64,000 bases of DNA from Mesorhizobium sp. WSM2240 (GTDB taxonomy: Bacteria > Pseudomonadota > Alphaproteobacteria > Rhizobiales > Rhizobiaceae). The translations under genes and the position numbers were made by a program. Below the pieces are notes generated by a model. That model ran no database searches. It saw only the letters and a list, made by a program, of their open reading frames with translations, and was not told the origin of the DNA. The stretch is taken from contig NZ_CP159253.1 of NCBI RefSeq assembly GCF_040438645.1, positions 1,922,001-1,986,000 on the forward strand, given 5' to 3'. Positions 1 to 64,000 of this stretch are shown piece after piece; position 1 is the stretch's first letter; each line of letters starts with the position of its first letter.

Positions 1-1
1 G

Positions 2-841
2 CCGGACGCGGAGGAGGGGCGGCGCGAGACGCTGGTGACCTCAGTGCTCGACGCCGAGCCGATCTACTGCATGCGCGTCGGCGGAAATGCCGTCTCTCCG
101 ATCGTCGCCGCCTTCGCGCTGGGCGCGGTCTTCATCGCACTGACGTTCGAATGGTGGATCGCCACCGCGGCAAGCGCCGTCCTGACGCTCGGCGCGATCC
201 TTTTCTGGGCCTGGACCGGCACCGCGGAAATCCCGGAAAAGCCGGAAAAACATGTCGGCCTCGGCCTGATCTTGCCGCTCTACCGGTCGGGGCCGGAATC
301 GGTCGGATGGTGGGCGATGTTCATCACCATGGTCGGCGACGGAACGGCTTTCGGTAGCCTCGTCTTCGGCTATTTCTTCTACTGGACCGTCCATGAGGAT
401 TTCACCGCCGGGTTGGCCGGGCCTGGCGTGCTCTGGCCGATGGTCGCTCTGGCATGCTTCGTGGCGGCATGGGCGCTGATGCTGGCCGCGCGCGGCGCGA
501 ATACGCGCGGCTCTGCCGTCGGAATGCGGCTTGCTATCGGTGCGGCTCTGGTGCTGACGGCTGCCGGAAGCCTCGCCGGCCTTTACGGTCCCTGGATCTA
601 TCGAATGGAGCCGACGGCGCATGTCTATCCCGCGATCGTCTGGGTGCTTGTGGGGTGGACGGCGGTGCACGGAGCCGTGGGGATCGTCATGCAGCTCTAC
701 TGCCTGGCGAGGAGCTTTGCGGGAAAGCTCACGCCCACTTACGACATCGACATCCACAACGTCGTTCTCTTCTTCCACTTCCTGACCGTCACGGCGGTGA
801 CGACCTTCGCCGTCGTCGGCCTGTTTCCATTGGTGTTGTGA
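2..841 (+). CDS. ctaD: Cytochrome c oxidase subunit I/III fusion, C-terminal part
   Basis: The frame is open from base 2 and ends at a TGA at 839-841, so only the C-terminal part of a longer gene is present. The visible part opens with TSVLDAEP, typical of the end of the subunit I region in fused oxidase chains. It continues with about seven hydrophobic segments of subunit III type, including WWAMFITMVGDG and, near the end, HNVVLFFHFL. The protein would sit in the inner membrane as part of an aa3-type terminal oxidase that reduces oxygen with electrons from cytochrome c. The next three genes follow closely on the same strand and include ctaG and a cytochrome c, which supports an oxidase operon. 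The catalytic heme-copper residues lie upstream of the window. Confidence 0.85.
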   Translation, partial: PDAEEGRRETLVTSVLDAEPIYCMRVGGNAVSPIVAAFALGAVFIALTFEWWIATAASAVLTLGAILFWAWTGTAEIPEKPEKHVGLGLILPLYRSGPESVGWWAMFITMVGDGTAFGSLVFGYFFYWTVHEDFTAGLAGPGVLWPMVALACFVAAWALMLAARGANTRGSAVGMRLAIGAALVLTAAGSLAGLYGPWIYRMEPTAHVYPAIVWVLVGWTAVHGAVGIVMQLYCLARSFAGKLTPTYDIDIHNVVLFFHFLTVTAVTTFAVVGLFPLVL

Positions 842-848
842 GGCGACA

Positions 849-1229
849 ATGCGGTTCCTCCCCAAGGAAATCGAAACGCTCTGGACGCTGTTCACCGCTC
901 CCGTCGTGTGGGCGCTGCACTTCCTTGTCTGTTATGTCGGGGCCGCCCTTTACTGCGCCAAGGAAGATGCGGTCGATTTCGGCTTCGGCGTGGTCCGGGC
1001 GGGCATCGGCGCGGTCACGGCGGCGGCGCTGGCGATGATCGTGCTTTCGGCCTATCTCGCCTGGCGGCAATGGGGTTTCGGAACCTACGAGCCGCCGCAT
1101 GACGACCCGACCCAGCACGACCGCAGGCATTTCCAGGGGTTTGCGACGCTGCTGCTCTCCGGCCTTAGTTTCGTCGCCGTGATTTATACGGGGATGGCTG
1201 CGCTGATGATCTCCGGGTGCTTTCGATGA
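849..1229 (+). CDS. Small membrane protein of the oxidase operon
   Basis: A 126-residue protein with three predicted membrane segments, at roughly residues 12-35, 52-72 and 98-120, and a charged histidine/aspartate-rich loop (PPHDDPTQHDRRH) between the second and third. It starts seven bases after the oxidase stop, and its stop overlaps the next start in an ATGA. Small proteins of this kind are common in alphaproteobacterial alternative oxidase clusters between the catalytic subunit and CtaG. No catalytic motif is visible. A structural or assembly role is inferred from position only. Confidence 0.75.
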   Translation: MRFLPKEIETLWTLFTAPVVWALHFLVCYVGAALYCAKEDAVDFGFGVVRAGIGAVTAAALAMIVLSAYLAWRQWGFGTYEPPHDDPTQHDRRHFQGFATLLLSGLSFVAVIYTGMAALMISGCFR

Positions 1230-1876
1230 AGCGCGCGGCGCTCATCATCGGCCTGCTGTTCCTCGCGATCATCTGGGGCGGTCCGCTGTTTGCCGCCGAT
1301 GAAAACTCCTTCACTGCACACATGTTGGCGCATATGGGCGTCGTCGCTGTCGCCGCACCGCTGATCGCGCTGGGAATTGCGGGAACCGAATGGGATTTCT
1401 CGCGGCGCTTGCGGCTTTTCTCGCCTGTGCCTGCATCTCTGCTCGAACTGGTAGTGGTCTGGATGTGGCACGCGCCGGCGCTCCGCGCGCTGGCCGAAAC
1501 TTCACCGGCCGCCGCAACCGCCGAACAGGCGAGCTTCCTGGCGGCCGGGCTGATCCTCTGGCTGTCCTGCACCGGCCATAGCGGCCATGACAGAAACGAA
1601 AGAAGCGCTGCCGGCGCGTTCGGGCTGCTGTTTACCTCGGTTCACATGACGCTGCTCGGCGCGCTGTTGGCGCTGACGCCGCGTCCGCTCTACAGGGCGG
1701 GCGAGGTGACCTGTCTCGGCGTGACGCTCAGCGCCGGCCAGGACCAGCAACTCGGCGGCGTCATCATGCTCATGGTCGGCGCGGCCGTCTATCTGATCGG
1801 CGGGCTGGCGCTGCTGGCGCGGCTTCTGGCCGCCCATGATGCGCGCGGCCGAACTGATCGGAGGCTCGCGCGATGA
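1226..1876 (+). CDS. CtaG-family oxidase assembly membrane protein
   Basis: A 216-residue multi-membrane protein of the Caa3_CtaG type. Family-like features are the early ENSFTAHMLAHMGVV segment with conserved histidines, the VVVWMWHAPAL segment and a HSGHD loop. The start is taken at the ATG at 1226, whose ATGA overlaps the stop of the preceding gene; a GTG at 1217 in the same frame is the alternative. Proteins of this family help assemble the copper centres of heme-copper oxidases in the membrane. The gene overlaps the next one by ATGA at 1873-1876, so the operon is translationally coupled throughout. Confidence 0.8.
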   Translation: MKRAALIIGLLFLAIIWGGPLFAADENSFTAHMLAHMGVVAVAAPLIALGIAGTEWDFSRRLRLFSPVPASLLELVVVWMWHAPALRALAETSPAAATAEQASFLAAGLILWLSCTGHSGHDRNERSAAGAFGLLFTSVHMTLLGALLALTPRPLYRAGEVTCLGVTLSAGQDQQLGGVIMLMVGAAVYLIGGLALLARLLAAHDARGRTDRRLAR

Positions 1877-2931
1877 TTCGGTTCCACTGGAGGCAAATCG
1901 CAATCGCGCTGGCGATTCTGCCTTTCGCGGCGGTGTTCGTCGCCTGGATCGGCTTCTTCAATATCGGAGCATCGACCGGGCACTGGAAGATCACCGAGTG
2001 GTTCCTGCATTTCGCCATGCGCTCGGCAATACGCACCTACTCGCTCGCCGTCGAGGTTCCCGAGCGACTGCCCGTCGAGGGCATTCAACCGGCGGCGGGA
2101 CATTTCGCACGCGGCTGCGCAATCTGCCACGGCGCGCCGGGCGAACCGCGCTCGCCGGCGGTCCTGCAGATGCTGCCGCGGCCCCCCGATCTGGCGTCGG
2201 TTGTCGGCAGCTGGAGCGACGCCGAGCTCTTCCGCATCGTCAAATACGGGGTGCGCTTCACCGGCATGCCTGCATGGCCCACCCAGGAGCGCGACGACGA
2301 GGTCTGGGCGATGGTGGCGTTCCTGCGCTCGCTGCCGCAGATGGACGCCCGGACCTACCGCGAACTGGCATTTGGAGGCGAGGGCGCTGCGGTAACGCTT
2401 GCGAACGGTTTTGAGACCGCGCTCGCCGACTGCGCCCGCTGCCACGGCCGAGACGGGCGCGGCCGCAGCGCGGGCGTGCCGATCATTTCGGGCCAACGCG
2501 AAGAATATCTTCGAGCAAGCCTCGAGGCGTTCGCCGAAGGAAAGCGCCCGAGCGGCGTCATGGAGCTCGCGGCCGTCGAGACCGATCCTCGCCTGTTTGC
2601 AGACCTTGCCCGCCATTTCGCATCGCAACCGCCCGTTTCCGCGTCTGCCGCCGGCTCGAGCGACGCCGCACGTGGGCGCGAAATCGCCGAACGCGGCATT
2701 CCCGAAAAAAGGGTGCCAGCCTGCCTGAGTTGCCATGGCGGTGCGCCCCGTAACCCGGTCTATCCGAAACTCGACGGCCAGCACGCCGACTACCTGAAGA
2801 TGCAGCTTCGTCTCTTTGCCGAAGGCAAGCGCGGCGGAACGCCCTACGCCCATCTCATGGAAAAGACGGCAAGATCGCTGGAAGCCCGTGACATAGAGGA
2901 TCTCGCCGCCTATTTCTCGTCGGTAAAATGA
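1873..2931 (+). CDS. Membrane-anchored triheme cytochrome c
   Basis: A 352-residue protein with an N-terminal uncleaved membrane segment at about residues 8-30. Three heme c motifs follow: CAICH at 82-86, CARCH at 187-191 and CLSCH at 284-288, each followed by a glycine-rich cytochrome c fold. MPAW (132-135) and GGTPYAHLM late in the protein may supply axial methionines. It would face the periplasm and pass electrons to the oxidase encoded just upstream. It overlaps the ctaG-like gene by ATGA and is the last gene of the operon. Its exact donor is not visible; quinol oxidation upstream or direct feeding of the oxidase are both possible. Confidence 0.85.
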   Translation: MIRFHWRQIAIALAILPFAAVFVAWIGFFNIGASTGHWKITEWFLHFAMRSAIRTYSLAVEVPERLPVEGIQPAAGHFARGCAICHGAPGEPRSPAVLQMLPRPPDLASVVGSWSDAELFRIVKYGVRFTGMPAWPTQERDDEVWAMVAFLRSLPQMDARTYRELAFGGEGAAVTLANGFETALADCARCHGRDGRGRSAGVPIISGQREEYLRASLEAFAEGKRPSGVMELAAVETDPRLFADLARHFASQPPVSASAAGSSDAARGREIAERGIPEKRVPACLSCHGGAPRNPVYPKLDGQHADYLKMQLRLFAEGKRGGTPYAHLMEKTARSLEARDIEDLAAYFSSVK

Positions 2932-3069
2932 GGGTATTCGCCGATTGGCATGGCGGACGCCGTTCGTGCTAATACGGCTCAAAGCCGGGCCTACGGCCGG
3001 GGCGCGCCCGCAGTTCGATTACACGAGACCGATAGCAATGAGTGAGATCATAGGGAGCAGGGGAGGAGC

Positions 3070-3120
3070 GCTATTTACGGCCACCCTGTTCTGGCCGTCG
3101 CGCCGATGATGGATTGGGCG
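3070..3120 (+). pseudogene. Relic of dusA 5' end (possible island attachment site)
   Basis: In one frame this stretch reads AIYGHPVLAVAPMMDWA, which matches the highly conserved N-terminal segment of tRNA-dihydrouridine synthase A. The match stops abruptly after the MMDW motif, and the frame hits a stop about ten codons later. No rest of dusA is present in the window. The 5' part of dusA is a known integration target for genomic islands and prophages, whose insertion leaves a short copy of this motif at the far end. No integrase is seen nearby, so this may be the distal junction or only a deletion scar. Confidence 0.5.
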
Positions 3121-3642
3121 AAAAGCGCAGGAATTTCAGCGTGTTATTGAAGTCACCGTGCAATTTCGGTGCAGCAAGAGAGCGAAATTGAGCCGATCTT
3201 GGCGTGCTCTTTGGCGTCGTCGGGTCCTACGCCGACGGCGCGCTTCCGAGCAGAGGGACCTTGCTCTCCTTAAGATCAAATGGCCGCAATGCGCCGCAAT
3301 GTCAGCCATAGAGCAAACTTTGCCTCCGCCCGGAAGCAGACATCGCGGGTGACCATACTGCAGGTCACAGTTGCGCCAGAGACATTAGCGGTGCTTCTCC
3401 AGAGCTGACAATTCGTCCACCGGCAGGAGTCCACCCGTGTGAGAAGTTCATCGCAGCGCCTGTTTTGATGCTTTTTGATGCAGCGCTTCATTTGCCTTGC
3501 CCCAGCTACCCCGCTAGCCCTCCCTTGCCGCAGAAACATGCAATCAAAATGCCTGATTCTGGCGCTGTTCGATCACAAACATGCTTTTCATATCAATATA
3601 ATCATGAAATAGTCGACGCCGGATCGACTGGGGATGCGGTAG
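3121..3642. other. Intergenic region without a recognisable gene
   Basis: About 520 bases between the dusA relic and the hydrolase gene. No reading frame here looks like a real protein and no clear repeat was found. The last 70 bases before 3643 are AT-rich compared with the surroundings and are the most likely promoter region for the hydrolase gene, but no confident -35/-10 pair was picked. Confidence 0.5.
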
Positions 3643-4494
3643 ATGCGCAACGTTGCCGGCCACGGCAAGAAGCTGTCCTATTACGATTTCGGGCACACCA
3701 CAGTGTATGCCTCGCGGTTTGATCAGCGCTTTCCCTATTGCGCTTACGTGCCGCAGGATTACGACGAGGACGGTTCGAAGAGTTATCCGCTGGCCGTGAT
3801 CGTTCATGGAACTGAACGCGGCATGCTCGCTTACCGGGACGCCTTTGCCGATTTCGCGGAAGCGAACGGCGTCATCGTGCTTTGCCCGCTGTTTCCGGCG
3901 AACATCTGCTTTCCCGGCGACCTTTCATCCTACAAGATGCTGCGCGCCGGCGATCTGCATTACGATGCGATCATGCTCGATATGATCGAGGAGATGCGGG
4001 AACGCTACCGGATCAATGGCGACCGCGTCATGATGTACGGCTTCTCCGGCGGCGGGCATTTCACGCATCGATTCCTATACCTCCATCCGGAACGTCTTCT
4101 GGCGGCCTCGATAGGCGCGCCGGGCGTCGTCACCCTGCTCGATTTCGAGCATGATTTCTGGGTCGGCGTTCGCGATTTCGAGAAGGTGTTCGGCAAGCCG
4201 GTCGACCTGGAGGCCATGCGACGCGTCGCGGTGCAGATGGTCATCGGCGCCGATGACCTGGAAACATGGGAAATCACGATCACTCCTAACGACGCGTTGT
4301 GGATGCCTGGAGCCGAACTCGCCGGCGCCACGAGGAACGACCGCATCCGCATGCTGAAATCCAGTCTCGAAAACCACGGCGTCGCGGTCCATCTCGATGT
4401 GGAGCCAGAGGTCGCGCATGACGACCGCATGCTCCTCAAGCACGTCAAGGACTTCTTCGCAAACACGCTGCAGAAGTGCCGCAAGGCGGCCTGA
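3643..4494 (+). CDS. Alpha/beta-hydrolase, esterase-like
   Basis: A 283-residue cytoplasmic protein without signal peptide. It has an oxyanion-type HG at residues 55-56, the nucleophile elbow GFSGGG with Ser135 and a late VAHDDRM segment whose histidine is the likely third triad member. These place it in the alpha/beta-hydrolase superfamily near the polyhydroxybutyrate-depolymerase/feruloyl-esterase type. A clear paralogue lies at 7969-8847 on the other strand, sharing the YYDFG/YYDLG start, GFSGGGHF, SIGAPG, HDFWVG and VIGADD. An upstream in-frame ATG is followed directly by TAG, so 3643 is the start. The neighbouring peptide importer and C45 enzymes suggest hydrolysis of an imported ester or amide; the substrate is unknown. 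Confidence 0.8.
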   Translation: MRNVAGHGKKLSYYDFGHTTVYASRFDQRFPYCAYVPQDYDEDGSKSYPLAVIVHGTERGMLAYRDAFADFAEANGVIVLCPLFPANICFPGDLSSYKMLRAGDLHYDAIMLDMIEEMRERYRINGDRVMMYGFSGGGHFTHRFLYLHPERLLAASIGAPGVVTLLDFEHDFWVGVRDFEKVFGKPVDLEAMRRVAVQMVIGADDLETWEITITPNDALWMPGAELAGATRNDRIRMLKSSLENHGVAVHLDVEPEVAHDDRMLLKHVKDFFANTLQKCRKAA

Positions 4495-4542
4495 GGAGCC
4501 GACGAACAAAGCAGAACCGAACAGAACAAAGGGGTAAAGAAA

Positions 4543-6108
4543 ATGGGAAGATTGACCATACGAGCACTGTTGGCCGGAGCGGCAATGCTGTTCGCCCTTC
4601 CAGCGTCGGCGCAGGAGCCGGTCCAGGGCGGGACGCTTACGATCAGGATCAACGCCGATCTTCGCGCGACGGACGGGCTTAACCGCGACTCCAACACCGA
4701 CACGATCCTTCATCATATTTTCGAGACGCTCGTCGGTTTCCGCGACGACCTGTCGATCGGGCCGGTACTCGCGGAGAAATGGGAGGTTTCCGACGACGGA
4801 CGCACCTATACCTTCACGCTGCGCGAAGGAGCGACCTTTCACAATGGCGACCCGGTCACGTCTGCCGACGTGAAGTGGAATTGGGATCGCAGGGTCGCGG
4901 CCGGGGAAGAGTGGTTCTGCAATCCATTCTTTGACGGCAGCCAGGGCCTGAAGGTCGAGGCGGTCGAGACGCCGGACGAGCGCACCGTCATTTTCAGGAT
5001 CAACGAACCCAACGCTCTATTCCTGGCGCAACTTGCGAACGTCCAGTGCAATGGCTGGATCGCCAGCCCGAAGAACGCCGGTCCTGACGGCGCGTGGATC
5101 GCTGATTCCGCAATCGGAAGCGGCTCTTTCAAGCTGAAGGAATGGCAGAAGGGCCAGTTCGTCAAACTGGAGCGCTATGCCGACTACAAGCCGCTCTCCG
5201 AGAAAGCGAGCGGCCTTGCAGGCGATCGCACTGCCTACGTGGACGAGGTGAACTTCCTGATCATCCCCGACACTTCGGCGGCCGAGACCGCACTGTTTGC
5301 GGGTGAGATCGATATTCTGCCCAATCTTGAGACGAGCCGCATCGAGGAAGCGAAGAGCCGTGGCGTCGAGGTGAAATCGACTCCTGGACTGGCCTGGACG
5401 CCCATTCTCATCCAGACCTCGGATCCGCTGATGTCGGACGTCCGCATGCGGCGGGCAATCGCGCATGCCATCGACTTCAAGCAGATCGCGGAAGTCCGCA
5501 CCAGCGGCCTTTCGAGCTTTAACCCGTCCGGCGTTGCGCAGGCGAGCGCCTATTTCGACGACGACTTTTTAGCCTGGCCCGAATACGATCCGGCGAAGGC
5601 GCAGGCCTTGCTTGCGGAAGCCGGATACAAGGGTGAACCGATCAAGATCCAGACGAACACGCGTTATCAGGGCATGTACGAGAATTCGGTCATGGTCCAG
5701 GCCATGCTGCAGGCCGCGGGCATCAGGGCCGAACTCGAGGTGCTGGACTGGGCGGCGCAGCTCGACAATTATCTCGCGGGCAAATTCCAGATCCAATCGT
5801 TCGGCTATTCGGCGCGTCTCGATCCGTCGCAGCTTTACGGCATCCTGATCGGCAAGAAGGAAGCAGCGCCCACTCGCCAGTGGGAAAGCGACGAGGCCTA
5901 CGCGCTTTACCTGAAGTCGACGCAGACCACCGATTTTGAGGAACGCAAGGCGATCTTCAAGCAGATCCATGCGCTCATGGCCAAGGACGTGCCTATCCTC
6001 GGCCTCTACTATGAGGCCGTCACCGACGCAGTCGCGACTGGCGTGAAGGGATATGATGTCTGGCCGGCGGACAAAACCCGCGCCTGGGGCGTGTGGAAGA
6101 GCAACTGA
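4543..6108 (+). CDS. ABC importer substrate-binding protein, family 5
   Basis: A 521-residue periplasmic binding protein with a Sec signal peptide (hydrophobic core about residues 6-20, cleavage after PASA). It has the family-5 pattern: an N-terminal QGGTLTIRI strand, LVGFRDDLSIGPVLAEKWEV, TFTLREGATFHNGDPVTSADV and a C-terminal GLYYEAVTDAVA. The family captures oligopeptides, dipeptides, opines or similar. A strong ribosome site (AAGGGG) precedes the start. It lies on the opposite strand from the permease and ATPase genes at 8844-12272 but is probably the binding protein for them, because that cluster contains none. A hairpin follows the stop and may stabilise the transcript. Confidence 0.9.
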   Translation: MGRLTIRALLAGAAMLFALPASAQEPVQGGTLTIRINADLRATDGLNRDSNTDTILHHIFETLVGFRDDLSIGPVLAEKWEVSDDGRTYTFTLREGATFHNGDPVTSADVKWNWDRRVAAGEEWFCNPFFDGSQGLKVEAVETPDERTVIFRINEPNALFLAQLANVQCNGWIASPKNAGPDGAWIADSAIGSGSFKLKEWQKGQFVKLERYADYKPLSEKASGLAGDRTAYVDEVNFLIIPDTSAAETALFAGEIDILPNLETSRIEEAKSRGVEVKSTPGLAWTPILIQTSDPLMSDVRMRRAIAHAIDFKQIAEVRTSGLSSFNPSGVAQASAYFDDDFLAWPEYDPAKAQALLAEAGYKGEPIKIQTNTRYQGMYENSVMVQAMLQAAGIRAELEVLDWAAQLDNYLAGKFQIQSFGYSARLDPSQLYGILIGKKEAAPTRQWESDEAYALYLKSTQTTDFEERKAIFKQIHALMAKDVPILGLYYEAVTDAVATGVKGYDVWPADKTRAWGVWKSN

Positions 6109-6127
6109 TTGTCAGCCTGCGATCGAT

Positions 6128-6156
6128 GCAATGGGCGGTATCATCCCGCCCATTGC
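6128..6156 (+). terminator. Perfect 11-bp hairpin after the binding-protein gene
   Basis: GCAATGGGCGG at 6128-6138 pairs perfectly with CCGCCCATTGC at 6146-6156 around a seven-base loop. No T-run follows and the next gene starts 21 bases later. It is more likely an mRNA-stabilising or partially attenuating hairpin that keeps the binding protein more abundant than the enzyme behind it than a full terminator. Confidence 0.6.
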
Positions 6157-6177
6157 GGCTATTGAGGTGGAGCACCG

Positions 6178-7254
6178 ATGAAGACCGAGCTGCTTCCTAT
6201 CGTAGATTGCGCCGGCTCGCCCCGTCAGCGGGGACGCGCTCACGGTGAAGCGCTGCGTGCCGTCATCGTCGAGAAGACGGCGCGCTGGCGCGATGCCATC
6301 GGCGAAGCCTACGGCATCCCCGCCGAGACGTTTCTCCCGCGCTTTCTGGCGGCGACTCGCTTCGGCGATGCGATCGAGCGATACACGCCGGATCTTGCCG
6401 AAGAGGTGGCCGGCATAGCGGAAGGCTCGGGTATCGGAAGCGAGACGGCCTACGCGCTGCAGCTTATGGACGAGGAGTGGTGGTTCGGCGGGTCGGCCGG
6501 AGACGGACATTGTTCCAGCCTCGCCATCGCGCCTGGCGGGGCCAGGCCGACGATCGTCGCTCAGACGATGGATCTGCCGTGCTGGCACGACGGCGCACAG
6601 GCACTGCTGAGAATACAGGATCCGGAAGCCGGCGAGACCATGGTCTTTACATCCGCAGGCATGATCGGCCTTATGGGCGTTTCCCAGCGTGGCGTCGGCA
6701 TCTGCGTCAATACGCTGTGGCAACTCGCCGTCAGCCCGGCAGGGCTGCCGGTCGCCTTCGCCATGCGGGGCGCTCTTAACCACTCGACGGTTGCGGAAGC
6801 GGTCGCATTTCTTCGCGACGTGCCGCATGCATCCGGCCAGAACTACCAGATTGGAGACCGTCAGGGCATCGCGACCGTCGAATGTTCGGCTGGCGCAGCG
6901 TTGCCGCTGACGATTGCTTCTGGACGCTCGCTGCACACCAATCATCCGCTCGCAAACGAGGATAAACTTTCCCCGGCAGTCTCCCTTGCGGGAAGCGACA
7001 ATTCGCGCGCCCGCCTCGAAAGCCTGCGCATCGATCTCGAGGGCGTGGACGTGACGCGGGATCGCGTCAAGGCGGCGCTGGCTGCATACCGGTCCGGCGG
7101 CGAGGTTTCTATCGCCGCCCAGCAGGATGCGCCTGCGACGGAAGCGATGACCGTCGGCGCGGTCGTCTATGAGATCGGCGAACCCACCAGCCTGTCGGTC
7201 TGCGCCGGACCGCCGAGCATCGAGGCTTGGCGCGAGATCACGCTGGGAACCTGA
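6178..7254 (+). CDS. C45-family autoproteolytic acyltransferase/amidohydrolase
   Basis: A 358-residue protein of the peptidase C45 / acyl-coenzyme A:6-aminopenicillanate acyltransferase family. The N-terminal GSPRQRGRAHGEALR block and the later cysteine Cys112 in GDGHCSSLAI fit the fold, in which the precursor cleaves itself before a cysteine that becomes the N-terminal nucleophile. The residue before the cysteine is His rather than the usual Gly, so self-cleavage here is less certain. A paralogue with the classical DGCTG motif lies at 12308-13438. The gene follows the binding-protein gene on the same strand, and its last bases overlap the convergent MOSC gene. It probably hydrolyses an amide bond of an imported compound. 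Confidence 0.8.
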   Translation: MKTELLPIVDCAGSPRQRGRAHGEALRAVIVEKTARWRDAIGEAYGIPAETFLPRFLAATRFGDAIERYTPDLAEEVAGIAEGSGIGSETAYALQLMDEEWWFGGSAGDGHCSSLAIAPGGARPTIVAQTMDLPCWHDGAQALLRIQDPEAGETMVFTSAGMIGLMGVSQRGVGICVNTLWQLAVSPAGLPVAFAMRGALNHSTVAEAVAFLRDVPHASGQNYQIGDRQGIATVECSAGAALPLTIASGRSLHTNHPLANEDKLSPAVSLAGSDNSRARLESLRIDLEGVDVTRDRVKAALAAYRSGGEVSIAAQQDAPATEAMTVGAVVYEIGEPTSLSVCAGPPSIEAWREITLGT

Positions 7255-7972
7255 CCTCGTCGCCGATCCGGATCGATCCGGCGGACTCCACCGAACACAG
7301 CACGCCAAAGCCGCCGTCGCCATGCTTCGCGATCTGGTGCAGAACCGCGGGCTCGAAGGAAAGCTCGCCCTGCGCCAGCGCCGTGAACGAGCAGCGCGCG
7401 CACGGTTCGCTTATGGCTATGGTCACCTCGCCGATAGTCAATCTGGATCCGACGAGCTGCTGCTCGGCGAACCCGTCGAATTCATGCCCCGTTTCCACCA
7501 CGAGGTTCGGCCGGAAGCGCCGGCTGTCGATTTCGCCCGGATTGCCGAGCAGATCCGCCAGCTTCCGCATGGAAGCCGTAGTCACCAAGTGGAGGTCGGC
7601 GCGTGCATAGCGGGGAGCCACATGTCCCGGCATGGTTGTTTCATGTGGAGTGTGTGGCATCAGCGCGGCCGGAAATCCGAGATGTGCCGACAGGAGAGAC
7701 CTCGCCTCGGCGGAATCCGCGGGCAGCCAGGGCTCGTCACCGCTGCCGATCTCCGGTCCGGCCTCGCCCATGCGGGAGGACAGGTTCGGGAGCGAACGCC
7801 AATGACGGCGCTTTTCCGGCGCGGCAACTTCGCCGTCGCGCGTATCCACCACGCCCCAGAGACGGTCGGCGACGACACCGCCCGGCCCCACCTTTACGCT
7901 CGTCAGGCGTTCTCCGCCCACAGAGCTGACCGGATAACGCCAGATCTCGGAGACGTGTCCCAGGACCCTCAC
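7238..7972 (-). CDS. MOSC-domain protein
   Basis: A 244-residue protein with the N-terminal MOSC beta-barrel part (SEIWRYPVSSVGGERL, then GGVVADRLWGVVD). The MOSC core is later, with RRFRPNLVVET and the molybdenum-cofactor cysteine region EPCARCSFTAL. This is the YcbX/mARC arrangement, so it probably binds sulfurated molybdenum cofactor and reduces N-hydroxylated or similar compounds, or delivers the cofactor. The start overlaps the stop of the hydrolase gene at 7969 in an ATGA, so the two are co-translated. Its end overlaps the convergent C45 gene by 17 bases. No ferredoxin domain is attached, so the electron donor is unknown. Confidence 0.8.
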   Translation of the reverse strand: MRVLGHVSEIWRYPVSSVGGERLTSVKVGPGGVVADRLWGVVDTRDGEVAAPEKRRHWRSLPNLSSRMGEAGPEIGSGDEPWLPADSAEARSLLSAHLGFPAALMPHTPHETTMPGHVAPRYARADLHLVTTASMRKLADLLGNPGEIDSRRFRPNLVVETGHEFDGFAEQQLVGSRLTIGEVTIAISEPCARCSFTALAQGELSFEPAVLHQIAKHGDGGFGVLCSVESAGSIRIGDEVRFPA

Positions 7973-8847
7973 GGCCTCTCATTCTCCTTCGCGTGAGACT
8001 GTTCCAGCACCTTGGCGAACCATTTCTCGACAAGGGGCAGCATCAGCCTGCCGTCATGCGCCGCGCCCGCAACCACGTCCTGTTCGACCGGCACGCCGTT
8101 GTCCTCGAGACTCGCGCGCAGCGCGGCCATCCTTTCGATGCGGTTCGCCTCTGCAAGCGCCTCGGCCCCTTCCATCCACCAACTGTCCGCCGGCGTCAGT
8201 CTTATCTCCCAGGTCTCTGTATCATCCGCGCCGATCACCATATGCACGGGAACTTCGCGTATCCTTTCCAGCTCGAGCGGCTTTCCGAACACGGCTTCGA
8301 AGTCGCGAGTACCCACCCAGAAATCGTGATGTGGATCGAGCAGCGTGACGATGCCCGGCGCGCCGATCGAGCAGCCCAGCAACCGTTCGGGGTGGATCAA
8401 CAGGAAGCGATGCGCGAAATGTCCGCCGCCCGAGAAGCCGTGCAGCAGGAAGCGGCGAGATCGCAGTCGATACCGCTCGGCCACCTCCGCGACCATGTCG
8501 AGCAGGATCAGATCGTAGGCGATCCAGCCGTTGCGGATCAGTTTGTAGCTCGACAGTTCGCGATCGGCCGTCATGCCTGCGGGAAATAGAGGCGCCAGGA
8601 TCACAGCGCGATGCGTGAAGGCAAAGTTGGAAAAGGATCTGCGGTAGTGTTCCGCCCATCGCGCCGTGCCATGGACGAGCACGACCAAATCCAGCTCTTC
8701 ATCGCCGTCCTGATCGTAATCCTCCGGCACATAGAGGCAGTAGGAGAAGCGCTGATCGGCCTGGCTGGCGAAATACGGCGTAGCCCCGAGATCATAATAA
8801 CCGAGACGGCCCGGCGCCCGGCCCTCGGCGATCTTCGGCCTGCTCAC
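7969..8847 (-). CDS. Alpha/beta-hydrolase, paralogue of the 3643 gene
   Basis: A 292-residue hydrolase with the nucleophile elbow GFSGGGHFAHRF, SIGAPGIVTLL, HDFWVGTRDFE and a late AAHDGRLM histidine segment. All are shared with the gene at 3643-4494. The start is a GTG at 8847 that overlaps the TGA of the upstream ATPase gene (GTGA); the long N-terminal extension upstream in the same frame is a shadow of that gene. It is part of the minus-strand run permease-permease-ATPase-hydrolase-MOSC. The role is probably hydrolysis of an imported ester or amide, and the presence of two copies suggests two related substrates. Confidence 0.82.
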   Translation of the reverse strand: MSRPKIAEGRAPGRLGYYDLGATPYFASQADQRFSYCLYVPEDYDQDGDEELDLVVLVHGTARWAEHYRRSFSNFAFTHRAVILAPLFPAGMTADRELSSYKLIRNGWIAYDLILLDMVAEVAERYRLRSRRFLLHGFSGGGHFAHRFLLIHPERLLGCSIGAPGIVTLLDPHHDFWVGTRDFEAVFGKPLELERIREVPVHMVIGADDTETWEIRLTPADSWWMEGAEALAEANRIERMAALRASLEDNGVPVEQDVVAGAAHDGRLMLPLVEKWFAKVLEQSHAKENERP

Positions 8848-10478
8848 GAGACGACGCTCCGCAGTTTGTGGGGCTCCGCCCCCGCGAAACGTCGGTCGAG
8901 CAGCATCGCCGCATCCAGGAGCCGGCGCGTATATTCGTGCTGCGGCCGATCGAAGATATCGTCGCGGTGACCCACTTCGACAATGCGGCCGTTCTCCATT
9001 ACGGCGACGCGGTCCGCAACCTGTTCCACCGCGCCGAGGTCGTGCGAAACGAACAGGCACGCGAAGCCGTAGCGCTCCTGGAGGCTGCGGATCAAAAGCA
9101 GTATCTGCTTCTGGACGGTCATATCCAACGCGGAAACCGGCTCGTCGGCGACGACGAATGCGGGCCGTCGCACGATAGCGCGCGCAATCGCCACGCGCTG
9201 GCGTTGGCCACCGGAAAGCTGGTGAGGCAGCCGGCGCAGGAAATCCAGGGACAGGCCGACGTCTCCGCAGACCTCCTTCACGCGCTCCTTGCGTTCCTTT
9301 CGCGCCATGCCTCGATCGAGCTTCAAGGGCTCCTCGACAATGTCCTCGACGCGCTGACGCGGGTCGAGCGACGAATACGGGTCCTGGAACACGATCTGCA
9401 TGTCGCGGCGCTGCCTTCGCGCCGCTTCGCTACGCCCGCCCTCGATCTGTTCGCCTCGGAAGCGAATCGTGCCAGCGCTGGGCTGCACCAGCCCGACAAT
9501 GGCGCGGCCGAGCGTCGTTTTGCCGGAGCCCGACGCGCCGACCAGCGCCAAGGTTTCGCCGCGGCCGACCGTGAGGTCCACACCATGCACGGCGCGCTTT
9601 CCTTCGGTTTTGCCGAAGAGTCGCGTTCGGCCCGGATAGTCGATGACCACGTCCTCGACGTGGAGAAGCGGTTCGGACGTCCCTTTCGTCCGCGCACCGC
9701 CGGCGCTGCGGCGCGGCAGGGCGTCCACGAGCCTGCGGGTATAGTCCTGCTGCGGCGCGCGCAGCACCTGCTCGGTGCGGCCTTGTTCCACCGACCTGCC
9801 ATCGCGCATCACGAGGACGTCGCGCACGTAATGCGACACCATGCCCAGATCGTGGCTGATCAGCAGGACAGCGGTGCCCTTTTCCTGCGTGAGTTCGACC
9901 ATCAGGTCGAGCACATCACGCTGGACCAGCATGTCAAGCGCCGTCGTGGGCTCATCCGCGATGAGCAATTTCGGTTCCAGCAGCATCACAGAGGCGAGCA
10001 TGATGCGCTGGCGCATGCCGCCGGAGAATTCGTGCGGATATGCGGCGAGGCTGCGCTCCGGATCGCTGATCCGTATCCGCCTCAGCATCGCCAGGGAGCG
10101 CTCGCGGATCTCGTCGCTGCCCATGCTCCGGTGTAGCCGCAGCCCCTCGGCCATCTGCTCGCCGATGGTCATCGACGGATTGAGCGAAACCATAGGTTCC
10201 TGGAAAACCATGCCGATTTCGCCGCCCCTGATCTGCCGCAGGGCCGCCGTCGGCAGCTTCGTCAGGTCCCGGCCTTCCAGAAGGACCTCGCTGTCCGCCG
10301 TCATGACCAGCGGCGGCGGCAGCAGGTTGAGGATCGCCCGTGCGGCCATCGTCTTGCCCGAGCCGGACTCCCCCACCAGCGCCAACATGTCGCCTGCGGC
10401 CAGATCGAAGGAAAGCCCGTCGACGATGCGCTGGCCGGAAGGTCCTATCGAAACCGAGAGATCGCGGATGCTGAGCAT
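8844..10478 (-). CDS. Fused two-domain ABC ATPase (DppD-DppF type)
   Basis: A 544-residue ATPase with two complete nucleotide-binding domains. The first has GESGSGKT near residue 36, SGGMRQR and [12 protein letters not shown]. The second has GASGSGKT near residue 310, [14 protein letters not shown] and VVADEPVSALD. Such fusions of the DppD and DppF halves energise dipeptide/nickel/opine importers. It lies 22 bases downstream of the permease gene and overlaps the hydrolase gene by GTGA. It should work with the permeases at 10501-12272 and the binding protein at 4543. A second fused ATPase of the same design is at 40487-42151. Confidence 0.92.
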   Translation of the reverse strand: MLSIRDLSVSIGPSGQRIVDGLSFDLAAGDMLALVGESGSGKTMAARAILNLLPPPLVMTADSEVLLEGRDLTKLPTAALRQIRGGEIGMVFQEPMVSLNPSMTIGEQMAEGLRLHRSMGSDEIRERSLAMLRRIRISDPERSLAAYPHEFSGGMRQRIMLASVMLLEPKLLIADEPTTALDMLVQRDVLDLMVELTQEKGTAVLLISHDLGMVSHYVRDVLVMRDGRSVEQGRTEQVLRAPQQDYTRRLVDALPRRSAGGARTKGTSEPLLHVEDVVIDYPGRTRLFGKTEGKRAVHGVDLTVGRGETLALVGASGSGKTTLGRAIVGLVQPSAGTIRFRGEQIEGGRSEAARRQRRDMQIVFQDPYSSLDPRQRVEDIVEEPLKLDRGMARKERKERVKEVCGDVGLSLDFLRRLPHQLSGGQRQRVAIARAIVRRPAFVVADEPVSALDMTVQKQILLLIRSLQERYGFACLFVSHDLGAVEQVADRVAVMENGRIVEVGHRDDIFDRPQHEYTRRLLDAAMLLDRRFAGAEPHKLRSVVS

Positions 10479-10500
10479 GGGTCCTGGGCCTCTTCCGGAT

Positions 10501-11334
10501 CTAGACCTGCATCTTGGGGTCGAGCCAGTCGCGCACCGCGTCGCCGAGCAGGTTGACTCCGAGCAGGGTGATCGAGATGCAAAGCCCCGGCAGGATGATC
10601 AGATGCGGCGCCTGGTTGATATAGGGTCGCGCCGTCGACAGCATGTTTCCCCAGCTGGGCGCCGGTGGCGGCACACCCAGGCCCAGGAATGAAAGCGCAC
10701 TCTCCGACAGGATGATCCATCCGAACATGGTGGTGGCAAGGACGGTTACAGGCGCCACGCAGTTCGGCAGGACGTGACGGATCATCGTCACCAGTTCGCT
10801 GTTGCCCGTCACGCGCGACGCCTCGACATATTCCCGCTCCCGGATCGACATTACGGTGGCGCGCACGACCCGCACGACGACAGGCATGTAGGCGAGCCCG
10901 AGCGCGATGATGATGCCGTTCCGGCTGGCTCCGAACACGGCCATGTAGCCGAGCGCGAGAAGCAGGCCGGGGAAAGCCAGGAAGGCGTCGTTGACCATCA
11001 TGATGACGCGGTCGATCCAGCCGCGCAGGAAACCTGCGAGCGTTCCAAAGACAGTTCCAGTGAACAGCGCAAACGCTACGGTCGACAGCGCGATCCAGCC
11101 ACTCGTTCGCGCGCCTGTGATCAGGCGGCTGAGGATGTCTCGGCCGAATTCATCGGTCCCCAGCCAATGATCAGGCCCGAAGCCGCTCATCCGGGCCATC
11201 AGATTGAGGCGCAAGGGGTCGTGCGGGACAATGAGCGGGCCGAAAACGGCGGCGATGAACAGCAACGCAACCACCAGGCCGCCGAATACCGCGTTGAAGC
11301 GCAGGCCGGGTATCCCGAAGGCACGCGCAATCAT
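10501..11334 (-). CDS. ABC importer permease, DppC type
   Basis: A 277-residue inner-membrane permease. It shows the DppC pattern: PHDPLRLNLMARM, HWLGTDEFGRDILSRLITGAR, then the membrane core and the EAA loop (VEASRVTGNSELVTMIRHVLPNC), ending with a DAVRDWLDPKMQV tail. The start is the ATG at 11334, which overlaps the stop of the DppB gene in an ATGA. The frame extends upstream, but only as a shadow of that gene. It forms a heterodimer with the DppB-type permease at 11331-12272. Confidence 0.9.
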   Translation of the reverse strand: MIARAFGIPGLRFNAVFGGLVVALLFIAAVFGPLIVPHDPLRLNLMARMSGFGPDHWLGTDEFGRDILSRLITGARTSGWIALSTVAFALFTGTVFGTLAGFLRGWIDRVIMMVNDAFLAFPGLLLALGYMAVFGASRNGIIIALGLAYMPVVVRVVRATVMSIREREYVEASRVTGNSELVTMIRHVLPNCVAPVTVLATTMFGWIILSESALSFLGLGVPPPAPSWGNMLSTARPYINQAPHLIILPGLCISITLLGVNLLGDAVRDWLDPKMQV

Positions 11335-12272
11335 GCCGTCACCCTGGGGTCGAGCAATGGATAGACGAGATCGACGATCAGGTTGACGACGACATACATG
11401 GCGGCGATGTACAGCATGCATCCTTGGACGACCGGATAGTCGCGGGCGTAGATGCCGTCGACGAGAAGCCTCCCCAGCCCCGGTATCGTGAACACGGTCT
11501 CGATCACGGCGATGTTCGCCAGCAGGCTCCCCAGAATAAGGCCGATCAGCGTCCAGGTTGGCGCGAAAGCGTTCTTGAACGCATGCCGCCACATCACGGC
11601 CGGTTCGGACAACCCTTTGGCACGCGCATGCGTTATGTATTCCATGCGCGAGACTTCGATGGTGCTGGCGCGGGCCATGCGGGCGATCGATCCCGATTCA
11701 GCCAGAACGAGAGTCGCGACAGGCAGTATGATGTAGAGCGCGGCTTGGGAGAAATCGCGACTGAACGGGACGTAGCCGACGACCGGGAGCCAACCCAGCC
11801 AGAGTCCAAAAACCAGAAGCAACATCAGCCCGAGCCAGAAGCTTGGGATCGACAGGAGGACCGTGGCGACGGCGATCACCGATATGTCGCTCAATTTGTC
11901 CTGCCGCCATGCGGCTATCATGCCTGCCGGCACTGCGATGAGGGCCGCCAGGAAAACGGACAACAGCACGATATTGGCCGAGACGAGGAAGCGGTCCCAG
12001 ATGAGTGGCAGCACCGGCTGCCTTGTTGAGATCGACGTTCCGAAGTCGCCCGTCAGGACATTGCCGAGCCAGATGAAGTACTGGACGATCACGGGCTGAT
12101 CCAAACCCATTTTCTGCTTCATCGCCCCGACCTGGCCAGGCTGGGCTAGGTCGCCCAGCATCAGCGTTGCCGGGTCGCCCGGGATCATTCGCATGAGCAC
12201 GAAGATCGTCAGCGAGACGATCAGCAGCGTCGGGATCGCGCTTAGGGTTCGGGTAATGAGGAAACGCGCCAT
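11331..12272 (-). CDS. ABC importer permease, DppB type
   Basis: A 313-residue inner-membrane permease of DppB type. It has the N-terminal segment with ILMRMIPGDPATLMLG, a DFGTSISTRQPV loop, about six membrane helices, the EAA loop (YITHARAKGLSEPAVMWRH) and a C-terminal LVYPLLDPRVTA. It begins 36 bases downstream of the C45 gene, so C45, DppB, DppC, ATPase, hydrolase and MOSC form one minus-strand transcript. The likely substrate is a peptide-like or amide compound, inferred from the enclosing C45 enzymes. Confidence 0.9.
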   Translation of the reverse strand: MARFLITRTLSAIPTLLIVSLTIFVLMRMIPGDPATLMLGDLAQPGQVGAMKQKMGLDQPVIVQYFIWLGNVLTGDFGTSISTRQPVLPLIWDRFLVSANIVLLSVFLAALIAVPAGMIAAWRQDKLSDISVIAVATVLLSIPSFWLGLMLLLVFGLWLGWLPVVGYVPFSRDFSQAALYIILPVATLVLAESGSIARMARASTIEVSRMEYITHARAKGLSEPAVMWRHAFKNAFAPTWTLIGLILGSLLANIAVIETVFTIPGLGRLLVDGIYARDYPVVQGCMLYIAAMYVVVNLIVDLVYPLLDPRVTA

Positions 12273-12307
12273 TCCGTTCTTTCCTGCTTGCGCCGGCCCC
12301 TTTGCCT

Positions 12308-13438
12308 TTAAGCAGCCCGCGCCGCGGCGGGCGCTTCCATGGCGAGCTCATATTTGGCGAAGGTTCTGTTTATCGCCGGAAGCGGCGCGATCTCCATCAC
12401 GCCTTCAGACGGCGTCATGATGATCATCGCAACCGTTGCGGACAGATTGCCGCCTTCCTTTCGCATGGGCGGGCGGCAGACGCAGAAGGGGCTTGCGAAA
12501 TCATCGAAAAGCGCGGCCTGCAGATCCTCCTGTGCAAGGTTTCCGCCTCCCGCCTTCAGTATCTTGCGGACGCGGGCATCGCGATAGAGGCTGTCCGGAA
12601 CGTCGGCAAGACCTGTCTCCTTCAGCTTCGACAAGGCGACCGGGCTGAGCCAATGGTTGGCATGCACGATTATCCCGCCTTCCGGATGAAGCGCGAACGA
12701 TTCATCCGGTGCACACTCCAAGTCGACGGCATAGCCTTCCGCCGTGCTCAATATCATGTTGTTGGAGCCGGATTTGGGCGTGATGGCGACCACCCGCAGC
12801 GCCAGCGCGAAGTGCTGCGCCTCGAGCGCGCGGCGGCGGATGAAAGGCAGCGGAATTCCGAGCTCGCGATAGTCCCGGTCGGACTCTAGATAGTTCGCCG
12901 TGATGGCGATGCCTGCCGCGTTGAAGCCGCTGCGCGCGAGACCGCCCGCCTCGGTGAACGTCAAAATGTCGGGACCGTCGTCGCGCAGGATGCGCAGAAC
13001 AATCGATGTCTCGGCGCACTCGGCCTTCCAGTCCCAGTTCTGGCCATGGATGAGTATTCCCGCCCGCGTCTGTTCGGGCAGGATCACTGCGCCGGTGCAG
13101 CCGTCAGGCTCGTTGTCGGCGACACCCTTCTCGCGCCGTGCAAGTTGCAGCACCTCGGTGCGTGCATTCACCAGCATGATCGAGGAGAAATCTAGCGCCG
13201 CGCCTTCGGCGATGCCCTCCATTTCCTCGACGAGATCGGGCGCCCAGGCCTGCAGCCGAGGCCTGAAGACCGCTGTGAAGCGTCGTACCTCTTCCTCGCA
13301 GAAGCCGAGCCGGCCGAGGCTGCCGCCATAAAGATCGACCGAACCCCTGATCCGGTCGCGCGCTGCCTCGCCATATGCGCGCCCCCTCTCGCGTGGCGCG
13401 CCGCTGACCTCTACGAGCGGAAAGGGCTGGACAGTCAT
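12308..13438 (-). CDS. C45-family autoproteolytic acyltransferase/amidohydrolase
   Basis: A 376-residue C45-family enzyme. It has the N-terminal SGAPRERGRAYGEAARDRI block, EEMEGIAEG, and the classical self-cleavage motif DGCTGAV with Cys114 as the expected nucleophile after processing. It continues with ILIHGQNWDWK, an NMILSTAEGYAVDLE segment and a HANHWLSP segment. The ATG at 13438 (MTVQPFPL) is chosen; an in-frame start 15 codons upstream would place extra residues before the conserved block. It is the first gene of the importer transcript and is divergent from the GntR regulator at 13570. It shares fold and context with the 6178 gene but is not closely similar along its length. Confidence 0.85.
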   Translation of the reverse strand: MTVQPFPLVEVSGAPRERGRAYGEAARDRIRGSVDLYGGSLGRLGFCEEEVRRFTAVFRPRLQAWAPDLVEEMEGIAEGAALDFSSIMLVNARTEVLQLARREKGVADNEPDGCTGAVILPEQTRAGILIHGQNWDWKAECAETSIVLRILRDDGPDILTFTEAGGLARSGFNAAGIAITANYLESDRDYRELGIPLPFIRRRALEAQHFALALRVVAITPKSGSNNMILSTAEGYAVDLECAPDESFALHPEGGIIVHANHWLSPVALSKLKETGLADVPDSLYRDARVRKILKAGGGNLAQEDLQAALFDDFASPFCVCRPPMRKEGGNLSATVAMIIMTPSEGVMEIAPLPAINRTFAKYELAMEAPAAARAA

Positions 13439-13471
13439 AACGTGGTGATCCCCGAATTTGCGATTGCCATC

Positions 13472-13514
13472 ACGATAATGCATTTTGCTGCAATGAAAAG
13501 CATTTCTTTATCGT
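13472..13514. promoter_or_regulatory. Nested inverted repeats in the C45/GntR divergent promoter
   Basis: ACGATAA at 13472-13478 pairs with TTATCGT at 13508-13514. Inside this, AATGC at 13477-13481 pairs with GCATT at 13500-13504, flanked by TTTT/AAAA runs. The 131-base divergent region is otherwise unremarkable and this stretch is its AT-rich part. It is a plausible operator for the adjacent GntR-type regulator controlling both directions. The assignment is by position and symmetry only. Confidence 0.4.
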
Positions 13515-13569
13515 TATGGACCACTATGCGCTGCGGCATGGCCGACTATAATCCGCGCCGGGAGGCACC

Positions 13570-14508
13570 ATGGACATTACCGACGATCACGATACGGCAG
13601 CCGCTGATGGGGCTAGCCCCCTGCAGGTCGATCTCGCGCGGAGGATATTCGAGCGCATCCGCGATCTCGGGTGGGGTGTCGGCACGCGCGTTTCGGTGCC
13701 GGAACTCGCGCGAGCCTTCGGCGTGTCGCGTTCGCCGGTGAGCGCCGCCCTCGATCTTCTCGTTGACAGAGGCGTGCTACAACCGCTGGAGACGCGCGGG
13801 CTGCAGGTCGCCTGCGATTTGGCGAGTCTCGATCCCGAAAGCATTCTCCCGGCGTCCCCGCAAGAGACGCTATATCGCCGCATGATGCGGGAAAGGGCGC
13901 GCGGGGAACTGCCGCAGGACGTCTCCGAGGCCGAATTGATGCCCCGGTACGGCGCATCGCGCGGCGTCGTGCGCAAATTGTTGTTGCGGTTCGCGGCGGA
14001 GGGATTGGCCCAACGCCTGCCGGGGCATGGCTGGAGGTTCGTTGACACGCTTGTCGGCGAGGACGCCTACCGCGAGAGCTACGAGTTCCGGATGATTGTG
14101 GAATGCGCGGCGTTGCGCTCCCCCAGTTTCCACATAGAGCCACAGCAACTGTCGCCGATCCGTAGTGCGCATCAGCGGATCCTGGCCGATGGCGGACGGA
14201 CCACCGGCGGCAACGAATGGTTTCGAATCAATTCGAGCTTCCATGAGAGCCTTGCCGCCTGCTCCGGCAACCGTTTCCTAACCGAGGCCGTGCGCCAGCA
14301 GAACAATCTAAGGCGTTTGCAGGAATCGGCGGGTTTCGAGGAGCTTCCGGCTGAGCGGATCGAGCAGTCCTGCCGCGAGCACCTGGCGATTCTGGACGCA
14401 GTGGAAGCGGGAGATGTCGAGTGGGCGGAAGCACTGCTTCGGCAGCACTTGCGTCAGGCCGCGGAATTCAGCTTCCGCAGCGGTGAAATACCTGGTCGCT
14501 CACTTTAA
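13570..14508 (+). CDS. GntR-family regulator with two predicted winged helices and FCD domain
   Basis: A 312-residue regulator. Residues about 18-78 form a GntR winged helix (ARRIFERIRDLGWGVGTRVS, then VPELARAFGVSRSPVSAAL). Residues about 85-145 look like a second one (TLYRRMMRERARGELPQ, YGASRGVVRKLLLRFAAEGL, GWRFVDT). An FCD-like all-helical ligand domain follows, with FRMIVECAALR, FHESLAACSGNRFL and HLAILDAVEAGD. Ordinary FadR/FCD members have one winged helix and about 220-250 residues. A ribosome site GGGAGG precedes the start. It most likely controls the divergent importer/C45 operon in response to the imported compound or its product. Confidence 0.85.
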   Translation: MDITDDHDTAAADGASPLQVDLARRIFERIRDLGWGVGTRVSVPELARAFGVSRSPVSAALDLLVDRGVLQPLETRGLQVACDLASLDPESILPASPQETLYRRMMRERARGELPQDVSEAELMPRYGASRGVVRKLLLRFAAEGLAQRLPGHGWRFVDTLVGEDAYRESYEFRMIVECAALRSPSFHIEPQQLSPIRSAHQRILADGGRTTGGNEWFRINSSFHESLAACSGNRFLTEAVRQQNNLRRLQESAGFEELPAERIEQSCREHLAILDAVEAGDVEWAEALLRQHLRQAAEFSFRSGEIPGRSL

Positions 14509-14829
14509 GCGTGTCGTGATACGACTGATCGTGTTCGACAGGCGGCATGTCCGTATGGAAACGACCGTTCTGGGTCCGGAATTCCGGTTCCGCTGGATGT
14601 CAGCTGTCGGGAAGGCACGTCGGCTGAGGAACGTCGGCTTAGGGGTCATGAGCGCTGGTCGTCGCGCTCAAATGTTCGGTGAGGACCCGAGCTTCGAAGC
14701 TGCGCGCAGGCGAAGCGGCAGTTGTCCCCTGTCGAAACGGCGTCATTCACACGCTGCAGAGCAGGATTCCAGCTGGAGGCGCGGTCGGAATTGACATCCG
14801 ATCCGCGTTGGTGGAGTTCGGGCGAGCAG
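14509..14829. other. Intergenic region, nothing recognised
   Basis: About 320 bases between the regulator stop and the cytochrome c relic. Frames here are short and have no family resemblance, and no repeat or hairpin stood out. Confidence 0.5.
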
Positions 14830-15093
14830 CTATTGGGCGCCGGTGCCTTCCAGATAGATGATGATGGCCGTCCGCTGTCCTGCATTTGGGACTGTCATCG
14901 ACGTGCCGGGCACCGTCTGGCGGGGCGCGGCAAGGAAGGCGCCGAGCGACTGAACGTCCCGGACGATGCCTGGATTCCGCATCGCGGCCGAATAGCGCGC
15001 GCCGTCAACGCTGCCAGCGGTGCGGCCGACGATGCCGGACAAATGCGGGCCGGCTCGGTTCTGGCTAGGGTCCATCGTGTGGCAGGCGCCGCC
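14830..15093 (-). pseudogene. Truncated class I cytochrome c
   Basis: On the minus strand the frame reads ACHTMDPSQNRAGPHLSG, then VGRTAGSVDGARYSAAMRN, PGTSM and a final IIIYLEGTGAQ before TAG. This is the body of a small soluble class I cytochrome c. The heme motif is damaged: the position of the first cysteine is a glycine codon (15091-15093), leaving GGACH. No signal peptide is readable upstream in frame. It lies 132 bases downstream of the sensor kinase gene on the same strand and could be a discarded electron carrier of the Sox-like system next to it. A functional protein is unlikely. Confidence 0.6.
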
Positions 15094-15225
15094 ACTCTGG
15101 CGAGCGTCGCGCGGAGAGCAGGACACACGGGGGAGGCTGTAAAAAGTCGGCGGCTCCGTTCGGTTCGACAAATGCGGCTTTCGGGTGCAGGCGGCACGGC
15201 TGCGCCCGGCTCAGCGGGTCGTGGA

Positions 15226-16707
15226 TCAGACCGGCAACGATCTCAGACCCGCGGGCTTCGAGGCTTCGGGGGCCGGCGCTGGTGCAATGTGCCTTGCCAT
15301 ATCGATCAGCGGCAGCCTGATGACGGCGCGCAGGCCCCCGTTCAGGTTCTCGAGCACGATGTCGCCGCCGTGATGACGGGCAATCGCCCGGGCGATCGAC
15401 AAGCCGAGCCCAACGCCCCCGGTCTCGCGATTGCGCGACTGCTCCAGGCGGAAGAAGGGGGCAAAGACCTGCTCCATATCGGCGGGCGGAATGCCCGGCC
15501 CTGAGTCCTCCACCATGATGTCCAGGCTGTCGGGCTTCCTGATCACGCTCACGGTCGCGCGCTCGCCGTAGCGGACGGCGTTCTCGACAAGATTTCGGAT
15601 GGCCCGGCGCAGGGAGTCCGGGCGGCAGCGATAGAGCACCTTGGGCTCGTCCATCACGGTGACGTTCTGGCCGAGCTCGGCGAGGTCGTCGCACAGGCTG
15701 CCGACTAGTGCGGAAAGATCAACCGTCCGCGTCGCCTCGACCGTGGCGTCCTCCCGCGCGTAGGCGAGCGCGGCTTCGGTCATCGTCTGGATCTCCTCGA
15801 TGGTCTTCAGCATCTTTTCCTGAAGATCGTGATCCTGGACGAACTCGGCGCGCAGCCTGAGCGATGTCAGCGGCGTGCGCAAATCGTGGCTGATCGCCGC
15901 CAGCATGCGCGTACGGTCCTCGACAAAGCGCTGCAGGCGCTCCTGCATGCGGTTGAACGCCTCGGCGGTCCGGCGGATATCGTCCGGCCCGGATTCCGGC
16001 AGCCGCGGCACGGTCTCACCGCGGCCGAACAGCTCGGCGGCGTTGGCAAGGCGGCGCAACGGTCGGGCGATCGCCCGCGCGCCGAAGATGGCGATGGCGG
16101 AAAGGATGACTGCGGTTAGCGCCAGCGATATCGCGGACTGCGACGTCCAGAAGGTGTTCGGCATTGCCTTGGCGAAGGCGGCGTTCAGCCAGGTGCCGTC
16201 CTCGAGGCGGACGGACAAGCCCATGCCATTGGGAGCCGCATCCATATAGAGGAACTTGGCCGGCCGCGAAAACGGCGCGCCATTTTGCGAAAGATCCAGC
16301 ATGCGCGGCGGCACCGAGGGGTCGGCGGTCTCGACCCCGGTCGAAGCCTGTCCGTTCATGTAACGGGCATATTTGGCGGCGATGCCGGGCAGGGGCTTGG
16401 CGAGCTGGGCGAATGCTTCCTTCTGCCAGGCGAGGGGATCGCTCGGTCCGTCGCTGGACGTCCAGAAGCGCGTGTAGGCCGTGCCGCTCACGTCCAGTAT
16501 GTCGGGCCGAAGGGACGGCGGCGTCGTCTCGAGCAAAAGGGCGAGCGAGGAGGTGCGGCTCACGAATTCGCCTTTTGCCGCCGCATGCAAAGCCTGGCCG
16601 CGTTCTCCCCATGAGATCAGGAAGGTGATCGCCTGCGAAAGGGCGAGCGCGAGCAGTACCAGCATAAGGAAGCGGGCCGCCAGGCTGCGTCTCCATATGA
16701 GCATCAT
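15226..16707 (-). CDS. Sensor histidine kinase
   Basis: A 493-residue membrane kinase. It has one membrane helix near residues 12-32, a periplasmic domain of about 140 residues, a second helix near 180-200 and a HAMP linker. The HisKA motif AISHDLRTPLTSLR follows. The ATP-binding domain has the N-box NLVENAVRYG, DSGPGI and GVGLGLS. The ATG at 16707 overlaps the stop of the regulator gene in an ATGA, so the pair is translated together. It probably senses a periplasmic signal and phosphorylates the regulator at 16704-17423. Position suggests control of the divergent molybdoenzyme/Sox operon. Confidence 0.9.
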   Translation of the reverse strand: MMLIWRRSLAARFLMLVLLALALSQAITFLISWGERGQALHAAAKGEFVSRTSSLALLLETTPPSLRPDILDVSGTAYTRFWTSSDGPSDPLAWQKEAFAQLAKPLPGIAAKYARYMNGQASTGVETADPSVPPRMLDLSQNGAPFSRPAKFLYMDAAPNGMGLSVRLEDGTWLNAAFAKAMPNTFWTSQSAISLALTAVILSAIAIFGARAIARPLRRLANAAELFGRGETVPRLPESGPDDIRRTAEAFNRMQERLQRFVEDRTRMLAAISHDLRTPLTSLRLRAEFVQDHDLQEKMLKTIEEIQTMTEAALAYAREDATVEATRTVDLSALVGSLCDDLAELGQNVTVMDEPKVLYRCRPDSLRRAIRNLVENAVRYGERATVSVIRKPDSLDIMVEDSGPGIPPADMEQVFAPFFRLEQSRNRETGGVGLGLSIARAIARHHGGDIVLENLNGGLRAVIRLPLIDMARHIAPAPAPEASKPAGLRSLPV

Positions 16708-17423
16708 GCCTGGCCCACCTCGGCCGTAAAGCAATAGCCGCCGCCCCAGTGCGTCTTGATCAGCACCGGATTGCGCGAATCGGCCTCGATCTTCTTGCGC
16801 AGCCGGCTCACCTGGTTGTCGATTGCGCGGTCGAAGCCGTCGGCGGTGCGCCCGGCGGTGAGATCGAGCAGTTGGTCGCGGCTGAGCACGATGCCGACAT
16901 GCTCGATGAAGGCGGTCAGCAGGCGGAACTCGGCCGTACTCAGCGCAACCGCTACGCCATCGAGGCCGACAAGCTCACGGCGACCGACGTTCAGCGTCCA
17001 CCGATCGAAGCGCAGTGCGCTCGACTTCAGCCGGCCGCGCTGTGGCGGCAGGCTGTTCACCCGCCTGAGGACGGCCTTGATGCGCGCCAGCAACTCGCGC
17101 GGGTTGAAGGGCTTGGTTAGGTAATCGTCGGCTCCGATCTCCAAGCCTACGATACGGTCGATCTCTTCGGCCATTGCGGTCAGAAAGATGATCGGAATGT
17201 CGCCGGTGCCGCGCACATGCCGACAGGCGGCCAATCCGTCCTCGCCCGGCATCATGATGTCGAGCACGATGAGGTCTGGCAGGCTGCGGTCGAGCAGCCG
17301 CTTGAGCGCCGCCGTGCTGTCGGCGACGCTGACGCGATAGCCCTGCTGGGTGAGGTACTTCCCCACCAGATCGCGAATGTCCCTGTGGTCGTCGACGACC
17401 GCGATGTGCTGTGCCGCTTCCAT
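16704..17423 (-). CDS. OmpR-family response regulator
   Basis: A 239-residue regulator. The receiver domain has the acidic pair DD at 11-12, the phosphorylation site Asp55 in VLDIMMPGEDG and the lysine of LTKPF. The C-terminal winged helix of OmpR type has ALSTAEFRLLTAF and DNQVSRLRKKIE. The ATG at 17423 (MEAAQHIAVV) is chosen; an upstream start in the same frame adds 12 residues not typical of receivers. It is divergent from the operon at 17735, and direct repeats in the shared intergenic region fit the tandem-site binding of this family. Confidence 0.92.
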   Translation of the reverse strand: MEAAQHIAVVDDHRDIRDLVGKYLTQQGYRVSVADSTAALKRLLDRSLPDLIVLDIMMPGEDGLAACRHVRGTGDIPIIFLTAMAEEIDRIVGLEIGADDYLTKPFNPRELLARIKAVLRRVNSLPPQRGRLKSSALRFDRWTLNVGRRELVGLDGVAVALSTAEFRLLTAFIEHVGIVLSRDQLLDLTAGRTADGFDRAIDNQVSRLRKKIEADSRNPVLIKTHWGGGYCFTAEVGQA

Positions 17424-17539
17424 GCAATGCTCCAGGCCCGCCGAATAGTCGGCCAGCACCGACGATATCCAGTCGGCGTCTACGGATGTTCACCTTCCGC
17501 GCCATGACGGCAATCTCGCGGCACTTCAACAAAGCGTGA

Positions 17540-17559
17540 GAAATGTAACGAAATGTATC
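17540..17559 (+). repeat. Tandem 10-bp direct repeat, likely response-regulator site
   Basis: GAAATGTAAC (17540-17549) is followed immediately by GAAATGTATC (17550-17559), differing at one base. A head-to-tail pair with one-helical-turn spacing is the usual layout of OmpR/PhoB-type binding sites. It lies in the intergenic region between the regulator gene and the molybdoenzyme/Sox operon, about 175 bases before the first start of that operon. Confidence 0.6.
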
Positions 17560-17571
17560 AGCCGCTTCTGC

Positions 17572-17626
17572 CTGCGACAGCTTGCGATGAACTGCCGGTG
17601 ACCGGGACAAGGTTCTGCGACAGCTT
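17572..17626 (+). repeat. Pair of 12-bp direct repeats upstream of the Mo/Sox operon
   Basis: CTGCGACAGCTT occurs at 17572-17583 and again, identical, at 17615-17626. The copies are 43 bases apart, about four helical turns, which would place bound proteins on the same face of the DNA. With the tandem repeat just upstream they are candidate regulatory sites for the operon starting at 17735. Confidence 0.5.
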
Positions 17627-17734
17627 CCACCTAGCTTGGCCGGGTCGCTAGCTGGAACTTCCCCCTGCCGCCCTGCCACGCCGCGCGGCCTGGTCGGTTG
17701 ATTCCCCCACCAGCCTTGATCGAAAGGAACGCAA

Positions 17735-18205
17735 ATGGCCAGACTGACCATCAACGGAACCTCACGGGATGTCGATGTCGATCCGGATACGCCGCTGCTG
17801 TGGGTGATCCGCGAGCAGATCGGGCTTACCGGGACGAAGTACGGTTGCGGCGTGGCCGCCTGCGGTGCCTGCACCGTCCACATAGACGGCGTTGCCACGC
17901 GCTCCTGCGTGCTTCCGGTGAGCGCGGTAGAGGTGAGCCAGCAAATCACCACGATCGAGGGGCTTTCGCCGGACAGTTCGCATCCGGTCCAGCAGGCCTG
18001 GCTGGCGCTCGACGTGCCGCAATGCGGCTATTGCCAAGCCGGCATGATCATGGCGGCGGCGGGCCTGCTGTCACAGAACCCGAATCCGTCCGACGAGGAC
18101 ATCAACGCCGAGATCACCAACATCTGCCGGTGCGGCACCTACAACCGGGTGCGCGCCGCCATCAAGCTGGCCGCCAATGGCGGCGAAGCCACACAGCGCG
18201 GTTGA
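17735..18205 (+). CDS. Molybdenum hydroxylase [2Fe-2S] subunit (IorA-like)
   Basis: A 156-residue iron-sulfur subunit of the xanthine-oxidase family. The N-terminal plant-type [2Fe-2S] domain has [15 protein letters not shown] and the later cysteine of TRSCVLP. The C-terminal helical [2Fe-2S] domain has [11 protein letters not shown] and [14 protein letters not shown]. It carries electrons from the Mo subunit encoded next. There is no signal peptide, so in this family it is exported with the Tat-bearing large subunit. It is the first gene of the operon; a GAAAGGAA ribosome site precedes it, and the next start lies 11 bases after the stop. Confidence 0.9.
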
Positions 18206-18216
18206 GGAGGATGGTC

Positions 18217-20391
18217 ATGAACGCGACAATCGTCATTTCGCGCCGCAGTTTCATCGTCAGCGCGGCCTCCACCGCCGGCGCCCTGTCGCTCGGCTTCAAT
18301 GTGCCTTTCCTCAAATCCGCGCTCGCGCAGGGTGCCGAGACCACGCCCGAGGTCAACGCCTGGGTGGTGATCCGGCCCGACGATACGGTGGTGATCCGCA
18401 TCGCCCGCTCCGAGATGGGGCAAGGGACGCTGACTGGCCTGGCGCAGCTCGTAGCCGAGGAGCTGAACTGCGACTGGTCGAAGGTCACGACTGAATATCC
18501 GTCGCCGGCCCAAAATCTCGCCCGTGACCGCGTTTGGGGTAATTTCTCCACAGGCGGCAGCCGCGGCATCCGCGAATCGCATGAATATGTGCGCATGGGC
18601 GGCGCGACCGCCCGCGAGATGCTGATAGCGGCCGCTGCCGCCGAATGGGGCGTGCCGGCCAGCGAATGCGCGGCGAACATGGGCATGGTCACGCATGCCG
18701 CGTCGGATCGTGCGGCCAGCTACGGTCAGCTGGCGGCGGCTGCCGCCCAGATGACGCCTCCGGCCAACGTCCAGCTCAAGGATCCGAAGGACTGGACCAT
18801 CGCGGGCAAGCCGCTGCCCCGGCTCGATACGGCCGACAAGCTCAATGGCTCCCAGGTCTACGGCATCGACCTGAAGCTGCCCGGCATGCTTAATGCGGTG
18901 GTCCGCGCCTGCCCGTATTTCGGCGGCAAGGTTGCGGGATTCGACGCCGCCGCGGTTGCCGACATGCCCGGTGTTCGAAACATCGTCCAGGTCGACGAGA
19001 CGGCCGTCGCCGTGGTCGCCGACACATGGTGGCAGGCGAAGACCGCGCTCGACGCGCTTCCAGTAACCTGGGACGAGGGTCCCAACCGGGAAGTGACGAG
19101 CGCTTCCATCGCCGCAATGCTCTCGGAAGGACTCGATGCCTCCGACGCCTTCATCGGGGCCGAGGCTGGCGACGCCCGCGCGGCGCTGTCGTCGGCGGCC
19201 CGCACGGTGACGGCGACCTACGCCTTCCCCTACCAGAACCACGCCACGATGGAGCCGATGAACGCCACGGCGCTCTACACGCCGGATCGCTGCGAGGTGT
19301 GGGTGCCGACACAGAACGGCGAGGCGAGCCTGGCCGCGGCTGCCGAGGCCGCAGGCCTGCCGGTGCAGCAATGCGAGGTGCACAAGATCCATCTCGGCGG
19401 CGGTTTTGGCCGGCGCGGCAATTTCCAGGACTATGTGCGCCAGGCCGTCGGCATCGCCAGGCAGATGCCGGGTACGCCGGTCAAGCTCATATGGTCGCGC
19501 GAGGAGGACATGCTGCACGGCGCCTACCATCCGACGACGCAATGCAAGCTGACCGGCGCGCTCGACGCGGACGGCAATCTGACCGCCCTGCACATGCGCA
19601 TATCCGGCCAGTCGATCCTGGCGTCGGTGCGGCCGGAAGGCATGCAGGGGGGCATGGATCCGGTGGTCTTCCAGGGCCTTGTCCTCAGCGGAACGGAAGG
19701 CACGCTGGGCTATACGGTGGACAACCTTTTGATCGACCACGCTATGCGCAATCCGCCGATCCCGCCGGGTTTCTGGCGCGGCGTCAATCTCAATCAGAAC
19801 GCCGTCTACATGGAATGTTTCATGGACGAGCTCGCCCATGCCGCAGGCCTGGACCCGCTCGCTTTCCGCCGCAAGCTGATGGCGAACAATCCCAAGCACC
19901 TCGCCGTGCTGGAGGCAGTGGCGGAGCGGATCGGCTGGGACACGCCGCCGGCGGCCGGCATCCATCGCGGCCTGGCGCAGATCATGGGCTTCGGCAGCTA
20001 TGTCGCGGCGGCGGCCGAGGTATCGGTCACCGACGGACAACTGAAAATCCACCGTATAATTGCCGCCACCGACCCCGGTCATATCGTCAACCCTGCGCAA
20101 ATTGAACGGCAGGTCGAAGGCTCCTTTGTCTACGGCCTCTCCGCCTGCCTCTACGGCGAATGCACGGTCAATGGCGGCCGCATGGAGCAGGAGAATTTTG
20201 ACAGCTACGAGGTTGTGCGCATGGCCGACATGCCGGCGGTGGAGACGATCATTATGCCGTCCGGCGGTTTTTGGGGTGGCGTCGGCGAGCCGACCATCGC
20301 GGTGGCGGCACCGGCAGTCCTCAACGCCATCTTCGCGGCCACCGGAAAACGCATCCGCACGCTGCCGCTGAAGAACCATGAGCTGGTGTGA
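18217..20391 (+). CDS. Periplasmic molybdenum hydroxylase large subunit (IorB-like)
   Basis: A 724-residue molybdopterin-binding subunit resembling isoquinoline 1-oxidoreductase/aldehyde dehydrogenase large chains. A Tat signal is present (SRRSFI at residues 9-14, then a hydrophobic stretch ending near SALAQG). Mo-binding loops include SEMGQGTLTGLAQL, GGGFGRRG and, late, GGFWGGVGEPT with the glutamate expected to act as general base. The ATG at 18217 fits the GAGGAGG ribosome site; an ATG at 18211 abuts it. The last 14 bases overlap the cytochrome gene. Relatives hydroxylate N-heterocycles or oxidise aldehydes and pass electrons to cytochrome c. Here the partners are Sox proteins, so the substrate is open. 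Confidence 0.88.
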   Translation: MNATIVISRRSFIVSAASTAGALSLGFNVPFLKSALAQGAETTPEVNAWVVIRPDDTVVIRIARSEMGQGTLTGLAQLVAEELNCDWSKVTTEYPSPAQNLARDRVWGNFSTGGSRGIRESHEYVRMGGATAREMLIAAAAAEWGVPASECAANMGMVTHAASDRAASYGQLAAAAAQMTPPANVQLKDPKDWTIAGKPLPRLDTADKLNGSQVYGIDLKLPGMLNAVVRACPYFGGKVAGFDAAAVADMPGVRNIVQVDETAVAVVADTWWQAKTALDALPVTWDEGPNREVTSASIAAMLSEGLDASDAFIGAEAGDARAALSSAARTVTATYAFPYQNHATMEPMNATALYTPDRCEVWVPTQNGEASLAAAAEAAGLPVQQCEVHKIHLGGGFGRRGNFQDYVRQAVGIARQMPGTPVKLIWSREEDMLHGAYHPTTQCKLTGALDADGNLTALHMRISGQSILASVRPEGMQGGMDPVVFQGLVLSGTEGTLGYTVDNLLIDHAMRNPPIPPGFWRGVNLNQNAVYMECFMDELAHAAGLDPLAFRRKLMANNPKHLAVLEAVAERIGWDTPPAAGIHRGLAQIMGFGSYVAAAAEVSVTDGQLKIHRIIAATDPGHIVNPAQIERQVEGSFVYGLSACLYGECTVNGGRMEQENFDSYEVVRMADMPAVETIIMPSGGFWGGVGEPTIAVAAPAVLNAIFAATGKRIRTLPLKNHELV

Positions 20392-20713
20392 TCTCACGAA
20401 GGGCAGGCGCGGACGATTTTCCGCGCCGGTCCTGCTTGCGGCGGTCGCGGCGAGCGCACCGGCTTTTGCCGGTGCGCCGCCCGGCGCGACGGCCTGCACC
20501 GGTTGCCACGGGCCGGCGGCTCTCGATACGGCGATACCGTCGCTCGACGCTCATGCGGCGGCCGACATCGTTGACCAGATGCAAGCGTTCCGGACCGGCC
20601 AGCGCGACGCTACGGTGATGGGCCGCATCGCAAAAGGATTTTCCGACGAAGAAACGCGCGCCATCGCCGAATGGCTCGCCCAACCGGAGGCAGCACGCCA
20701 TGCCGAGCCGTAG
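20378..20713 (+). CDS. Monoheme cytochrome c, FccA-like
   Basis: A 111-residue exported cytochrome with an N-terminal signal sequence (ending near PAFA), one heme motif CTGCH and a VMGRIAKGFSDEE segment with the likely axial methionine. The latter is typical of the cytochrome subunit of flavocytochrome c sulfide dehydrogenase. The gene overlaps the Mo subunit gene upstream and the flavoprotein gene downstream. It could be the electron acceptor of the flavoprotein, of the molybdoenzyme, or of both. That shared position makes it the probable hub of the operon. Confidence 0.85.
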   Translation: MSWCDLTKGRRGRFSAPVLLAAVAASAPAFAGAPPGATACTGCHGPAALDTAIPSLDAHAAADIVDQMQAFRTGQRDATVMGRIAKGFSDEETRAIAEWLAQPEAARHAEP

Positions 20714-21962
20714 AGCTGTCCTCGGCGTCGCTGCGGCCAGCGTCGCTGCGGCCGCGTTCCCCTTGCCGCAGCTGCGCGCACAGGCCCGACCCCGCGTGGT
20801 CGTGATCGGCGGCGGCTTTGCGGGGGCGAGCTGCGCCCGTGCACTGAAGCAGATGGACCGGGACCTGGCAGTGACACTGGTCGAACCGGAGGCGGCCTAT
20901 GTCGCCTGCCCATTCAGCAATACCGTCCTTGCCGGACTGCGCGGCATCGAAGCGCAGACGTTCGGCTATGACGGACTTGGCGACGTCGGACTCATCCGCA
21001 AGCGCGCAGTCGCAGTGGATGCTGAGCGCGGCCGCGTTCGTCTGAATGATGGCACGAACATCGACTATGCCCGGCTGGTGCTGGCGCCCGGCATCGAGCT
21101 CAACTTCGACGCGCTACCCGGCTATGACGCGGCCGCCGCGGAGATCATGCCGCATGCCTGGAAGGCAGGGCCGCAGACGCTGCTTCTGCGCGACCAGCTC
21201 GCGGCGATACAGGACGGCGGGACCGTCATCCTTTCGGCGCCGGCCAATCCGTTCCGCTGCCCGCCCGGGCCGTATGAGCGGGCGAGCCTGATCGCGCACT
21301 ACCTCAAAACCAGCAAGCCGCGCTCCAAGCTGATCATCCTCGATGCCAAGGACGCCTTCTCCAAGCAGCGGCTTTTCGAGGCGGCGTGGCAGGAGCTTTA
21401 CCCCGGCCTGATCGAATGGGTGCCGCTGTCCGCGGGCGGCCAGGTGACGGAAGTCGATGCGGCGACCAGGACGTTCGTGACCGAGTTCGGCAGCCACAAG
21501 GCCGATGTCGCCAGCGTCATCCCGCCGCAGCGGGCGGGCGCGATCGCGCAGGTCGCCGGCGTCGCCGATCAGACGGGCTGGTGCCCGATCGATCCGGTCA
21601 CCTTCGAGTCGCAGCTCCGGCCCGGCATCCATGTCATCGGCGACGCGGCGATCGGGGGGGCGATGCCTAAATCGGCCTTCAGCGCCAACGCCCAGGCGAA
21701 AGCCTGCGCGGCGGCGGTCGCGGCCCTCCTGCGCGAGCGGGAGCCGACCCAGCCGAAGCTCATCAACACCTGCTACAGTCTGGTGGCGCCGGACTACGGC
21801 ATCTCGATCGCCGGCGTCTACCAGCCACGCGACGGCTTGCTTGCTGAAGTCGAGGGCGCCGGCGGCACCAGCCCGCTCGACGCGGCCAAAGAAGTCCGTG
21901 AGCTCGAAGCCGCCTATGCCGAGGACTGGTTCCGGACGATCACCAGCGAAGTGTTCGGATGA
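20700..21962 (+). CDS. soxF: Flavocytochrome c flavoprotein subunit (SoxF/FccB)
   Basis: A 420-residue FAD protein with a Tat-type signal peptide (SRRAVLGVAAAS). The dinucleotide-binding motif VVVIGGGFAGASCARAL is followed by the redox-cysteine motif ACPFSN, a second cysteine region FRCPPGPYERA and a late IHVIGDAAIGGAMPKSAFSAN. These are features of FccB/SoxF, which oxidises sulfide in the periplasm and passes electrons to a cytochrome c. It overlaps the FccA-like gene by 14 bases and soxX by ATGA. In Sox operons SoxF stimulates the pathway by reactivating the carrier. It may do so here or act as a sulfide dehydrogenase in its own right. Confidence 0.9.
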   Translation: MPSRRAVLGVAAASVAAAAFPLPQLRAQARPRVVVIGGGFAGASCARALKQMDRDLAVTLVEPEAAYVACPFSNTVLAGLRGIEAQTFGYDGLGDVGLIRKRAVAVDAERGRVRLNDGTNIDYARLVLAPGIELNFDALPGYDAAAAEIMPHAWKAGPQTLLLRDQLAAIQDGGTVILSAPANPFRCPPGPYERASLIAHYLKTSKPRSKLIILDAKDAFSKQRLFEAAWQELYPGLIEWVPLSAGGQVTEVDAATRTFVTEFGSHKADVASVIPPQRAGAIAQVAGVADQTGWCPIDPVTFESQLRPGIHVIGDAAIGGAMPKSAFSANAQAKACAAAVAALLREREPTQPKLINTCYSLVAPDYGISIAGVYQPRDGLLAEVEGAGGTSPLDAAKEVRELEAAYAEDWFRTITSEVFG

Positions 21963-22411
21963 GCAGGATGGCAGGTCTTGCTCTGGCGATCACGATGCTC
22001 GCAGCCTCGCACTCTGTCGGCGAGGAAGCGGGACCCTATGTGGTGACCGGCGACGGGATTCTTCAGCCGCTCACCGGCGCAAAGGGCGAACCGGCGCGTG
22101 GAGCCGCGCTGATCACCGACCGGCAACGCAGTCTCTGCACGCTCTGCCACAGCGGCCCGTTCCCCGACCCGCATCTGCACGGCACGCTGGCGCCCAACTT
22201 CGCGGGCGTAGGCGCGCGGCTCTCCGAAGGCCAGATACGGTTGCGCGTCGTCGACATGAAGCGGCTGGTACCGAACACGATCATGCCGTCCTACTACCGG
22301 ATCGCCGACGAGGAGGGCCAGCGCGTCGCCGCCGGCTGGCGCGGCAAGCCGATCCTGTCGGGCACAGAGATCGAGGACATCGTCGCCTATCTGGCGACGC
22401 TGAAGGGGTGA
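21959..22411 (+). CDS. soxX: Sulfur-oxidation cytochrome SoxX
   Basis: A 150-residue exported monoheme cytochrome. It has a signal peptide, heme motif CTLCH and the SoxX signature: SGPFPDPHLHGTLAPNF, GARLSEGQIRLRVVDM and NTIMPSYYRI with the axial methionine. It forms the SoxXA complex with SoxA (23219-23998), which attaches a sulfur substrate to the SoxYZ carrier with release of electrons. The start overlaps the soxF stop by ATGA and soxY starts two bases after the stop. Confidence 0.93.
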   Translation: MSRMAGLALAITMLAASHSVGEEAGPYVVTGDGILQPLTGAKGEPARGAALITDRQRSLCTLCHSGPFPDPHLHGTLAPNFAGVGARLSEGQIRLRVVDMKRLVPNTIMPSYYRIADEEGQRVAAGWRGKPILSGTEIEDIVAYLATLKG

Positions 22412-22413
22412 GG

Positions 22414-22899
22414 ATGCACGATCTACGCCGAAGTCACGGTCTCTCGTTTCCTGTTCGACGGCGGCAGGTGCTGGCAGCCGGCATTGCCGGCCTTGTGGTG
22501 CTCAGCCTGCCGCGGCGGGCGCTCGCCCGGCCGAGTCTCGAAGAGGCTATCAACACTTTCACCGGCGGAGCCGAGGTGCTGGAAGGCCGCGTCCGGCTGG
22601 AGCTGCCGCCGCTGGTCGAGAACGGCAATGCCGTCGGGATCACGGTCACCGCCCAAAGCCCGATGACCGCGGCCGACCATGTGCGGCGCATCGGCGTCTT
22701 CAACGAGAAGAACCCGGAGGCGAGTGTCGCCGTCTTCCGTCTCGGCCCGCGCTCCGGGCGCGCAGAAGTCTCGACGCGCATCCGGCTGGCGACCTCGCAG
22801 GTCGTCGTCGCCGTCGCCGAGATGAGCGACGGCAGCTTCTGGTCCAGCCGGGCGAGCGCCATCGTCACGCTGGCCGCCTGCATCGAGGATCTTTCGTGA
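22414..22899 (+). CDS. soxY: Sulfur carrier SoxY with unusual C-terminus
   Basis: A 161-residue SoxY with a Tat signal (VRRRQVLAAGIAGLVVL). The carrier fold starts at SLEEAINTFTGGAEVLEGRV and includes LPPLVENGNAVGITVTAQSP. The carrier cysteine is present, but the C-terminus reads TLAACIEDLS. The canonical GGCGG end is replaced by a cysteine sixth from the end with an acidic tail. SoxY with SoxZ carries the sulfur substrate on this cysteine between Sox enzymes. The stop overlaps the soxZ start in a TGATG. The altered arm may reflect different partner enzymes, as SoxB and SoxCD are not encoded here. Confidence 0.9.
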   Translation: MHDLRRSHGLSFPVRRRQVLAAGIAGLVVLSLPRRALARPSLEEAINTFTGGAEVLEGRVRLELPPLVENGNAVGITVTAQSPMTAADHVRRIGVFNEKNPEASVAVFRLGPRSGRAEVSTRIRLATSQVVVAVAEMSDGSFWSSRASAIVTLAACIEDLS

Positions 22900-23219
22900 T
22901 GGCGCGTGCACTCATTAACGTGCCGGAGACGGCCAGGCGCGGCGAGATCGTCCAGGTCAGGGCGATGATCGCCCATCCGATGGAAACCGGCTACCGCATG
23001 GGCACGAACGGCGCAAACATCCCGCGCGACATCATCCGCCGCTTTATCTGCGCCTATGACGGCGAGGAGGTGTTTTCCGCTGAGCTCTTTCCGGCGGTGT
23101 CGGCGAATCCCTTTATCGCCTTCACGCTTGTCGCCACGACGAGCGGCACCATTACCTTCGCCTGGACGGACGACGCCGGCGAGACGCAGACTGCGTCGGC
23201 CGAGATCGCGGTGAGTTGA
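22899..23219 (+). CDS. soxZ: Sulfur carrier partner SoxZ
   Basis: A 106-residue immunoglobulin-like SoxZ. It has the N-terminal ALINVPETARRGEIVQVRAMI, HPMETGYR, and FICAYDGEEVFSAELFPAVSANPF, then FTLVATTSGTITFAWTDD. It has no signal and is exported as the SoxYZ dimer by the SoxY Tat signal. The ATG at 22899 overlaps the soxY stop (TGATG), and its own stop overlaps the soxA start the same way. Confidence 0.93.
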   Translation: MARALINVPETARRGEIVQVRAMIAHPMETGYRMGTNGANIPRDIIRRFICAYDGEEVFSAELFPAVSANPFIAFTLVATTSGTITFAWTDDAGETQTASAEIAVS

Positions 23220-23998
23220 TGCGCGCCCTGCGGGGCTTTGCGGGTATGGCCGCTGCCTTGATCTGCAGCGTGGTCGCCGCTGCCGAAATCGAAGATGGGG
23301 ACAGGCGATCCGGCTTCGACTTCATGACGCCGGAGACACAGGCGCTGCAGGCCGACGACATAGCCAATCCAGGCATGCTGTGGGTGCTGCAGGGCGAGCA
23401 GCTCTGGCGACAGGCTGACGGCCGAGTGAGCATTGCCTGCTCCCGCTGTCATGGGGATGCGGCTCAGTCGATGCGCGGCGTCGCCGCCCGCTACCCCGCC
23501 TTCGACGAGGCGACAGGGAGGCCGATCGACCTTGCCGGACGCATCAATTCCTGCCGTGCCTCAAGGCAACAGGGCGAGCCACTGGCGTCGGAGTCGGACG
23601 AGCTGCTGGCTCTCACCACCTACGTCGCGCACCAGTCGCGCGGCATGCCGGTGACGCCGGCAGCCGACCCGCGGCTCACCCCGTTTCGCGACAATGGACG
23701 GCGCCTGTTCCAGGCTCGCATCGGCCAGATCGACCTCTCCTGCGCTTCCTGCCACGACGACAACTGGGGCAAGCGGCTGGGCGGCGCCGTCATTCCGCAG
23801 GCACATCCGAACGGCTACCCGCTCTACCGGCTGGAGTGGCAGGCGGTCGGCACGCTTCAGCGGCGGCTGCGCAACTGCATGATCGGGGTGAGGGCGGAGC
23901 CGTTCGCCTTCGGCTCGGCCGAATTCGTCGACCTGGAGCTTTACCTGATGGAGCGGGCGCGCGGACTGCCGATCGAAGCGCCGGCCGTGCGGCCGTGA
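23219..23998 (+). CDS. soxA: Diheme sulfur-oxidation cytochrome SoxA
   Basis: A 259-residue exported diheme cytochrome with a signal peptide ending near VVAAAE. It has SGFDFMTPETQALQADD, a first heme motif CSRCH and a second, CASCH. The SoxA active-site cysteine is in RLRNCMIGVRAEPF, with the expected R(x)EP context. With SoxX it conjugates thiosulfate or a related sulfur compound to SoxY. It is the last gene of the operon. The genes that usually follow (soxB, soxC, soxD) are absent downstream, where a gene-poor stretch begins. Confidence 0.93.
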   Translation: MRALRGFAGMAAALICSVVAAAEIEDGDRRSGFDFMTPETQALQADDIANPGMLWVLQGEQLWRQADGRVSIACSRCHGDAAQSMRGVAARYPAFDEATGRPIDLAGRINSCRASRQQGEPLASESDELLALTTYVAHQSRGMPVTPAADPRLTPFRDNGRRLFQARIGQIDLSCASCHDDNWGKRLGGAVIPQAHPNGYPLYRLEWQAVGTLQRRLRNCMIGVRAEPFAFGSAEFVDLELYLMERARGLPIEAPAVRP

Positions 23999-24213
23999 CG
24001 CCCGATCGCTCCTTGCTGGCTCAAGGGAATGATAGCCGAGTGGTCGGCGGCCGCGGAAACGGTTGGTGACGGTTTGCCGCAGACTCCCGCTGCCAGCAAA
24101 CAGCCGGCCAAAAAACGGCGGTCGAGACAGACGGATACAACTTCACCCCTGGATGGCAAACTCCTGCGACAAGCGCGGCTTATGGTCCAGCGGTATGAAG
24201 TGGAGTCTAAAAA

Positions 24214-24480
24214 ATGCGTCATTTGCCCGATTCTGAGCGACCGCCTTATGTGTCCGACCGCTTGTCGGCGGTCAGCCACGTCCCAATGCAGTTTCTGATG
24301 AGCATTGGCATAGGAGCGGTCATGCTGACCGCGATCTCGCTTGCTGATTTGGCGCCGCCAAAGGAGGGAGCCGCCGGGTTCGTTAGCGCTGAGCATACCA
24401 GTTCCGTCGACCTACGCTCGACGTCGACCTGCTCTTTCCCAACGCTTTCGGCGCTGCAACTGGGGCAGACGCGGCTATGA
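24214..24480 (+). CDS. Possible small membrane protein, unknown
   Basis: An 88-residue frame with a plausible ribosome site (GTGGAG, eight bases before ATG) and one likely membrane helix around FLMSIGIGAVMLTAISLA. The C-terminal half is low-complexity, rich in serine and threonine. No family was recognised and it stands alone between soxA and the methyltransferase region. The surrounding 24000-24625 holds nothing else that could be named. Confidence 0.25.
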   Translation: MRHLPDSERPPYVSDRLSAVSHVPMQFLMSIGIGAVMLTAISLADLAPPKEGAAGFVSAEHTSSVDLRSTSTCSFPTLSALQLGQTRL

Positions 24481-24625
24481 TCTAGCAGCCTCCGCCATCG
24501 AGCAGCGCCGCGTCGCCGCCGTTCGATCTGGTTGAATTTTACAGGCGGCAAATCGGCAGCGACCGGGTTAGGCGTCTTGTTGGCGATGTCTTGGCCCGTA
24601 GGTTTGGGGGCCGGTGTCGTGCTGG

Positions 24626-24799
24626 CTATTTCTCGGATTGTTTCCCCCGGTTGCCGCCGGTGATGTAGCGCTGGGCGGTCTCATACGGACTGGGAGCGAG
24701 CGGAAGGACTGCTGTCAGGATTAAGACAGACAGCGAGATCGATCGATGTTTTCGATGTCCTCGCAACGTTGCGAAGACGCCGCAACTTCGACGTTTCAT
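24626..24799 (-). CDS. Possible small basic membrane peptide
   Basis: A 57-residue frame that begins two bases after the methyltransferase stop on the same strand. The N-terminus is basic (KRRSCGVFATLRGHRKHR), followed by one hydrophobic segment (SLSVLILTAVLPLAPS) and a polar tail ending GGNRGKQSEK. Coupling to the upstream gene is possible. No family is recognised and the ribosome site is weak, so it may be a chance frame. Confidence 0.3.
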   Translation of the reverse strand: MKRRSCGVFATLRGHRKHRSISLSVLILTAVLPLAPSPYETAQRYITGGNRGKQSEK

Positions 24800-24801
24800 G
24801 G

Positions 24802-25614
24802 TTAGAGACGAGACCTGAAAGCTCGCGCCGGCTTGGTCGCGCGGATCGCGTAGCGATGCTGCGTCGAGCGTTCCAGCGCCTTGAAGAACCCCATGTGCCG
24901 CGCCTGCGCGCGATGAATCGCGCCGAGCCTGGTGTCTGTCACAGGCGCCTCGAAGCCCGCCTCCACGAGATGCGCGCAGACCTTGTCTGCTTTGGCGCCG
25001 CGCGAAAAGTGGAGCCGTGAAAGGATGTTGCGATGACGCTCTGCCATCGCCTGGTCCAGTCCGCCGGACGGCTCGATTGTCTGGCGGCCAGTGATCTTTC
25101 CAAGGGCGGTGCGGAGACGGGCCGCCCAAGTTTCGGTGACGAAATCACCGTCGACGATCAGCAGCCGACCGCCGGGCTTGAGCAGCGCGAACCATTCGGC
25201 GAACGCCGCTTGTGGATCGACCAACGTCCAGACTAGATGACGGGTGACGAGGACGTCGTAGCTTTTCTTTTCTTCGAGCGTACGCTCCGCGTCGCCGAGC
25301 AGGAATCGGATATCGCTCTCCCTCTGCGCTGCCTTCGCACGCGCTTTGGAAAGCATGGCCTCAGACCAGTCGAGCCCCGTGACGGCATAGCCCAGATCGT
25401 GCATGAGATGGGAGACGACGCCCGTACCGCAGGCGAGGTCCAGCGCTCGTCGCCCCTCACCGGGACCCAGATGCCTGAGAATCAGCCCGTGCCACGCCGT
25501 GCGCTCCCGCTGGGAGAAGATTTCATGTCCCACCGAGAGGTCGAAGGTCTCGGCACGCGCCGACCAATAGTCGCGTATTTCGTCCCGCAGCGAATAGTTG
25601 GTTTCGCCCGCCAT
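24802..25614 (-). CDS. Class I SAM-dependent methyltransferase
   Basis: A 270-residue cytoplasmic methyltransferase. It starts with YWSARAETFDLSVGHE and has the SAM-binding motif ALDLACGTGVVSHLM, an acidic residue after strand 2 (GLDWSEAML), DVLVTRHLVWTL and LLKPGGRLLIVDGD. The gene is divergent from an iron-complex-type ABC importer with a 111-base shared promoter region. Methyltransferases in this position are common beside metallophore importers and may modify the ligand after uptake. The actual substrate cannot be read from the sequence. Confidence 0.82.
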   Translation of the reverse strand: MAGETNYSLRDEIRDYWSARAETFDLSVGHEIFSQRERTAWHGLILRHLGPGEGRRALDLACGTGVVSHLMHDLGYAVTGLDWSEAMLSKARAKAAQRESDIRFLLGDAERTLEEKKSYDVLVTRHLVWTLVDPQAAFAEWFALLKPGGRLLIVDGDFVTETWAARLRTALGKITGRQTIEPSGGLDQAMAERHRNILSRLHFSRGAKADKVCAHLVEAGFEAPVTDTRLGAIHRAQARHMGFFKALERSTQHRYAIRATKPARAFRSRL

Positions 25615-25629
25615 TTCGAACCCTTGTTG

Positions 25630-25680
25630 CCGTTCCAGTTTGGAACGGCTCTAAAAGATATTTCTTGATAGGTGAAGTCA
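25630..25680. promoter_or_regulatory. Operator-like palindrome and possible RirA (IRO) box
   Basis: CCGTTCC at 25630-25636 pairs with GGAACGG at 25642-25648 around five bases, a perfect symmetric element. Just downstream, TGA at 25666-25668 and TCA at 25678-25680 are separated by exactly nine bases, which is the TGA-N9-TCA pattern of the rhizobial iron-responsive box. Both lie in the short divergent promoter of the methyltransferase and the metallophore importer. Iron control is therefore plausible. The motif is short enough to occur by chance. Confidence 0.45.
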
Positions 25681-25725
25681 TCTTTTATAAGCCGCCTCTG
25701 GCAATCCACTTCAAGAGAGGGCGCG

Positions 25726-26865
25726 ATGAATTTCCGAAGGTTGGCAGCAGTTACGATGGCGGCCGCCATCGTCGGCCTGTTGATGACGCTGGCCGCAAGG
25801 GCCGAAATGGTCACAGTGACTGACATCACGGGCCGCCAGGTCGAGGTGAACGTCCCGGTCGAGAGGGTAATCCTGGGTGAAGGCCGGCAAGTCTATCTCG
25901 TCGCGGCGCTCGACACCGAGGATCCGTTCAAGCGCATTGTCGGCTGGCGCGAGGACTTCAGCCAAGCGGATCCGGACAATTACGCTGCCTATCTCGAAAA
26001 ATTCCCCGGGGTGGCGAAAATCCCCACTTTCGGCGGTTTCAAGGACGGCACCTTCGACGTCGAGCAGGCGGTCTCGCTTAAGCCCGACGTCATCCTGATG
26101 AACATCGAATCGAAGCAGGCCACCGAAGACGCCAAATACATTGAGAAGCTCGCCGCCGCCGGCATTCCGTTGGTCTATGTCGATTTCCGGGAGCGCCCCT
26201 TCACCAACACGGAACCCAGCATGCGTCTGTTCGGCAACCTGTTCGGCAAGGAGGAGCGCGCCGAGGAGTTCATCGCCTGGCGGGCCGCCGAGATCGCGCG
26301 CGTTACCGACATCATCGAGAAGGCCAATCCTGAGAGGCCCAAGGTCTTCATCGAGCGCGCCGGCGGATACTCGGAAGATTGCTGCATGAGCTTCGGCGAC
26401 GACAATTTCGGCAAGTTCGTCGAGATGGCGGGTGGCGACAACATCGCCAAGAACATCATTCCCGGCACATTCGGCACGCTCAATCCCGAACAGATTATCG
26501 CCTCGAACCCGGATCAGATCATCGTCACCGGCGGCTGGTGGGAAGCCTATGTGCCGGGCGGCGCTTGGGTCGGCGTTGGCCCCGGCCGCGACGAGGACGA
26601 GGCGCTGCGTAAGCTGAAGGCGCTCACTGAGCGGCCGGCGCTGACAGGCGTGAAGGCCGTCGAGAACAACCAGGTCCACGCCATCTGGCATCAGTTCTAC
26701 AACAGCCCCTATCAGTTCGTCGCGATCCAGCAGATGGCGAAGTGGCTGCATCCGGAACTCTTCGCCGACCTCGACTCAGATTCGACCTTCAGGGAGTTGC
26801 ATGAGCGCTTCCTGCCCGTCGCCTACAGGCCCGGCCACTGGGTCTCGCTGACCGATGTCGACTGA
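25726..26865 (+). CDS. ABC importer binding protein, iron-complex/B12 type
   Basis: A 379-residue periplasmic binding protein. The signal peptide is MNFRRLAAVTMAAAIVGLL, with cleavage near AARAE. A helical-backbone binding fold follows: DITGRQVEVNVPVERVILG, LKPDVILMN, AGIPLVYVDFR, NPEQIIASNPDQIIVTGG and HAIWHQFYNSPYQ. The ATG at 25726 has an AGAGAGG ribosome site; an upstream in-frame start lacks one. It delivers a metal chelate or cobalamin-like ligand to the permease encoded next, overlapping it by 11 bases. No TonB receptor lies nearby, so outer-membrane entry must be encoded elsewhere. Confidence 0.9.
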   Translation: MNFRRLAAVTMAAAIVGLLMTLAARAEMVTVTDITGRQVEVNVPVERVILGEGRQVYLVAALDTEDPFKRIVGWREDFSQADPDNYAAYLEKFPGVAKIPTFGGFKDGTFDVEQAVSLKPDVILMNIESKQATEDAKYIEKLAAAGIPLVYVDFRERPFTNTEPSMRLFGNLFGKEERAEEFIAWRAAEIARVTDIIEKANPERPKVFIERAGGYSEDCCMSFGDDNFGKFVEMAGGDNIAKNIIPGTFGTLNPEQIIASNPDQIIVTGGWWEAYVPGGAWVGVGPGRDEDEALRKLKALTERPALTGVKAVENNQVHAIWHQFYNSPYQFVAIQQMAKWLHPELFADLDSDSTFRELHERFLPVAYRPGHWVSLTDVD

Positions 26866-27934
26866 TACGAGGGCCGTCGGCGCCACAATCGGCCGCACCG
26901 AGGGACAAGGGCGTTACCGCGCCCTCGTCTGGCGGCGGCAGCTCATTCTCTTTGGCCTCGCCGTCGCCTTGCTCTTCAGCCTCTGCGTCGACCTTGCGAT
27001 TGGTCCTGCCCGCTACGGACTCGGTGAGGTCGTGCGGGCGCTTCTTGTTCCCGAGACGGTGCCGCAGCAGGTGCGCGTCGTGCTCTGGGAAATCCGCATG
27101 CCGGTGGCGTTGATGGCCATCGTCGTTGGGGCGTCGCTCGCCGTGGCTGGCGCGCAGATGCAAACGATCCTCAACAATCCGCTGGCGAGCCCCTTCACGC
27201 TCGGCATATCAGCCGCCGCGAGTTTCGGCGCAGCACTTGCCCTGGCCTTCGGAGTAAGGCTTATCCCCGCCGCGGTCGGATATGTCGTGCCGGTCAACGC
27301 CTTCGTCATGGCGATGCTCGCCGCGTTCCTCATTCACATGCTGAGCGTCAAGCGTGGCGTCAACGTGGAAACCATCGTTCTGCTCGGCATCGCGCTGGTC
27401 TTCACCTTCAATGCACTGCTCGCGCTGGTCCAGTTTTTCGCGTCGGCGGAAGCGCTGGCGGCGGTCGTCTTCTGGACCATGGGCAGCCTCACCAAGGCCA
27501 CCTGGCCCAAGCTTGCAGTCACCACATTTATTCTCCTCGCGGTCCTCCCCATCTTGGCGCGGCGCGCCTGGGCGCTAACCGCGCTGCGGCTTGGTGAGGA
27601 CAAGGCGGCCAGCTTCGGCGTCAAGGTTGGCCGCCTGCGGCTCGAGACGCTGATTCTGGTGAGTCTTCTCGCCGCCATTCCCGTCGCCTTTGTCGGCACC
27701 ATAGGTTTTATTGGCCTTGTCGGCCCGCACATTGCTCGGATGGTCATCGGCGAGGACCAGCGTTTCTTCCTGCCGGCCTCGGCCTTGTCGGGTGCGCTCA
27801 TCCTGTCAGCCAGTTCGGTCGTCAGCAAGGCGCTCATCCCGGGCACCGTCTTCCCGATTGGCATCGTCACCTCGCTCATCGGCATCCCGTTCTTCATCTC
27901 ACTCATCCTGTCCAGCACGAGGCGCTCATGGTGA
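26855..27934 (+). CDS. FecCD-family ABC permease
   Basis: A 359-residue inner-membrane permease with about ten hydrophobic segments. FecCD-family landmarks are LWEIRMPVALMAIVVGASLAVAG, QTILNNPLASPFTLGISAAAS and LLGIALVFTFNALLAL. GTIGFIGLVGPHIARM, the ATPase-coupling region, and PIGIVTSLIGIPFFISLIL also fit. It probably forms a homodimer with two copies of the ATPase at 27928, whose start overlaps this stop by seven bases. Confidence 0.92.
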   Translation: MSTDTRAVGATIGRTEGQGRYRALVWRRQLILFGLAVALLFSLCVDLAIGPARYGLGEVVRALLVPETVPQQVRVVLWEIRMPVALMAIVVGASLAVAGAQMQTILNNPLASPFTLGISAAASFGAALALAFGVRLIPAAVGYVVPVNAFVMAMLAAFLIHMLSVKRGVNVETIVLLGIALVFTFNALLALVQFFASAEALAAVVFWTMGSLTKATWPKLAVTTFILLAVLPILARRAWALTALRLGEDKAASFGVKVGRLRLETLILVSLLAAIPVAFVGTIGFIGLVGPHIARMVIGEDQRFFLPASALSGALILSASSVVSKALIPGTVFPIGIVTSLIGIPFFISLILSSTRRSW

Positions 27935-28782
27935 CGATCCGGCTCGAGGCGCTCGGCGCGCGCTACGGCAAGAGCCTCCGGCTTCGGGATGTGACGACGC
28001 CTGCGTTCAAGGGCGGGGACATCGTGGCCGTGATCGGTCCGAACGCCGCCGGCAAGTCGACGCTCTTCCGGCGCATCGCCGGCCTTCTGCACGGACCGGG
28101 AGCCGTGCATGTCGAAGGCGCGTCCCGAGGGAAGAACGGCATCTGCTACATGCCGCAGGACACATCCGCCAACGCGGTGCTCACCGTCTATGAGTCAGTG
28201 TTGCTCGCCCGTAAGCAGGGAATGGGCTGGTCTGTAGGCGACGACGATCTGGCTCGCATAGACGAGACCCTTGCCGCGCTCGGCATCTCCGATATCGCCT
28301 TCCGGAACATCGGCGAGCTTTCCGGCGGCCAGCGGCAACTCGCCAGCCTGGCACAGACGCTGGTGCGGGAGCCGGAGATCCTGTTGATGGACGAGCCAAC
28401 ATCAGCACTCGATCTGTCGCGGCAGGTGGAAGTGCTCGGCCTCATGCGGGAACTTGCCCGGATACGAGGCATGGTCGTGCTGATCGCCCTGCACGACCTC
28501 AATCACACCCTGCGCTTTAGTGATCAGACCATGGTCATCGCGGACGGCCGACTGGTCGCCTGCGGGTCATCGCCGGAGGTCATCACATCCGATCTGCTGC
28601 GGGATGTTTATCGCGTCAATGCGCGCATCGAGCCGTGCTCCCGCGGCATCGGCCATGTTATTGTGGATGGCGTGGCGGATGGGGCGTCGGACGGTTATTA
28701 TGTCGGCAGCGGGAACCGCGTCGCGGATGCCGGAGAGATCAGGAGCGGCAGCAGTTCCGGCCGCATGACCGCAACCGCCTAA
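27928..28782 (+). CDS. ABC ATPase, iron-complex importer
   Basis: A 284-residue ATPase with Walker A GPNAAGKST, Q-loop YMPQD, signature LSGGQRQLASLAQTL, Walker B ILLMDEPTSALD and an H-loop LIALHDLNHT. It completes the binding-protein/permease/ATPase set for uptake of a metal chelate or cobalamin-type compound. The C-terminal 40 residues are glycine- and serine-rich and not part of the usual domain. Confidence 0.92.
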   Translation: MVTIRLEALGARYGKSLRLRDVTTPAFKGGDIVAVIGPNAAGKSTLFRRIAGLLHGPGAVHVEGASRGKNGICYMPQDTSANAVLTVYESVLLARKQGMGWSVGDDDLARIDETLAALGISDIAFRNIGELSGGQRQLASLAQTLVREPEILLMDEPTSALDLSRQVEVLGLMRELARIRGMVVLIALHDLNHTLRFSDQTMVIADGRLVACGSSPEVITSDLLRDVYRVNARIEPCSRGIGHVIVDGVADGASDGYYVGSGNRVADAGEIRSGSSSGRMTATA

Positions 28783-28799
28783 CGCCGCTTGAGGCGGCG
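28783..28799. terminator. GC-rich hairpin between convergent genes
   Basis: CGCCGC at 28783-28788 pairs with GCGGCG at 28794-28799 with a five-base loop, directly after the ATPase stop and before the end of the convergent GNAT gene. No T-run is present on the plus strand, so termination is only possible, not certain. Confidence 0.3.
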
Positions 28800-28814
28800 G
28801 ACATGAACTTGCAC

Positions 28815-29693
28815 TCAGCTCAACGCGTGGCCGGCCAATCCATAAACCCATGGTCCATTGTCTTCCCGGTTCAGGAACCGGCGGCCTTTGGACATTGTCG
28901 TCACGGTTTCGGCAATGCCGAGGCCGCTCTGCTGAAGAAACTCGGCAAACACGCCATCCCTCTCGCGCGTATCGACGCGCGTGAATCGGCCTGCCAGCTT
29001 TTTCAGATGGACGGCTGTGAGATGCACCGCGTCCTGGTCGTTTCGGGCTACTGTGGGCCCAATCACAAAGCCGCGCCCGAACTCGCGACACATGGAATAG
29101 CCAACGATCTCGCCGCCACGGCTCAGAGTGGCTATCGAGGCATCCGCTGCGAGTAACGCAAGTAGCCTCGCACGATCTGTCCCGAATGCGCGCTCGTCCA
29201 GCGCGGTAATCTCGCCGAGCCTGTCGCTGGGCAAGTCACTCAGTTCCCCGTCCAGAGCCGACATTGCCGGGAGGGTTTGTGGGGCCTCTCCCTGGCGCAT
29301 GTAAACGATCGCCTCGCTCGTGAAGCCGAGCGAAACATAAAGAGGATAGGCGGCATGGGTGGCGTTCAGCGCGAGATTGCGATCTCCACATCGCTCGAGG
29401 ATCTGATCCATGAGCCATCGGCCACCGCCCTGCGCCTGAGCGCGGGGTGTCGTGATCACCAGTCCGATGGTGGCAAAGTCGTCACCGTGAGGAAACCACA
29501 TCGCGCTTCCGAACACGCGCCCAATACCGTCAACGGCAACAATGCCGTGGCCGGCGCGACGCAGCAGGTCCCAGTCCTTCGGCCGATGCGGCCAGCGAAC
29601 CGAGATCGACAGCGCATGCAGTAGCTCGACGTCGACATCGTTGATGTCCCGCGCAAACAGTTCGAAGGATTTCAGGCGCACTGATCTCTGCAT
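28815..29693 (-). CDS. Tandem GNAT-type N-acetyltransferase
   Basis: A 292-residue protein with an N-terminal GNAT domain (AMWFPHGDDFATIGLVITTP, QAQGGGRWLMDQIL as the acetyl-CoA loop, ATHAAYPLYVSLGF). A second acetyltransferase-like domain follows (LGEITALDERAFGTDRARLL, GYSMCREFGRGFVIGP). The same two-domain layout occurs at 50428-51294, a clear paralogue. These proteins acetylate small amines or amino acids; the substrate is unknown. It stands alone between the metallophore importer and a divergent M20 hydrolase. Confidence 0.85.
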   Translation of the reverse strand: MQRSVRLKSFELFARDINDVDVELLHALSISVRWPHRPKDWDLLRRAGHGIVAVDGIGRVFGSAMWFPHGDDFATIGLVITTPRAQAQGGGRWLMDQILERCGDRNLALNATHAAYPLYVSLGFTSEAIVYMRQGEAPQTLPAMSALDGELSDLPSDRLGEITALDERAFGTDRARLLALLAADASIATLSRGGEIVGYSMCREFGRGFVIGPTVARNDQDAVHLTAVHLKKLAGRFTRVDTRERDGVFAEFLQQSGLGIAETVTTMSKGRRFLNREDNGPWVYGLAGHALS

Positions 29694-29942
29694 GTCAGTC
29701 GATCCGCTCCTTCAACCGATGCACCCGGGGTTGCGCGCAAGCGGTGTTGATCCTGCCGCCGATTGCCATGTTTGTGACAGTCCTCTTTTGCCGCAACTTT
29801 ACATCGGAAGGCCAGCAGGTTCCGCTGGTTCGAGACGCTTTTTCGCAATCTTCGGCCGAAGCACGGCGCGATTCGGCAGGGAACACTCCTGCCGGTAGTT
29901 ACACTGGTGGCGTCCGCCGAGTTGCAAGCAGAAGTAGCCGTC

Positions 29943-31067
29943 ATGAACGTGGAAGAGATTCTCGCGAGGCTGATTGCATTTCCCTCTGTTGTGGGCACGC
30001 CAAACGGCGCGATTGTAGATTGGATCAGCAACTACTGTCGAGCAGCCGGAGCCGACGTAACGGTTCTCCCCGGCCCCGAGGGCGACCGGTCCAACCTCTT
30101 TGCCACAATCGGCCCGAGTGAGGGCAGGGGTTACATCATCTCCGGCCACATGGACGTCGTGCCGGCGGGCGAGCCGGAATGGAGCTCCGATCCCTTCGTT
30201 CTGCGCCGCGACGGCGACAGGCTTTACGGCCGCGGCGCCACCGATATGAAGGGCTTTCTTGCCTGCGCATTGGCCGCGCTCCCAGAACTTGCGGCGATGA
30301 GCCTGCGGCATCCCATCCATCTGGCCTTCTCCTATGATGAAGAGGCGGGCTGCCGCGGCGTGCCGCATCTCTTGGCTGCGTTGCCTACCCTATGCGAGCC
30401 GCCGCTCGGCGCGATTATCGGCGAGCCGAGCCGGATGCGGCCTGTGCTGGCGCACAAAGGGAAGATGGCCACGCGGCTGGAGGTTATCGGAAGATCCGGC
30501 CATTCGTCGCGCCCCGATCTCGGCCTCAATGCCATCCAAGCCATGGCCGGGGTCATCACCTACGCGGTGGGCTATGGCCAGTCTCTCGCCGACGGGCCGC
30601 TCGATGGCAATTTCGAGCCCCCATATTCTTCCCTGCAAGTGGGCGTGATAGCTGGCGGACAAGCCGTCAATATCATCCCCGACCGCTGCACTGCCGATAT
30701 CGAAGTGCGTGCCGTCCCGGGCGTTTCTCCCTCCTCCCTGCTCGAGCCGGTGAAGGCCCGGCTTTTCGCACTGCGCGACAGCGGCTTCGAGGTGGCCTGG
30801 CACGAGATGAGCGCCTATCCCGCCCTTGCGCCCGTCGAGGAGAGCGGACTGGTTGCCGTTCTGGCCGAGCTCACGGGGGAGAAGCTGCTCACGGCAGTCA
30901 GCTATGGAACTGAAGCCGGGCTTTACCAGCAGGCCGGCATTGACGCGATCATTTGCGGTCCTGGCGAGATCGGCCGCGCCCATCGTCCGAACGAATACAT
31001 CGAACTCGGCGAGCTCGCGGCATGCCGAAAGATGATCGAGGACCTCGGCGCACGACTTGCGGCGTGA
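29943..31067 (+). CDS. M20-family deacetylase (ArgE type)
   Basis: A 374-residue zinc hydrolase. Metal-binding motifs are in order: [38 protein letters not shown] with the catalytic glutamate, and a later [11 protein letters not shown] region. The dimerisation domain ([17 protein letters not shown]) sits between. Length and motifs fit acetylornithine deacetylase-type enzymes, which remove an acyl group from an amino acid. The ATG at 29943 is preferred; a GTG 12 codons upstream is the alternative. It starts a plus-strand run with a dehydrogenase and a cupin, so it may deacylate an N-acyl amino acid for catabolism instead of serving arginine synthesis. Confidence 0.85.
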
Positions 31068-31083
31068 CAGAAGGGCGGTTTCG

Positions 31084-32007
31084 ATGGCGTTTCTCTTCAA
31101 TTCCGATGCAGCCCGCAGTTCTGTCTTTCGCGAGGTCTTCGCGCGGGAGCTGCCGGACCTCGAATTCTTCCAGTCCGGCCACCGCGTGGAGCCCGAGAAG
31201 GTCCGCTATCTCATCACCTGGACGGTGCCGGACGACATCTCGCGGTACAGCAATCTTGAAGTGCTGTTTTCCATCGGAGCGGGCGTCGATCAGTTCAAGG
31301 CGGATATCGTGCCCGGCCATGTGAAGTTGGTTCGCATGGTCGAGGACGGCATCATCCGCATGATGCAGGAATACGTCGCTCTCGGCGTGCTGGCGCTTTA
31401 CCGCGACCTGCCTGCCTACCTCGACCAGCAGAGAAGGCACGTCTGGAGGGGCATTCCCGCGCGCCAGGCCCATGAGTGCCGAGTTGGCTTTCTGGGGCTC
31501 GGCATGTTGGCACAGGCGGCGATCGAGCGCCTGAAGCCGCTCCAGTTTCCGCTGGCCGGGTGGAGCCGTAGCCAAAAGCAGATCGACGGCGTCACCTGCT
31601 TTCACGGCGCGGATCAGTTGCCCCACTTTCTGAAGCAGACGGACATTCTTGTCTGCCTGCTGCCGCTGACTGACCAAACACGCGGCATTCTAAATGCGCA
31701 GCTCTTCGCCCTGCTGCCCGCCAGGGCGCGTCTGCTGCATGTCGGCCGCGGTTCGCAACTCGACCAGACCGCGTTGGTCGAAGCGCTCGACAGCGACCGA
31801 CTTGCGGCGGCGATGCTCGACGTCACCGATCCGGAGCCGCTGCCGGAGAACCATCCGCTGTGGTCGCATCCCAAGGTGATAATCACCCCGCACATCGCGT
31901 CCGTGACCCAGCCGCATACGGCGGCGCAATCGGTCGTCGAAAACATCCGGCGCCACCGCGCCGGGGAAGAACTGATCGGCCTCGTCGATCGGACACTTGG
32001 CTACTAA
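31084..32007 (+). CDS. D-2-hydroxyacid dehydrogenase (glyoxylate/hydroxypyruvate reductase type)
   Basis: A 307-residue NAD(P)H-dependent dehydrogenase. It has the Rossmann motif [13 protein letters not shown], substrate-site [42 protein letters not shown] and the catalytic His region [18 protein letters not shown]. It resembles GhrA-type enzymes, which reduce glyoxylate and hydroxypyruvate. The start is the ATG at 31084, 17 bases after the M20 gene stop. Confidence 0.87.
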
Positions 32008-32020
32008 CAGGAACCCTCAC

Positions 32021-32377
32021 ATGTCACTTCTGATCACGATCGACACGAATCCTTCCTTCGCTCCCAAGGAGTCATTGCCGTTGCCGGAGCGGCTCATTTC
32101 CGGCGCTCCATCCTTCAAGAGCTGGCCGCAGGATGCCTCGAAAGGCGAGAAGGTTCTCAGCGGCGTCTGGGAAGCGACGCCCGGCGAGACGCATTCGATC
32201 AAGGGCACCACCTACGAGTTCTGCCACATCCTTTCGGGCGTGATCGAAATCGAGGAGAAGGGCGGAGAGACCAAGACCTACCGCGCCGGCGACAGTTTCG
32301 TCATGAAGCCCGGCTTTGTCGGCGTCTGGCGCACGATCGAGACCGTGCGCAAGATCTACGTCGTCGTTAATGACTGA
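32021..32377 (+). CDS. Small cupin-domain protein
   Basis: A 118-residue single-domain cupin. It has the first cupin motif region (TYEFCHILSGVIEIEEKGGE) and the second (YRAGDSFVMKPGFVGVW). It resembles the Cupin_3/DUF861 group often found with amino-acid catabolic genes. It starts 14 bases after the dehydrogenase stop and ends the three-gene run. An enzymatic or sensory role cannot be told from sequence. Confidence 0.8.
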   Translation: MSLLITIDTNPSFAPKESLPLPERLISGAPSFKSWPQDASKGEKVLSGVWEATPGETHSIKGTTYEFCHILSGVIEIEEKGGETKTYRAGDSFVMKPGFVGVWRTIETVRKIYVVVND

Positions 32378-32442
32378 ACCCAACGCCAGTGGTCCGGCCG
32401 CATAGAGCGCGCCGCGACTGCGGAATGATCGACTTCCAAAGG

Positions 32443-32475
32443 GCCGTCTGACGCAATTCTACGCAGTCAGGCGGC
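32443..32475 (+). terminator. Hairpin downstream of the cupin gene
   Basis: GCCGTCTGAC at 32443-32452 pairs with GTCAGGCGGC at 32466-32475, with one G-T pair and a 13-base loop. It lies 66 bases after the cupin stop in the 259-base gap before the next gene. The tail is only weakly T-rich. It is a candidate terminator for the upstream operon. Confidence 0.4.
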
Positions 32476-32636
32476 TCATCCTCGACGAAAAATGCGGCGC
32501 GCGGTCCCCTATTGTTGCGACGAAGCCTTCCGACCGGCGGATATAAGCATTCCGGGATCGGCAAGGCTCCCGGTCGCGAGGCCTGTCTCGCCCCTCGCAA
32601 TCGAGAAGCGTGCTCATCGTCCTCAAGGTGCCGTCC

Positions 32637-33680
32637 ATGAAAACCTACTCCATAGCGCTCATTCCCGGCGACGGTGTCGGCAAGGACGTGACTGACGCGG
32701 CATGGCAGGTGCTGCTGGCGGCGGCACGGCGAGGCGGTTTCGCCCTCGACGGCACGAACTTCCCGTGGTCCTGTGCCTACTATTTGGAAACCGGCGCAAT
32801 GATGCCGCCGGACGGCATCGAGACACTGCGGAAATTCGACGCGATCCTCCTCGGCGCTGTAGGCTGGCCAGCGGAAGTGCCGGATTCGGTATCGCTTCAT
32901 GGACTGCTGCTGCCGATCCGGAAAACCTTCACGCAATATGCCAACATAAGGCCGCACAGGTTGTTGCCGGGAGTCGAAGGCCCCCTCCGCTCGGAGGGCT
33001 TCGACATCCTTTGCATCCGCGAGAACACGGAAGGCGAATATTCCGGCGCCGGTGGGCGTGTTCATTCCGGCACGGACAACGAGGTAGCGATCGAGACGGC
33101 AATCTTCACGCGTCCGGGCGTCGAACGGATTCTCAGGTTCGGTTTCGAACAGGCGCAGGCGCGCCGCAAGAAGCTCGCATCGGTCACGAAATCCAATGCA
33201 CAGAAACACTCCATGGTGTTCTGGGACGAGGTCACGCGCGAGGTGGCGAGGGACTATCCCGATGTGGAGGTCTCGCCTTACCACATCGACGCCATGGCCG
33301 CGCGGATGGTCCTGGCGCCGGATAGCCTCGACGTGGTCGTCGCCTCGAATCTGTTCGGCGACATCCTCACGGATATCGGAGCAGCCATCCAGGGCGGGCT
33401 GGGTTACGCCGCCTCGGCCAACATCAATCCCGATCGTAGCGCGCCTTCGATGTTCGAGCCGGTCCACGGTTCGGCGCCCGACATCGCACATCTCGGTATC
33501 GCCAATCCAATCGCCGCGATCTGGTCCGGCGCGATGATGCTCGAGCATCTGGGCGAGGGGCATGCTGCAGCCGAAGTGATGTCGGCGATCGCGTCCGTAA
33601 CCGCACGGGGAATAGGCACGATCGCGGGCAAGGACAGGACAGAGACAATCACGCAAGCCGTGCTTGCGGCATTGAGCTGA
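32637..33680 (+). CDS. Tartrate/isopropylmalate-type dehydrogenase
   Basis: A 347-residue decarboxylating dehydrogenase of the isocitrate/isopropylmalate family. It has SIALIPGDGVGKDVT, AILLGAVGWPAEVPD, IRKTFTQYANIRP, RENTEGEYSGAGGRVH, SNLFGDILTDIGAAIQGGLG, and SMFEPVHGSAPDIA. The GWP after LLGAVG and the YSGAGG loop fit the tartrate dehydrogenase/D-malate branch more than LeuB. It oxidises a 2-hydroxy-dicarboxylate with NAD. The gene is followed 15 bases later by an aldehyde dehydrogenase, suggesting a two-gene catabolic operon. Confidence 0.82.
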   Translation: MKTYSIALIPGDGVGKDVTDAAWQVLLAAARRGGFALDGTNFPWSCAYYLETGAMMPPDGIETLRKFDAILLGAVGWPAEVPDSVSLHGLLLPIRKTFTQYANIRPHRLLPGVEGPLRSEGFDILCIRENTEGEYSGAGGRVHSGTDNEVAIETAIFTRPGVERILRFGFEQAQARRKKLASVTKSNAQKHSMVFWDEVTREVARDYPDVEVSPYHIDAMAARMVLAPDSLDVVVASNLFGDILTDIGAAIQGGLGYAASANINPDRSAPSMFEPVHGSAPDIAHLGIANPIAAIWSGAMMLEHLGEGHAAAEVMSAIASVTARGIGTIAGKDRTETITQAVLAALS

Positions 33681-33695
33681 AAAGGGGAGAGGCTG

Positions 33696-35171
33696 ATGAA
33701 TGCAATAACGAAGATTGGCGTCTTTAACGATGCTGACCTGTTGCGGCAGCAGGCGCTGATTGGCGGCATCTGGCGGGATGCGGATACGAAGGCTGTCGTC
33801 GATGTCATCAATCCTGCCAGCCTGACCGTTCTTGGCGCCGTTCCCGATATGGGCGGCGGCGAAACCAGGGCCGCAATCGACGCCGCGGCAGAAGCATTCA
33901 AAAGCTGGAAGAAAAAGACCCACGCCGAGCGTGCCGCTCTTCTCGAGCGCTGGCACGACCTGATGCTGGAGAACGCAGAGGATCTGGCGCTCCTCCTGAC
34001 ATTGGAACAGGGCAAACCGCTTGCCGAGGCGCTCGCGGAAATCCGCTATGGCGCCTCCTTCGTGAAATGGTTCGCGGAAGAGGCGCGCCGCATTGGCGGA
34101 TCGACCATTCCGTCGCCTACTTCCGATCGCCGCATTGTCGTGCTGAAGGAAGCCGTCGGCGTGTGCGCCATCATCACCCCGTGGAATTTCCCGAACGCGA
34201 TGATCACCCGCAAGGTGGCTCCGGCGCTGGCCGCCGGCTGCACAGTTGTCATCAAGCCATCGGAATTCACGCCGTTCTCAGCGCTGGCGCTCGGCGTTCT
34301 GGCGGAGCGCGCGGGCATTCCGGCAGGCGTGATCAACATCGTCACCGGCATGCCGGCAGACATCGGCAAGGAGCTGATGGCCAACGAGACGGTGCGCAAG
34401 ATCTCCTTCACCGGTTCCACGCGGGTCGGCGCGCTTCTGATGAAGGGCGCCGCCGATAGCATCAAGCGGCTGAGCCTCGAACTCGGCGGCAACGCGCCCT
34501 TCATCGTCTTCGACGACGCCGATCTCGATCTCGCCGTGGAAGGCGCGATAAACTCGAAATTCCGCAATGGCGGCCAGACCTGCGTCTGCGCCAACCGCAT
34601 TCTCGTGCAGGCAGGAGTCTACGAGGCGTTTGCCGCGAAGCTCGCCGACCGAGTTGCCAAGATGAAGGTCGGCTCCGGAACGGATGAAGGTGTTGCCATC
34701 GGGCCGATGATCAACGGTGCCGCCATCGAGAAGATCGAGCGGCACATCGCCGATGCCCTTGAGAAAGGCGCAAGGATTATCGCCCAGAGGGATACGGTGC
34801 CGGAGGGCCGGCAATACGCCCGTCCCATTCTGCTCGGCGAGGCGACGACCGAAATGCTGCTGGCGTCGGAAGAGACGTTCGGACCGGTAGCGCCGCTTTT
34901 CCGCTTCGAAACCGAGGAGGAAGCCATCGCGATCGCCAACGGCACGCCCTTTGGTCTCGCCGCCTATTTCTTCACGGAGAATCTCAAGCGGTCCTGGCGC
35001 GTTGCCGAGGCGCTGGAGTTCGGAATGGTCGGGCTCAACACTGGCCTGATCTCCACCGAAGTCGCACCATTCGGTGGCGTGAAGCAGTCGGGGCTCGGAC
35101 GCGAAGGATCGCAGCTCGGGATCGAGGAGTATCTCGAGGTGAAGGCGCTGCACGTCGGCGGACTGCACTAG
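33696..35171 (+). CDS. Succinate-semialdehyde-dehydrogenase-like enzyme
   Basis: A 491-residue NAD(P)-dependent aldehyde dehydrogenase. It has FVKWFAEEARRIGGSTIPSP typical of the GabD group, the cofactor region TPWNFPNAMITRKVAPALAA, FTGSTRVGALLM, the general base in LELGGNAPFIVFDDAD, and the nucleophile Cys in NGGQTCVCANR. It would oxidise succinate semialdehyde or a similar C4-C5 semialdehyde to the acid. It is the second gene after the tartrate-type dehydrogenase and ends before a strong bidirectional terminator. Confidence 0.88.
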   Translation: MNAITKIGVFNDADLLRQQALIGGIWRDADTKAVVDVINPASLTVLGAVPDMGGGETRAAIDAAAEAFKSWKKKTHAERAALLERWHDLMLENAEDLALLLTLEQGKPLAEALAEIRYGASFVKWFAEEARRIGGSTIPSPTSDRRIVVLKEAVGVCAIITPWNFPNAMITRKVAPALAAGCTVVIKPSEFTPFSALALGVLAERAGIPAGVINIVTGMPADIGKELMANETVRKISFTGSTRVGALLMKGAADSIKRLSLELGGNAPFIVFDDADLDLAVEGAINSKFRNGGQTCVCANRILVQAGVYEAFAAKLADRVAKMKVGSGTDEGVAIGPMINGAAIEKIERHIADALEKGARIIAQRDTVPEGRQYARPILLGEATTEMLLASEETFGPVAPLFRFETEEEAIAIANGTPFGLAAYFFTENLKRSWRVAEALEFGMVGLNTGLISTEVAPFGGVKQSGLGREGSQLGIEEYLEVKALHVGGLH

Positions 35172-35203
35172 AGGCTTTGCCGGCGCGAACAGCGCGGACT
35201 AGC

Positions 35204-35240
35204 AATGAGAAAGGGGCGGTCGAACCGCCCCTTTCTCATT
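35204..35240. terminator. Strong bidirectional terminator
   Basis: A perfect 17-bp inverted repeat: the arm 35204-35220 (AATGAGAAAGGGGCGGT) pairs with 35224-35240 around a three-base loop. The A/T-rich outer ends give a T-run in both directions. It lies between the convergent aldehyde dehydrogenase and haloacid dehalogenase genes and should stop transcription from both. Confidence 0.9.
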
Positions 35241-35282
35241 CGATGCTTCAGATGCCCCGATGCAGCGGGAGGATGGCCGGCC

Positions 35283-35972
35283 TCAAGCGATCTTCCGGAC
35301 CTGCTCCAGGCCGACGGCGGCGGCGAGCCCGCCGATATCCTTGACCTCGGTGTATTCGTAGAACGGGTTAGCCGGCTCATGGCCGCGATTGATCCAGACC
35401 TTGCTCTTGATGCCGAGGTCGTAGGCGGTCATCAGGTCGTAGCGGAACGAGGAGGAGACGTGGGTGATATCCTCCGGCCCGCAGCCCAGCTTGTCGAGCA
35501 TGTATTCGAAGCCCTTCATCTGTGGCTTGTAGGCGCCGGTCTCCTCCGCCGTGATGACCATGTGGAAGGGCGCGCCGAGTTTCTCGACATTTGACGGGAT
35601 CTGGCTCTTCATCGCGTTCGACAGGATCACCAGCGGGATCTCCTTAGCGACCTTGGCCAAGCCAGCCGGCACATCCGGATGCGGGCCCCATGTCGGTACT
35701 TCTTCATAGATCCGCTGGGCATCCTCCGGGCGGAATGCGACACTGTGGCGCTTGCACGTACGCTCGATGGCATTGTGCACGACCTCGGCGTAGGGCTTCC
35801 AGGCACCTAGCACCTCGTCCAGGCGATAGGCTGCGAAATCCTTGATGAACTGCGTCATTGCAACCGCGGACAGTTGGGAGCCGTAGACGCGCTTCGCGGC
35901 ACCGGCCATGTCGAAATTGGTCAGCGTGCCGTAGCAGTCGAAGGTGATATATTTCGGTCTGAACTTGGTCAT
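35283..35972 (-). CDS. Type II haloacid dehalogenase-like hydrolase
   Basis: A 229-residue HAD hydrolase. It has the nucleophile motif FDCYGTLTNFD, the motif II serine in LVILSNAMK, lysine in GAYKPQMKGFEYML and the acidic HVSSSFRYDLMTAYD. The length fits L-2-haloacid dehalogenase. In soil bacteria such genes often accompany aminotransferases and may act on phosphate esters or halo-acids. The ATG at 35972 lies ten bases after an AGGAGG site; upstream ATGs abut or precede that site. A close paralogue at 57910-58600, with SSFRYDLM and the RGHEPANPFYEYTEV tail conserved, is frameshifted. Confidence 0.88.
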   Translation of the reverse strand: MTKFRPKYITFDCYGTLTNFDMAGAAKRVYGSQLSAVAMTQFIKDFAAYRLDEVLGAWKPYAEVVHNAIERTCKRHSVAFRPEDAQRIYEEVPTWGPHPDVPAGLAKVAKEIPLVILSNAMKSQIPSNVEKLGAPFHMVITAEETGAYKPQMKGFEYMLDKLGCGPEDITHVSSSFRYDLMTAYDLGIKSKVWINRGHEPANPFYEYTEVKDIGGLAAAVGLEQVRKIA

Positions 35973-36296
35973 AGCGACCATCCTCCTAATCCTCTCGGCA
36001 CAGCGTGCCTGTACCGCAAGCACCATAGTCAGCCGCTGGGAAGACTAATCGCCGCATTTCATGCGATCCGAAGCAGATCGTTTTGTATTCCATCGCTGCT
36101 TTGGCAGAGAGTTGCGCCAGCCGTCCCCCTCCGGCTTTGGCGGGGCGGGCTTGTGGGCCATGCTTCGGCAGAAGATGCGGCGCGGGCGGCGATGGATAGC
36201 GAAAACGCGTTGCGCATGGACGGCGGTCGGGACGAACTGCTGCCTTCCGCGGTTTAGCCTATGCACCTCAGGCACTCGGTTTATCTGGAGGAAGAA

Positions 36297-37673
36297 ATGC
36301 TTGCGAATTCGCTGATCGAACTTGATCGCGCGCATCTGGTTCACCCGGTTGCGTCCTATCGCAGCCATGAGGCGATGGGCGTGCGGGTGCTGAAATCCGG
36401 CAGGGGCGCGACTGTCACCGATGCCGCGGGACACAACCTGCTCGACGGGTTCGCCGGTCTGTGGTGCGTCAATGCCGGATACGGGCAGGACAGCATCGTC
36501 GAGGCTGCTGCCAAGCAGCTGCGCGAGCTTCCTTATGCAACCGGTTATTTCGGTCTGGGCTCCGAACCGGCCATTCGGCTGGCGGCCAGGCTGGCGGAAC
36601 TGGCGCCCGGCGACCTGAACCACATCTATTTCACTCTCGGCGGCTCCGACGCGGTGGACAGCACGATCCGCTTCATCCGCTACTACTACCACGCTAAGGG
36701 GACGCCGCAGAAGGACCAGTTCATCTCGGTCGAATATGGCTACCACGGATCATCGACTACGGGGTCCGGCCTGACGGCAATTCCGCTGTTCCATGCAGGT
36801 TTCGGGGTACCTTACGACTGGCAGCACAAAATCCCCTCGCACTATGCCTACCGCAATCCTGCCGGCTCCGAACCGCAGGCCATCATTGACGCTTCGGTCG
36901 CCGCCCTGCGGGGTAAGATCGCGGAAATCGGGGCGGACCGCGTGGCCGCCTTCTGTGTGGAGCCGATCCAGGGCTCGGGCGGCGTGCTCGTTCCGCCGGC
37001 GGGCTGGCTGAAGGCCATGCGCGCGGTCTGCACGGAAAATGGCGTCCTGTTCGTCGCCGACGAGGTCATCACCGGCTTCGGCCGCACCGGTCCGCTATTC
37101 GCCTGCGAGGAGGACGATGTGGTTCCCGATCTTATGACGACCGCGAAGGGATTGACCTCCGGCTACGTGCCGATGGGAGCAGTCTTCATGTCCGACCACG
37201 TCTACAACACGATCGCGGACGGGGCCGGCAAGGCACTCGTCGGCCATGGGTACACCTATTCCGCACATCCCGTGAGCGCGGCGGTCGGCCTCGAATGCCT
37301 GCGCCTCTACGAAGAGGGCTTGCTGGACAACGGTCGGAGAGCCGGGAAGCGCCTTATGGAAGGTCTTCATTCGCTGGCCGATCACCCGCTGGTCGGCGAC
37401 GTACGCGGTCGCGGCATGCTGGCCGCGGTCGAACTGGTGACCGACAAAGAGCGCAAGACGCCCTTGCCGCCGGAGGCCGACCCTGCGCGCCGCATCTTCG
37501 ACCGCGCATGGAACAACGGCCTTGTCATCCGCGCCTTCGCCAATGGCGTCCTGGGCTATGCGCCGCCTCTCTGCTGCACGGATGAGGAGATCGACGGGAT
37601 CATCGAACGCACCCGATTGACGCTCGACCAGACGCTCGAAGACAAGGACGTGCGGGCGGCGATGACAAGATGA
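36297..37673 (+). CDS. Class III aminotransferase (omega-transaminase type)
   Basis: A 458-residue PLP enzyme. It has GHNLLDGFAGLWCVNAGYG, GGSDAVDSTIRFIRYY, the SVEYGYHGSS loop, AFCVEPIQGSGGVLVPP, the Asp of LFVADEVITGFGRTG and the PLP lysine in TTAKGLTSGYVPMGAV. The long length and the WCVNAGYG motif fit omega-amino acid:pyruvate or beta-alanine-type transaminases. The ATG at 36297 is close behind a GGAGGAAG site. It is divergent from the dehalogenase across about 324 bases, in which no clear operator was found, and convergent with an Lrp-type regulator. Confidence 0.9.
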   Translation: MLANSLIELDRAHLVHPVASYRSHEAMGVRVLKSGRGATVTDAAGHNLLDGFAGLWCVNAGYGQDSIVEAAAKQLRELPYATGYFGLGSEPAIRLAARLAELAPGDLNHIYFTLGGSDAVDSTIRFIRYYYHAKGTPQKDQFISVEYGYHGSSTTGSGLTAIPLFHAGFGVPYDWQHKIPSHYAYRNPAGSEPQAIIDASVAALRGKIAEIGADRVAAFCVEPIQGSGGVLVPPAGWLKAMRAVCTENGVLFVADEVITGFGRTGPLFACEEDDVVPDLMTTAKGLTSGYVPMGAVFMSDHVYNTIADGAGKALVGHGYTYSAHPVSAAVGLECLRLYEEGLLDNGRRAGKRLMEGLHSLADHPLVGDVRGRGMLAAVELVTDKERKTPLPPEADPARRIFDRAWNNGLVIRAFANGVLGYAPPLCCTDEEIDGIIERTRLTLDQTLEDKDVRAAMTR

Positions 37674-37680
37674 CTGGCGG

Positions 37681-37709
37681 GGCTGCCGCCGCGCATGGGC
37701 GGGGCAGCC
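37681..37709. terminator. Terminator-like hairpin between convergent genes
   Basis: GGCTGCC at 37681-37687 pairs with GGCAGCC at 37703-37709, with further pairing inside the loop and a pyrimidine-rich tail (TCTTCCTCATT). It sits between the aminotransferase stop and the end of the convergent Lrp gene and may serve both directions. Confidence 0.55.
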
Positions 37710-37715
37710 TCTTCC

Positions 37716-38192
37716 TCATTGGTCGAATATGGCGTCGAGCGGAAGGTGAGACTTCACGATGGGGGACTTCAGCACGACAAAGCTGAAGTACTTGTCGATG
37801 CCGATATCCATTTCGATCAGGCGCTCCATGATCGTCTGGTACTCCGTAATTCCCGCCGTGATGAACTTCACGAGATAGTCGTAGCCGCCCGAAACGAGAT
37901 GGCATTCGATAACGGAATCGATCTTTTCGACCGTCGCAAGAAACCGTGCGAAGTCGTTCTGCCGATGGTTCCTGAGCGTGATCTCAGTGAAGACGGTTAG
38001 CGTTTGCCCAAGCTTGGAGACATCGATCTGCGCTGAATAACCGGTGATGAAGCCCTCCGCCTGAAGCTTCTTGACCCGCATCAGGCAGGGGCTCGGTGAC
38101 AGATGCACCAGGTCAGCGAGCTCCACGTTGGATATGCGGCCGTTCTTCTGCAATTCGGACAGGATCCTGATGTCGATATTGTCGAGCTTCAT
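37716..38192 (-). CDS. Lrp/AsnC-family regulator
   Basis: A 158-residue regulator. It has the N-terminal helix-turn-helix (DNIDIRILSELQKNGRISNVELADLV, then LSPSPCLMRVKKL) and the C-terminal ligand-binding RAM domain (VFTEITLRNH, SVIECHLVSGGYDYLVKFI). Members sense amino acids and control their uptake or breakdown. It lies between the aminotransferase (convergent) and the FAD oxidase at 38424 (same strand), so amino-acid-dependent control of one or both is likely. Confidence 0.92.
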   Translation of the reverse strand: MKLDNIDIRILSELQKNGRISNVELADLVHLSPSPCLMRVKKLQAEGFITGYSAQIDVSKLGQTLTVFTEITLRNHRQNDFARFLATVEKIDSVIECHLVSGGYDYLVKFITAGITEYQTIMERLIEMDIGIDKYFSFVVLKSPIVKSHLPLDAIFDQ

Positions 38193-38423
38193 GAAGAGAC
38201 CCCATCAAACCAAGATCTGCGGATGGCCCCGCGGACAGCGTCCGTCATTACTTGAGAGGGCCGGCAACAAACCCGCGTTGAGCTAGCTGGCGCTGATCGG
38301 ATCGGGCTCTGAAGCTTTGGAGTCATGCGCTTATCATAGCATCGACCAATATCTTGTCCCATCTGGCAAGCGGGAACCGACACCTGCGTTTCGCGCCAAG
38401 AGTGCGGCCGCCCCAGGCTCTGA

Positions 38424-39749
38424 TCAGAATTCCGCGACCTTGCCCCACGCAGCCGTCTTCAGACGCTCTGGCAGGTATGGACGCGGATCGACGATCGGCT
38501 CGCTGCCTGTGATGATGTCTGCAATCATATGTCCGGCGCCCGGGCCAATTCCGAAGCCGTGACCGCTGAATCCTGCCGCCAAGATGAAGCCAGGAATCCC
38601 CTCCACTTCACCGATGGCGGGAATTCCGTCGGGGGTGCTGTCGATATAGCCCGCCCAGACATCGGCAATAGTGACGCGGCGGAACTCGGGGATCAGCTCG
38701 CAGGCGCGCCGATAGGTGAGACTGATCTGACCCAAGTCCGGCCGCGGATCGAGTATCCGGGTCCGTTCCATGGGTGTCACCTCACCAGGCGACCATTTGG
38801 CAAGCGTTTCATGACACTGCCGCCAGCCCTCCAACCCGCCCGGCGTCAGGCTCCGCCAGCGGCGCGCGAACATGGGCACGAACTCCCGGCCGAACCTGAA
38901 TTGCTGCGGCGTCGGGTCGACGCGCGCTCGCCCGCTGATGGCCAGCGTGTATCCGCCGTTGCCGCGCCGCGTCAGCGAGGCGCGCGCGGTATGCAGGGCA
39001 TCCGGCACGCCGTTAGCTCCGGGCGCCACGGCGAGAATCGACTGGCGCACGGAAGCCTGCGGAAAACGAATGCCGAGCTGGTTACAAAACGATGATGCCC
39101 ACGCGCCTCCGGCCATGACCACGGTCTTCGTGCGGATGGCGCCTGCTTCGGTCACCACAGCGCTCACCCGGCCGGCGCTCAGTTCCAGACCGCGGGCCGC
39201 GCAGTGCTGGTGTACAGTTCCGCCCGCCGCCATGATGCCGCACGCGACAACTGGCACGGCCTTGGAAGGATCGGCGGTTCCGTCCGTCGGGGAGAACACG
39301 CCGCCTTTCCATTTCCGACCGGTCGCCCTGCCTCGTTCCGTCGCCTCCTCCGCGCTCAACACGTGCGTTGTGACGCCGACCGTCCGGGCAAAGTCGCGCC
39401 ACTTTGCCCACCCTGCCACTTCGTTGTCGTCCTCAGAGAGATAAAGCAGCCCACAGCGGCGGAAGCCGGTGTCCTCGCCCGTCTGCTCTGCCACCTTCTC
39501 CCAGAGATCGAGGCTCTTTGTTGCCATGGGCAATTCGCGTGCGTCGCGGTTTTGCTGGCGGCACCATCCCCAATTGCGGCTGGACTGTTCGGCGGCCACG
39601 CGTCCTTTCTCAAGCAGGGCGACGCTGACGCCGCGGCGCGCCAGATAATATGCCGTAAACACTCCCACCACACCGCCGCCGATGACGACGACGTCGACCT
39701 CCCGGGGCAAGGACGGGCTGGACTCAATGTTCATGAGCGGCGCGGGCAT
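38424..39749 (-). CDS. FAD-dependent amino-acid oxidase/dehydrogenase (DAO family)
   Basis: A protein of about 441 residues. It has an N-terminal FAD motif VDVVVIGGGVVGVFTAYYLARRG, the conserved SSRNWGWCRQQNRD segment and RRCGLLYLSEDDNEV. The C-terminal FAD-binding end is GYIDSTPDGIPAIGEVEGIPGFILAAGFSGHGFGIGP. It belongs to the DadA/glycine oxidase/sarcosine oxidase-like DAO fold. A clear paralogue at 47516-48838 shares the SSRNWGWCRQQNRD block. The start is uncertain (39749 chosen; 39734 and 39776 are alternatives). It probably oxidatively deaminates or demethylates an amino acid taken up by the nearby importer. Confidence 0.88.
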   Translation of the reverse strand: MPAPLMNIESSPSLPREVDVVVIGGGVVGVFTAYYLARRGVSVALLEKGRVAAEQSSRNWGWCRQQNRDARELPMATKSLDLWEKVAEQTGEDTGFRRCGLLYLSEDDNEVAGWAKWRDFARTVGVTTHVLSAEEATERGRATGRKWKGGVFSPTDGTADPSKAVPVVACGIMAAGGTVHQHCAARGLELSAGRVSAVVTEAGAIRTKTVVMAGGAWASSFCNQLGIRFPQASVRQSILAVAPGANGVPDALHTARASLTRRGNGGYTLAISGRARVDPTPQQFRFGREFVPMFARRWRSLTPGGLEGWRQCHETLAKWSPGEVTPMERTRILDPRPDLGQISLTYRRACELIPEFRRVTIADVWAGYIDSTPDGIPAIGEVEGIPGFILAAGFSGHGFGIGPGAGHMIADIITGSEPIVDPRPYLPERLKTAAWGKVAEF

Positions 39750-40486
39750 GGACGAGGCTCCGGTGTTTTGAAGCATCCTAACCTTCGGTCCGCGGAGGCA
39801 GGCTGCGGAGTTCGTGCCTGAACGGAATATCCTGCCGTTAGCCGCGTATAGGACAGGCATTTGTTGCGCGAAAGCTCCCACCTCACCGGGTCCAAGCAGG
39901 AGTACACTGCGTGCAGCCGCGTCATCTGCATGGGCTTTTCGGAACGAGGCGCGCAACGTCCACCGTGGTCCGAGTACCCTTGGACGACATTGCGGTGTGC
40001 CGCGCGAATCCAACCGCTCGATGGCATCGCCATGCAGGCAGGCGCGCACTACCGGATGAACGACACGGCGGTCTGATCCCGGTTTCTAGGCTGGAACAGG
40101 TGCAGAGTGAAATGCCGATCTGGACGGTTCATTCAGAAGTTCCTGCTGCCCGAGGGCCAAGTTCCGATGACTCTGCGGAAGCAGAACAGCCAGACTGGCT
40201 GAAAGAACGGAGCAACCCGTCTTGATTGCGGGCAGGCTCCAGAGGACTTCCGGCAGGCAGGCTTTGTCCCCCGGCGAGTTCTCCAAGAAAAGGGAACAGT
40301 GTCCGGTCTGCGGCCGGGCTAACCTAGGAGCGCCGGAATGAGCAGAACCCGTCTCTCGCAGTTCCAAGGCGCGAAGAGTCCAGATGGCGAAACCATGGCC
40401 CCTGCGGTGACGTGCTTCTGCTCAAAGGGCGCCGATGCGGTCCGAAACCAGGTGGACCCACTCCGTTGAAAAGGGAGGTGATCGCG
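39750..40486. other. Divergent intergenic region, no gene seen
   Basis: About 740 bases between the minus-strand FAD oxidase and the plus-strand importer operon. Overlapping frames exist in several phases but none resembles a protein family. The region must hold promoters for both directions. No repeat, hairpin with T-run or clear operator was found. Confidence 0.5.
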
Positions 40487-42151
40487 ATGGTCGCAAGCAT
40501 CCAACCAGTAGCCGCCCACAATGTGGCGCTTTCGGTGCGCGACCTCACGGTCACCTTGCCGCAAGGCATGGAACGGACCCATGCGGTCGAGAACGTCTCC
40601 TTCGATCTGATGCGCGGCCAGATCCTGTGCATCATTGGCGAATCCGGATCGGGAAAATCCGTTACGGCCAATGCGATCATGGGGCTTCTGCCCAGGGTGA
40701 TCCGCGTCACCTCGGGCGCCATCCATCTGGATGGCACGAACATCATAGGTTTGCCGCCCGAAAAGCTGCGCAGCTTGCGCGGCCGAGTGGTCTCGATGAT
40801 CTTTCAGGACCCACTCTCGGCTCTGAACCCGCTGATGACCGTGGGCGCGCAGATCGACGAGATCATGGCGGCGCATTGCATCGGCTCCCCGAAGTCCCGG
40901 CGCAACCGCGCTCTCGAGTTGCTGACCGAGGTGGGGCTGCCTGACCCAGAACTCATGTACCACCAGTATCCGTTCCGGCTCTCGGGCGGTCAGCGCCAGC
41001 GGGTGATGATCGCCATGGCGCTGGCGCTCGAGCCGACCATCCTGATCGCGGATGAGCCCACGACCGCGCTCGACGTGACCACCCAGGCGCAAATCCTGGC
41101 GCTGATCCGCGATATCCAGCGCCGCAAGGGAATGAGCGTCATGTTCATTACCCACGACTTCGGGGTGGTGGCGGAGATCGCAGATAGCGTCGTGGTGATG
41201 GAGAAGGGCCGCATTATCGAGCAGGGCAGCGCCCGGCAGGTCCTGAAGTCCCCCAGCCATCCCTATACAAAACGCCTCATCGCTGCCGTCCCGCGCCTGA
41301 CCGGCGAGGACCGCGTTCCTCTGGCGCCGGCCGACAATGAGCCGATCCTGAAGGTCGAGGGCCTGGTGAAAACCTACCGCAGCGGCAGTGCGCTGTTCGG
41401 TTCACAGCGGATCGTCCCGGCGGTGAACGAGGTATCGTTCGATCTGGCGCCGGGGCGCACGCTGGGCGTTGTCGGCGAAAGCGGTTCGGGCAAATCGTCG
41501 CTTGGCCGGCTTTTGATCAAGCTGCTGGACAGCGACGGCGGTGGGATTCTATTCGAGGGCCGCGACATCGCCAGGCTATCCGAAGCCGAGTTCCGCCAGC
41601 TGCGGCCGCGGGTCCAGATGATCTTCCAGGATCCCTTCGCCTCGCTCAACCCGCGCTCGACGATCGGCCACATCCTGACCGTTGGCCCAGTCGCGCACGG
41701 GACGCCCTATGCCCGGGCGCGTGAGGAGGCGAAAGCCATGTTGGCTCATGTCGGGCTCGATGCCGGCGCCTTCGGCCGCTATCCGCACGAATTTTCCGGT
41801 GGGCAGCGCCAGCGCATCGGCATCGCCCGCGCGCTGATGTTCAAGCCGAAGCTGCTGATCGCCGACGAGGCGGTCTCGGCGCTCGACGTGTCGATCCAGG
41901 CCCAGATCCTGCAGCTTCTGGACCAGATCCAGCGAGAGACCGGCGTATCGATGATCTTCATCACCCACGATCTGCGCGTCGCCAGCCAGATCTGCGACGA
42001 AATCGCGGTGATGCAGAAAGGGCGGATCGTTGAACGCGGACCACCCTCGCAAATCTTCCTCGACCCGCAATCGGCCTACACCCGGGAACTGGTGGCGGCG
42101 ATTCCGGGAGAGCAGCCGGGAGCCGTCCGGCCGGCTGCGGCGAACGGGTGA
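40487..42151 (+). CDS. Fused two-domain ABC ATPase (DppD-DppF type)
   Basis: A 554-residue ATPase with two complete nucleotide-binding domains: first [37 protein letters not shown] and [11 protein letters not shown]; second [32 protein letters not shown] and [11 protein letters not shown]. In the second Walker B the usual Pro is replaced by Ala. The ATG at 40487 follows an AAGGGAGG site. It heads the operon ATPase, binding protein, DppB, DppC, FAD oxidase, a gene order different from the 8844-12272 importer, where the ATPase comes last. Confidence 0.92.
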
Positions 42152-42190
42152 AAACCAAACAGGACAGCATCAAGCAAAAGGGGAATTCCG

Positions 42191-43861
42191 ATGACCGAAT
42201 CTTCCAAACCAAGAATGAGCTACTCGCGTCGCGATGCTCTTCGGATGCTAGCAGTAGGCGGAGCTGCGGGCCTCCTCGCACCGAACGTGCTGGGCAAGCC
42301 CGCCTTCGCCCAGACCCCGTCGGCGAGCCCGACCGGCCGCGTCGTTGTCGGATTTTCGCAGGAACCCACCGTCTTCAATCCATTGATGCCGCATACCGAG
42401 TGCGACGACGCTGTGCATTTCTCGGTGTTTGATGCACTCGTTCGAATGGATCCCAAGGGCGTTCTTCAGCCCAATCTTGTGGTCGAAGTGCCGAGCCAGG
42501 AGAACGGCGGCATCTCGGAGGATGGACTTTTGTGGCGCATCCGCCTGCGTGATGATGTTCGCTGGCACGATGGCCAACCCTTCACGGCCGACGACGTGAA
42601 GTTCACGCTTGAGCTCATCACCAATCCGAAATTCCGCGCGTGGCGCACGGCGGGCCATTCGCTGGTCCGCGATATCAAGGTGGTCTCTCCAACCGAGCTC
42701 ACTTGGCGGATGGAGGAGGCTTTCGCCCCTTACCTGTCGTTTCTCGCCGAAACCTTCATGGTGCCCAAGCACATCCTCGAAAAAGAGGCCGACCCCAACG
42801 CCGCCGCCTTCAATCAGGCGCCTGTCGGCACTGGCGCATTCAAGTGGGCGCAGCGCATCGCCGGCGATCACATCGAACTCGTCGCGAACACGGACTATGC
42901 CGGGGAGGGTCCCTATTTGGAGCGGCTCGTCTTCAAATACATCCCCGACATGACAGTGCTCTACACGCAGTTCAAGAGCGGTGACATTGATCTTGTCGAC
43001 CAGGCATTCATAACCGCCGACAACTATGCGGAAGCCAGCAAACTACCGGATCGCGTGGTCATGTTGGAGCGCGGAGCATCGGTCGAGTCGATCTATCTCA
43101 ATCTTGAGAAGCCGCAATTCAAGGACCCTGCGGTTCGCCAGGCGCTCTACGCCGCAATAGATAGGAACGCGATCCTCGAAGGACTTTATTACGGGGTCCA
43201 CAGCCCCACCGAGACCTTCATGCCGCAGAATTCCTACTACTACAATCCGAACCTGCCGGCGCAGGAGTTCAACATCGAGCGCGCGCGCCAGATCCTCGAC
43301 GAGGCCGGATGGGTACCCGGATCCGATGGAATACGCGTGAAGGACGGGGTGCGTCTGTCGTTCGCAAACTCCACCACCTCCGGCAACCACCTGCGCGAGC
43401 AGACGCAGCAGTTCCTGCAGCAGACATTCGCCGAGATCGGAGTGGAGATGACCATTTCGAACCTGCCTGCCGCCGTCATGTGGGGCGATTTCTGGCTCAA
43501 ATCGCAGTTCGAGTCAGCCATCTCCGGTGTAACCAATGTCATCGCGGGCGACCCCGACGTTACCAACCGCCTGCACACAAAAGCGATCGTCGCGAAGGGC
43601 GGAAAGGGCTCAAACACAGGCCAATACTCCAACCCGGAGGTTGATGCGCTGCTCGACAAGGGCACCCGCACCTTCGATCGGGAAGAGCGGCGCGCCATCT
43701 ATCTGCGCGTTCAGGAAATTGTTCGTCAGGATCTGCCGTTCCTGCCTCTCTTTGCCTACGCCAATGTGTTCGGCCGCAAGGAAGGGCTGGAGGGTTTCGA
43801 GGCAAATTCCAACACCCGCGTCGCATCCTGGCATGCCGCCGGATGGCATTGGAAGGACTGA
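42191..43861 (+). CDS. ABC importer substrate-binding protein, family 5, Tat-exported
   Basis: A 556-residue periplasmic binding protein with a twin-arginine signal (YSRRDALRMLAVGGAAGLL) ending near PAFAQ. Family-5 features follow: VVVGFSQEPTVFNPL, LWRIRLRDDVRWHDGQPFTADD, PYLERLVFKYIPDMTVLY and a C-terminal LPFLPLFAYANVFGRKEGL. A good ribosome site (AAGGGG) precedes it. The Tat signal is a difference from the Sec-exported binding protein at 4543. It serves the permeases at 43931-45795; the ligand is probably an amino-acid derivative or peptide, given the FAD oxidase in the operon. Confidence 0.92.
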   Translation: MTESSKPRMSYSRRDALRMLAVGGAAGLLAPNVLGKPAFAQTPSASPTGRVVVGFSQEPTVFNPLMPHTECDDAVHFSVFDALVRMDPKGVLQPNLVVEVPSQENGGISEDGLLWRIRLRDDVRWHDGQPFTADDVKFTLELITNPKFRAWRTAGHSLVRDIKVVSPTELTWRMEEAFAPYLSFLAETFMVPKHILEKEADPNAAAFNQAPVGTGAFKWAQRIAGDHIELVANTDYAGEGPYLERLVFKYIPDMTVLYTQFKSGDIDLVDQAFITADNYAEASKLPDRVVMLERGASVESIYLNLEKPQFKDPAVRQALYAAIDRNAILEGLYYGVHSPTETFMPQNSYYYNPNLPAQEFNIERARQILDEAGWVPGSDGIRVKDGVRLSFANSTTSGNHLREQTQQFLQQTFAEIGVEMTISNLPAAVMWGDFWLKSQFESAISGVTNVIAGDPDVTNRLHTKAIVAKGGKGSNTGQYSNPEVDALLDKGTRTFDREERRAIYLRVQEIVRQDLPFLPLFAYANVFGRKEGLEGFEANSNTRVASWHAAGWHWKD

Positions 43862-43869
43862 GATACTTA

Positions 43870-43890
43870 CGCCGCCGCCGCCCTGCGGCG
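43870..43890 (+). terminator. Intercistronic GC hairpin after the binding-protein gene
   Basis: CGCCGCCGC at 43870-43878 pairs perfectly with GCGGCGGCG at 43882-43890 around three bases, eight bases after the binding-protein stop and 40 before the permease start. As with the hairpin at 6128, it has no T-run and probably protects the binding-protein message or attenuates the permease genes. Confidence 0.6.
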
Positions 43891-43930
43891 GCGGCCAATC
43901 ATAGGCGTTGTCTCGGAAGAGGAGAGTTGA

Positions 43931-44881
43931 ATGCGCGGCTTCCTGCTCAACCGGCTCTCGCAGAGCCTCATCCTGCTCCTGATCGTGTCGGTCATCGGGT
44001 TCGTTGTCCTGAACCTGCTACCGGGGGGACCACTGGCGCAATTCGGGCTCGATCCCGGCATGACGCAGGACGATCTCGATCGCCTGAAAGAGCAACTAGG
44101 GCTCAATCGACCGCTGTGGATGCAATATCTCGACTGGATCTGGCGGCTTCTCCAGGGCGACTGGGGCAACTCCTTCCGCGATGGCGCGCCGGTGCTATCA
44201 GTTATCGGCCGGCATCTCTTCGCCACGTTGCTGCTGATGGGGACTTCCACCGCGATTGCCATCGCCATCGGCACCTGGATCGGCATCCGTGGCGCCACGC
44301 ACCGCTATTCGCTGTTCGACCATTTGGCGACGGTCGGTGCCATGGTCGCGCTGTCGATCCCGACGTTCTGGTTCGGGCTCGTCGGCATCTACATCTTCTC
44401 GCTCAAGCTCGGCTGGGTGCCCGCGGGCAACATGTACACCATCGGAGACGGTTCGGTGCTGAACTATCTGCATCACCTGATCCTGCCGAGCGTCGTGCTG
44501 TCGCTGGTGCATGTGGCGATCTGGAGCCGCTACATGCGCACCGCCACCCTCGACGCCATCAGCCAGGATTTTGTCAAGACTGCCCGCGCCAAGGGTTTGA
44601 GCGAGCGCCGAGTCATAATGAAGCACGTTGTTGGCAATGCACTGTTGCCGATGATCACGCTGGCAGGGGTGCAACTTCCCAGCATTCTGACCGGCGCGCT
44701 GGTGACGGAGACAGTGTTTACCTGGCCGGGCATGGGGCGGCTGTTCCTCGATAGCCTCGGCTACAGCGACTACCCGGTCGTGATGGGACTGCTGATGTTC
44801 TCGGCCATTCTCGTCGTTCTGGGCAACCTGATCGCAGATATCGCGGTGGCCATCGTCGACCCCCGCATTCGTCTGGGTTGA
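43931..44881 (+). CDS. ABC importer permease, DppB type
   Basis: A 316-residue membrane permease. It has FVVLNLLPGGPLAQFGLDPG at the start, GDWGNSFRDGAPVLSVI, the EAA loop (FVKTARAKGLSERRVIMKH) and a C-terminal DIAVAIVDPRIRLG. About six membrane helices are visible. A GGAAGAGGAGAG ribosome site precedes the ATG. It forms the transport pore with the DppC-type protein at 44917. Confidence 0.92.
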   Translation: MRGFLLNRLSQSLILLLIVSVIGFVVLNLLPGGPLAQFGLDPGMTQDDLDRLKEQLGLNRPLWMQYLDWIWRLLQGDWGNSFRDGAPVLSVIGRHLFATLLLMGTSTAIAIAIGTWIGIRGATHRYSLFDHLATVGAMVALSIPTFWFGLVGIYIFSLKLGWVPAGNMYTIGDGSVLNYLHHLILPSVVLSLVHVAIWSRYMRTATLDAISQDFVKTARAKGLSERRVIMKHVVGNALLPMITLAGVQLPSILTGALVTETVFTWPGMGRLFLDSLGYSDYPVVMGLLMFSAILVVLGNLIADIAVAIVDPRIRLG

Positions 44882-44916
44882 GCGCACAACCTCACGCCCG
44901 ACAGGAGGCAGCAAAA

Positions 44917-45795
44917 ATGACCGCTCTCGCCGCAAATGCAGGACAAAGCCGCTGGTGGCGCAGCCGCACGGTGCGCCGTTTCACCAGCCATCATCTGGCG
45001 CTGCTGGGGCTGGCGATGATCACCCTTCTCACGCTGGCATGCGTCTTCGGCCCCTATCTTCTGCCCTATGATTCGCTCTACATCGATTTGCGCGCCCGGT
45101 TTTCCCCACCGCTGACCGGCCACCATTATCTGGGGACAGACCCGCTGGGGCGCGATCTGGCAGCGAGATTGCTCATGGCGGGAAGGATCTCGCTGGCGGT
45201 GGCCTTCTTCGCCATGTTGCTGTCGACGCTGATCGGAACGCTCGTCGGCGTAATCGCGGGCTATCGCGGCGGCTGGATCGGCGCGGCGCTGATGCGCACG
45301 GTCGACGGTTTTCTGTCGTTCCCGTCGATCTTCCTGCTGCTGGCCTTGGCCGCGGCGCTGAAGCCGAGCCCGGCCATGGTCACCGTCATCATCGCCGTCA
45401 CCAGCTGGATGGAAGTGGCCCGAATCGTCGAGGCCGAGGTCCGCTCACTGCGCGAGCGCGAGTTCGTTCTGGCCGGGCGCATGCTGGGACTGAGCGGGAC
45501 GCATATCATGTTCCGCGAGATACTTCCCAACGCCATTGGCCCAATCATCGTCGCCGCTACTCTAACGGTCGCTCACGCCATCCTGCTGGAGGCCTACATC
45601 AGCTTTCTTGGATATGGGATTCAGCCGCCACTGGCCAGCTGGGGCAACATGCTTGAGGGGGCCCAGCAATATCTGGCGAGCGCGCCCTGGCTGGCGATCA
45701 TCCCCGGCGCCGCCATCACTATCGCCGTAACCAGCTTCAACTTTATCGGTGACGGACTACGCGACGCGCTCGATGTTCGAGATGACCGTGTCTGA
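44917..45795 (+). CDS. ABC importer permease, DppC type
   Basis: A 292-residue membrane permease with LLPYDSLYIDLRARFSPPL, HYLGTDPLGRDLAARLLMAG, the EAA loop (FVLAGRMLGLSGTHIMFREILPN) and a GDGLRDALDVRDDRV end. The ATG at 44917 has an ACAGGAGG site eight bases upstream; the frame extends to 44878 without a supported start. Its end overlaps the FAD oxidase gene by 14 bases. Confidence 0.92.
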   Translation: MTALAANAGQSRWWRSRTVRRFTSHHLALLGLAMITLLTLACVFGPYLLPYDSLYIDLRARFSPPLTGHHYLGTDPLGRDLAARLLMAGRISLAVAFFAMLLSTLIGTLVGVIAGYRGGWIGAALMRTVDGFLSFPSIFLLLALAAALKPSPAMVTVIIAVTSWMEVARIVEAEVRSLREREFVLAGRMLGLSGTHIMFREILPNAIGPIIVAATLTVAHAILLEAYISFLGYGIQPPLASWGNMLEGAQQYLASAPWLAIIPGAAITIAVTSFNFIGDGLRDALDVRDDRV

Positions 45796-47164
45796 TTTCG
45801 TCAGCAAACGCGACTCACTGCAGATCCCAACAACGCAACGGGAAGTAGCGCACGTGCATCAGGAGAAAGTCGCCGATAAGAACACGCCCTACTGGTGGGA
45901 AGCCGCACCTGTTAGGCCGCTGCCGTCGCAGCCCCTGGCAAAGCGGCTCGACGTGGCAATCGTCGGCGCTGGCTATGCCGGGCTGTCCGCCGGGCTGGTC
46001 CTGGCCCGCGAAGGGCGTTCCGTTGCGGCCTTTGATGCGATGAATCCCGGCGAGGGGGCCTCGTCACGCAACGGCGGCATCACCAGTGGAACCATCCGCC
46101 CGGACTACGCCGCGATCGCCCGGCGCTTCGGTGAAGAGAAGGCGATGGCGATCGAGGCCGAGGGCAAGATCGCCCGCGATTTCTTGTACGACTTCATCAA
46201 AACCGAAGGGCTCGACTGCGATTTCCGGCTGGTTGGCGCCTTCAAGGGGGCCCTCGGATACAACCAGTACGAGACAATGGCCCGCGGCGCCGAGAGATTG
46301 GCTAAGGTGCTGAGGATCGAGTGCTACGCCGTTCCGCATCCCGAGCAGCGCAACTATATTGGCACCGACTTCTACCGCGGCGGCACGGTCCGGATGGACA
46401 TCGGCGGACTGCATCCGGCCAAGTTCCACGCCGAGCTTCTGCGGGTGGCGCTTGCCTCCGGGCTGGCTGTCCATGCGAACACGCCTGTTTTTGCAATCAA
46501 AAGGGAAGGCGACGGGTTCCGGGTCACCACATCGGCCGGCCCGGTGCAGGCGCGGCAGGTGCTGGTCTGCACGAACGGGTATACAGATGGCGCAGCGCCC
46601 TTCCTGCGGCGTCGCCTGGTGCCCGTGCGCAGCCGGATCATCGTCACAGAGGAACTTGCGCCCGAATTGATGGCGCGGCTGATGCCGAAGCTGATGATGA
46701 TGGGCGAGAACCGTCAACTGGGCTTCTACTACCGCCCCACGCCGGACGGCAGGCGTATCCTGCTCGGCGGACGCGACAGCTCCCGCACCGGCGATCCGGC
46801 CGCGCCATCGCTCAGATTGCGCAACGGGCTGGTGGAACTCTTTCCCGAGTTGGAGAACGTTCGCCTTTCGCACAGCTGGTTCGGCAATGTGGCGATGAAT
46901 CGCGACATGCTGCCCCGCATCTTCGAGAAGGATGGCCTGGTCTATGCGGCCGGATTCTGCGGTTCCGGCGTGGTCTGGGCGCCCTGGCTCGGCATGCACG
47001 CGGCGCACAAGCTGATGGGTCGCGCGCAAGACGCCGGCACGGCTTTCGACTTCCGACCGCCAGCTTCCATCCCTTTCTATAGGGGCGAACCCTGGTTCTT
47101 GCCGGCGATCATCAAGGGCTATGCGCTGCAGGACAAGATCGCCTGGTGGCGGGCCCGCCGCTGA
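45782..47164 (+). CDS. FAD-dependent oxidoreductase (DAO family)
   Basis: A protein of about 460 residues with a 60-residue N-terminal lead (NTPYWWEAAPVRPLPSQ). The FAD motif is RLDVAIVGAGYAGLSAGLVLAREG, followed by ASSRNGGITSGTIRPDYA, the substrate domain, RRILLGGRDSSRTG and a C-terminal FCGSGVVWAPWLGMHAAHKLMG. The lead and the ASSRNGG motif are typical of the gamma-glutamylputrescine-oxidase/PuuB-like subgroup, which oxidises amines or N-substituted amino acids. It is the last gene of the importer operon. The start is uncertain, with ATGs at 45749, 45773 and 45782 in frame. A 32-residue relic of a similar C-terminus lies at 52485-52580. Confidence 0.87.
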   Translation: MTVSDFVSKRDSLQIPTTQREVAHVHQEKVADKNTPYWWEAAPVRPLPSQPLAKRLDVAIVGAGYAGLSAGLVLAREGRSVAAFDAMNPGEGASSRNGGITSGTIRPDYAAIARRFGEEKAMAIEAEGKIARDFLYDFIKTEGLDCDFRLVGAFKGALGYNQYETMARGAERLAKVLRIECYAVPHPEQRNYIGTDFYRGGTVRMDIGGLHPAKFHAELLRVALASGLAVHANTPVFAIKREGDGFRVTTSAGPVQARQVLVCTNGYTDGAAPFLRRRLVPVRSRIIVTEELAPELMARLMPKLMMMGENRQLGFYYRPTPDGRRILLGGRDSSRTGDPAAPSLRLRNGLVELFPELENVRLSHSWFGNVAMNRDMLPRIFEKDGLVYAAGFCGSGVVWAPWLGMHAAHKLMGRAQDAGTAFDFRPPASIPFYRGEPWFLPAIIKGYALQDKIAWWRARR

Positions 47165-47180
47165 CGGCCCGGTCGAGAGG

Positions 47181-47313
47181 ATGAACCGCACGATCAAGGA
47201 CGCCACGGTCAAACGCTTCTACTACGAGAGCCACGATCAGCTCAGGTAACACCTCGCCACTTCGTTGCCGCTTACAACTTCGCTCGCAGGCTCAAGACCC
47301 TCAAGCGCGATCC
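47181..47313 (+). pseudogene. IS481-family transposase relic (C-terminal end)
   Basis: The frame reads MNRTIKDATVKRFYYESHDQLR, then a TAA where the family has a codon for Gln or another residue. After a one-base shift it continues with FVAAYNFARRLKTLK. This is the conserved C-terminal stretch of IS481-type transposases. Only about 44 codons remain, with one stop and one frameshift, and no inverted repeats were identified. The relic marks a past insertion just after the FAD oxidase operon. Confidence 0.75.
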
Positions 47314-47515
47314 GACGCACTCGCGAGCAGGTGCCGCTCTGCGCGGAACTGGCACTCGATCGGGCTTGAGCAGCTCGTATCGATCAAGCGATCAAAAACC
47401 TGCATATCTGGCGAAGTCCTGGATGATTTCGGCACATTCTTTCGAACGCACGATGCGATGAAGGGCTGATCGGAACTTTGCTTCCGCATTCTTGGCAGCC
47501 GAGGTTGGTTGGAAC

Positions 47516-48838
47516 ATGTCGCCCCGAGTCGAACGCATTCACAGCGATGAGCGTCTCCCGGCCGAGGTCGACGTCGTCATCGTCGGCGGCGGCATCCTCG
47601 GCTCTACGGCCGCCTATTTCTTGGCGAAGCGTGGCCTCTCTGTGGCTCTGCTCGAGAAGGGCCACGTCGCCTGTGAACAATCGAGCCGAAACTGGGGTTG
47701 GTGCCGCCAGCAGAATCGCGATCGGCGCGAACTGCCGCTCTCGGTGATCTCCATGCGACTGTGGGACGAGCTCACGCGCGATATCAATCGGGACCTTGGA
47801 TTTCGACGCTGCGGTCTCGTCTATGCCACCCACGACGAGGCTGTGCTCGCCGGCTGGGAAAGGTGGCGCGAGGTCGCCAGGGAGTACGAAGTCGAGACCC
47901 GCTTGCTGAACCGGGCGGAAGTGGCCGAGCGCGTTCCCGAAGCGCGCGACAAATGGGTCGGCGGGACCTATTCGGACCGGGACGGTAAGGCCGAACCTGC
48001 GCTCGCCGCGCCGGCTATCGCCGATGGGGCCAGAGCTCTGGGCGCCACGATCCACCAGGGATGCGCCGCGCGGGCGCTCGACTTGGCCAATGGCAAGATC
48101 GCGGGCGTGCACACGGAGAAGGGCTACATCAGAACCAGCGCGGTGCTGTGCGCCGCTGGCGCTTGGTCCTCGCGCTTCTTGAGGCCGCTCGGAATCAGTT
48201 TCCCCCAAGCGAGCATCCGGCAGACCGCGCTGCGTTCCACCCCGACAATCAACATAGGCGAGGCGGTATCCACACCCTACTGCACGATCACGCGCCGACT
48301 GGACGGCAGCTATACGCTTGCGATCAGCGGCAAGGCGAACCTCGAATTCACGCCCCGGGCTATTCGGTATAGCCGGGAATTCATGCCGCAGTTCTTGCGT
48401 CGCCTGAAGAACGTCAGGCTCGGCATCGGCCAATCGTTCGTTTCGGGGCCGGATTCATTGCCGGCGCTCCTGACCAGCGACGATCGGATCTTCGAAAAGA
48501 ATCGCGTGTTGGATCCTCCACCCTTGAAATGGCTGGTAAGCCAAGTGGTGGAGAGTGTCCGGAAAACCTTCCCTCAACTCGGCGATATAGAGATCGATAG
48601 CGCCTGGGGCGGCTTCGTCGATTGCACGCCGGACGCAGTGCCTGTGGTGTCGCAGGTGGACGGGGTGAAAGGCCTCGTCCTCGCGGCGGGCTGCTCGGGC
48701 CACGGCTTCGGTTTGGGCCCGGGGCTTGGCCATCTGGCCGCAGAGCTCGTCGTAAACGACACGCCTTGCGTCGATCCTACACCGTTCCGCCTGTCGCGTC
48801 TGGTAGACGGCTCGAAGCTGGACATTGCCGCTATCTGA
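47516..48838 (+). CDS. FAD-dependent amino-acid oxidase/dehydrogenase (DAO family)
   Basis: A 440-residue oxidoreductase. The FAD motif is VDVVIVGGGILGSTAAYFLAKRG; CEQSSRNWGWCRQQNRDRRE, FRRCGLVYATHDEA and SYTLAISGKANLEFTP follow, and the C-terminal half is DSAWGGFVDCTPDAVPVVSQVDG, GCSGHGFGLGPGLGHL. It is a paralogue of the 38424 gene: the same QSSRNWGWCRQQNRD block and the same FRRCGL and SGHGFG segments. The ATG at 47516 is preferred over one eight codons upstream. It is followed by a LysR fragment and an ornithine cyclodeaminase gene, fitting amino-acid breakdown. Confidence 0.88.
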   Translation: MSPRVERIHSDERLPAEVDVVIVGGGILGSTAAYFLAKRGLSVALLEKGHVACEQSSRNWGWCRQQNRDRRELPLSVISMRLWDELTRDINRDLGFRRCGLVYATHDEAVLAGWERWREVAREYEVETRLLNRAEVAERVPEARDKWVGGTYSDRDGKAEPALAAPAIADGARALGATIHQGCAARALDLANGKIAGVHTEKGYIRTSAVLCAAGAWSSRFLRPLGISFPQASIRQTALRSTPTINIGEAVSTPYCTITRRLDGSYTLAISGKANLEFTPRAIRYSREFMPQFLRRLKNVRLGIGQSFVSGPDSLPALLTSDDRIFEKNRVLDPPPLKWLVSQVVESVRKTFPQLGDIEIDSAWGGFVDCTPDAVPVVSQVDGVKGLVLAAGCSGHGFGLGPGLGHLAAELVVNDTPCVDPTPFRLSRLVDGSKLDIAAI

Positions 48839-48886
48839 AGGTCAGCCGGAAGTCAGGCCTGACGCGCACCATCCCTCCACCCCTCG

Positions 48887-49147
48887 GTGCCGCGCCCAAC
48901 GGAAATTCGCTTCTACGACCATCACTTTCTGATCGTTGAAGCCGCATCGGCGGGGTTGGGCGTTGTCCTCAGTCCCATGGTCCTCGCAACCGACGACATA
49001 GATAGAGAGCGGCTCATCGCACCGGTCGGCTTCGATCCCGACGGAAGCGACTACGGGCTCATATGGACAGGAGAAACTGAACTGTCTGGGAAAGCCCACA
49101 ATCTTGCTCGATGGCTGGAAGCAGAATGCAAGATTTCGTTTGGCTAA
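48887..49147 (+). pseudogene. C-terminal fragment of a LysR-family regulator
   Basis: The frame encodes the last part of a LysR substrate-binding domain of GcvA type: EIRFYDHHFLIVEAASAGLG, VVLSPMVLATDDIDRERLI, and a W-x-ArWLEAE-like end. The DNA-binding domain and most of the effector domain are missing, and upstream sequence runs directly into the end of the FAD oxidase gene. It is a deletion remnant of a regulator that probably controlled neighbouring genes. Confidence 0.75.
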
Positions 49148-49190
49148 GCAGGTATGCAGTAGATGTCGGTCAAATCCCACGTGCGCTAGA

Positions 49191-50129
49191 TCAACGGTGG
49201 GACGCTTTAGCGCGGATCAGCGCCTCGGCCATGTAGAGATCCTGTAGGGATATGCCGGAACTGTCGAAGACGGTGATCTCCTCGTCGGAACGGCGTCCCG
49301 GCCCACGGCCTTCGATCACATCGCCGATTGGCGTCACGATGAGTGTGCCCGCTTCGACTGACTCGCGCACATGCTGGAACTCACCGATTTGAATGGACTG
49401 GGAAGGCAGGTCGCAAAACAGGCTGGCCCTCGACAATAATTCGCTCGTCAATTCGCGCTTGCCCGGGGCATCCGAACCCATGCTCACGATATGAGTCCCG
49501 GGTTTCACCCACGTCGCATCGAACAGCGGTTGGCGCGAGGGTGTCGCCGTCACCACGATGTCGGCCGCGCGTACGGCTTCTTCGGCCGGTACGGCGCGTG
49601 CAGTCAGGCCGTGGTTCCCGATCCGGTCTACGAAAGCGTCGCGGCGTGGTGAGGGACTGGCCACGACCAACACGGTCTCGATGGGGCGGATGCGAGCAAG
49701 GGCTGTCACCTCGAAACCCGCCTGATTGCCTGCGCCGAAGATCGCCAGAACCTTGGCTTGTCGGCGCGCGAGAAGGTCCGCCGCAACCGCGTCGGCGGCG
49801 GCGGTCCTATAGGCATTAACCTTGCCCGCCTCGACCACCGCGCCGAGGCGTCCTGTGTCCTGGTCGAGCAGCACGATGATCGAGTTGTGACGGGGAAGGC
49901 CACGTGCCGGATTGCGCGACCAGAAGGAGCCGATTTTCACGCCGGTAAGGTCGTTCGACGAACCGGATTTGATTGAGAAGGTATTGGTCGCCTCCCGTGC
50001 ACGCCCGAGAACCGCGGGAAAGACCAGGCTCTGTTTCGAAGCGGCAGCAACGAGAGCTCTCCGCACGGCTTCGAAAGCCAGTTCATGGGTGACCAGGGCG
50101 ACTGACTCCTCTTCGCTGATGTAAATCAT
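49191..50129 (-). CDS. Ornithine cyclodeaminase/mu-crystallin family protein
   Basis: A 312-residue NAD-dependent enzyme. It has FSIKSGSSNDLTGVKIGSFW, NSIIVLLDQDTGRLGAVVEAG, AYRTAAADAVAADLLA, the Rossmann motif AIFGAGNQAGFEVTAL, and VKPGTHIVSMGSDAPGKREL. The ATG at 50129 follows an AGGAGG site; the upstream extension of the frame is not supported. Members convert ornithine to proline or act as alanine/ketimine dehydrogenases. With D-threonine-aldolase-like and FAD oxidase genes nearby, reduction or deamination of a cyclic imino acid is plausible. Confidence 0.87.
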   Translation of the reverse strand: MIYISEEESVALVTHELAFEAVRRALVAAASKQSLVFPAVLGRAREATNTFSIKSGSSNDLTGVKIGSFWSRNPARGLPRHNSIIVLLDQDTGRLGAVVEAGKVNAYRTAAADAVAADLLARRQAKVLAIFGAGNQAGFEVTALARIRPIETVLVVASPSPRRDAFVDRIGNHGLTARAVPAEEAVRAADIVVTATPSRQPLFDATWVKPGTHIVSMGSDAPGKRELTSELLSRASLFCDLPSQSIQIGEFQHVRESVEAGTLIVTPIGDVIEGRGPGRRSDEEITVFDSSGISLQDLYMAEALIRAKASHR

Positions 50130-50427
50130 CCCGAATACCTCCTGAGCAACAAGCGGTTCATCGATGGGGAGTGTTGCGACTGCGATTGCGAGGGCTTGGA
50201 TCGCATTCATTGTGAATCGTGCGGGCGCGACACGGATCACCAAACGATCAAAGCGAGGCGATACGAGGTGCCGGATATACTTCGCCCGCTTTGCGCAGTT
50301 TGGTATGCCGGGGAATGGCCCAAAACGAATAATCTCGCTGATCTGAGCGGGCAAAACAGCAGCGAAATCTGCGCGCCGGACGCCACCTTGAGATTCGATC
50401 TCTGGGTAAATTGAAGGCGTCTTGCGC

Positions 50428-51294
50428 ATGGCCGTTGGGCTTAGCATAGACATCGTCGGCGATCCGACCGAGCTGACCGCGTTCGAGACCCGCCATGTGC
50501 CGGGCGCGCTGAAGCTGTCGCAGGAAATGGGCTGGCCTTACCGCAGCGAGGACTGGGAGTTTGCCGCCAGGGCGGGCGAGGGCCTCGTCCTTGAGCGTTC
50601 AGGCGAGGTGATCGGGTCGGCCATGTGGTGGAACTACGGGCAGGCCTATGCCTCGGCCGGGATGATCATCGTCACCCGCTCCGCGCAAGGCGGCGGCAAT
50701 GGCTCGCGCCTCTTCAACGCGTTGCTTGAGGCGACGGAAGGTCGCAACGTGCTGCTCAATTCGACCGAAGATGGGCTTACGCTCTACAGGCGACGCGGCT
50801 TCACCGTGTGGGGCACCGTGCTTCAGCACCAGGGCCAACTGAACGTCCCCGTACCCGCGAAGGCCTGCGCCGACATCAGGCCGGCGACGGTATCGGACCT
50901 GCCGGCACTCCGCGCCTTCGACGAACGGGCCACCGGAATGCCTCGCGGGCCGATGGTCGCTGCGCTTGCCGATGTGGGCGACGTGGTGGTGATCGACCGC
51001 CGTGGACGGGTCACCGGTTACGCGATCGCCAGGAAGTTCGGGCGCGGCTACGTTGTCGGCCCAGTGGCCGCCGAAAGCGCCGAAGACGCGCAACGCCTGA
51101 TCCTAGACCAGCTTTCGAGGCTCCACGGCCAGTTCGTGCGCATCGACGTCTATGCCGAGCATGGATTGGGCAACTGGCTGGAAAGACTGGGCCTTGTCAG
51201 GGTCGGTGGGGCCACCGCCATGGTCAAGGGGCGGCGACCAATGCCGGACGGTGCGGCCTGTATGTACGCCCTGGCGAACCAGTCCTTCGGTTAG
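50428..51294 (+). CDS. Tandem GNAT-type N-acetyltransferase
   Basis: A 288-residue protein with an N-terminal GNAT domain (GSAMWWNYGQAYASAGMIIVT, SAQGGGNGSRLFNALL, TEDGLTLYRRRGF). The second acetyltransferase-like domain is PATVSDLPALRAFDERATG, GYAIARKFGRGYVVGP, ending CMYALANQSFG. It is a paralogue of 28815-29693: both have GSAMW, QGGG, the GRGxVxGP segment and the same length. It precedes the D-threonine-aldolase-like gene by two bases and is divergent from the cyclodeaminase. Acetylation of an amino-acid-like intermediate is possible but not shown. Confidence 0.86.
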   Translation: MAVGLSIDIVGDPTELTAFETRHVPGALKLSQEMGWPYRSEDWEFAARAGEGLVLERSGEVIGSAMWWNYGQAYASAGMIIVTRSAQGGGNGSRLFNALLEATEGRNVLLNSTEDGLTLYRRRGFTVWGTVLQHQGQLNVPVPAKACADIRPATVSDLPALRAFDERATGMPRGPMVAALADVGDVVVIDRRGRVTGYAIARKFGRGYVVGPVAAESAEDAQRLILDQLSRLHGQFVRIDVYAEHGLGNWLERLGLVRVGGATAMVKGRRPMPDGAACMYALANQSFG

Positions 51295-51296
51295 TG

Positions 51297-52484
51297 ATGA
51301 GGAACATCGAGAACATGGAAACGAACGCGAAATCGCTGGAACCGGTCCAAAAGATCGATGGCCTTGTCACACCGGCGCTGCTGCTGGATCGCGGGAAGCT
51401 CGAGCGCAACATAAACCGGCTCGCCGACCACGCCAGGGCGCTGGGCGTCGTGTTGCGCCCGCACATGAAGACGGCCAAGAGCATTGACGTCGCCCGACAG
51501 GTCTTCCCCACTGAACCCGGCCCGATCACGGTCTCGACCATCGCCGAAGCGGAATACTTCGCCAGCCACGGCTATCGCGACATGACCTATGCGGTCGGCC
51601 CGTCGCCGGCCTCGGCTCTGCGTGCCTCGGAGCTCTGCCGCCGCACCGGCGTCGACCTGAAGCTGCTGCTTGATACCGTTGAACAGGCCGATGCCCTGGC
51701 CGATGTGCGCAAGGCCACGGGCGTTACTCCATCCGTGTTCATCGAACTGGATTGCGACGACCATCGCGGTGGACTGAAGCCGGACGACCCCAAGCTCATC
51801 GAGGTCGCCGACCGGGTGGTCGCGGCGGGCGCCCACCTCGTCGGCGTCCTCGCCCATGCGGGCGAGTCCTATGGTTTGAGCACGCCCGATGCTCTGGTGA
51901 GGGCAGCCGAGAACGAGCGTTCGGCTACCGTGCGAGCCGCCGAAATTCTGCGCGCTCGAGGCCATGCCTGTCCGATCGTCAGCCTCGGCTCGACGCCCAC
52001 TGCACACTTCGCCGAGAATCTCGATGGCGTCACCGAACTGCGCGCCGGTGTCTACATGTTCTTCGACCTCGTCCAGCACGGAGTCGGGGTCTGTGCCGTC
52101 GACGACATCGCGATTTCAGTGCTGGCCACGGTGGTCGGCGTTAAGCCGGAGAAGGGCTGGGTGCTTGTCGACGCGGGGTGGATGGCGCTCTCGCGCGATC
52201 GCGGCACCGCGAGCCAGCGGGTAGATCAGGGTTACGGCTTGGTATGCGACGAGGCGGGTCGCGTGCTCGAAGACGTGATCGTGTCACAGGCCAGCCAGGA
52301 ACACGGCATCCTGGCGATCCGCAGCGGCTCGGCCAAGAGCATGCCAGACCTTCGGGTCGGTACCCGGGTGCGGATCCTGCCAAACCACGCCTGCGCGATG
52401 GCCTGCCAGCACGATTTCTACAGCGTCGTCAACGGAGGAAGTCCGGAGATCGACGCGCGGTGGGAGCGGATCCGCGGCTGGTAG
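51297..52484 (+). CDS. D-threonine-aldolase-like PLP enzyme (DSD1 family)
   Basis: A protein of about 395 residues of the alanine-racemase-like fold III. It has LVTPALLLDRGKLERNINRL, RPHMKTAKSIDVAR with the PLP lysine, ITVSTIAEAEYFASHGYRDM, a DDHRGG segment and, at the C-terminus, the metal-binding HACAMACQHD. These are typical of D-threonine aldolase and D-serine dehydratase, which use PLP and a divalent metal. The ATG at 51297 is used; the one at 51315 has the better ribosome site. The stop is followed in the same frame by a relic of an FAD oxidoreductase C-terminus. Confidence 0.88.
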   Translation: MRNIENMETNAKSLEPVQKIDGLVTPALLLDRGKLERNINRLADHARALGVVLRPHMKTAKSIDVARQVFPTEPGPITVSTIAEAEYFASHGYRDMTYAVGPSPASALRASELCRRTGVDLKLLLDTVEQADALADVRKATGVTPSVFIELDCDDHRGGLKPDDPKLIEVADRVVAAGAHLVGVLAHAGESYGLSTPDALVRAAENERSATVRAAEILRARGHACPIVSLGSTPTAHFAENLDGVTELRAGVYMFFDLVQHGVGVCAVDDIAISVLATVVGVKPEKGWVLVDAGWMALSRDRGTASQRVDQGYGLVCDEAGRVLEDVIVSQASQEHGILAIRSGSAKSMPDLRVGTRVRILPNHACAMACQHDFYSVVNGGSPEIDARWERIRGW

Positions 52485-52580
52485 AAGTTCCGCTGGCCGG
52501 CGATCCCCGGATATTTCGGGCGTCCCCGGTTCTTGCCGATCCTCGGCGCCTACTATCGGATGAAGGACCTCGTGACATGA
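52485..52580 (+). pseudogene. C-terminal relic of an FAD oxidoreductase
   Basis: Directly after the stop of the DSD1-type gene and in the same frame, the sequence reads FRWPAIPGYFGRPRFLPILG, then AYYRMKDLVT and TGA. This resembles the extreme C-terminus of PuuB-like FAD oxidases, compare IPFYRGEPWFLPAII near the end of the 45782 gene. The rest of that gene is missing, so a deletion fused the two regions. The relic's TGA overlaps the ATG of the aldehyde dehydrogenase (ATGA), preserving what looks like the original junction. Confidence 0.65.
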
Positions 52581-54031
52581 CCACGCCCCTCGAGCACCTG
52601 TCTCGCAACGGCCGCCTCGGCACATTCTTCATCGACGGCGAATGGCGCGAGCCAAAGGGTACCGCCAGGGGCGTCGTGGTCAATCCGGCCACGGAAGAGG
52701 TCCTGACGCAATTTCCGCTCGGAAATGGCGAGGACGTGGACGCGGCCGTTTCCGCGGCCCGCCGGGCATTCGCCACCTGGGGCCTGACCGAGCCGGATTT
52801 CCGCGCGAGCTTGCTCCATCGTCTGCAGGCGCTGCTCGAGGAGCGCCGTGAACTCATCGCACAATGTCTGACCCTCGAAATGGGGGCCGCCATCGGCTAT
52901 GCGCGCACGGCGCAGGTTCCGCTGGCGATCGCCCATGTGAAAACCGCTCGCGATGTCCTGACAGCCTTCACCTTCGTCGAGCAGCGCGGCCACACCGCCG
53001 TCACCCGCGAACCGGTCGGTGTCTGCGCACTGATCACGCCCTGGAATTGGCCGCTCTACCAGATCACCGCCAAGGTAGCGCCGGCGCTCGCCGCAGGCTG
53101 CACGATCGTCTTGAAGCCAAGCGAGCTTTCTCCCTTGAGCGCCCTTCTGTTCGCCGAGGCGATTGAGGAAGCCGGGTTCCCGGCCGGTGTTTTTAACCTG
53201 GTGAATGGCGACGGGCCAGGCGTGGGTACAGGGCTTGCCTCCCATCCGGATGTGGATATGATCTCCATCACCGGCTCGACCCGCGCGGGCATCGCAGTTG
53301 CGCAGGCGGCGGCGCCGACGGTGAAGCGCGTCGCGCAGGAACTCGGCGGCAAGTCGCCGAACGTGATCCTGCCCGACGCCGACTTCGATCGCGCCGTCTC
53401 TCTGGGCGTAGCCGCCGGCTTCCGCAATCTCGGCCAGTCGTGCAGCGCGCCGACGCGCATGATCGTGCCGCGGGCGCGGCTTGCCGAGATCGAGTTGATC
53501 GCCGAGCGCGCCGCGGACGAGATCGTCGTCGGCGATCCTCTCTTGGAGACCACCACCCATGGTGCGATCGCCAACCGTGCCCAATTCGACCGGATCCAGG
53601 CCATGATCGGCGTCGCCATTTCGGAAGGCGCGAAACTCGTCACCGGCGGCGCGGGCCGTCCGGGCGGCCTGAACGCCGGGCTCTATGTTAGGCCGACGAT
53701 CTTTTCGGAGGTGCGCACTGACATGCACATCGCCCAGGAGGAGATCTTCGGCCCGGTTCTTTGCATCATCCCCTACGACACCGTGGACGAGGCAGTCGCT
53801 ATCGCCAACGACACGGTCTATGGCCTCGGGGCCCATGTGCAGGGCAGAGATATGGACCGTGCCAAAGACGTCGCGTCACGCATCCGCGCCGGTCAGGTGC
53901 ATCTCAACTACCCGGCCTGGGATCCCCACGCGCCGTTCGGAGGCTTCAAGCAATCCGGAAACGGACGCGAGTACGGTCTCGAGGGCATTTTGGAGTATCT
54001 CGAGGTCAAATCCATCCTCGGCTATTTCTAG
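52577..54031 (+). CDS. NAD-dependent aldehyde dehydrogenase
   Basis: A 484-residue aldehyde dehydrogenase. It has GVCALITPWNWPLYQITAKV, KPSELSPLSALLFAEAI, ISITGSTRAGIAVAQAAA, AQELGGKSPNVILPDADF with the general base, and RNLGQSCSAPTRMIVPRARL with the nucleophilic cysteine. EEIFGPVLCIIPYDTVDEAV and APFGGFKQSGNGREYGLEGI complete it. The QSCSAPTR motif is shared with gamma-aminobutyraldehyde- and betaine-aldehyde-type enzymes. The ATG overlaps the stop of an FAD oxidase relic, a common partner that would supply the aldehyde. The GntR-type regulator downstream is convergent. Confidence 0.9.
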   Translation: MTTPLEHLSRNGRLGTFFIDGEWREPKGTARGVVVNPATEEVLTQFPLGNGEDVDAAVSAARRAFATWGLTEPDFRASLLHRLQALLEERRELIAQCLTLEMGAAIGYARTAQVPLAIAHVKTARDVLTAFTFVEQRGHTAVTREPVGVCALITPWNWPLYQITAKVAPALAAGCTIVLKPSELSPLSALLFAEAIEEAGFPAGVFNLVNGDGPGVGTGLASHPDVDMISITGSTRAGIAVAQAAAPTVKRVAQELGGKSPNVILPDADFDRAVSLGVAAGFRNLGQSCSAPTRMIVPRARLAEIELIAERAADEIVVGDPLLETTTHGAIANRAQFDRIQAMIGVAISEGAKLVTGGAGRPGGLNAGLYVRPTIFSEVRTDMHIAQEEIFGPVLCIIPYDTVDEAVAIANDTVYGLGAHVQGRDMDRAKDVASRIRAGQVHLNYPAWDPHAPFGGFKQSGNGREYGLEGILEYLEVKSILGYF

Positions 54032-54143
54032 GCTCCTGCCTTGTGCACAAACGCTGGCCCTTCATGCTTATTGTGTCGCGATCAGCTGTCTTTTTTGGGA
54101 GACCTTCGAAGAGCCTCTGCCGTCCGAATGTGGGGAGCGCTGG

Positions 54144-54809
54144 TCAGCGCTGATCGAGCAGCTTGATCTGGAGATCTTCCCAGTGCTCCTTGAAGGCCTC
54201 CCGGGCGGTGTCGAAGTGGCGGCTTCTCAGACTTTTGACAAGTCGCTCATGCTCCAGCGCCATTTCCTCGGCGGTGCCGTAGAAGGCCTGCCGCTGGACA
54301 AGAAGAAGCTCGATCTCCCCTTCGAGGTTCGAATAGGCTCGCTTCAGGCGGGCGCTCCCGCTCGCTGCGATGATGGCGCGATGGAAGTCGCGGTCCGCAG
54401 TAACCAGCGCCGACCTGTCTGAGGATAGGGTCGAGGCATGCATGACCTCGACCGCCTCGAGCGCCAGGGGCGGAATGACTCCGGTCAGCACGATCAAACG
54501 AATGGCTTCGCCCTCTATGGCGCCGCGCACCCGTGTGATGTCGACAATGTCGTCCGGTCCGAATTCGGGCAGCATGAAGCCTCGGTTCGGGATCTGGCGC
54601 AGCAAGCCCTGTGTGACGAGCAACTGGGCCGCCGCAGGGAACGTGTGCCGTGAGGTCGAGTGCTCTTCGCACATCCTGGCGTCGCGGAGGAATTCGCCAG
54701 GCTGGAAATCTCCCGACAGGATGCGGCATCGCAAGTTCTGCGCCAGGATATCTACAGCGCTAACGGGGACGGGTTCAGCGTTGGCGTCAAGGTCCTGGAC
54801 TTGCTTCAT
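54144..54809 (-). CDS. GntR/FCD-family regulator
   Basis: A 221-residue regulator. It has the N-terminal winged helix (DILAQNLRCRILSGDFQPGEFL, then SRHTFPAAAQLLVTQGLLRQI, NRGFMLPEF) and the C-terminal FCD domain (VRGAIEGEAIRLIV, DRDFHRAIIAASGSARL, EHERLVKSLRSRHFDTAREAF with metal/ligand histidines). It is transcribed in the same direction as the aminotransferase upstream of it (54890-56260). TTGTACAA palindromes upstream of the kinase and dehalogenase genes are candidate targets. Confidence 0.9.
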   Translation of the reverse strand: MKQVQDLDANAEPVPVSAVDILAQNLRCRILSGDFQPGEFLRDARMCEEHSTSRHTFPAAAQLLVTQGLLRQIPNRGFMLPEFGPDDIVDITRVRGAIEGEAIRLIVLTGVIPPLALEAVEVMHASTLSSDRSALVTADRDFHRAIIAASGSARLKRAYSNLEGEIELLLVQRQAFYGTAEEMALEHERLVKSLRSRHFDTAREAFKEHWEDLQIKLLDQR

Positions 54810-54889
54810 GGGCCGGGTCGTTGATGATGTTGCGCGTGCAGCTGCGTCAGGTGCCGCAGCGCCGGCAAAGGATCCTATTGCATCCGCTC

Positions 54890-56260
54890 TTAGGTCTGCA
54901 CCGCCCGCAGCGCATTGTCGACACCTTCGAGCAGACGTCCCGCATTCGCTGATGTGAAGACAAGAGGCGGCCTGATCTTGAGAATATGCGCATCTGCTCC
55001 GGTCGCGGAGATGAGAATGTGCTGGTCGCGCAGAGCATTGACGGCCGCAAGCGCACGATCCATGTCCGGAACCTTTCGGTCGCGGTCCTTGACGAGTTCG
55101 ACGGCAAAATAGAGGCCCGCCCCACGCACATCGCCGACGAATTCGTATTTGTTCTGCAGGTTGCGGAGGCCGTCGAGGACTTCACCGCCGACCCTGGTCG
55201 CGTTGTCCATCAGATTCTCTTCGAAGATCGTATCGAGCACGGCCTGCGCGGCGGCGATAGCGACGGAATTGCCGCCGAACGTGTTGAAATAGCGCATGCT
55301 GGCCCCGAACTCGGCTACAAGCTCTGGTCGCACCACCAGACCCGCAACCGGATAGCCGTTGCCCATGGGTTTTCCAAGGGTGACGATATCCGGATCGACC
55401 TTGTGACGGGCGTGCCCCCAAAGGTGGGTGCCGGTCCGCCCGAAACCGGATTGTACTTCGTCGGCGATGAACAGGCCGCCGGCCTTGCGTACGACTTCCG
55501 CCACCGGCGCCAGCACGTCCGTGGGCTCGACATAGAGACCGTCGGAAGAGAAGACGGAGTCGGCGATGAACGCGGCCAGGCCGTGGCCATGCCTTTCGAG
55601 ATCGGCAATCTGTCGCGCAACATCCTCCGCCATCCGCCGGCCGATTTCCGCGACGGGCAAGCGGTATGAATCCGGGGCGGCGACCGTTCGAACATAGGGA
55701 TCTAGCGCCGATTTCTTGCCGAGCGACGGCGAGATTGCCGCCACCGCGCCGCTATTGCCGTGATAGGCTTCGGCCGTGACGATGACGCCGGTCCTGCGTG
55801 TGTGATAGCGGGCGATGCGCAAGGCGAGATCATTGGCTTCGGAGCCGGTGCAGGTGAACATCGCGCATCCGGTCCGGCCGAGTTCGCCACCCAAGGTATT
55901 GATCAGGGCTTCGGCATAGTCCAGCAGGGATTCCTGCATGTAACGCGTGTGGGTGCAGAGGATTTCGAGCTGTTTCTGAACAGCCTCGACGACGTGTGGA
56001 TGAGCGTGACCCAGCGATACAACATTGTTGTAGGCGTCGAGATATTCGTTGCCATGCTTGTCATAGAGGAAAACGCCCCTGGCGCGGGAAATCTCCACCG
56101 GCGTCTTGTAGAAAAGCCGATAGGCGGGGCCAAGCAGCCTTTGCCGCCTGGCCACATGCGCGGCGGCTTCACTTGGGAGATGAGCCGCGTCCTGAGGGTT
56201 GAAGCCATTCGCCATATCGCCACGGAAGCCCTTGGGCAGGGTGGTCGCTTGCTTGGACAT
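54890..56260 (-). CDS. Class III aminotransferase (AGXT2L/phospho-lyase type)
   Basis: A 456-residue PLP enzyme. It has RGVFLYDKHGNEYLDAYNNV, SLGHAHPHVVEAVQKQ, FTCTGSEANDLALRIARYHT, AEAYHGNSGAV, DSVFSSDGLYVEP, FIADEVQSGFGRTG and the PLP lysine in VTLGKPMGNGYPVAG. The YLDAYNNV and GHAHPHVV segments resemble the AGXT2L1/AGXT2L2 branch, which includes 5-phosphohydroxylysine and phosphoethanolamine phospho-lyases. That branch is often paired with an APH-type kinase; one is encoded upstream on the same strand but is frameshifted. The ATG at 56260 has an AGAGGAA site. Confidence 0.88.
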   Translation of the reverse strand: MSKQATTLPKGFRGDMANGFNPQDAAHLPSEAAAHVARRQRLLGPAYRLFYKTPVEISRARGVFLYDKHGNEYLDAYNNVVSLGHAHPHVVEAVQKQLEILCTHTRYMQESLLDYAEALINTLGGELGRTGCAMFTCTGSEANDLALRIARYHTRRTGVIVTAEAYHGNSGAVAAISPSLGKKSALDPYVRTVAAPDSYRLPVAEIGRRMAEDVARQIADLERHGHGLAAFIADSVFSSDGLYVEPTDVLAPVAEVVRKAGGLFIADEVQSGFGRTGTHLWGHARHKVDPDIVTLGKPMGNGYPVAGLVVRPELVAEFGASMRYFNTFGGNSVAIAAAQAVLDTIFEENLMDNATRVGGEVLDGLRNLQNKYEFVGDVRGAGLYFAVELVKDRDRKVPDMDRALAAVNALRDQHILISATGADAHILKIRPPLVFTSANAGRLLEGVDNALRAVQT

Positions 56261-56331
56261 TACGGTTCCTCTCGTGTCAGAAGGTCTGATATTTGTGCGA
56301 CCGACAACGAATTGAACCACTCGAGGTGAGC

Positions 56332-57331
56332 TCAACCCGCTTCGGTGTTGCGCAGGATGTAGCGGCTGTTCTCAGGGAAAAGTTCGGCGCGCCAGCAAGT
56401 CAGCAGCGCGCGAACCGCAAGTCGGCCCTGTGCCAGGAAGGGGATGAGCCGGAGCTCCTCGTCCGTCAGATCAGCGTGGCGGAGATAGCCGCGCAGAACG
56501 TCGCGGGGTTCGTCGAACAGGTCACGCCGCTTCCCACGGTCGAAGGTTTTGGGCATCTGGTTCATCAACGCCGTGGAGACATCGACGGCGATGGCAGTAC
56601 GAACCGCATCGCCGAAGTCGATGACGCCGGTCAGGAACTCCGAGCAAGTGTGATCAACGACAAGGTTGGACGTATTGAAATCGTTGTGAAGCACCTGCCG
56701 CCGGCACAGGTCGAGCTGCGGCTTGATCTCTGCAAACCGCTCCAGCGCACGAATGGTCCATGCGCGCTTGCCGCCCGCTGGAATGAAGCCCAGCAGATCG
56801 GAGAGATCGAGCAGGTGGGTGACATCCCATGCCAAGGTTCGACTGTCCGCGGGATGGGAAAAAACGGCCATGGCGAGGCGTAGTCTCGCCAGGATCTCGC
56901 CGATCCGCTCGCGCTGCCGGCCGGTAGAGGTCGTCCGGTCGAGCGGGGTGCCACTGAGAAAGGTGATGAGCCGCACCACGCGCCGCTCGCCGGCGCTAGT
57001 CGTGACGATGGGCAAATCACTGCCGTCGACGTCGCGATGGGCACGGGGAATGGGCAGGTCCGGAGCGCGTCCCTCGATGTCGCAAGAGCGCCACCTGGAA
57101 ATCGAGTTCCTCCACCCGCTCGGAGGGATGAGCGATTTTCAGGACGAACTTGCCGCGGTCCGCGCAGTCGAGGAGAAACGTGTCGTCTTTCTCGGTCTCA
57201 AAGCGCGTGGCCGAGCCGCGAATATCATAGAGACGTTCGGCGATTGCTTCAGCTTCCGCTGCACCGACGGGATGGCAGGCTTCGGAAAGCTCCGACGCGC
57301 GGGCTGGCTTGGTCTGTCGAAAGTAGCCCAT
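56332..57331 (-). pseudogene. APH-family small-molecule kinase (hydroxylysine-kinase-like), frameshifted
   Basis: The gene is in two frames. The first part (57331 to about 57085) has RGSATRFETEKDDTFLL, GKFVLKIAHPSE and LDFQVALLR. The second (to 56332) has DLPIVTTSAGERRVVRLITFL, QVLHNDFNTSNLVVD with the catalytic Asp, and GVIDFGDAVRTAIAVDV. Joined, they give one complete APH-fold kinase. The switch near 57075-57085 fits one extra base. The family includes hydroxylysine kinase and homoserine-kinase-II-like proteins. Just downstream is a phospho-lyase-type aminotransferase, the usual partner. Either the gene has recently died or the base is a sequencing error. Confidence 0.75.
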
Positions 57332-57400
57332 TTTCCACTCAGTTCAGGTGCCGCCGAAACAGGACTCAACGCCGCAGGCTTCCGTGTCGCGTACCCAGTT

Positions 57401-57412
57401 TTGTACAACAAT
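57401..57412. promoter_or_regulatory. TTGTACAA operator candidate, kinase side
   Basis: TTGTACAACAAT contains the perfect palindrome TTGTACAA (57401-57408). It lies 70 bases upstream of the kinase start on the minus strand. The identical 12-base word occurs in opposite orientation at 57650-57661, on the dehalogenase side of the same intergenic region. Symmetric TTGT-ACAA sites are typical GntR/FCD targets, and a GntR/FCD gene lies three genes away. Confidence 0.5.
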
Positions 57413-57649
57413 CTGCGCGCGCTAATTCAAGATGGGCTTCTGGTTTAACAGGAAGCGCAGGGGAAGCCTCGACTCATTTTGGGCTTGCAATCCGGCAGAT
57501 GTCGGGTCCAGTGCCATCACCACGAAATGTTGAGAGAATATTTGCCTTTGATGGAGCCAGCGGTCCTTTCGTGTGACGCGGACATCAAGGTGTGCGCCTT
57601 GCACCATCATGCCGTCGATGGCGGACCGGCGCCGAGTTCGCTCTCATAA

Positions 57650-57661
57650 ATTGTTGTACAA
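57650..57661. promoter_or_regulatory. TTGTACAA operator candidate, dehalogenase side
   Basis: ATTGTTGTACAA, the reverse complement of the word at 57401-57412, with the palindrome at 57654-57661. It is about 250 bases upstream of the dehalogenase start on the plus strand. The two inverted copies suggest one regulator bound at two divergent promoters. The remaining parts of 57332-57909 hold no recognisable gene. Confidence 0.5.
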
Positions 57662-57909
57662 TACTCCGTAGTAGGGTAGCCCGGAATGCGGTGCGAGCGG
57701 ATCGTTCGCCTGCGCGGGGGTGTCGATCGTGACGGCACGCTTTGGCCACCCTTCCGGCCTCAGGGCGACAGATTGTGCCTAAGGAGCGGCCAAATTCAGT
57801 ACAATGCACTTCAAGCGGCGAACGTTCGAAAAGTTATGCTCCACTGTTCGCACAATTATGGCGTGCCGAGCGGCCAGTCTGGGTCGTCAAATTGAAAGGA
57901 ACGCACGCC

Positions 57910-58600
57910 ATGACCAAATTTAGGTCAAAATATATCACCTTCGACTGCTATGGTACGCTGACCAACTTCGACATGGCTGGTGCAGCGCGGCGTGTCTATG
58001 CCGGGCGTCTTTCTGCTGAGGTGATGGCCAACTTCGTCGAGGCTTTCAGGGGCTATCGCCTGGACGAGGTCCTGGGAGCCCTGGAAGCCTTTCGCCGAGG
58101 TGGTGCACAATGCCGTCGAACGCAGCTGCAAGCGCATCGGTATCCAGTTCAAGCCCGAAGACGCGCAGCACATCTATGACGAAGTGCCGACCTGGGGCCC
58201 GCACCCAGACGTTCCGGCAGGGCTCTCCAGGGTGGCCAAGGAAATTCCGCTGGTGATCCTGTCGAACTCGATGAAAAACCTGATCATGTCGAATGTGGAA
58301 AAGCTCGGCGCGCCCATTCACACCGTCATCACCGCCGAAGAGGTTGGCGCCTATAAGCCGCTGATGAAGGGCTTTGAGTATTTGCTCGACAAGCTCGGCT
58401 GCGGTCCCGAAGACATCACCCACGTCTCCTCCTCTTTTCGCTACGACCTGATGCCGGCCTATGATCTGGGGATCAAGAGCAAGGTCTGGGTCAACCGCGG
58501 CCACGAACCCGCCAATCCGTTCTATGAATATACCGAGGTCAAGGATATCGGCGGACTAGCCGCCGCCGTCGGCCTGGAACCGGTCCTGAAGCGCGCCTGA
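57910..58600 (+). pseudogene. Haloacid dehalogenase-like gene with frameshift
   Basis: A close paralogue of the intact gene at 35283-35972. The first frame has MTKFRSKYITFDCYGTLTNF and YRLDEVLGA; the second has VHNAVERSCKRIGIQFKPED, LVILSNSMK, GAYKPLMKGFEYLLDKLGCG and RGHEPANPFYEYTEV. The frames separate at 58078-58081, where GCC-CTGG has one C more than the paralogue needs. Removing it gives a full 229-residue protein. Everything else, including the nucleophile aspartate and the start, is intact, so the event is recent or an error in the sequence. Confidence 0.85.
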
Positions 58601-58637
58601 AAAACCAGCGCTCAGGCACTGTTGCTACGATGAGACC

Positions 58638-58664
58638 GGGGCGGTTCATTCGCCCCTTCTCTTT
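58638..58664 (+). terminator. Terminator after the dehalogenase gene
   Basis: GGGGCG at 58638-58643 pairs with CGCCCC at 58651-58656 around seven bases, followed by the T-rich tail TTCTCTTT. It lies 38 bases after the dehalogenase stop. The stem resembles the terminator core behind the paralogue at 35204-35240. Confidence 0.65.
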
Positions 58665-58774
58665 ATCGTTCGAACGGGAGCAAGCATGGCCTTTTGGGGA
58701 CCCCTTCCGCACGAGTGACCTGCTGGCGTCAGAAACCGGTGTGACCGAACGTGACGCCACGACACGTCGGGCCC

Positions 58775-59010
58775 GAATGTGTCGCCCGGATAGGCGACGT
58801 CAGTCGTCCGATAATTTTCTTGGATCACATCGAAGAAAGTTTTCTGGTGTCCGAACACGACCGAATATGGCCATAGAATGTTGATCCAGGAATCCCCGTC
58901 GGCGCAAATCTTCGGACCGACGGCCTCCCTCAGCGACCTCCATCGCCATGAGGTTCTCTCTTCCGTGAGGTATTCATCGTAAACTTGTTTTGGGGCGAGC
59001 GCCTTTCCTC
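58775..59010 (-). pseudogene. Possible SGNH/GDSL-like hydrolase fragment
   Basis: On the minus strand a frame without start codon reads APKQVYDEYLTEERTSW, then ICADGDSWINILWPYSVVFG, TFFDVIQENY and VAYPGDTFG. The GDSW near the start and the spaced GDTF resemble the N-terminal part of an SGNH-type hydrolase. After that the similarity is lost and no catalytic C-terminus is present. The rest of 58665-59532 shows nothing recognisable. This is a weak call. Confidence 0.3.
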
Positions 59011-59532
59011 TACTGTCCTAGACATCATAAACGAGACAAACGGACGGGTTCTTCTCCATCCGAAGGTTTGCAAGAGTTTGCTTTGCAGGCGCACTTTTGG
59101 TATTTGGCAGGTCTTCCTCCCTCAGTTGCACAATGCCACAACCTGCAACTCCGCGTGCCCAATATCAACAGGTCGCGTCTTGAGTTCGATGTCGAAGGTA
59201 CAAGCCTAGCGGAAATCCTAAAGCCCGTTACGTCGCAGGAGTTAGCAGCTAAAGTCGTCACAGGTTTGGGGATAATTGCGAAACTGACCCCGAGGAGACG
59301 CGATGAGTGCAGGAGATGAAGCCGCAGGCCCCGCTTCTAAGCCCAGCGAATTCGAGATATGAGCGTTGATGACAAGTGAGGGTCCGCCACCTGCATCCCT
59401 GGCACGTTTAGGTTTGCTTGGCGCACCCCGAGCGACCGCGCCGGAGTCCACGCTTGTTAGCAGCGCAGTTCTGCCAGATACCGAGCCGGGAAACCGGAGA
59501 GGAACGAATGCGAAAGACGAAGGAGACTCATC

Positions 59533-59881
59533 ATGCCTTATATTGAAGGATTCGTTGCCGCCGTGCCGACCGCCAACAAGGATGAGTATGTGAAGCATGC
59601 CAAGGAGGCTGTGGCATATTTCAAGAAGCTCGGAGCCACGCGATGCGTGGAATGCTGGGGCGACGACGTGCCCAAGGGCGTTCTTACCGACTTCTACAAG
59701 GCCATCCAGGCAAAGGATGATGAGACGCCCGTTTTTAGCTGGATCGAGTATCCCGACAAAGCCGCGCGAGACGCAGCCAACAAAGAAGATGAGCGAAGAC
59801 CCGGACATGGCGAACATGCAGATGCCGTTCGACGGCAAACGAATGTTCTGGGGCGGCTTCGAGCAGATAGTGAACGAGTAG
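59533..59881 (+). pseudogene. DUF1428-family gene with frameshift
   Basis: The first frame begins MPYIEGFVAAVPTANKDEYV and continues LGATRCVECWGDDVPKG, FYKAIQAKDDETPVFSWIEY. After the AACAAAG at 59779-59785 the family sequence continues in the next frame as KMSEDPDMANMQMPFDGKRM and FWGGFEQIVNE. One extra A accounts for the shift. The family is a small stress- or antibiotic-related fold of unknown biochemical role, about 115 residues, which is what the corrected frame gives. A GAAGGAGA ribosome site precedes the start. Confidence 0.8.
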
Positions 59882-60375
59882 CCAGTTGCCACCAAGCTGT
59901 TGCTACGGCCTTCCTGGGCAGTGCGGTCGCACTACGTTGGAAACGACCGCAGCAGTCCCCAACATAGATTGAGGAATGACAGTTTCGGGGTGGGAAGCTG
60001 CCAGTCTGCTTTCGGAGAACAACGTAGGAAAGCTGACGTTCGGCTTGTACTTCTCTTGTCCCGCTCTCGGCACCCACGCCCAACATCCAAAATTGGGCGA
60101 GATAGACTCAAACTGCCGGCGCGAGGATGCGATAGACGTTCGACCGCAGCGCCTCAATCACCGATCGCAGGGTTTCCTGCCGGTGTTGTCCAGTGACGGG
60201 GAGCACATGGGCCTCGTATGGCCCAAGATCGGTGAATTGGGCATGAAGGTCTGCAACGACCTGTGGATCGCTCAGGCTATCTCCGCCGCGCGCCTCACCA
60301 GAGATTCAGAGTGCCGGGATTGAGCAACTTATTCCAGAGATAGACTGCTAGATCATATCCGAGCCAACCAGGACC
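59882..60375. other. Intergenic region in a decay zone, no gene assigned
   Basis: About 490 bases between the DUF1428 gene and the nuclease relic. An open stretch on the minus strand (about 60120-60290, reading DPQVVADLHAQFTDLGPYE and onwards) has protein-like composition but no start, and no family was recognised. It may be another gene fragment. Confidence 0.3.
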
Positions 60376-60935
60376 GATGCACCGGAGACGTCACAGCTCT
60401 GCAAAAACGGTCGCGGTATGGATTACCACTGTGGCACTCAGTCGGCGAATGCACTTGCAGATTTTCTGGCGGCCTCATCACCGACAAGATGCGAATTCGT
60501 CGAGCGGGATCAATACAGCCGCTTCGTCGGCAATTGCTCTCGGACAGACGGCGAGAGCGTTCAGCGGTGGCTGGTTCGTGGCGGCCACGCGATGGACTGG
60601 CCCCGATAGAGCCACGGTGCATTCGCCCAGGAGCAGTCGGCCGCTAGGTTCGAAGGAATTGGCATCTGGCAGGGTGAGTTCCAGCCGCCGTGGGAATGGC
60701 GAGCCGCCAGCTTGAACCGACAGTCCCCTCGGCCGTGCCCTTGATGACGAGTTCGGCCGAAGTCGGATGCGATATCAAGGGCAACATCTCCTCAAAGGGC
60801 GAACGAATCTATCACGTGCCGGGGCAGGAACATTACGCCCGCACCAAGATATCGAGATCCAAGGGCGAGAAGTGGTTCTGTAGTGAAGAAGAAGCGCAAG
60901 CCGCAGGATGGCGACGCGCTAGACTAGAAGGTAAT
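60376..60935 (+). pseudogene. Staphylococcal-nuclease-like gene, broken
   Basis: One frame reads DAPETSQLCKNGRGMDYHCG, SANALADFLAASS, RCEFVERDQYSRFVGNC and WLVRGGHAMDWPR. A TAG at 60607-60609 stands where a tyrosine codon is expected, followed in the same frame by SHGAFAQEQ and GIGIWQGEFQPPWEWRA. The C-terminal domain (CDIKGNISSKGERIYHVPGQ, GEKWFCSEEEAQAAGWRRAR) is in another frame. Together these are a rhizobial exported thermonuclease-like protein. The N-terminus with signal peptide is missing, so the gene has a truncation, a stop and a frameshift. Confidence 0.75.
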
Positions 60936-61054
60936 CTCAACACTTCCATCACGCGTCCGAGTACCGCGGCGGCAGCGACCACCCTCAGAGTCGAAAGAGA
61001 GGTACAGCGCACCTTCGCTGCAAACGCAGGTGCGCAAAATCGGAGGCCTGCCGA

Positions 61055-61165
61055 TCAACTTGTATGAAGTTGGGTCCTCTTGGCGCAGCCGTTGCCGTCT
61101 CCCGGGCCTGCTGCAGCCGGCGCGATGGCGAACAGGGCGATGAGAACAGCGACGAGAATGCGCAT
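61055..61165 (-). CDS. Possible short secreted peptide
   Basis: A 36-residue frame with a good ribosome site (CAGGAG, eight bases before the ATG). It has a clear signal-peptide-like N-terminus (MRILVAVLIALFAIAPAAA) and a short tail GPGDGNGCAKRTQLHTS. It may be the surviving start of a longer exported protein, as expected in this decay zone. No family is recognised. Confidence 0.35.
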   Translation of the reverse strand: MRILVAVLIALFAIAPAAAGPGDGNGCAKRTQLHTS

Positions 61166-61428
61166 GGTCAGAACTCCTGCTTTTCAGACTGCCCGAACTG
61201 TAGCGCGTAACTGCCGCCCGACGAGGGCAGGAAGTTCAACATTTTGAGAGCAACTTCTTCCGCCGAAGAACGCAGCGGCTACTTTTGAGCCGATCGTAAC
61301 TTTCAGCTGCTGGCCGGTGAAGGGGCCGGGGACAACGGCCGGGTCCAGGGCCGGTGGCGACCAAGGGCGTCTGGACTCGCCTGCTTGAAAGAGGTCCGCT
61401 AAAGGTTCAGTCATTGCTGTGAGATTGA

Positions 61429-62037
61429 ATGCCGTCGGCGGCGCAGCGGGCGGAGGAACGCCTGGTGATTGTTTGGATTTCGGGTCCGACTGGCTCGGGA
61501 AAGAGCACTGTGGCCGGGCTAATGGGTGGAACAGGCTATCGAGTCATTCGCGAAGAACTCCCCCAAGACCTGTTCCAAGCCTTTCGGCGTGATCCGGCAC
61601 GTCACTGCGCCTCGCTGCAAGAAGCCATCATTCTGTCCCGAGCGACGCAGTGGCGGATCGCCGCCGGGCGCAAAAACGTGGTGTTCGATCGCAGCGTAGA
61701 CGAGGACATAGACGTCTTCTGCCGGATGCACCACGAGCGCGGCCTTCTGGAATACAGCGCCTATGCACGCCTTCGCTTCCTGGCCGAGAACATCATTGCG
61801 GAATTGCCGAAGCCGGACCTGATAATTTACCTGTCGCCACGCCTGGACGTGCTTACCACTCGCGTCATTGACGTCGGACACCCTCAGTTCATCGCAGACA
61901 ACCTCCAGCGCCAGGTGGCGCTGTATGAGGAGTGGTTTCGCAGACAAAACGGGGCAGCGATCAGAATCGACAATTCGGCTTGCGACCGGGGAACGCTCGA
62001 GAGCCTCTTCAAACTGGCGGCTGGGCATCACTCCTGA
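61429..62037 (+). CDS. Deoxynucleoside-kinase-like P-loop protein
   Basis: A 202-residue protein. It has the P-loop ISGPTGSGKSTVAGLM, a lid-like REELPQDLFQAF, AIILSRATQWRI, the NVVFDRSVDEDIDVF motif resembling the DRS of deoxynucleoside kinases, and PKPDLIIYLSPRLDVLTTRV. Family members phosphorylate deoxynucleosides with ATP. It is the only gene of the 58601-63230 zone that looks complete. It stands alone, without a recognisable operon. Alternative starts exist 10-12 codons downstream. Confidence 0.75.
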   Translation: MPSAAQRAEERLVIVWISGPTGSGKSTVAGLMGGTGYRVIREELPQDLFQAFRRDPARHCASLQEAIILSRATQWRIAAGRKNVVFDRSVDEDIDVFCRMHHERGLLEYSAYARLRFLAENIIAELPKPDLIIYLSPRLDVLTTRVIDVGHPQFIADNLQRQVALYEEWFRRQNGAAIRIDNSACDRGTLESLFKLAAGHHS

Positions 62038-62139
62038 CGGAGACAATCGCCTGCTTTGACCGGCGCAGAACCGTGGTCGGATACTCGCTAGCGAACAAGC
62101 TCGATGGACGGCAATGCCGCGATATCAAACCATTGGGCT

Positions 62140-62229
62140 ATGCTCACCGCATTCATTCTCGGCGGAACCGGCCAGATCGGCCTCGCCGTTGCGAAGCGCA
62201 GGCAGGGTAAAGTAAATTTCACAACCTGA
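62140..62229 (+). pseudogene. N-terminal relic of an NAD-dependent epimerase/SDR
   Basis: The frame reads MLTAFILGGTGQIGLAVAKR and ends 9 codons later. GGTGQIG is the nucleotide-binding motif of extended SDR/epimerase proteins, at the expected distance from the start. The remaining 250 or so residues are missing. The truncation is followed by the ilvD fragment. Confidence 0.5.
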
Positions 62230-62275
62230 CCCCGCGCCAGTACGCTACCGTCGATCCGGATTTAAGGAGGCGGTT

Positions 62276-62960
62276 ATGGCCCACAACGAACGCTCACAGC
62301 ACATCACCCGAGGCATCGCCCGTTCGCCGAACCGGGCGATGTATTACGCACTGGGTTATGAGAAAGCCGATTTCGACAAGCCGATGATCGGCATCGCCAA
62401 TGGGCACTCCACGATCACGCCATGCAATGCCGGGCTCCAGCCGCTCGCGAACGCGGCCGTGGACGCCATCAAGGCGGCCGGGGCCAATCCGCAAATCTTC
62501 GGGACGCCCACCATCTCGGATGGCATGTCCATGGGAACGGAGGGCATGAAGTATTCCCTCGTCTCGCGTGAGGTCATCGCAGACTGTGTAGAGATTTCGG
62601 TGCAAGGACAGTGGATGGATGGCGTTCTGGTGATTGGGGGCTGCGACAAGAACATGCCCGGCGGCATGATCGGGATTCTCCGCGCCAATGTTCCAGCCAT
62701 TTACGTCTATGGGGGCACCATCAAGCCCGGCCATTGGAAAGGCCAGAGCCTGTCCATCGTGTCGGCTTTCGAGGCCGTTGGCGCTTATATGGCGGGAAAC
62801 TTGAGCGAGGAGGATTTCGAAGGCATAGAGCGCAACGCCTGTCCGACAACCGGCTCCTGCGCCGGCATGTACACCGCCAACACCATGAGTTCCTCCTTCG
62901 AGGCGCTGGGCATGTCGCTGTTCTACTCCTCCAACATGGCTAATCCCGACCAGGAGAAGA
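62276..62960 (+). pseudogene. ilvD: Dihydroxy-acid dehydratase, N-terminal fragment
   Basis: The start and the first 225 or so residues are well conserved: [100 protein letters not shown]. Cysteines for the iron-sulfur cluster ([20 protein letters not shown]) are present. At NPDQEK the similarity ends, and the frame runs into an unrelated SnoaL-like sequence. The full enzyme has about 560-610 residues, so two thirds are lost and branched-chain amino-acid synthesis must rely on another copy. A GGAGG ribosome site precedes the ATG. Confidence 0.85.
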
Positions 62961-63230
62961 TCGAGGGGAAGCATGCCTTGGGGGGCTCGCTTCGAGGGCA
63001 AAGAGAACGTGCGAAAAGCGCTGGCAATGCGTTTTGAAGGTCTCCCCGACGTCCACTACGGCAAGGATGAGCATTTTTTTGATTCGACTGCCGACACGGG
63101 AATCTCGAAATGGACACTCACGGGCACCACTCCCGACGGGACGCCAAAGGAGGTCCAAGGGTGCGACTTCTACACGTTCCGTGACGGTAAGGTCATCCGC
63201 AAAGACTCGTACTGGAAAATCGTGGAGTAA
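62961..63230 (+). pseudogene. C-terminal half of a SnoaL/NTF2-like protein
   Basis: The frame reads [56 protein letters not shown] and FRDGKVIRKDSYWKIVE before TAA. This is the second half of a nuclear-transport-factor-2-like (SnoaL) domain protein of about 130 residues. The ATG at 62973 is an internal methionine. The first half has been replaced by the ilvD fragment in another frame. It could still be translated as an 85-residue protein but would lack part of the fold. Confidence 0.65.
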
Positions 63231-63432
63231 TGGCGCGCGCCGACCGTTTCACACATGAGCAGACAGTCAGACCCATGTTCGGCAATGACTACAATGGGGC
63301 CGGATGCAGACCGGCAGCTTTCGGATCCGCAACGAAGATTGCAGACGCTCAACCTATGCGACCGAGGTCGCGATTTGATCCCCAAAGCCGACCTTGCGAC
63401 CGGTCACGGATTCGGCCTCAAGCGTGCGGCCG

Positions 63433-64000
63433 TCAGCCCGAGGGTTTGCGACCGCTGGCGATAGTGATAACCGCGATGATGATCACACCGGTGAGCACCA
63501 TCCTGATGCCAGCTCCGAAGCCATAAGTGTTGAGCATGGTGACGAGCAGGAACAGCAGCATGGCTGCGCCCCACAGGCCCGGCAGATTGGCGAAGCCACC
63601 CGCCACCGAGGTCCCGCCGATCACCACGACGGCAATCGAGGCGAGCAGGTACTCCGCGCCCATGTTGAGCGCGGCGCCGCCGGAGAAACCTGAAACCACA
63701 TAGCCCGTCAGGCCGGCGAACATGCCGCACATGACATAGGTGGCGAAGCGCACGCGGTCGACTGGCAGGCCCGCAAGCCGCGCGGCGCGCGCGTTCTGGC
63801 CGATCGCCGTTACGGTCCGCCCGAACACCGTACGGTGCAGGATCACGCTCATCACGAACGTGATGAGCATGCCCGCCACGGCAAGGATCGGGATGCCCCA
63901 CAGGATCCACGTGGTGAAGTCGGCGAGCAGTGGTGGCGGCTTGATGCGCAGGCCCCGGCTGTATGAGATGGCGGCGGACAGAAACAGGAAGCTGGACGAC
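63433..64000 (-). CDS. Sugar-type ABC permease (RbsC family), partial
   Basis: The frame is open from the window end to a TGA at 63433-63435 and covers about 188 residues of the C-terminal part. It has RVFG/RTVFGRTVTAIGQNARAARLAG, VDRVRFATYVMCGMFAGLTG, GAEYLLASIAVVVIGGTSVAGG and MLNTYGFGAGIRMVLTGVII, the RbsC/BPD_transp_2 pattern. The start lies beyond the window. It forms the inner-membrane pore of a ribose/xylose/polyol-type importer. The 200 bases before it (63231-63432) hold no gene. Confidence 0.9.
   Translation of the reverse strand, partial: SSSFLFLSAAISYSRGLRIKPPPLLADFTTWILWGIPILAVAGMLITFVMSVILHRTVFGRTVTAIGQNARAARLAGLPVDRVRFATYVMCGMFAGLTGYVVSGFSGGAALNMGAEYLLASIAVVVIGGTSVAGGFANLPGLWGAAMLLFLLVTMLNTYGFGAGIRMVLTGVIIIAVITIASGRKPSG

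What the first reader, a model, noticed from the sequence alone, without database searches (positions are those of the whole stretch)
17735..23998. Sox-type sulfur carrier operon fused to a molybdenum hydroxylase, without SoxB or SoxCD
Seen: an eight-gene tightly overlapping operon encodes a [2Fe-2S] subunit, a Tat-exported Mo-hydroxylase large subunit, an FccA-like cytochrome, SoxF/FccB, SoxX, SoxY, SoxZ and SoxA. Known: the standard Sox pathway needs SoxB (sulfate release) and often SoxCD (a sulfite-oxidase-type molybdoenzyme) acting on SoxYZ. Neither is in the window, and the operon ends at SoxA. Inference: a xanthine-oxidase-family molybdoenzyme could act on a SoxYZ-bound or organosulfur substrate, giving a carrier-based periplasmic oxidation route different from thiosulfate oxidation.
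Basis: partly seen in the sequence, partly recalled or inferred. Interest (0 to 1): 0.88.

Follow-up and report, generated by a model that had tools for sequence, protein, structure and literature searches.

The report
Sox carrier operon with molybdenum hydroxylase
A bacterial operon pairs a modified sulfur-carrier protein with a molybdenum enzyme instead of the usual sulfate-releasing enzyme; the same pairing recurs in many bacteria, has no known job, and may be a separate way of oxidising sulfur compounds.

Summary
Confirmed: eight tightly packed genes (17735-23998, +) encode a [2Fe-2S] subunit, a Tat-type XO-family Mo large subunit, a one-heme cytochrome c, FccB/SoxF, SoxX, SoxY, SoxZ, SoxA. 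The genome has no SoxB over cut-off and no SoxC match. The operon type is not new: Starkeya novella has it (PMC3797975, 2013), unexplained and hardly expressed on thiosulfate, methanol or glucose. SoxY belongs to NCBIfam TIGR04487 (AACIE arm, not GGCGG). New here: (1) the Mo gene is present in all 77 of 80 fetched loci whose contig reaches that far, in three proteobacterial classes; FccAB is optional. (2) In 97 alphaproteobacterial SoxY loci the arm predicts the partner: 38/38 SoxB neighbours have GGCGG, 36/37 Mo neighbours have Ala before the Cys, none shows both; it held for 62 SoxY of other classes. On the tree these are two or three lineages. (3) SoxXA, SoxY, Mo and FeS residues are intact. 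Best reading: SoxXA loads an anionic sulfur compound on the altered arm and the Mo enzyme, not SoxB, processes it. Substrate unknown; one complete genome keeps Mo enzyme and SoxXA without SoxY, leaving an electron-transfer rival open.

The parts
17735..18205 (+). [2Fe-2S] small subunit of the Mo hydroxylase (IorA-like), 156 aa, two 2Fe-2S domains
   Evidence: Fer2 and Fer2_2; its 8 Cys kept in 73 of 73 related loci
18217..20391 (+). Mo large subunit (MoL), 724 aa, Tat-type RR signal, XO family
20378..20713 (+). one-heme cytochrome c (FccA-like), 111 aa
   Evidence: Pfam Cytochrom_C 24.1 bits (cut-off 21.3); tblastn hit in 53 of 80 loci
20700..21962 (+). FccB/SoxF flavocytochrome c sulfide dehydrogenase flavoprotein, 420 aa
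   Evidence: FCSD_central 163.5 bits, FCSD-flav_bind 93.7 bits; both Cys kept (56 of 56, and 54 + 2 gaps of 56)
21959..22411 (+). SoxX cytochrome c, 150 aa
   Evidence: TIGR04485 63.6 bits over cut-off 61; heme motif and Met ligand 79 of 79
22414..22899 (+). SoxY-related carrier with AACIE arm (TIGR04487), 161 aa; arm Cys156, C-terminal LAACIEDLS
   Evidence: 203.5 bits to TIGR04487; arm LAACIED invariant in 24 aligned relatives; model like SoxY 2ox5, arm pLDDT < 50 from residue 157
22896..23219 (+). SoxZ, 107 aa
   Evidence: TIGR04490 93.7 bits
23216..23998 (+). SoxA, 260 aa, two CXXCH and the active-site Cys221 with Arg217 (the next ATG at 23219 may be the true start)
   Evidence: TIGR04484 232 bits; Cys221 and Arg217 each 77 of 78 with 1 gap
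16704..17459 (-). divergent OmpR-type response regulator, likely regulator of the operon (inference)
   Evidence: Response_reg + Trans_reg_C; a similar gene within 5.5 kb of 36 of 80 related operons
15226..16734 (-). sensor histidine kinase, partner of the regulator
   Evidence: HAMP, HisKA, HATPase_c; a similar gene within 5.5 kb of 38 of 80 related operons

Best explanation
A Sox-like but SoxB-independent periplasmic pathway. SoxXA oxidatively couples an anionic sulfur compound to Cys156 at the tip of SoxY. The carrier's arm (mostly xAC[hydrophobic or T][D/E] instead of GGCGG) is shaped for a periplasmic XO-family Mo hydroxylase (small + large subunit, exported together by Tat) instead of SoxB/SoxCD. 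The Mo enzyme hydroxylates the carrier-bound cargo, most likely at carbon next to sulfur, so that the organic part leaves (as an aldehyde or acid) and a persulfide stays on SoxY; FccAB, where present, oxidises the released sulfide or persulfide. All electrons go to periplasmic cytochrome c. Shown: gene content, conservation, intact catalytic residues, arm/partner link. Inferred: that the Mo enzyme acts on SoxYZ (likely), that the cargo is organosulfur and the chemistry C-hydroxylation (a guess, about one in three).
For: Gene order kept in loci of three classes: Mo large subunit in 77 of 80, the other 3 cut by a contig end. In 97 alphaproteobacterial SoxY loci SoxB neighbours have GGCGG in 38 of 38, Mo neighbours have Ala at -1 in 36 of 37, none shows both (for 13 of the 37 only a stretch under 8 kb was read for SoxB). 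A prediction written before the fetch held for 62 SoxY of other classes: 4 Ala arms with Mo, 58 Gly arms without, 14 of 14 SoxB neighbours GGCGG. A genome with both carriers has them at separate loci (L272 and L324). 51 of 79 genomes with the operon have no SoxB over cut-off. SoxA active Cys and the Arg at -4 are kept, 77 of 78 each with 1 gap; MoL Glu691 76/76, SoxX Met 79/79. MoL folds like a Mo aldehyde dehydrogenase. Thiosulfate did not raise the S. novella cluster (PMC3797975).
Against: G066, a single-contig genome rated 100% complete, keeps Mo subunits + SoxX + SoxA but gives no SoxY match, and lies inside the SoxYZ-bearing clade. Two solo Mo pairs (G370, G292; 61-62% identity) lack adjacent SoxYZ, and in G091 and G127 SoxXYZA and the Mo large subunit sit at separate loci. 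5 loci with GACS arms have SoxYZ (4 of them with SoxXA) but no Mo pair nearby, and one SGC arm has it. The arm/Mo link rests on two or three lineages: 4 changes of arm on the tree, and the independent-pairs test cannot reach significance. No XO-family enzyme is known to me to act on a protein-bound substrate (recall). SoxYZ2/SoxAX2 were not detected in S. novella (PMC3797975).
Confidence: 0.55

Rival explanations
1. Electron-transfer partnership: the Mo enzyme oxidises a free aldehyde or N-heterocycle and SoxXA and the small cytochrome are its electron acceptors; SoxYZ and FccAB serve a side task such as handling sulfide or thiol stress.
For: G066 keeps Mo + SoxXA without SoxY; nearest fold is an aldehyde dehydrogenase, and no multi-heme cytochrome gene lies in the operon other than two-heme SoxA; a group of relatives carries NMT1/THI5-type transporter, amidase and deacetylase genes upstream.
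Against: SoxA keeps its substrate-loading Cys and Arg and SoxY its arm Cys, which plain electron transfer does not need; the arm differs in step with the Mo enzyme.
Confidence: 0.2
2. The Mo enzyme is a stand-in for SoxCD/SoxB: it oxidises the sulfane sulfur of inorganic cargo (thiosulfate or sulfide derived) on SoxY to the sulfonate level.
For: SoxA keeps the Arg that lies four residues before the Cys in the thiosulfate enzyme TsdA (PMC4423706 passages); FccB, of a sulfide oxidoreductase, lies inside the operon in 52 of 80 loci.
Against: XO-family enzymes hydroxylate carbon, sulfite-oxidase-family enzymes oxidise sulfur (family knowledge); no hydrolase for sulfate release in the operon; no induction by thiosulfate in S. 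novella (PMC3797975).
Confidence: 0.15
3. Redundant or cryptic duplicate without function, as the S. novella authors considered.
For: Very low expression of the second sox cluster on glucose, methanol and thiosulfate (PMC3797975).
Against: Catalytic residues of the core parts unchanged over 73-80 loci of three classes, alignment gaps apart; kept in four 1.7-2.1 Mb genomes of one genus; 51 of 79 host genomes have no SoxB over cut-off to be redundant with.
Confidence: 0.05

Closest known systems
Second sox cluster of Starkeya (now Ancylobacter) novella, Snov_1975-1982 (PMC3797975, passages and section 16)
   Same: XO-family Mo genes, flavocytochrome c pair, SoxX, Y, Z, A; SoxB and SoxCD missing; same block order by gene numbers
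   Different: No sequence of it was examined here; eight Ancylobacter-titled loci carry the carrier, and the seven whose contig reaches that far show this operon. Arm motif, spread and partner rule are not in the parts of the paper that I read
NCBIfam TIGR04487, SoxY-related AACIE arm protein
   Same: The window SoxY scores 203.5 bits, cut-off 172
   Different: The name covers SoxY only and gives no function or partner
Canonical Sox system (SoxXA, SoxYZ, SoxB, SoxCD)
   Same: SoxXA and SoxYZ with their key residues; SoxY model matches P. pantotrophus SoxY 2ox5
   Different: No SoxB, no SoxC, arm AACIE not GGCGG, Mo enzyme of another family
Quinoprotein dehydrogenase-associated SoxYZ carrier (TIGR04557)
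   Same: A SoxYZ-like carrier beside a periplasmic dehydrogenase; the same genome has a SoxYZ fusion near a PQQ dehydrogenase (L005)
   Different: Fused SoxYZ and PQQ enzyme; window SoxY and SoxZ score 55.9 and 48.7 bits against a cut-off of 140
Membrane-bound Mo aldehyde dehydrogenase of Gluconobacter oxydans (8gy3)
   Different: Substrate not tested; the operon has SoxXA and a one-heme cytochrome

Membership tests
Canonical thiosulfate-oxidising Sox system | SoxB present | tested here: not met
   No hit over cut-off in the genome; no SoxB seen next to any of 41 Mo-adjacent SoxY (13 of them read over under 8 kb only)
Canonical thiosulfate-oxidising Sox system | SoxY arm GGCGG | tested here: not met
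   LAACIEDLS; below the true-SoxY cut-off
Canonical thiosulfate-oxidising Sox system | SoxC (in the complete form) | tested here: not met
   SoxC TIGR04555 no match in the genome
Canonical thiosulfate-oxidising Sox system | SoxD (in the complete form) | not tested
   no search with a SoxD model
Canonical thiosulfate-oxidising Sox system | SoxXA with active-site Cys, SoxYZ with arm Cys | tested here: met
TIGR04487 SoxY-related AACIE arm protein | score over curated cut-off and AACIE arm | tested here: met
   203.5 vs 172 bits; arm
XO-family Mo hydroxylase (periplasmic) | MoCoBD domains, 2x[2Fe-2S] subunit, Tat-type RR start, putative base Glu | tested here: met
   (Glu named by recall of the family motif)
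XO-family Mo hydroxylase (periplasmic) | Mo cofactor bound and carbon hydroxylation activity | not testable with these tools
   needs protein
Flavocytochrome c sulfide dehydrogenase | FCSD domains and redox Cys pair | tested here: met
   (Cys pair named by recall)
Quinoprotein-associated SoxYZ carrier (TIGR04557) | score over cut-off, fused SoxYZ | tested here: not met
   55.9 and 48.7 vs 140 bits, separate genes

The most novel reading that the evidence does not exclude
SoxYZ carriers include a SoxB-type (GGCGG) and a Mo-type (Ala before the Cys) kind, and the Mo-type is a second, SoxB-free, carrier-bound sulfur pathway in which an XO-family Mo hydroxylase works on substrate held on a protein arm, probably to strip carbon from an organosulfur compound.
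Probability: 0.4. Interest if true: 0.85.

Novelty: new variant of a known kind. Interest (0 to 1): 0.66.

Why it matters
Sox genes are used to call thiosulfate oxidisers from genomes. If the Ala-arm type does something else, soxXYZA without soxB should not be read as a broken Sox pathway, and many bacteria carry an unassigned sulfur route. An arm motif that predicts the partner enzyme makes the question of what SoxYZ can carry directly testable with arm swaps. It would also give XO-family Mo enzymes a protein-bound substrate.

Tried and rejected
Chance neighbourhood: rejected. A soxB or soxC locus elsewhere in the genome: rejected. Second SoxYZ of the genome as the partner of a hidden Sox system: it is a fusion near a PQQ dehydrogenase. 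Mo genes never without SoxYZ: rejected, see G066, G370, G292, G091, G127. Ala arm as a strict rule: rejected, 5 GACS loci without Mo and one SGC locus with it. A p-value for the arm rule: the Fisher figure is not used, as the rows are related. Neighbours as a clue to the substrate: mixed; only the two-component system is common. Structures gave the fold, not the substrate. Papers: searches found one description of the operon, PMC3797975; the S. novella molybdoproteome paper is not held, so its content is unknown to me. Passages of PMC2864759, PMC10100899, PMC12997753 and PMC5336275 gave nothing on this operon.

Limits of the counts: the 80 loci are the best 80 of 201, found partly through the pattern VTLAACIE, so their invariant arm is partly by choice. 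One search listed 129 places; 97 were examined, 31 short, fusion-like matches were set aside unexamined, one (G087:C178) was missed. 16 of the 97 were read over stretches under 8 kb; for 12 of these Mo adjacency comes from coordinates. Of the 13 Gly arms with neither partner, at least L174, L177 and L170 are cut short on one side. The 60 stretches are not all of the other-class places that one search listed, and its list was cut. The 4 Ala arms are one genus. One search scored only two candidates per genome. In some searches I had labelled G127 (L234, L145) as cut by a contig end, made on rechecking, shows that it is not, and the text uses the mended count; odds left as they were.
Full report
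What is there. The window holds eight same-strand genes from 17735 to 23998 whose junctions lie between +11 and -14 bases. Profile scans give a two-cluster [2Fe-2S] subunit, a 724-aa Mo large subunit with a twin-arginine start, a one-heme cytochrome c, the flavoprotein of flavocytochrome c, SoxX, SoxY, SoxZ and SoxA. SoxY passes the cut-off of NCBIfam TIGR04487, 'SoxY-related AACIE arm protein' (203.5 bits, cut-off 172), and fails that of true SoxY (99.5, cut-off 125). Its last residues are LAACIEDLS where canonical SoxY has GGCGG.

SoxB and SoxC. The assembly has 4 contigs and is rated 100% complete. SoxB TIGR04486 gives no hit over cut-off (550 bits); the two weak hits (117.5 and 52.8 bits) look like 5'-nucleotidases by eye, and 10 of 14 control genomes, E. 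coli among them, ring below the cut-off too. SoxC TIGR04555 gives no match; SoxD was not searched. The only other SoxY/SoxZ of the genome is a fusion beside a metallo-beta-lactamase-fold protein and a PQQ dehydrogenase.

Conservation. One search found 201 relatives of the carrier in genome contigs and kept the best 80. tblastn with the eight window proteins: SoxY 80, SoxZ 80, SoxA 79, SoxX 79, Mo large subunit 77, small subunit 73, FccB 57, cytochrome 53. Each missing Mo, small-subunit, SoxX or SoxA gene is at a contig end. FccB lies inside the operon in 52 loci and beside it in 5; 26 of the 77 loci with the Mo gene have none between it and SoxX, so the core is the Mo pair plus SoxXYZA. Record titles (classes by recall) include Alpha- (Mesorhizobium, Ancylobacter, Xanthobacter, Azospirillum), Beta- (Polaromonas, Massilia, Noviherbaspirillum) and Gammaproteobacteria (Steroidobacter, Luteimonas). 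True SoxB is over cut-off in 10 of 49 and 18 of 30 host genomes, 28 of 79 in all; many are drafts or MAGs. A similar histidine kinase lies within 5.5 kb of 38 and a similar response regulator of 36 of 80 operons.

Intact parts. SoxA heme Cys/His and heme-1 Cys ligand 78 of 78, active Cys 77 plus a gap; SoxX heme motif and Met 79 of 79; small-subunit Cys 73 of 73; Mo large subunit Glu691 and Arg521 76 of 76; FccB Cys 56 and 54 plus 2 gaps of 56; SoxY arm Cys 80 of 80 (partly by choice, as the search used the arm). The SoxA Arg four residues before the Cys, the place of Arg119 before Cys123 in the thiosulfate enzyme TsdA (PMC4423706, passages), is kept in 77 of 78 plus a gap, and in the class survey in 28 of 30 Mo-adjacent (2 Met) and 24 of 24 SoxB-adjacent SoxA. 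So loading of an anionic sulfur compound is still expected.

Arm and partner. A survey of 385 genomes of the class with TIGR04487 listed 129 places. I examined 97 SoxY loci. Next to SoxB (within 8 kb): 38, all GGCGG. Next to the Mo pair: 37, of which 36 have Ala before the Cys (AACIE, AACVE, AACTE, AACLE, AACID, GACIE, GACVE, SACLD, PACAE, GACS, GACGG and others) and one has SGCI. Both: none seen, though 13 of the 37 were read over less than 8 kb. Gly arms with neither: 13, some cut by a contig end. Ala arms without the Mo pair beside them: 9, of which 2 (L094, L240) are at contig ends, 2 (L239 of G091, L234 of G127) have a Mo large subunit elsewhere in the genome, and 5 are GACS loci. In the main group 28 of 31 Mo-adjacent arms have Asp or Glu two residues after the Cys. 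I then wrote down the prediction and fetched 60 stretches from other classes: 62 SoxY, 4 Ala arms all next to the Mo pair (one genus with 1.7-2.1 Mb genomes), 58 Gly arms none next to it, 14 SoxB neighbours all GGCGG.

How independent is this? A SoxY tree built without the arm columns needs 4 changes of arm type and 3 of partner (Mo versus SoxB). Ala arms form one main group (35 rows, 31 beside Mo), a distant second (10 rows, 5 beside Mo, one of them the SGCI row) and a lone long branch (L198). Two or three lineages agree; the sign test cannot reach significance, and the bootstrap had not settled. The Fisher value should not be quoted.

The reverse look. The Mo large subunit searched in 385 class genomes gave 31 hits at 60% identity or more, the window's included (only two candidates per genome were scored). 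23 are beside a SoxY (G093, G071, G147) are in operons split between contigs, 5 have no SoxY beside them. Of these, G091 and G127 have SoxXYZA with an Ala arm elsewhere (L239, L234), G370 and G292 have another Ala-arm SoxYZ with its own Mo pair, and G066 has Mo pair + SoxX + SoxA and no SoxY match in a single-contig genome (the control rang nowhere, but the same model found SoxY in the window's genome). In the tree (where G127 was still labelled 'edge') G066 sits among relatives that have SoxYZ, so SoxYZ was probably lost there. This is the strongest fact against a strict carrier model. More distant Mo pairs (37-50% identity) also sit beside Ala-arm SoxYZ (L153, L154, L156, L157, L158).

How it most likely works. 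SoxXA loads, SoxY carries, the Mo enzyme processes, FccAB (optional) takes up sulfide or persulfide, cytochrome c takes the electrons. The first two steps rest on intact families, the third on the arm/partner link and operon, the chemistry on what XO-family enzymes do elsewhere (carbon hydroxylation; recall). Substrate clues are weak: in a group of Roseomonas-type loci (L057, L058, L061, L068, L076 and kin) an NMT1/THI5-type transporter, an amidase and a deacetylase lie upstream and a TauE/SafE protein downstream.

What is known. PMC3797975 (passages and section 16 read) describes in Starkeya novella, now Ancylobacter novellus, a second sox cluster with an XO-family Mo enzyme and without SoxB and SoxCD; its SoxAX and SoxYZ were not found in proteomes and its genes were hardly expressed on glucose, methanol or thiosulfate; the authors thought it without function or for other conditions. 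PMC11237559 (sections 19, 20 and passages) sorts SoxY into four clades and six arm signatures; the parts I read do not mention an AACIE arm or a Mo partner. PMC4782131 (passages) notes SoxYZ with flavocytochrome c and no further sox genes in SAR324. No paper found states the arm/partner rule (searches; open-licence papers only).

Verdict. Function remains open and is now directly testable.

Noticed in passing
window 14833-15111 (-): Remnant of a cytochrome c gene of a kind found upstream in 23 of 80 related loci; here the heme motif has lost its first Cys and the match does not reach the signal peptide, so it looks like a pseudogene.
   Followed up: partly
window 25672-28782 (+): Periplasmic binding protein (Peripla_BP_2), permease and ATPase genes of what looks like an iron/B12-type ABC transporter downstream.
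   Followed up: no
L005 9433-14436 (own genome C1, about 2.66 Mb): MBL-fold protein, SoxYZ fusion and PQQ dehydrogenase: a quinoprotein-type SoxYZ system in the same genome.
   Followed up: partly
L278, L282-L284, L286-L288, L293, L294 and others: A further SoxY kind in other classes: arm mostly xGGCAG or xGGCVG, beside FccB, without SoxB or Mo pair (32 of 62 SoxY have FccB and neither SoxB nor Mo pair).
   Followed up: no
L187, L188, L189, L227: GACS-arm SoxXYZA loci, three with an FccB, without a Mo pair or SoxB in reach: partner unknown.
   Followed up: partly
L157 2356-13690: Two tandem Mo pairs, SoxYZ with a long tail after a GACVED arm, a formylglycine-enzyme-like protein (by eye), FccAB and SoxXA in one cluster.
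   Followed up: no
L041: Record titled Mycobacterium sp. KBS0706 carries the operon at identities like those of alphaproteobacterial loci; the label may be wrong.
   Followed up: no
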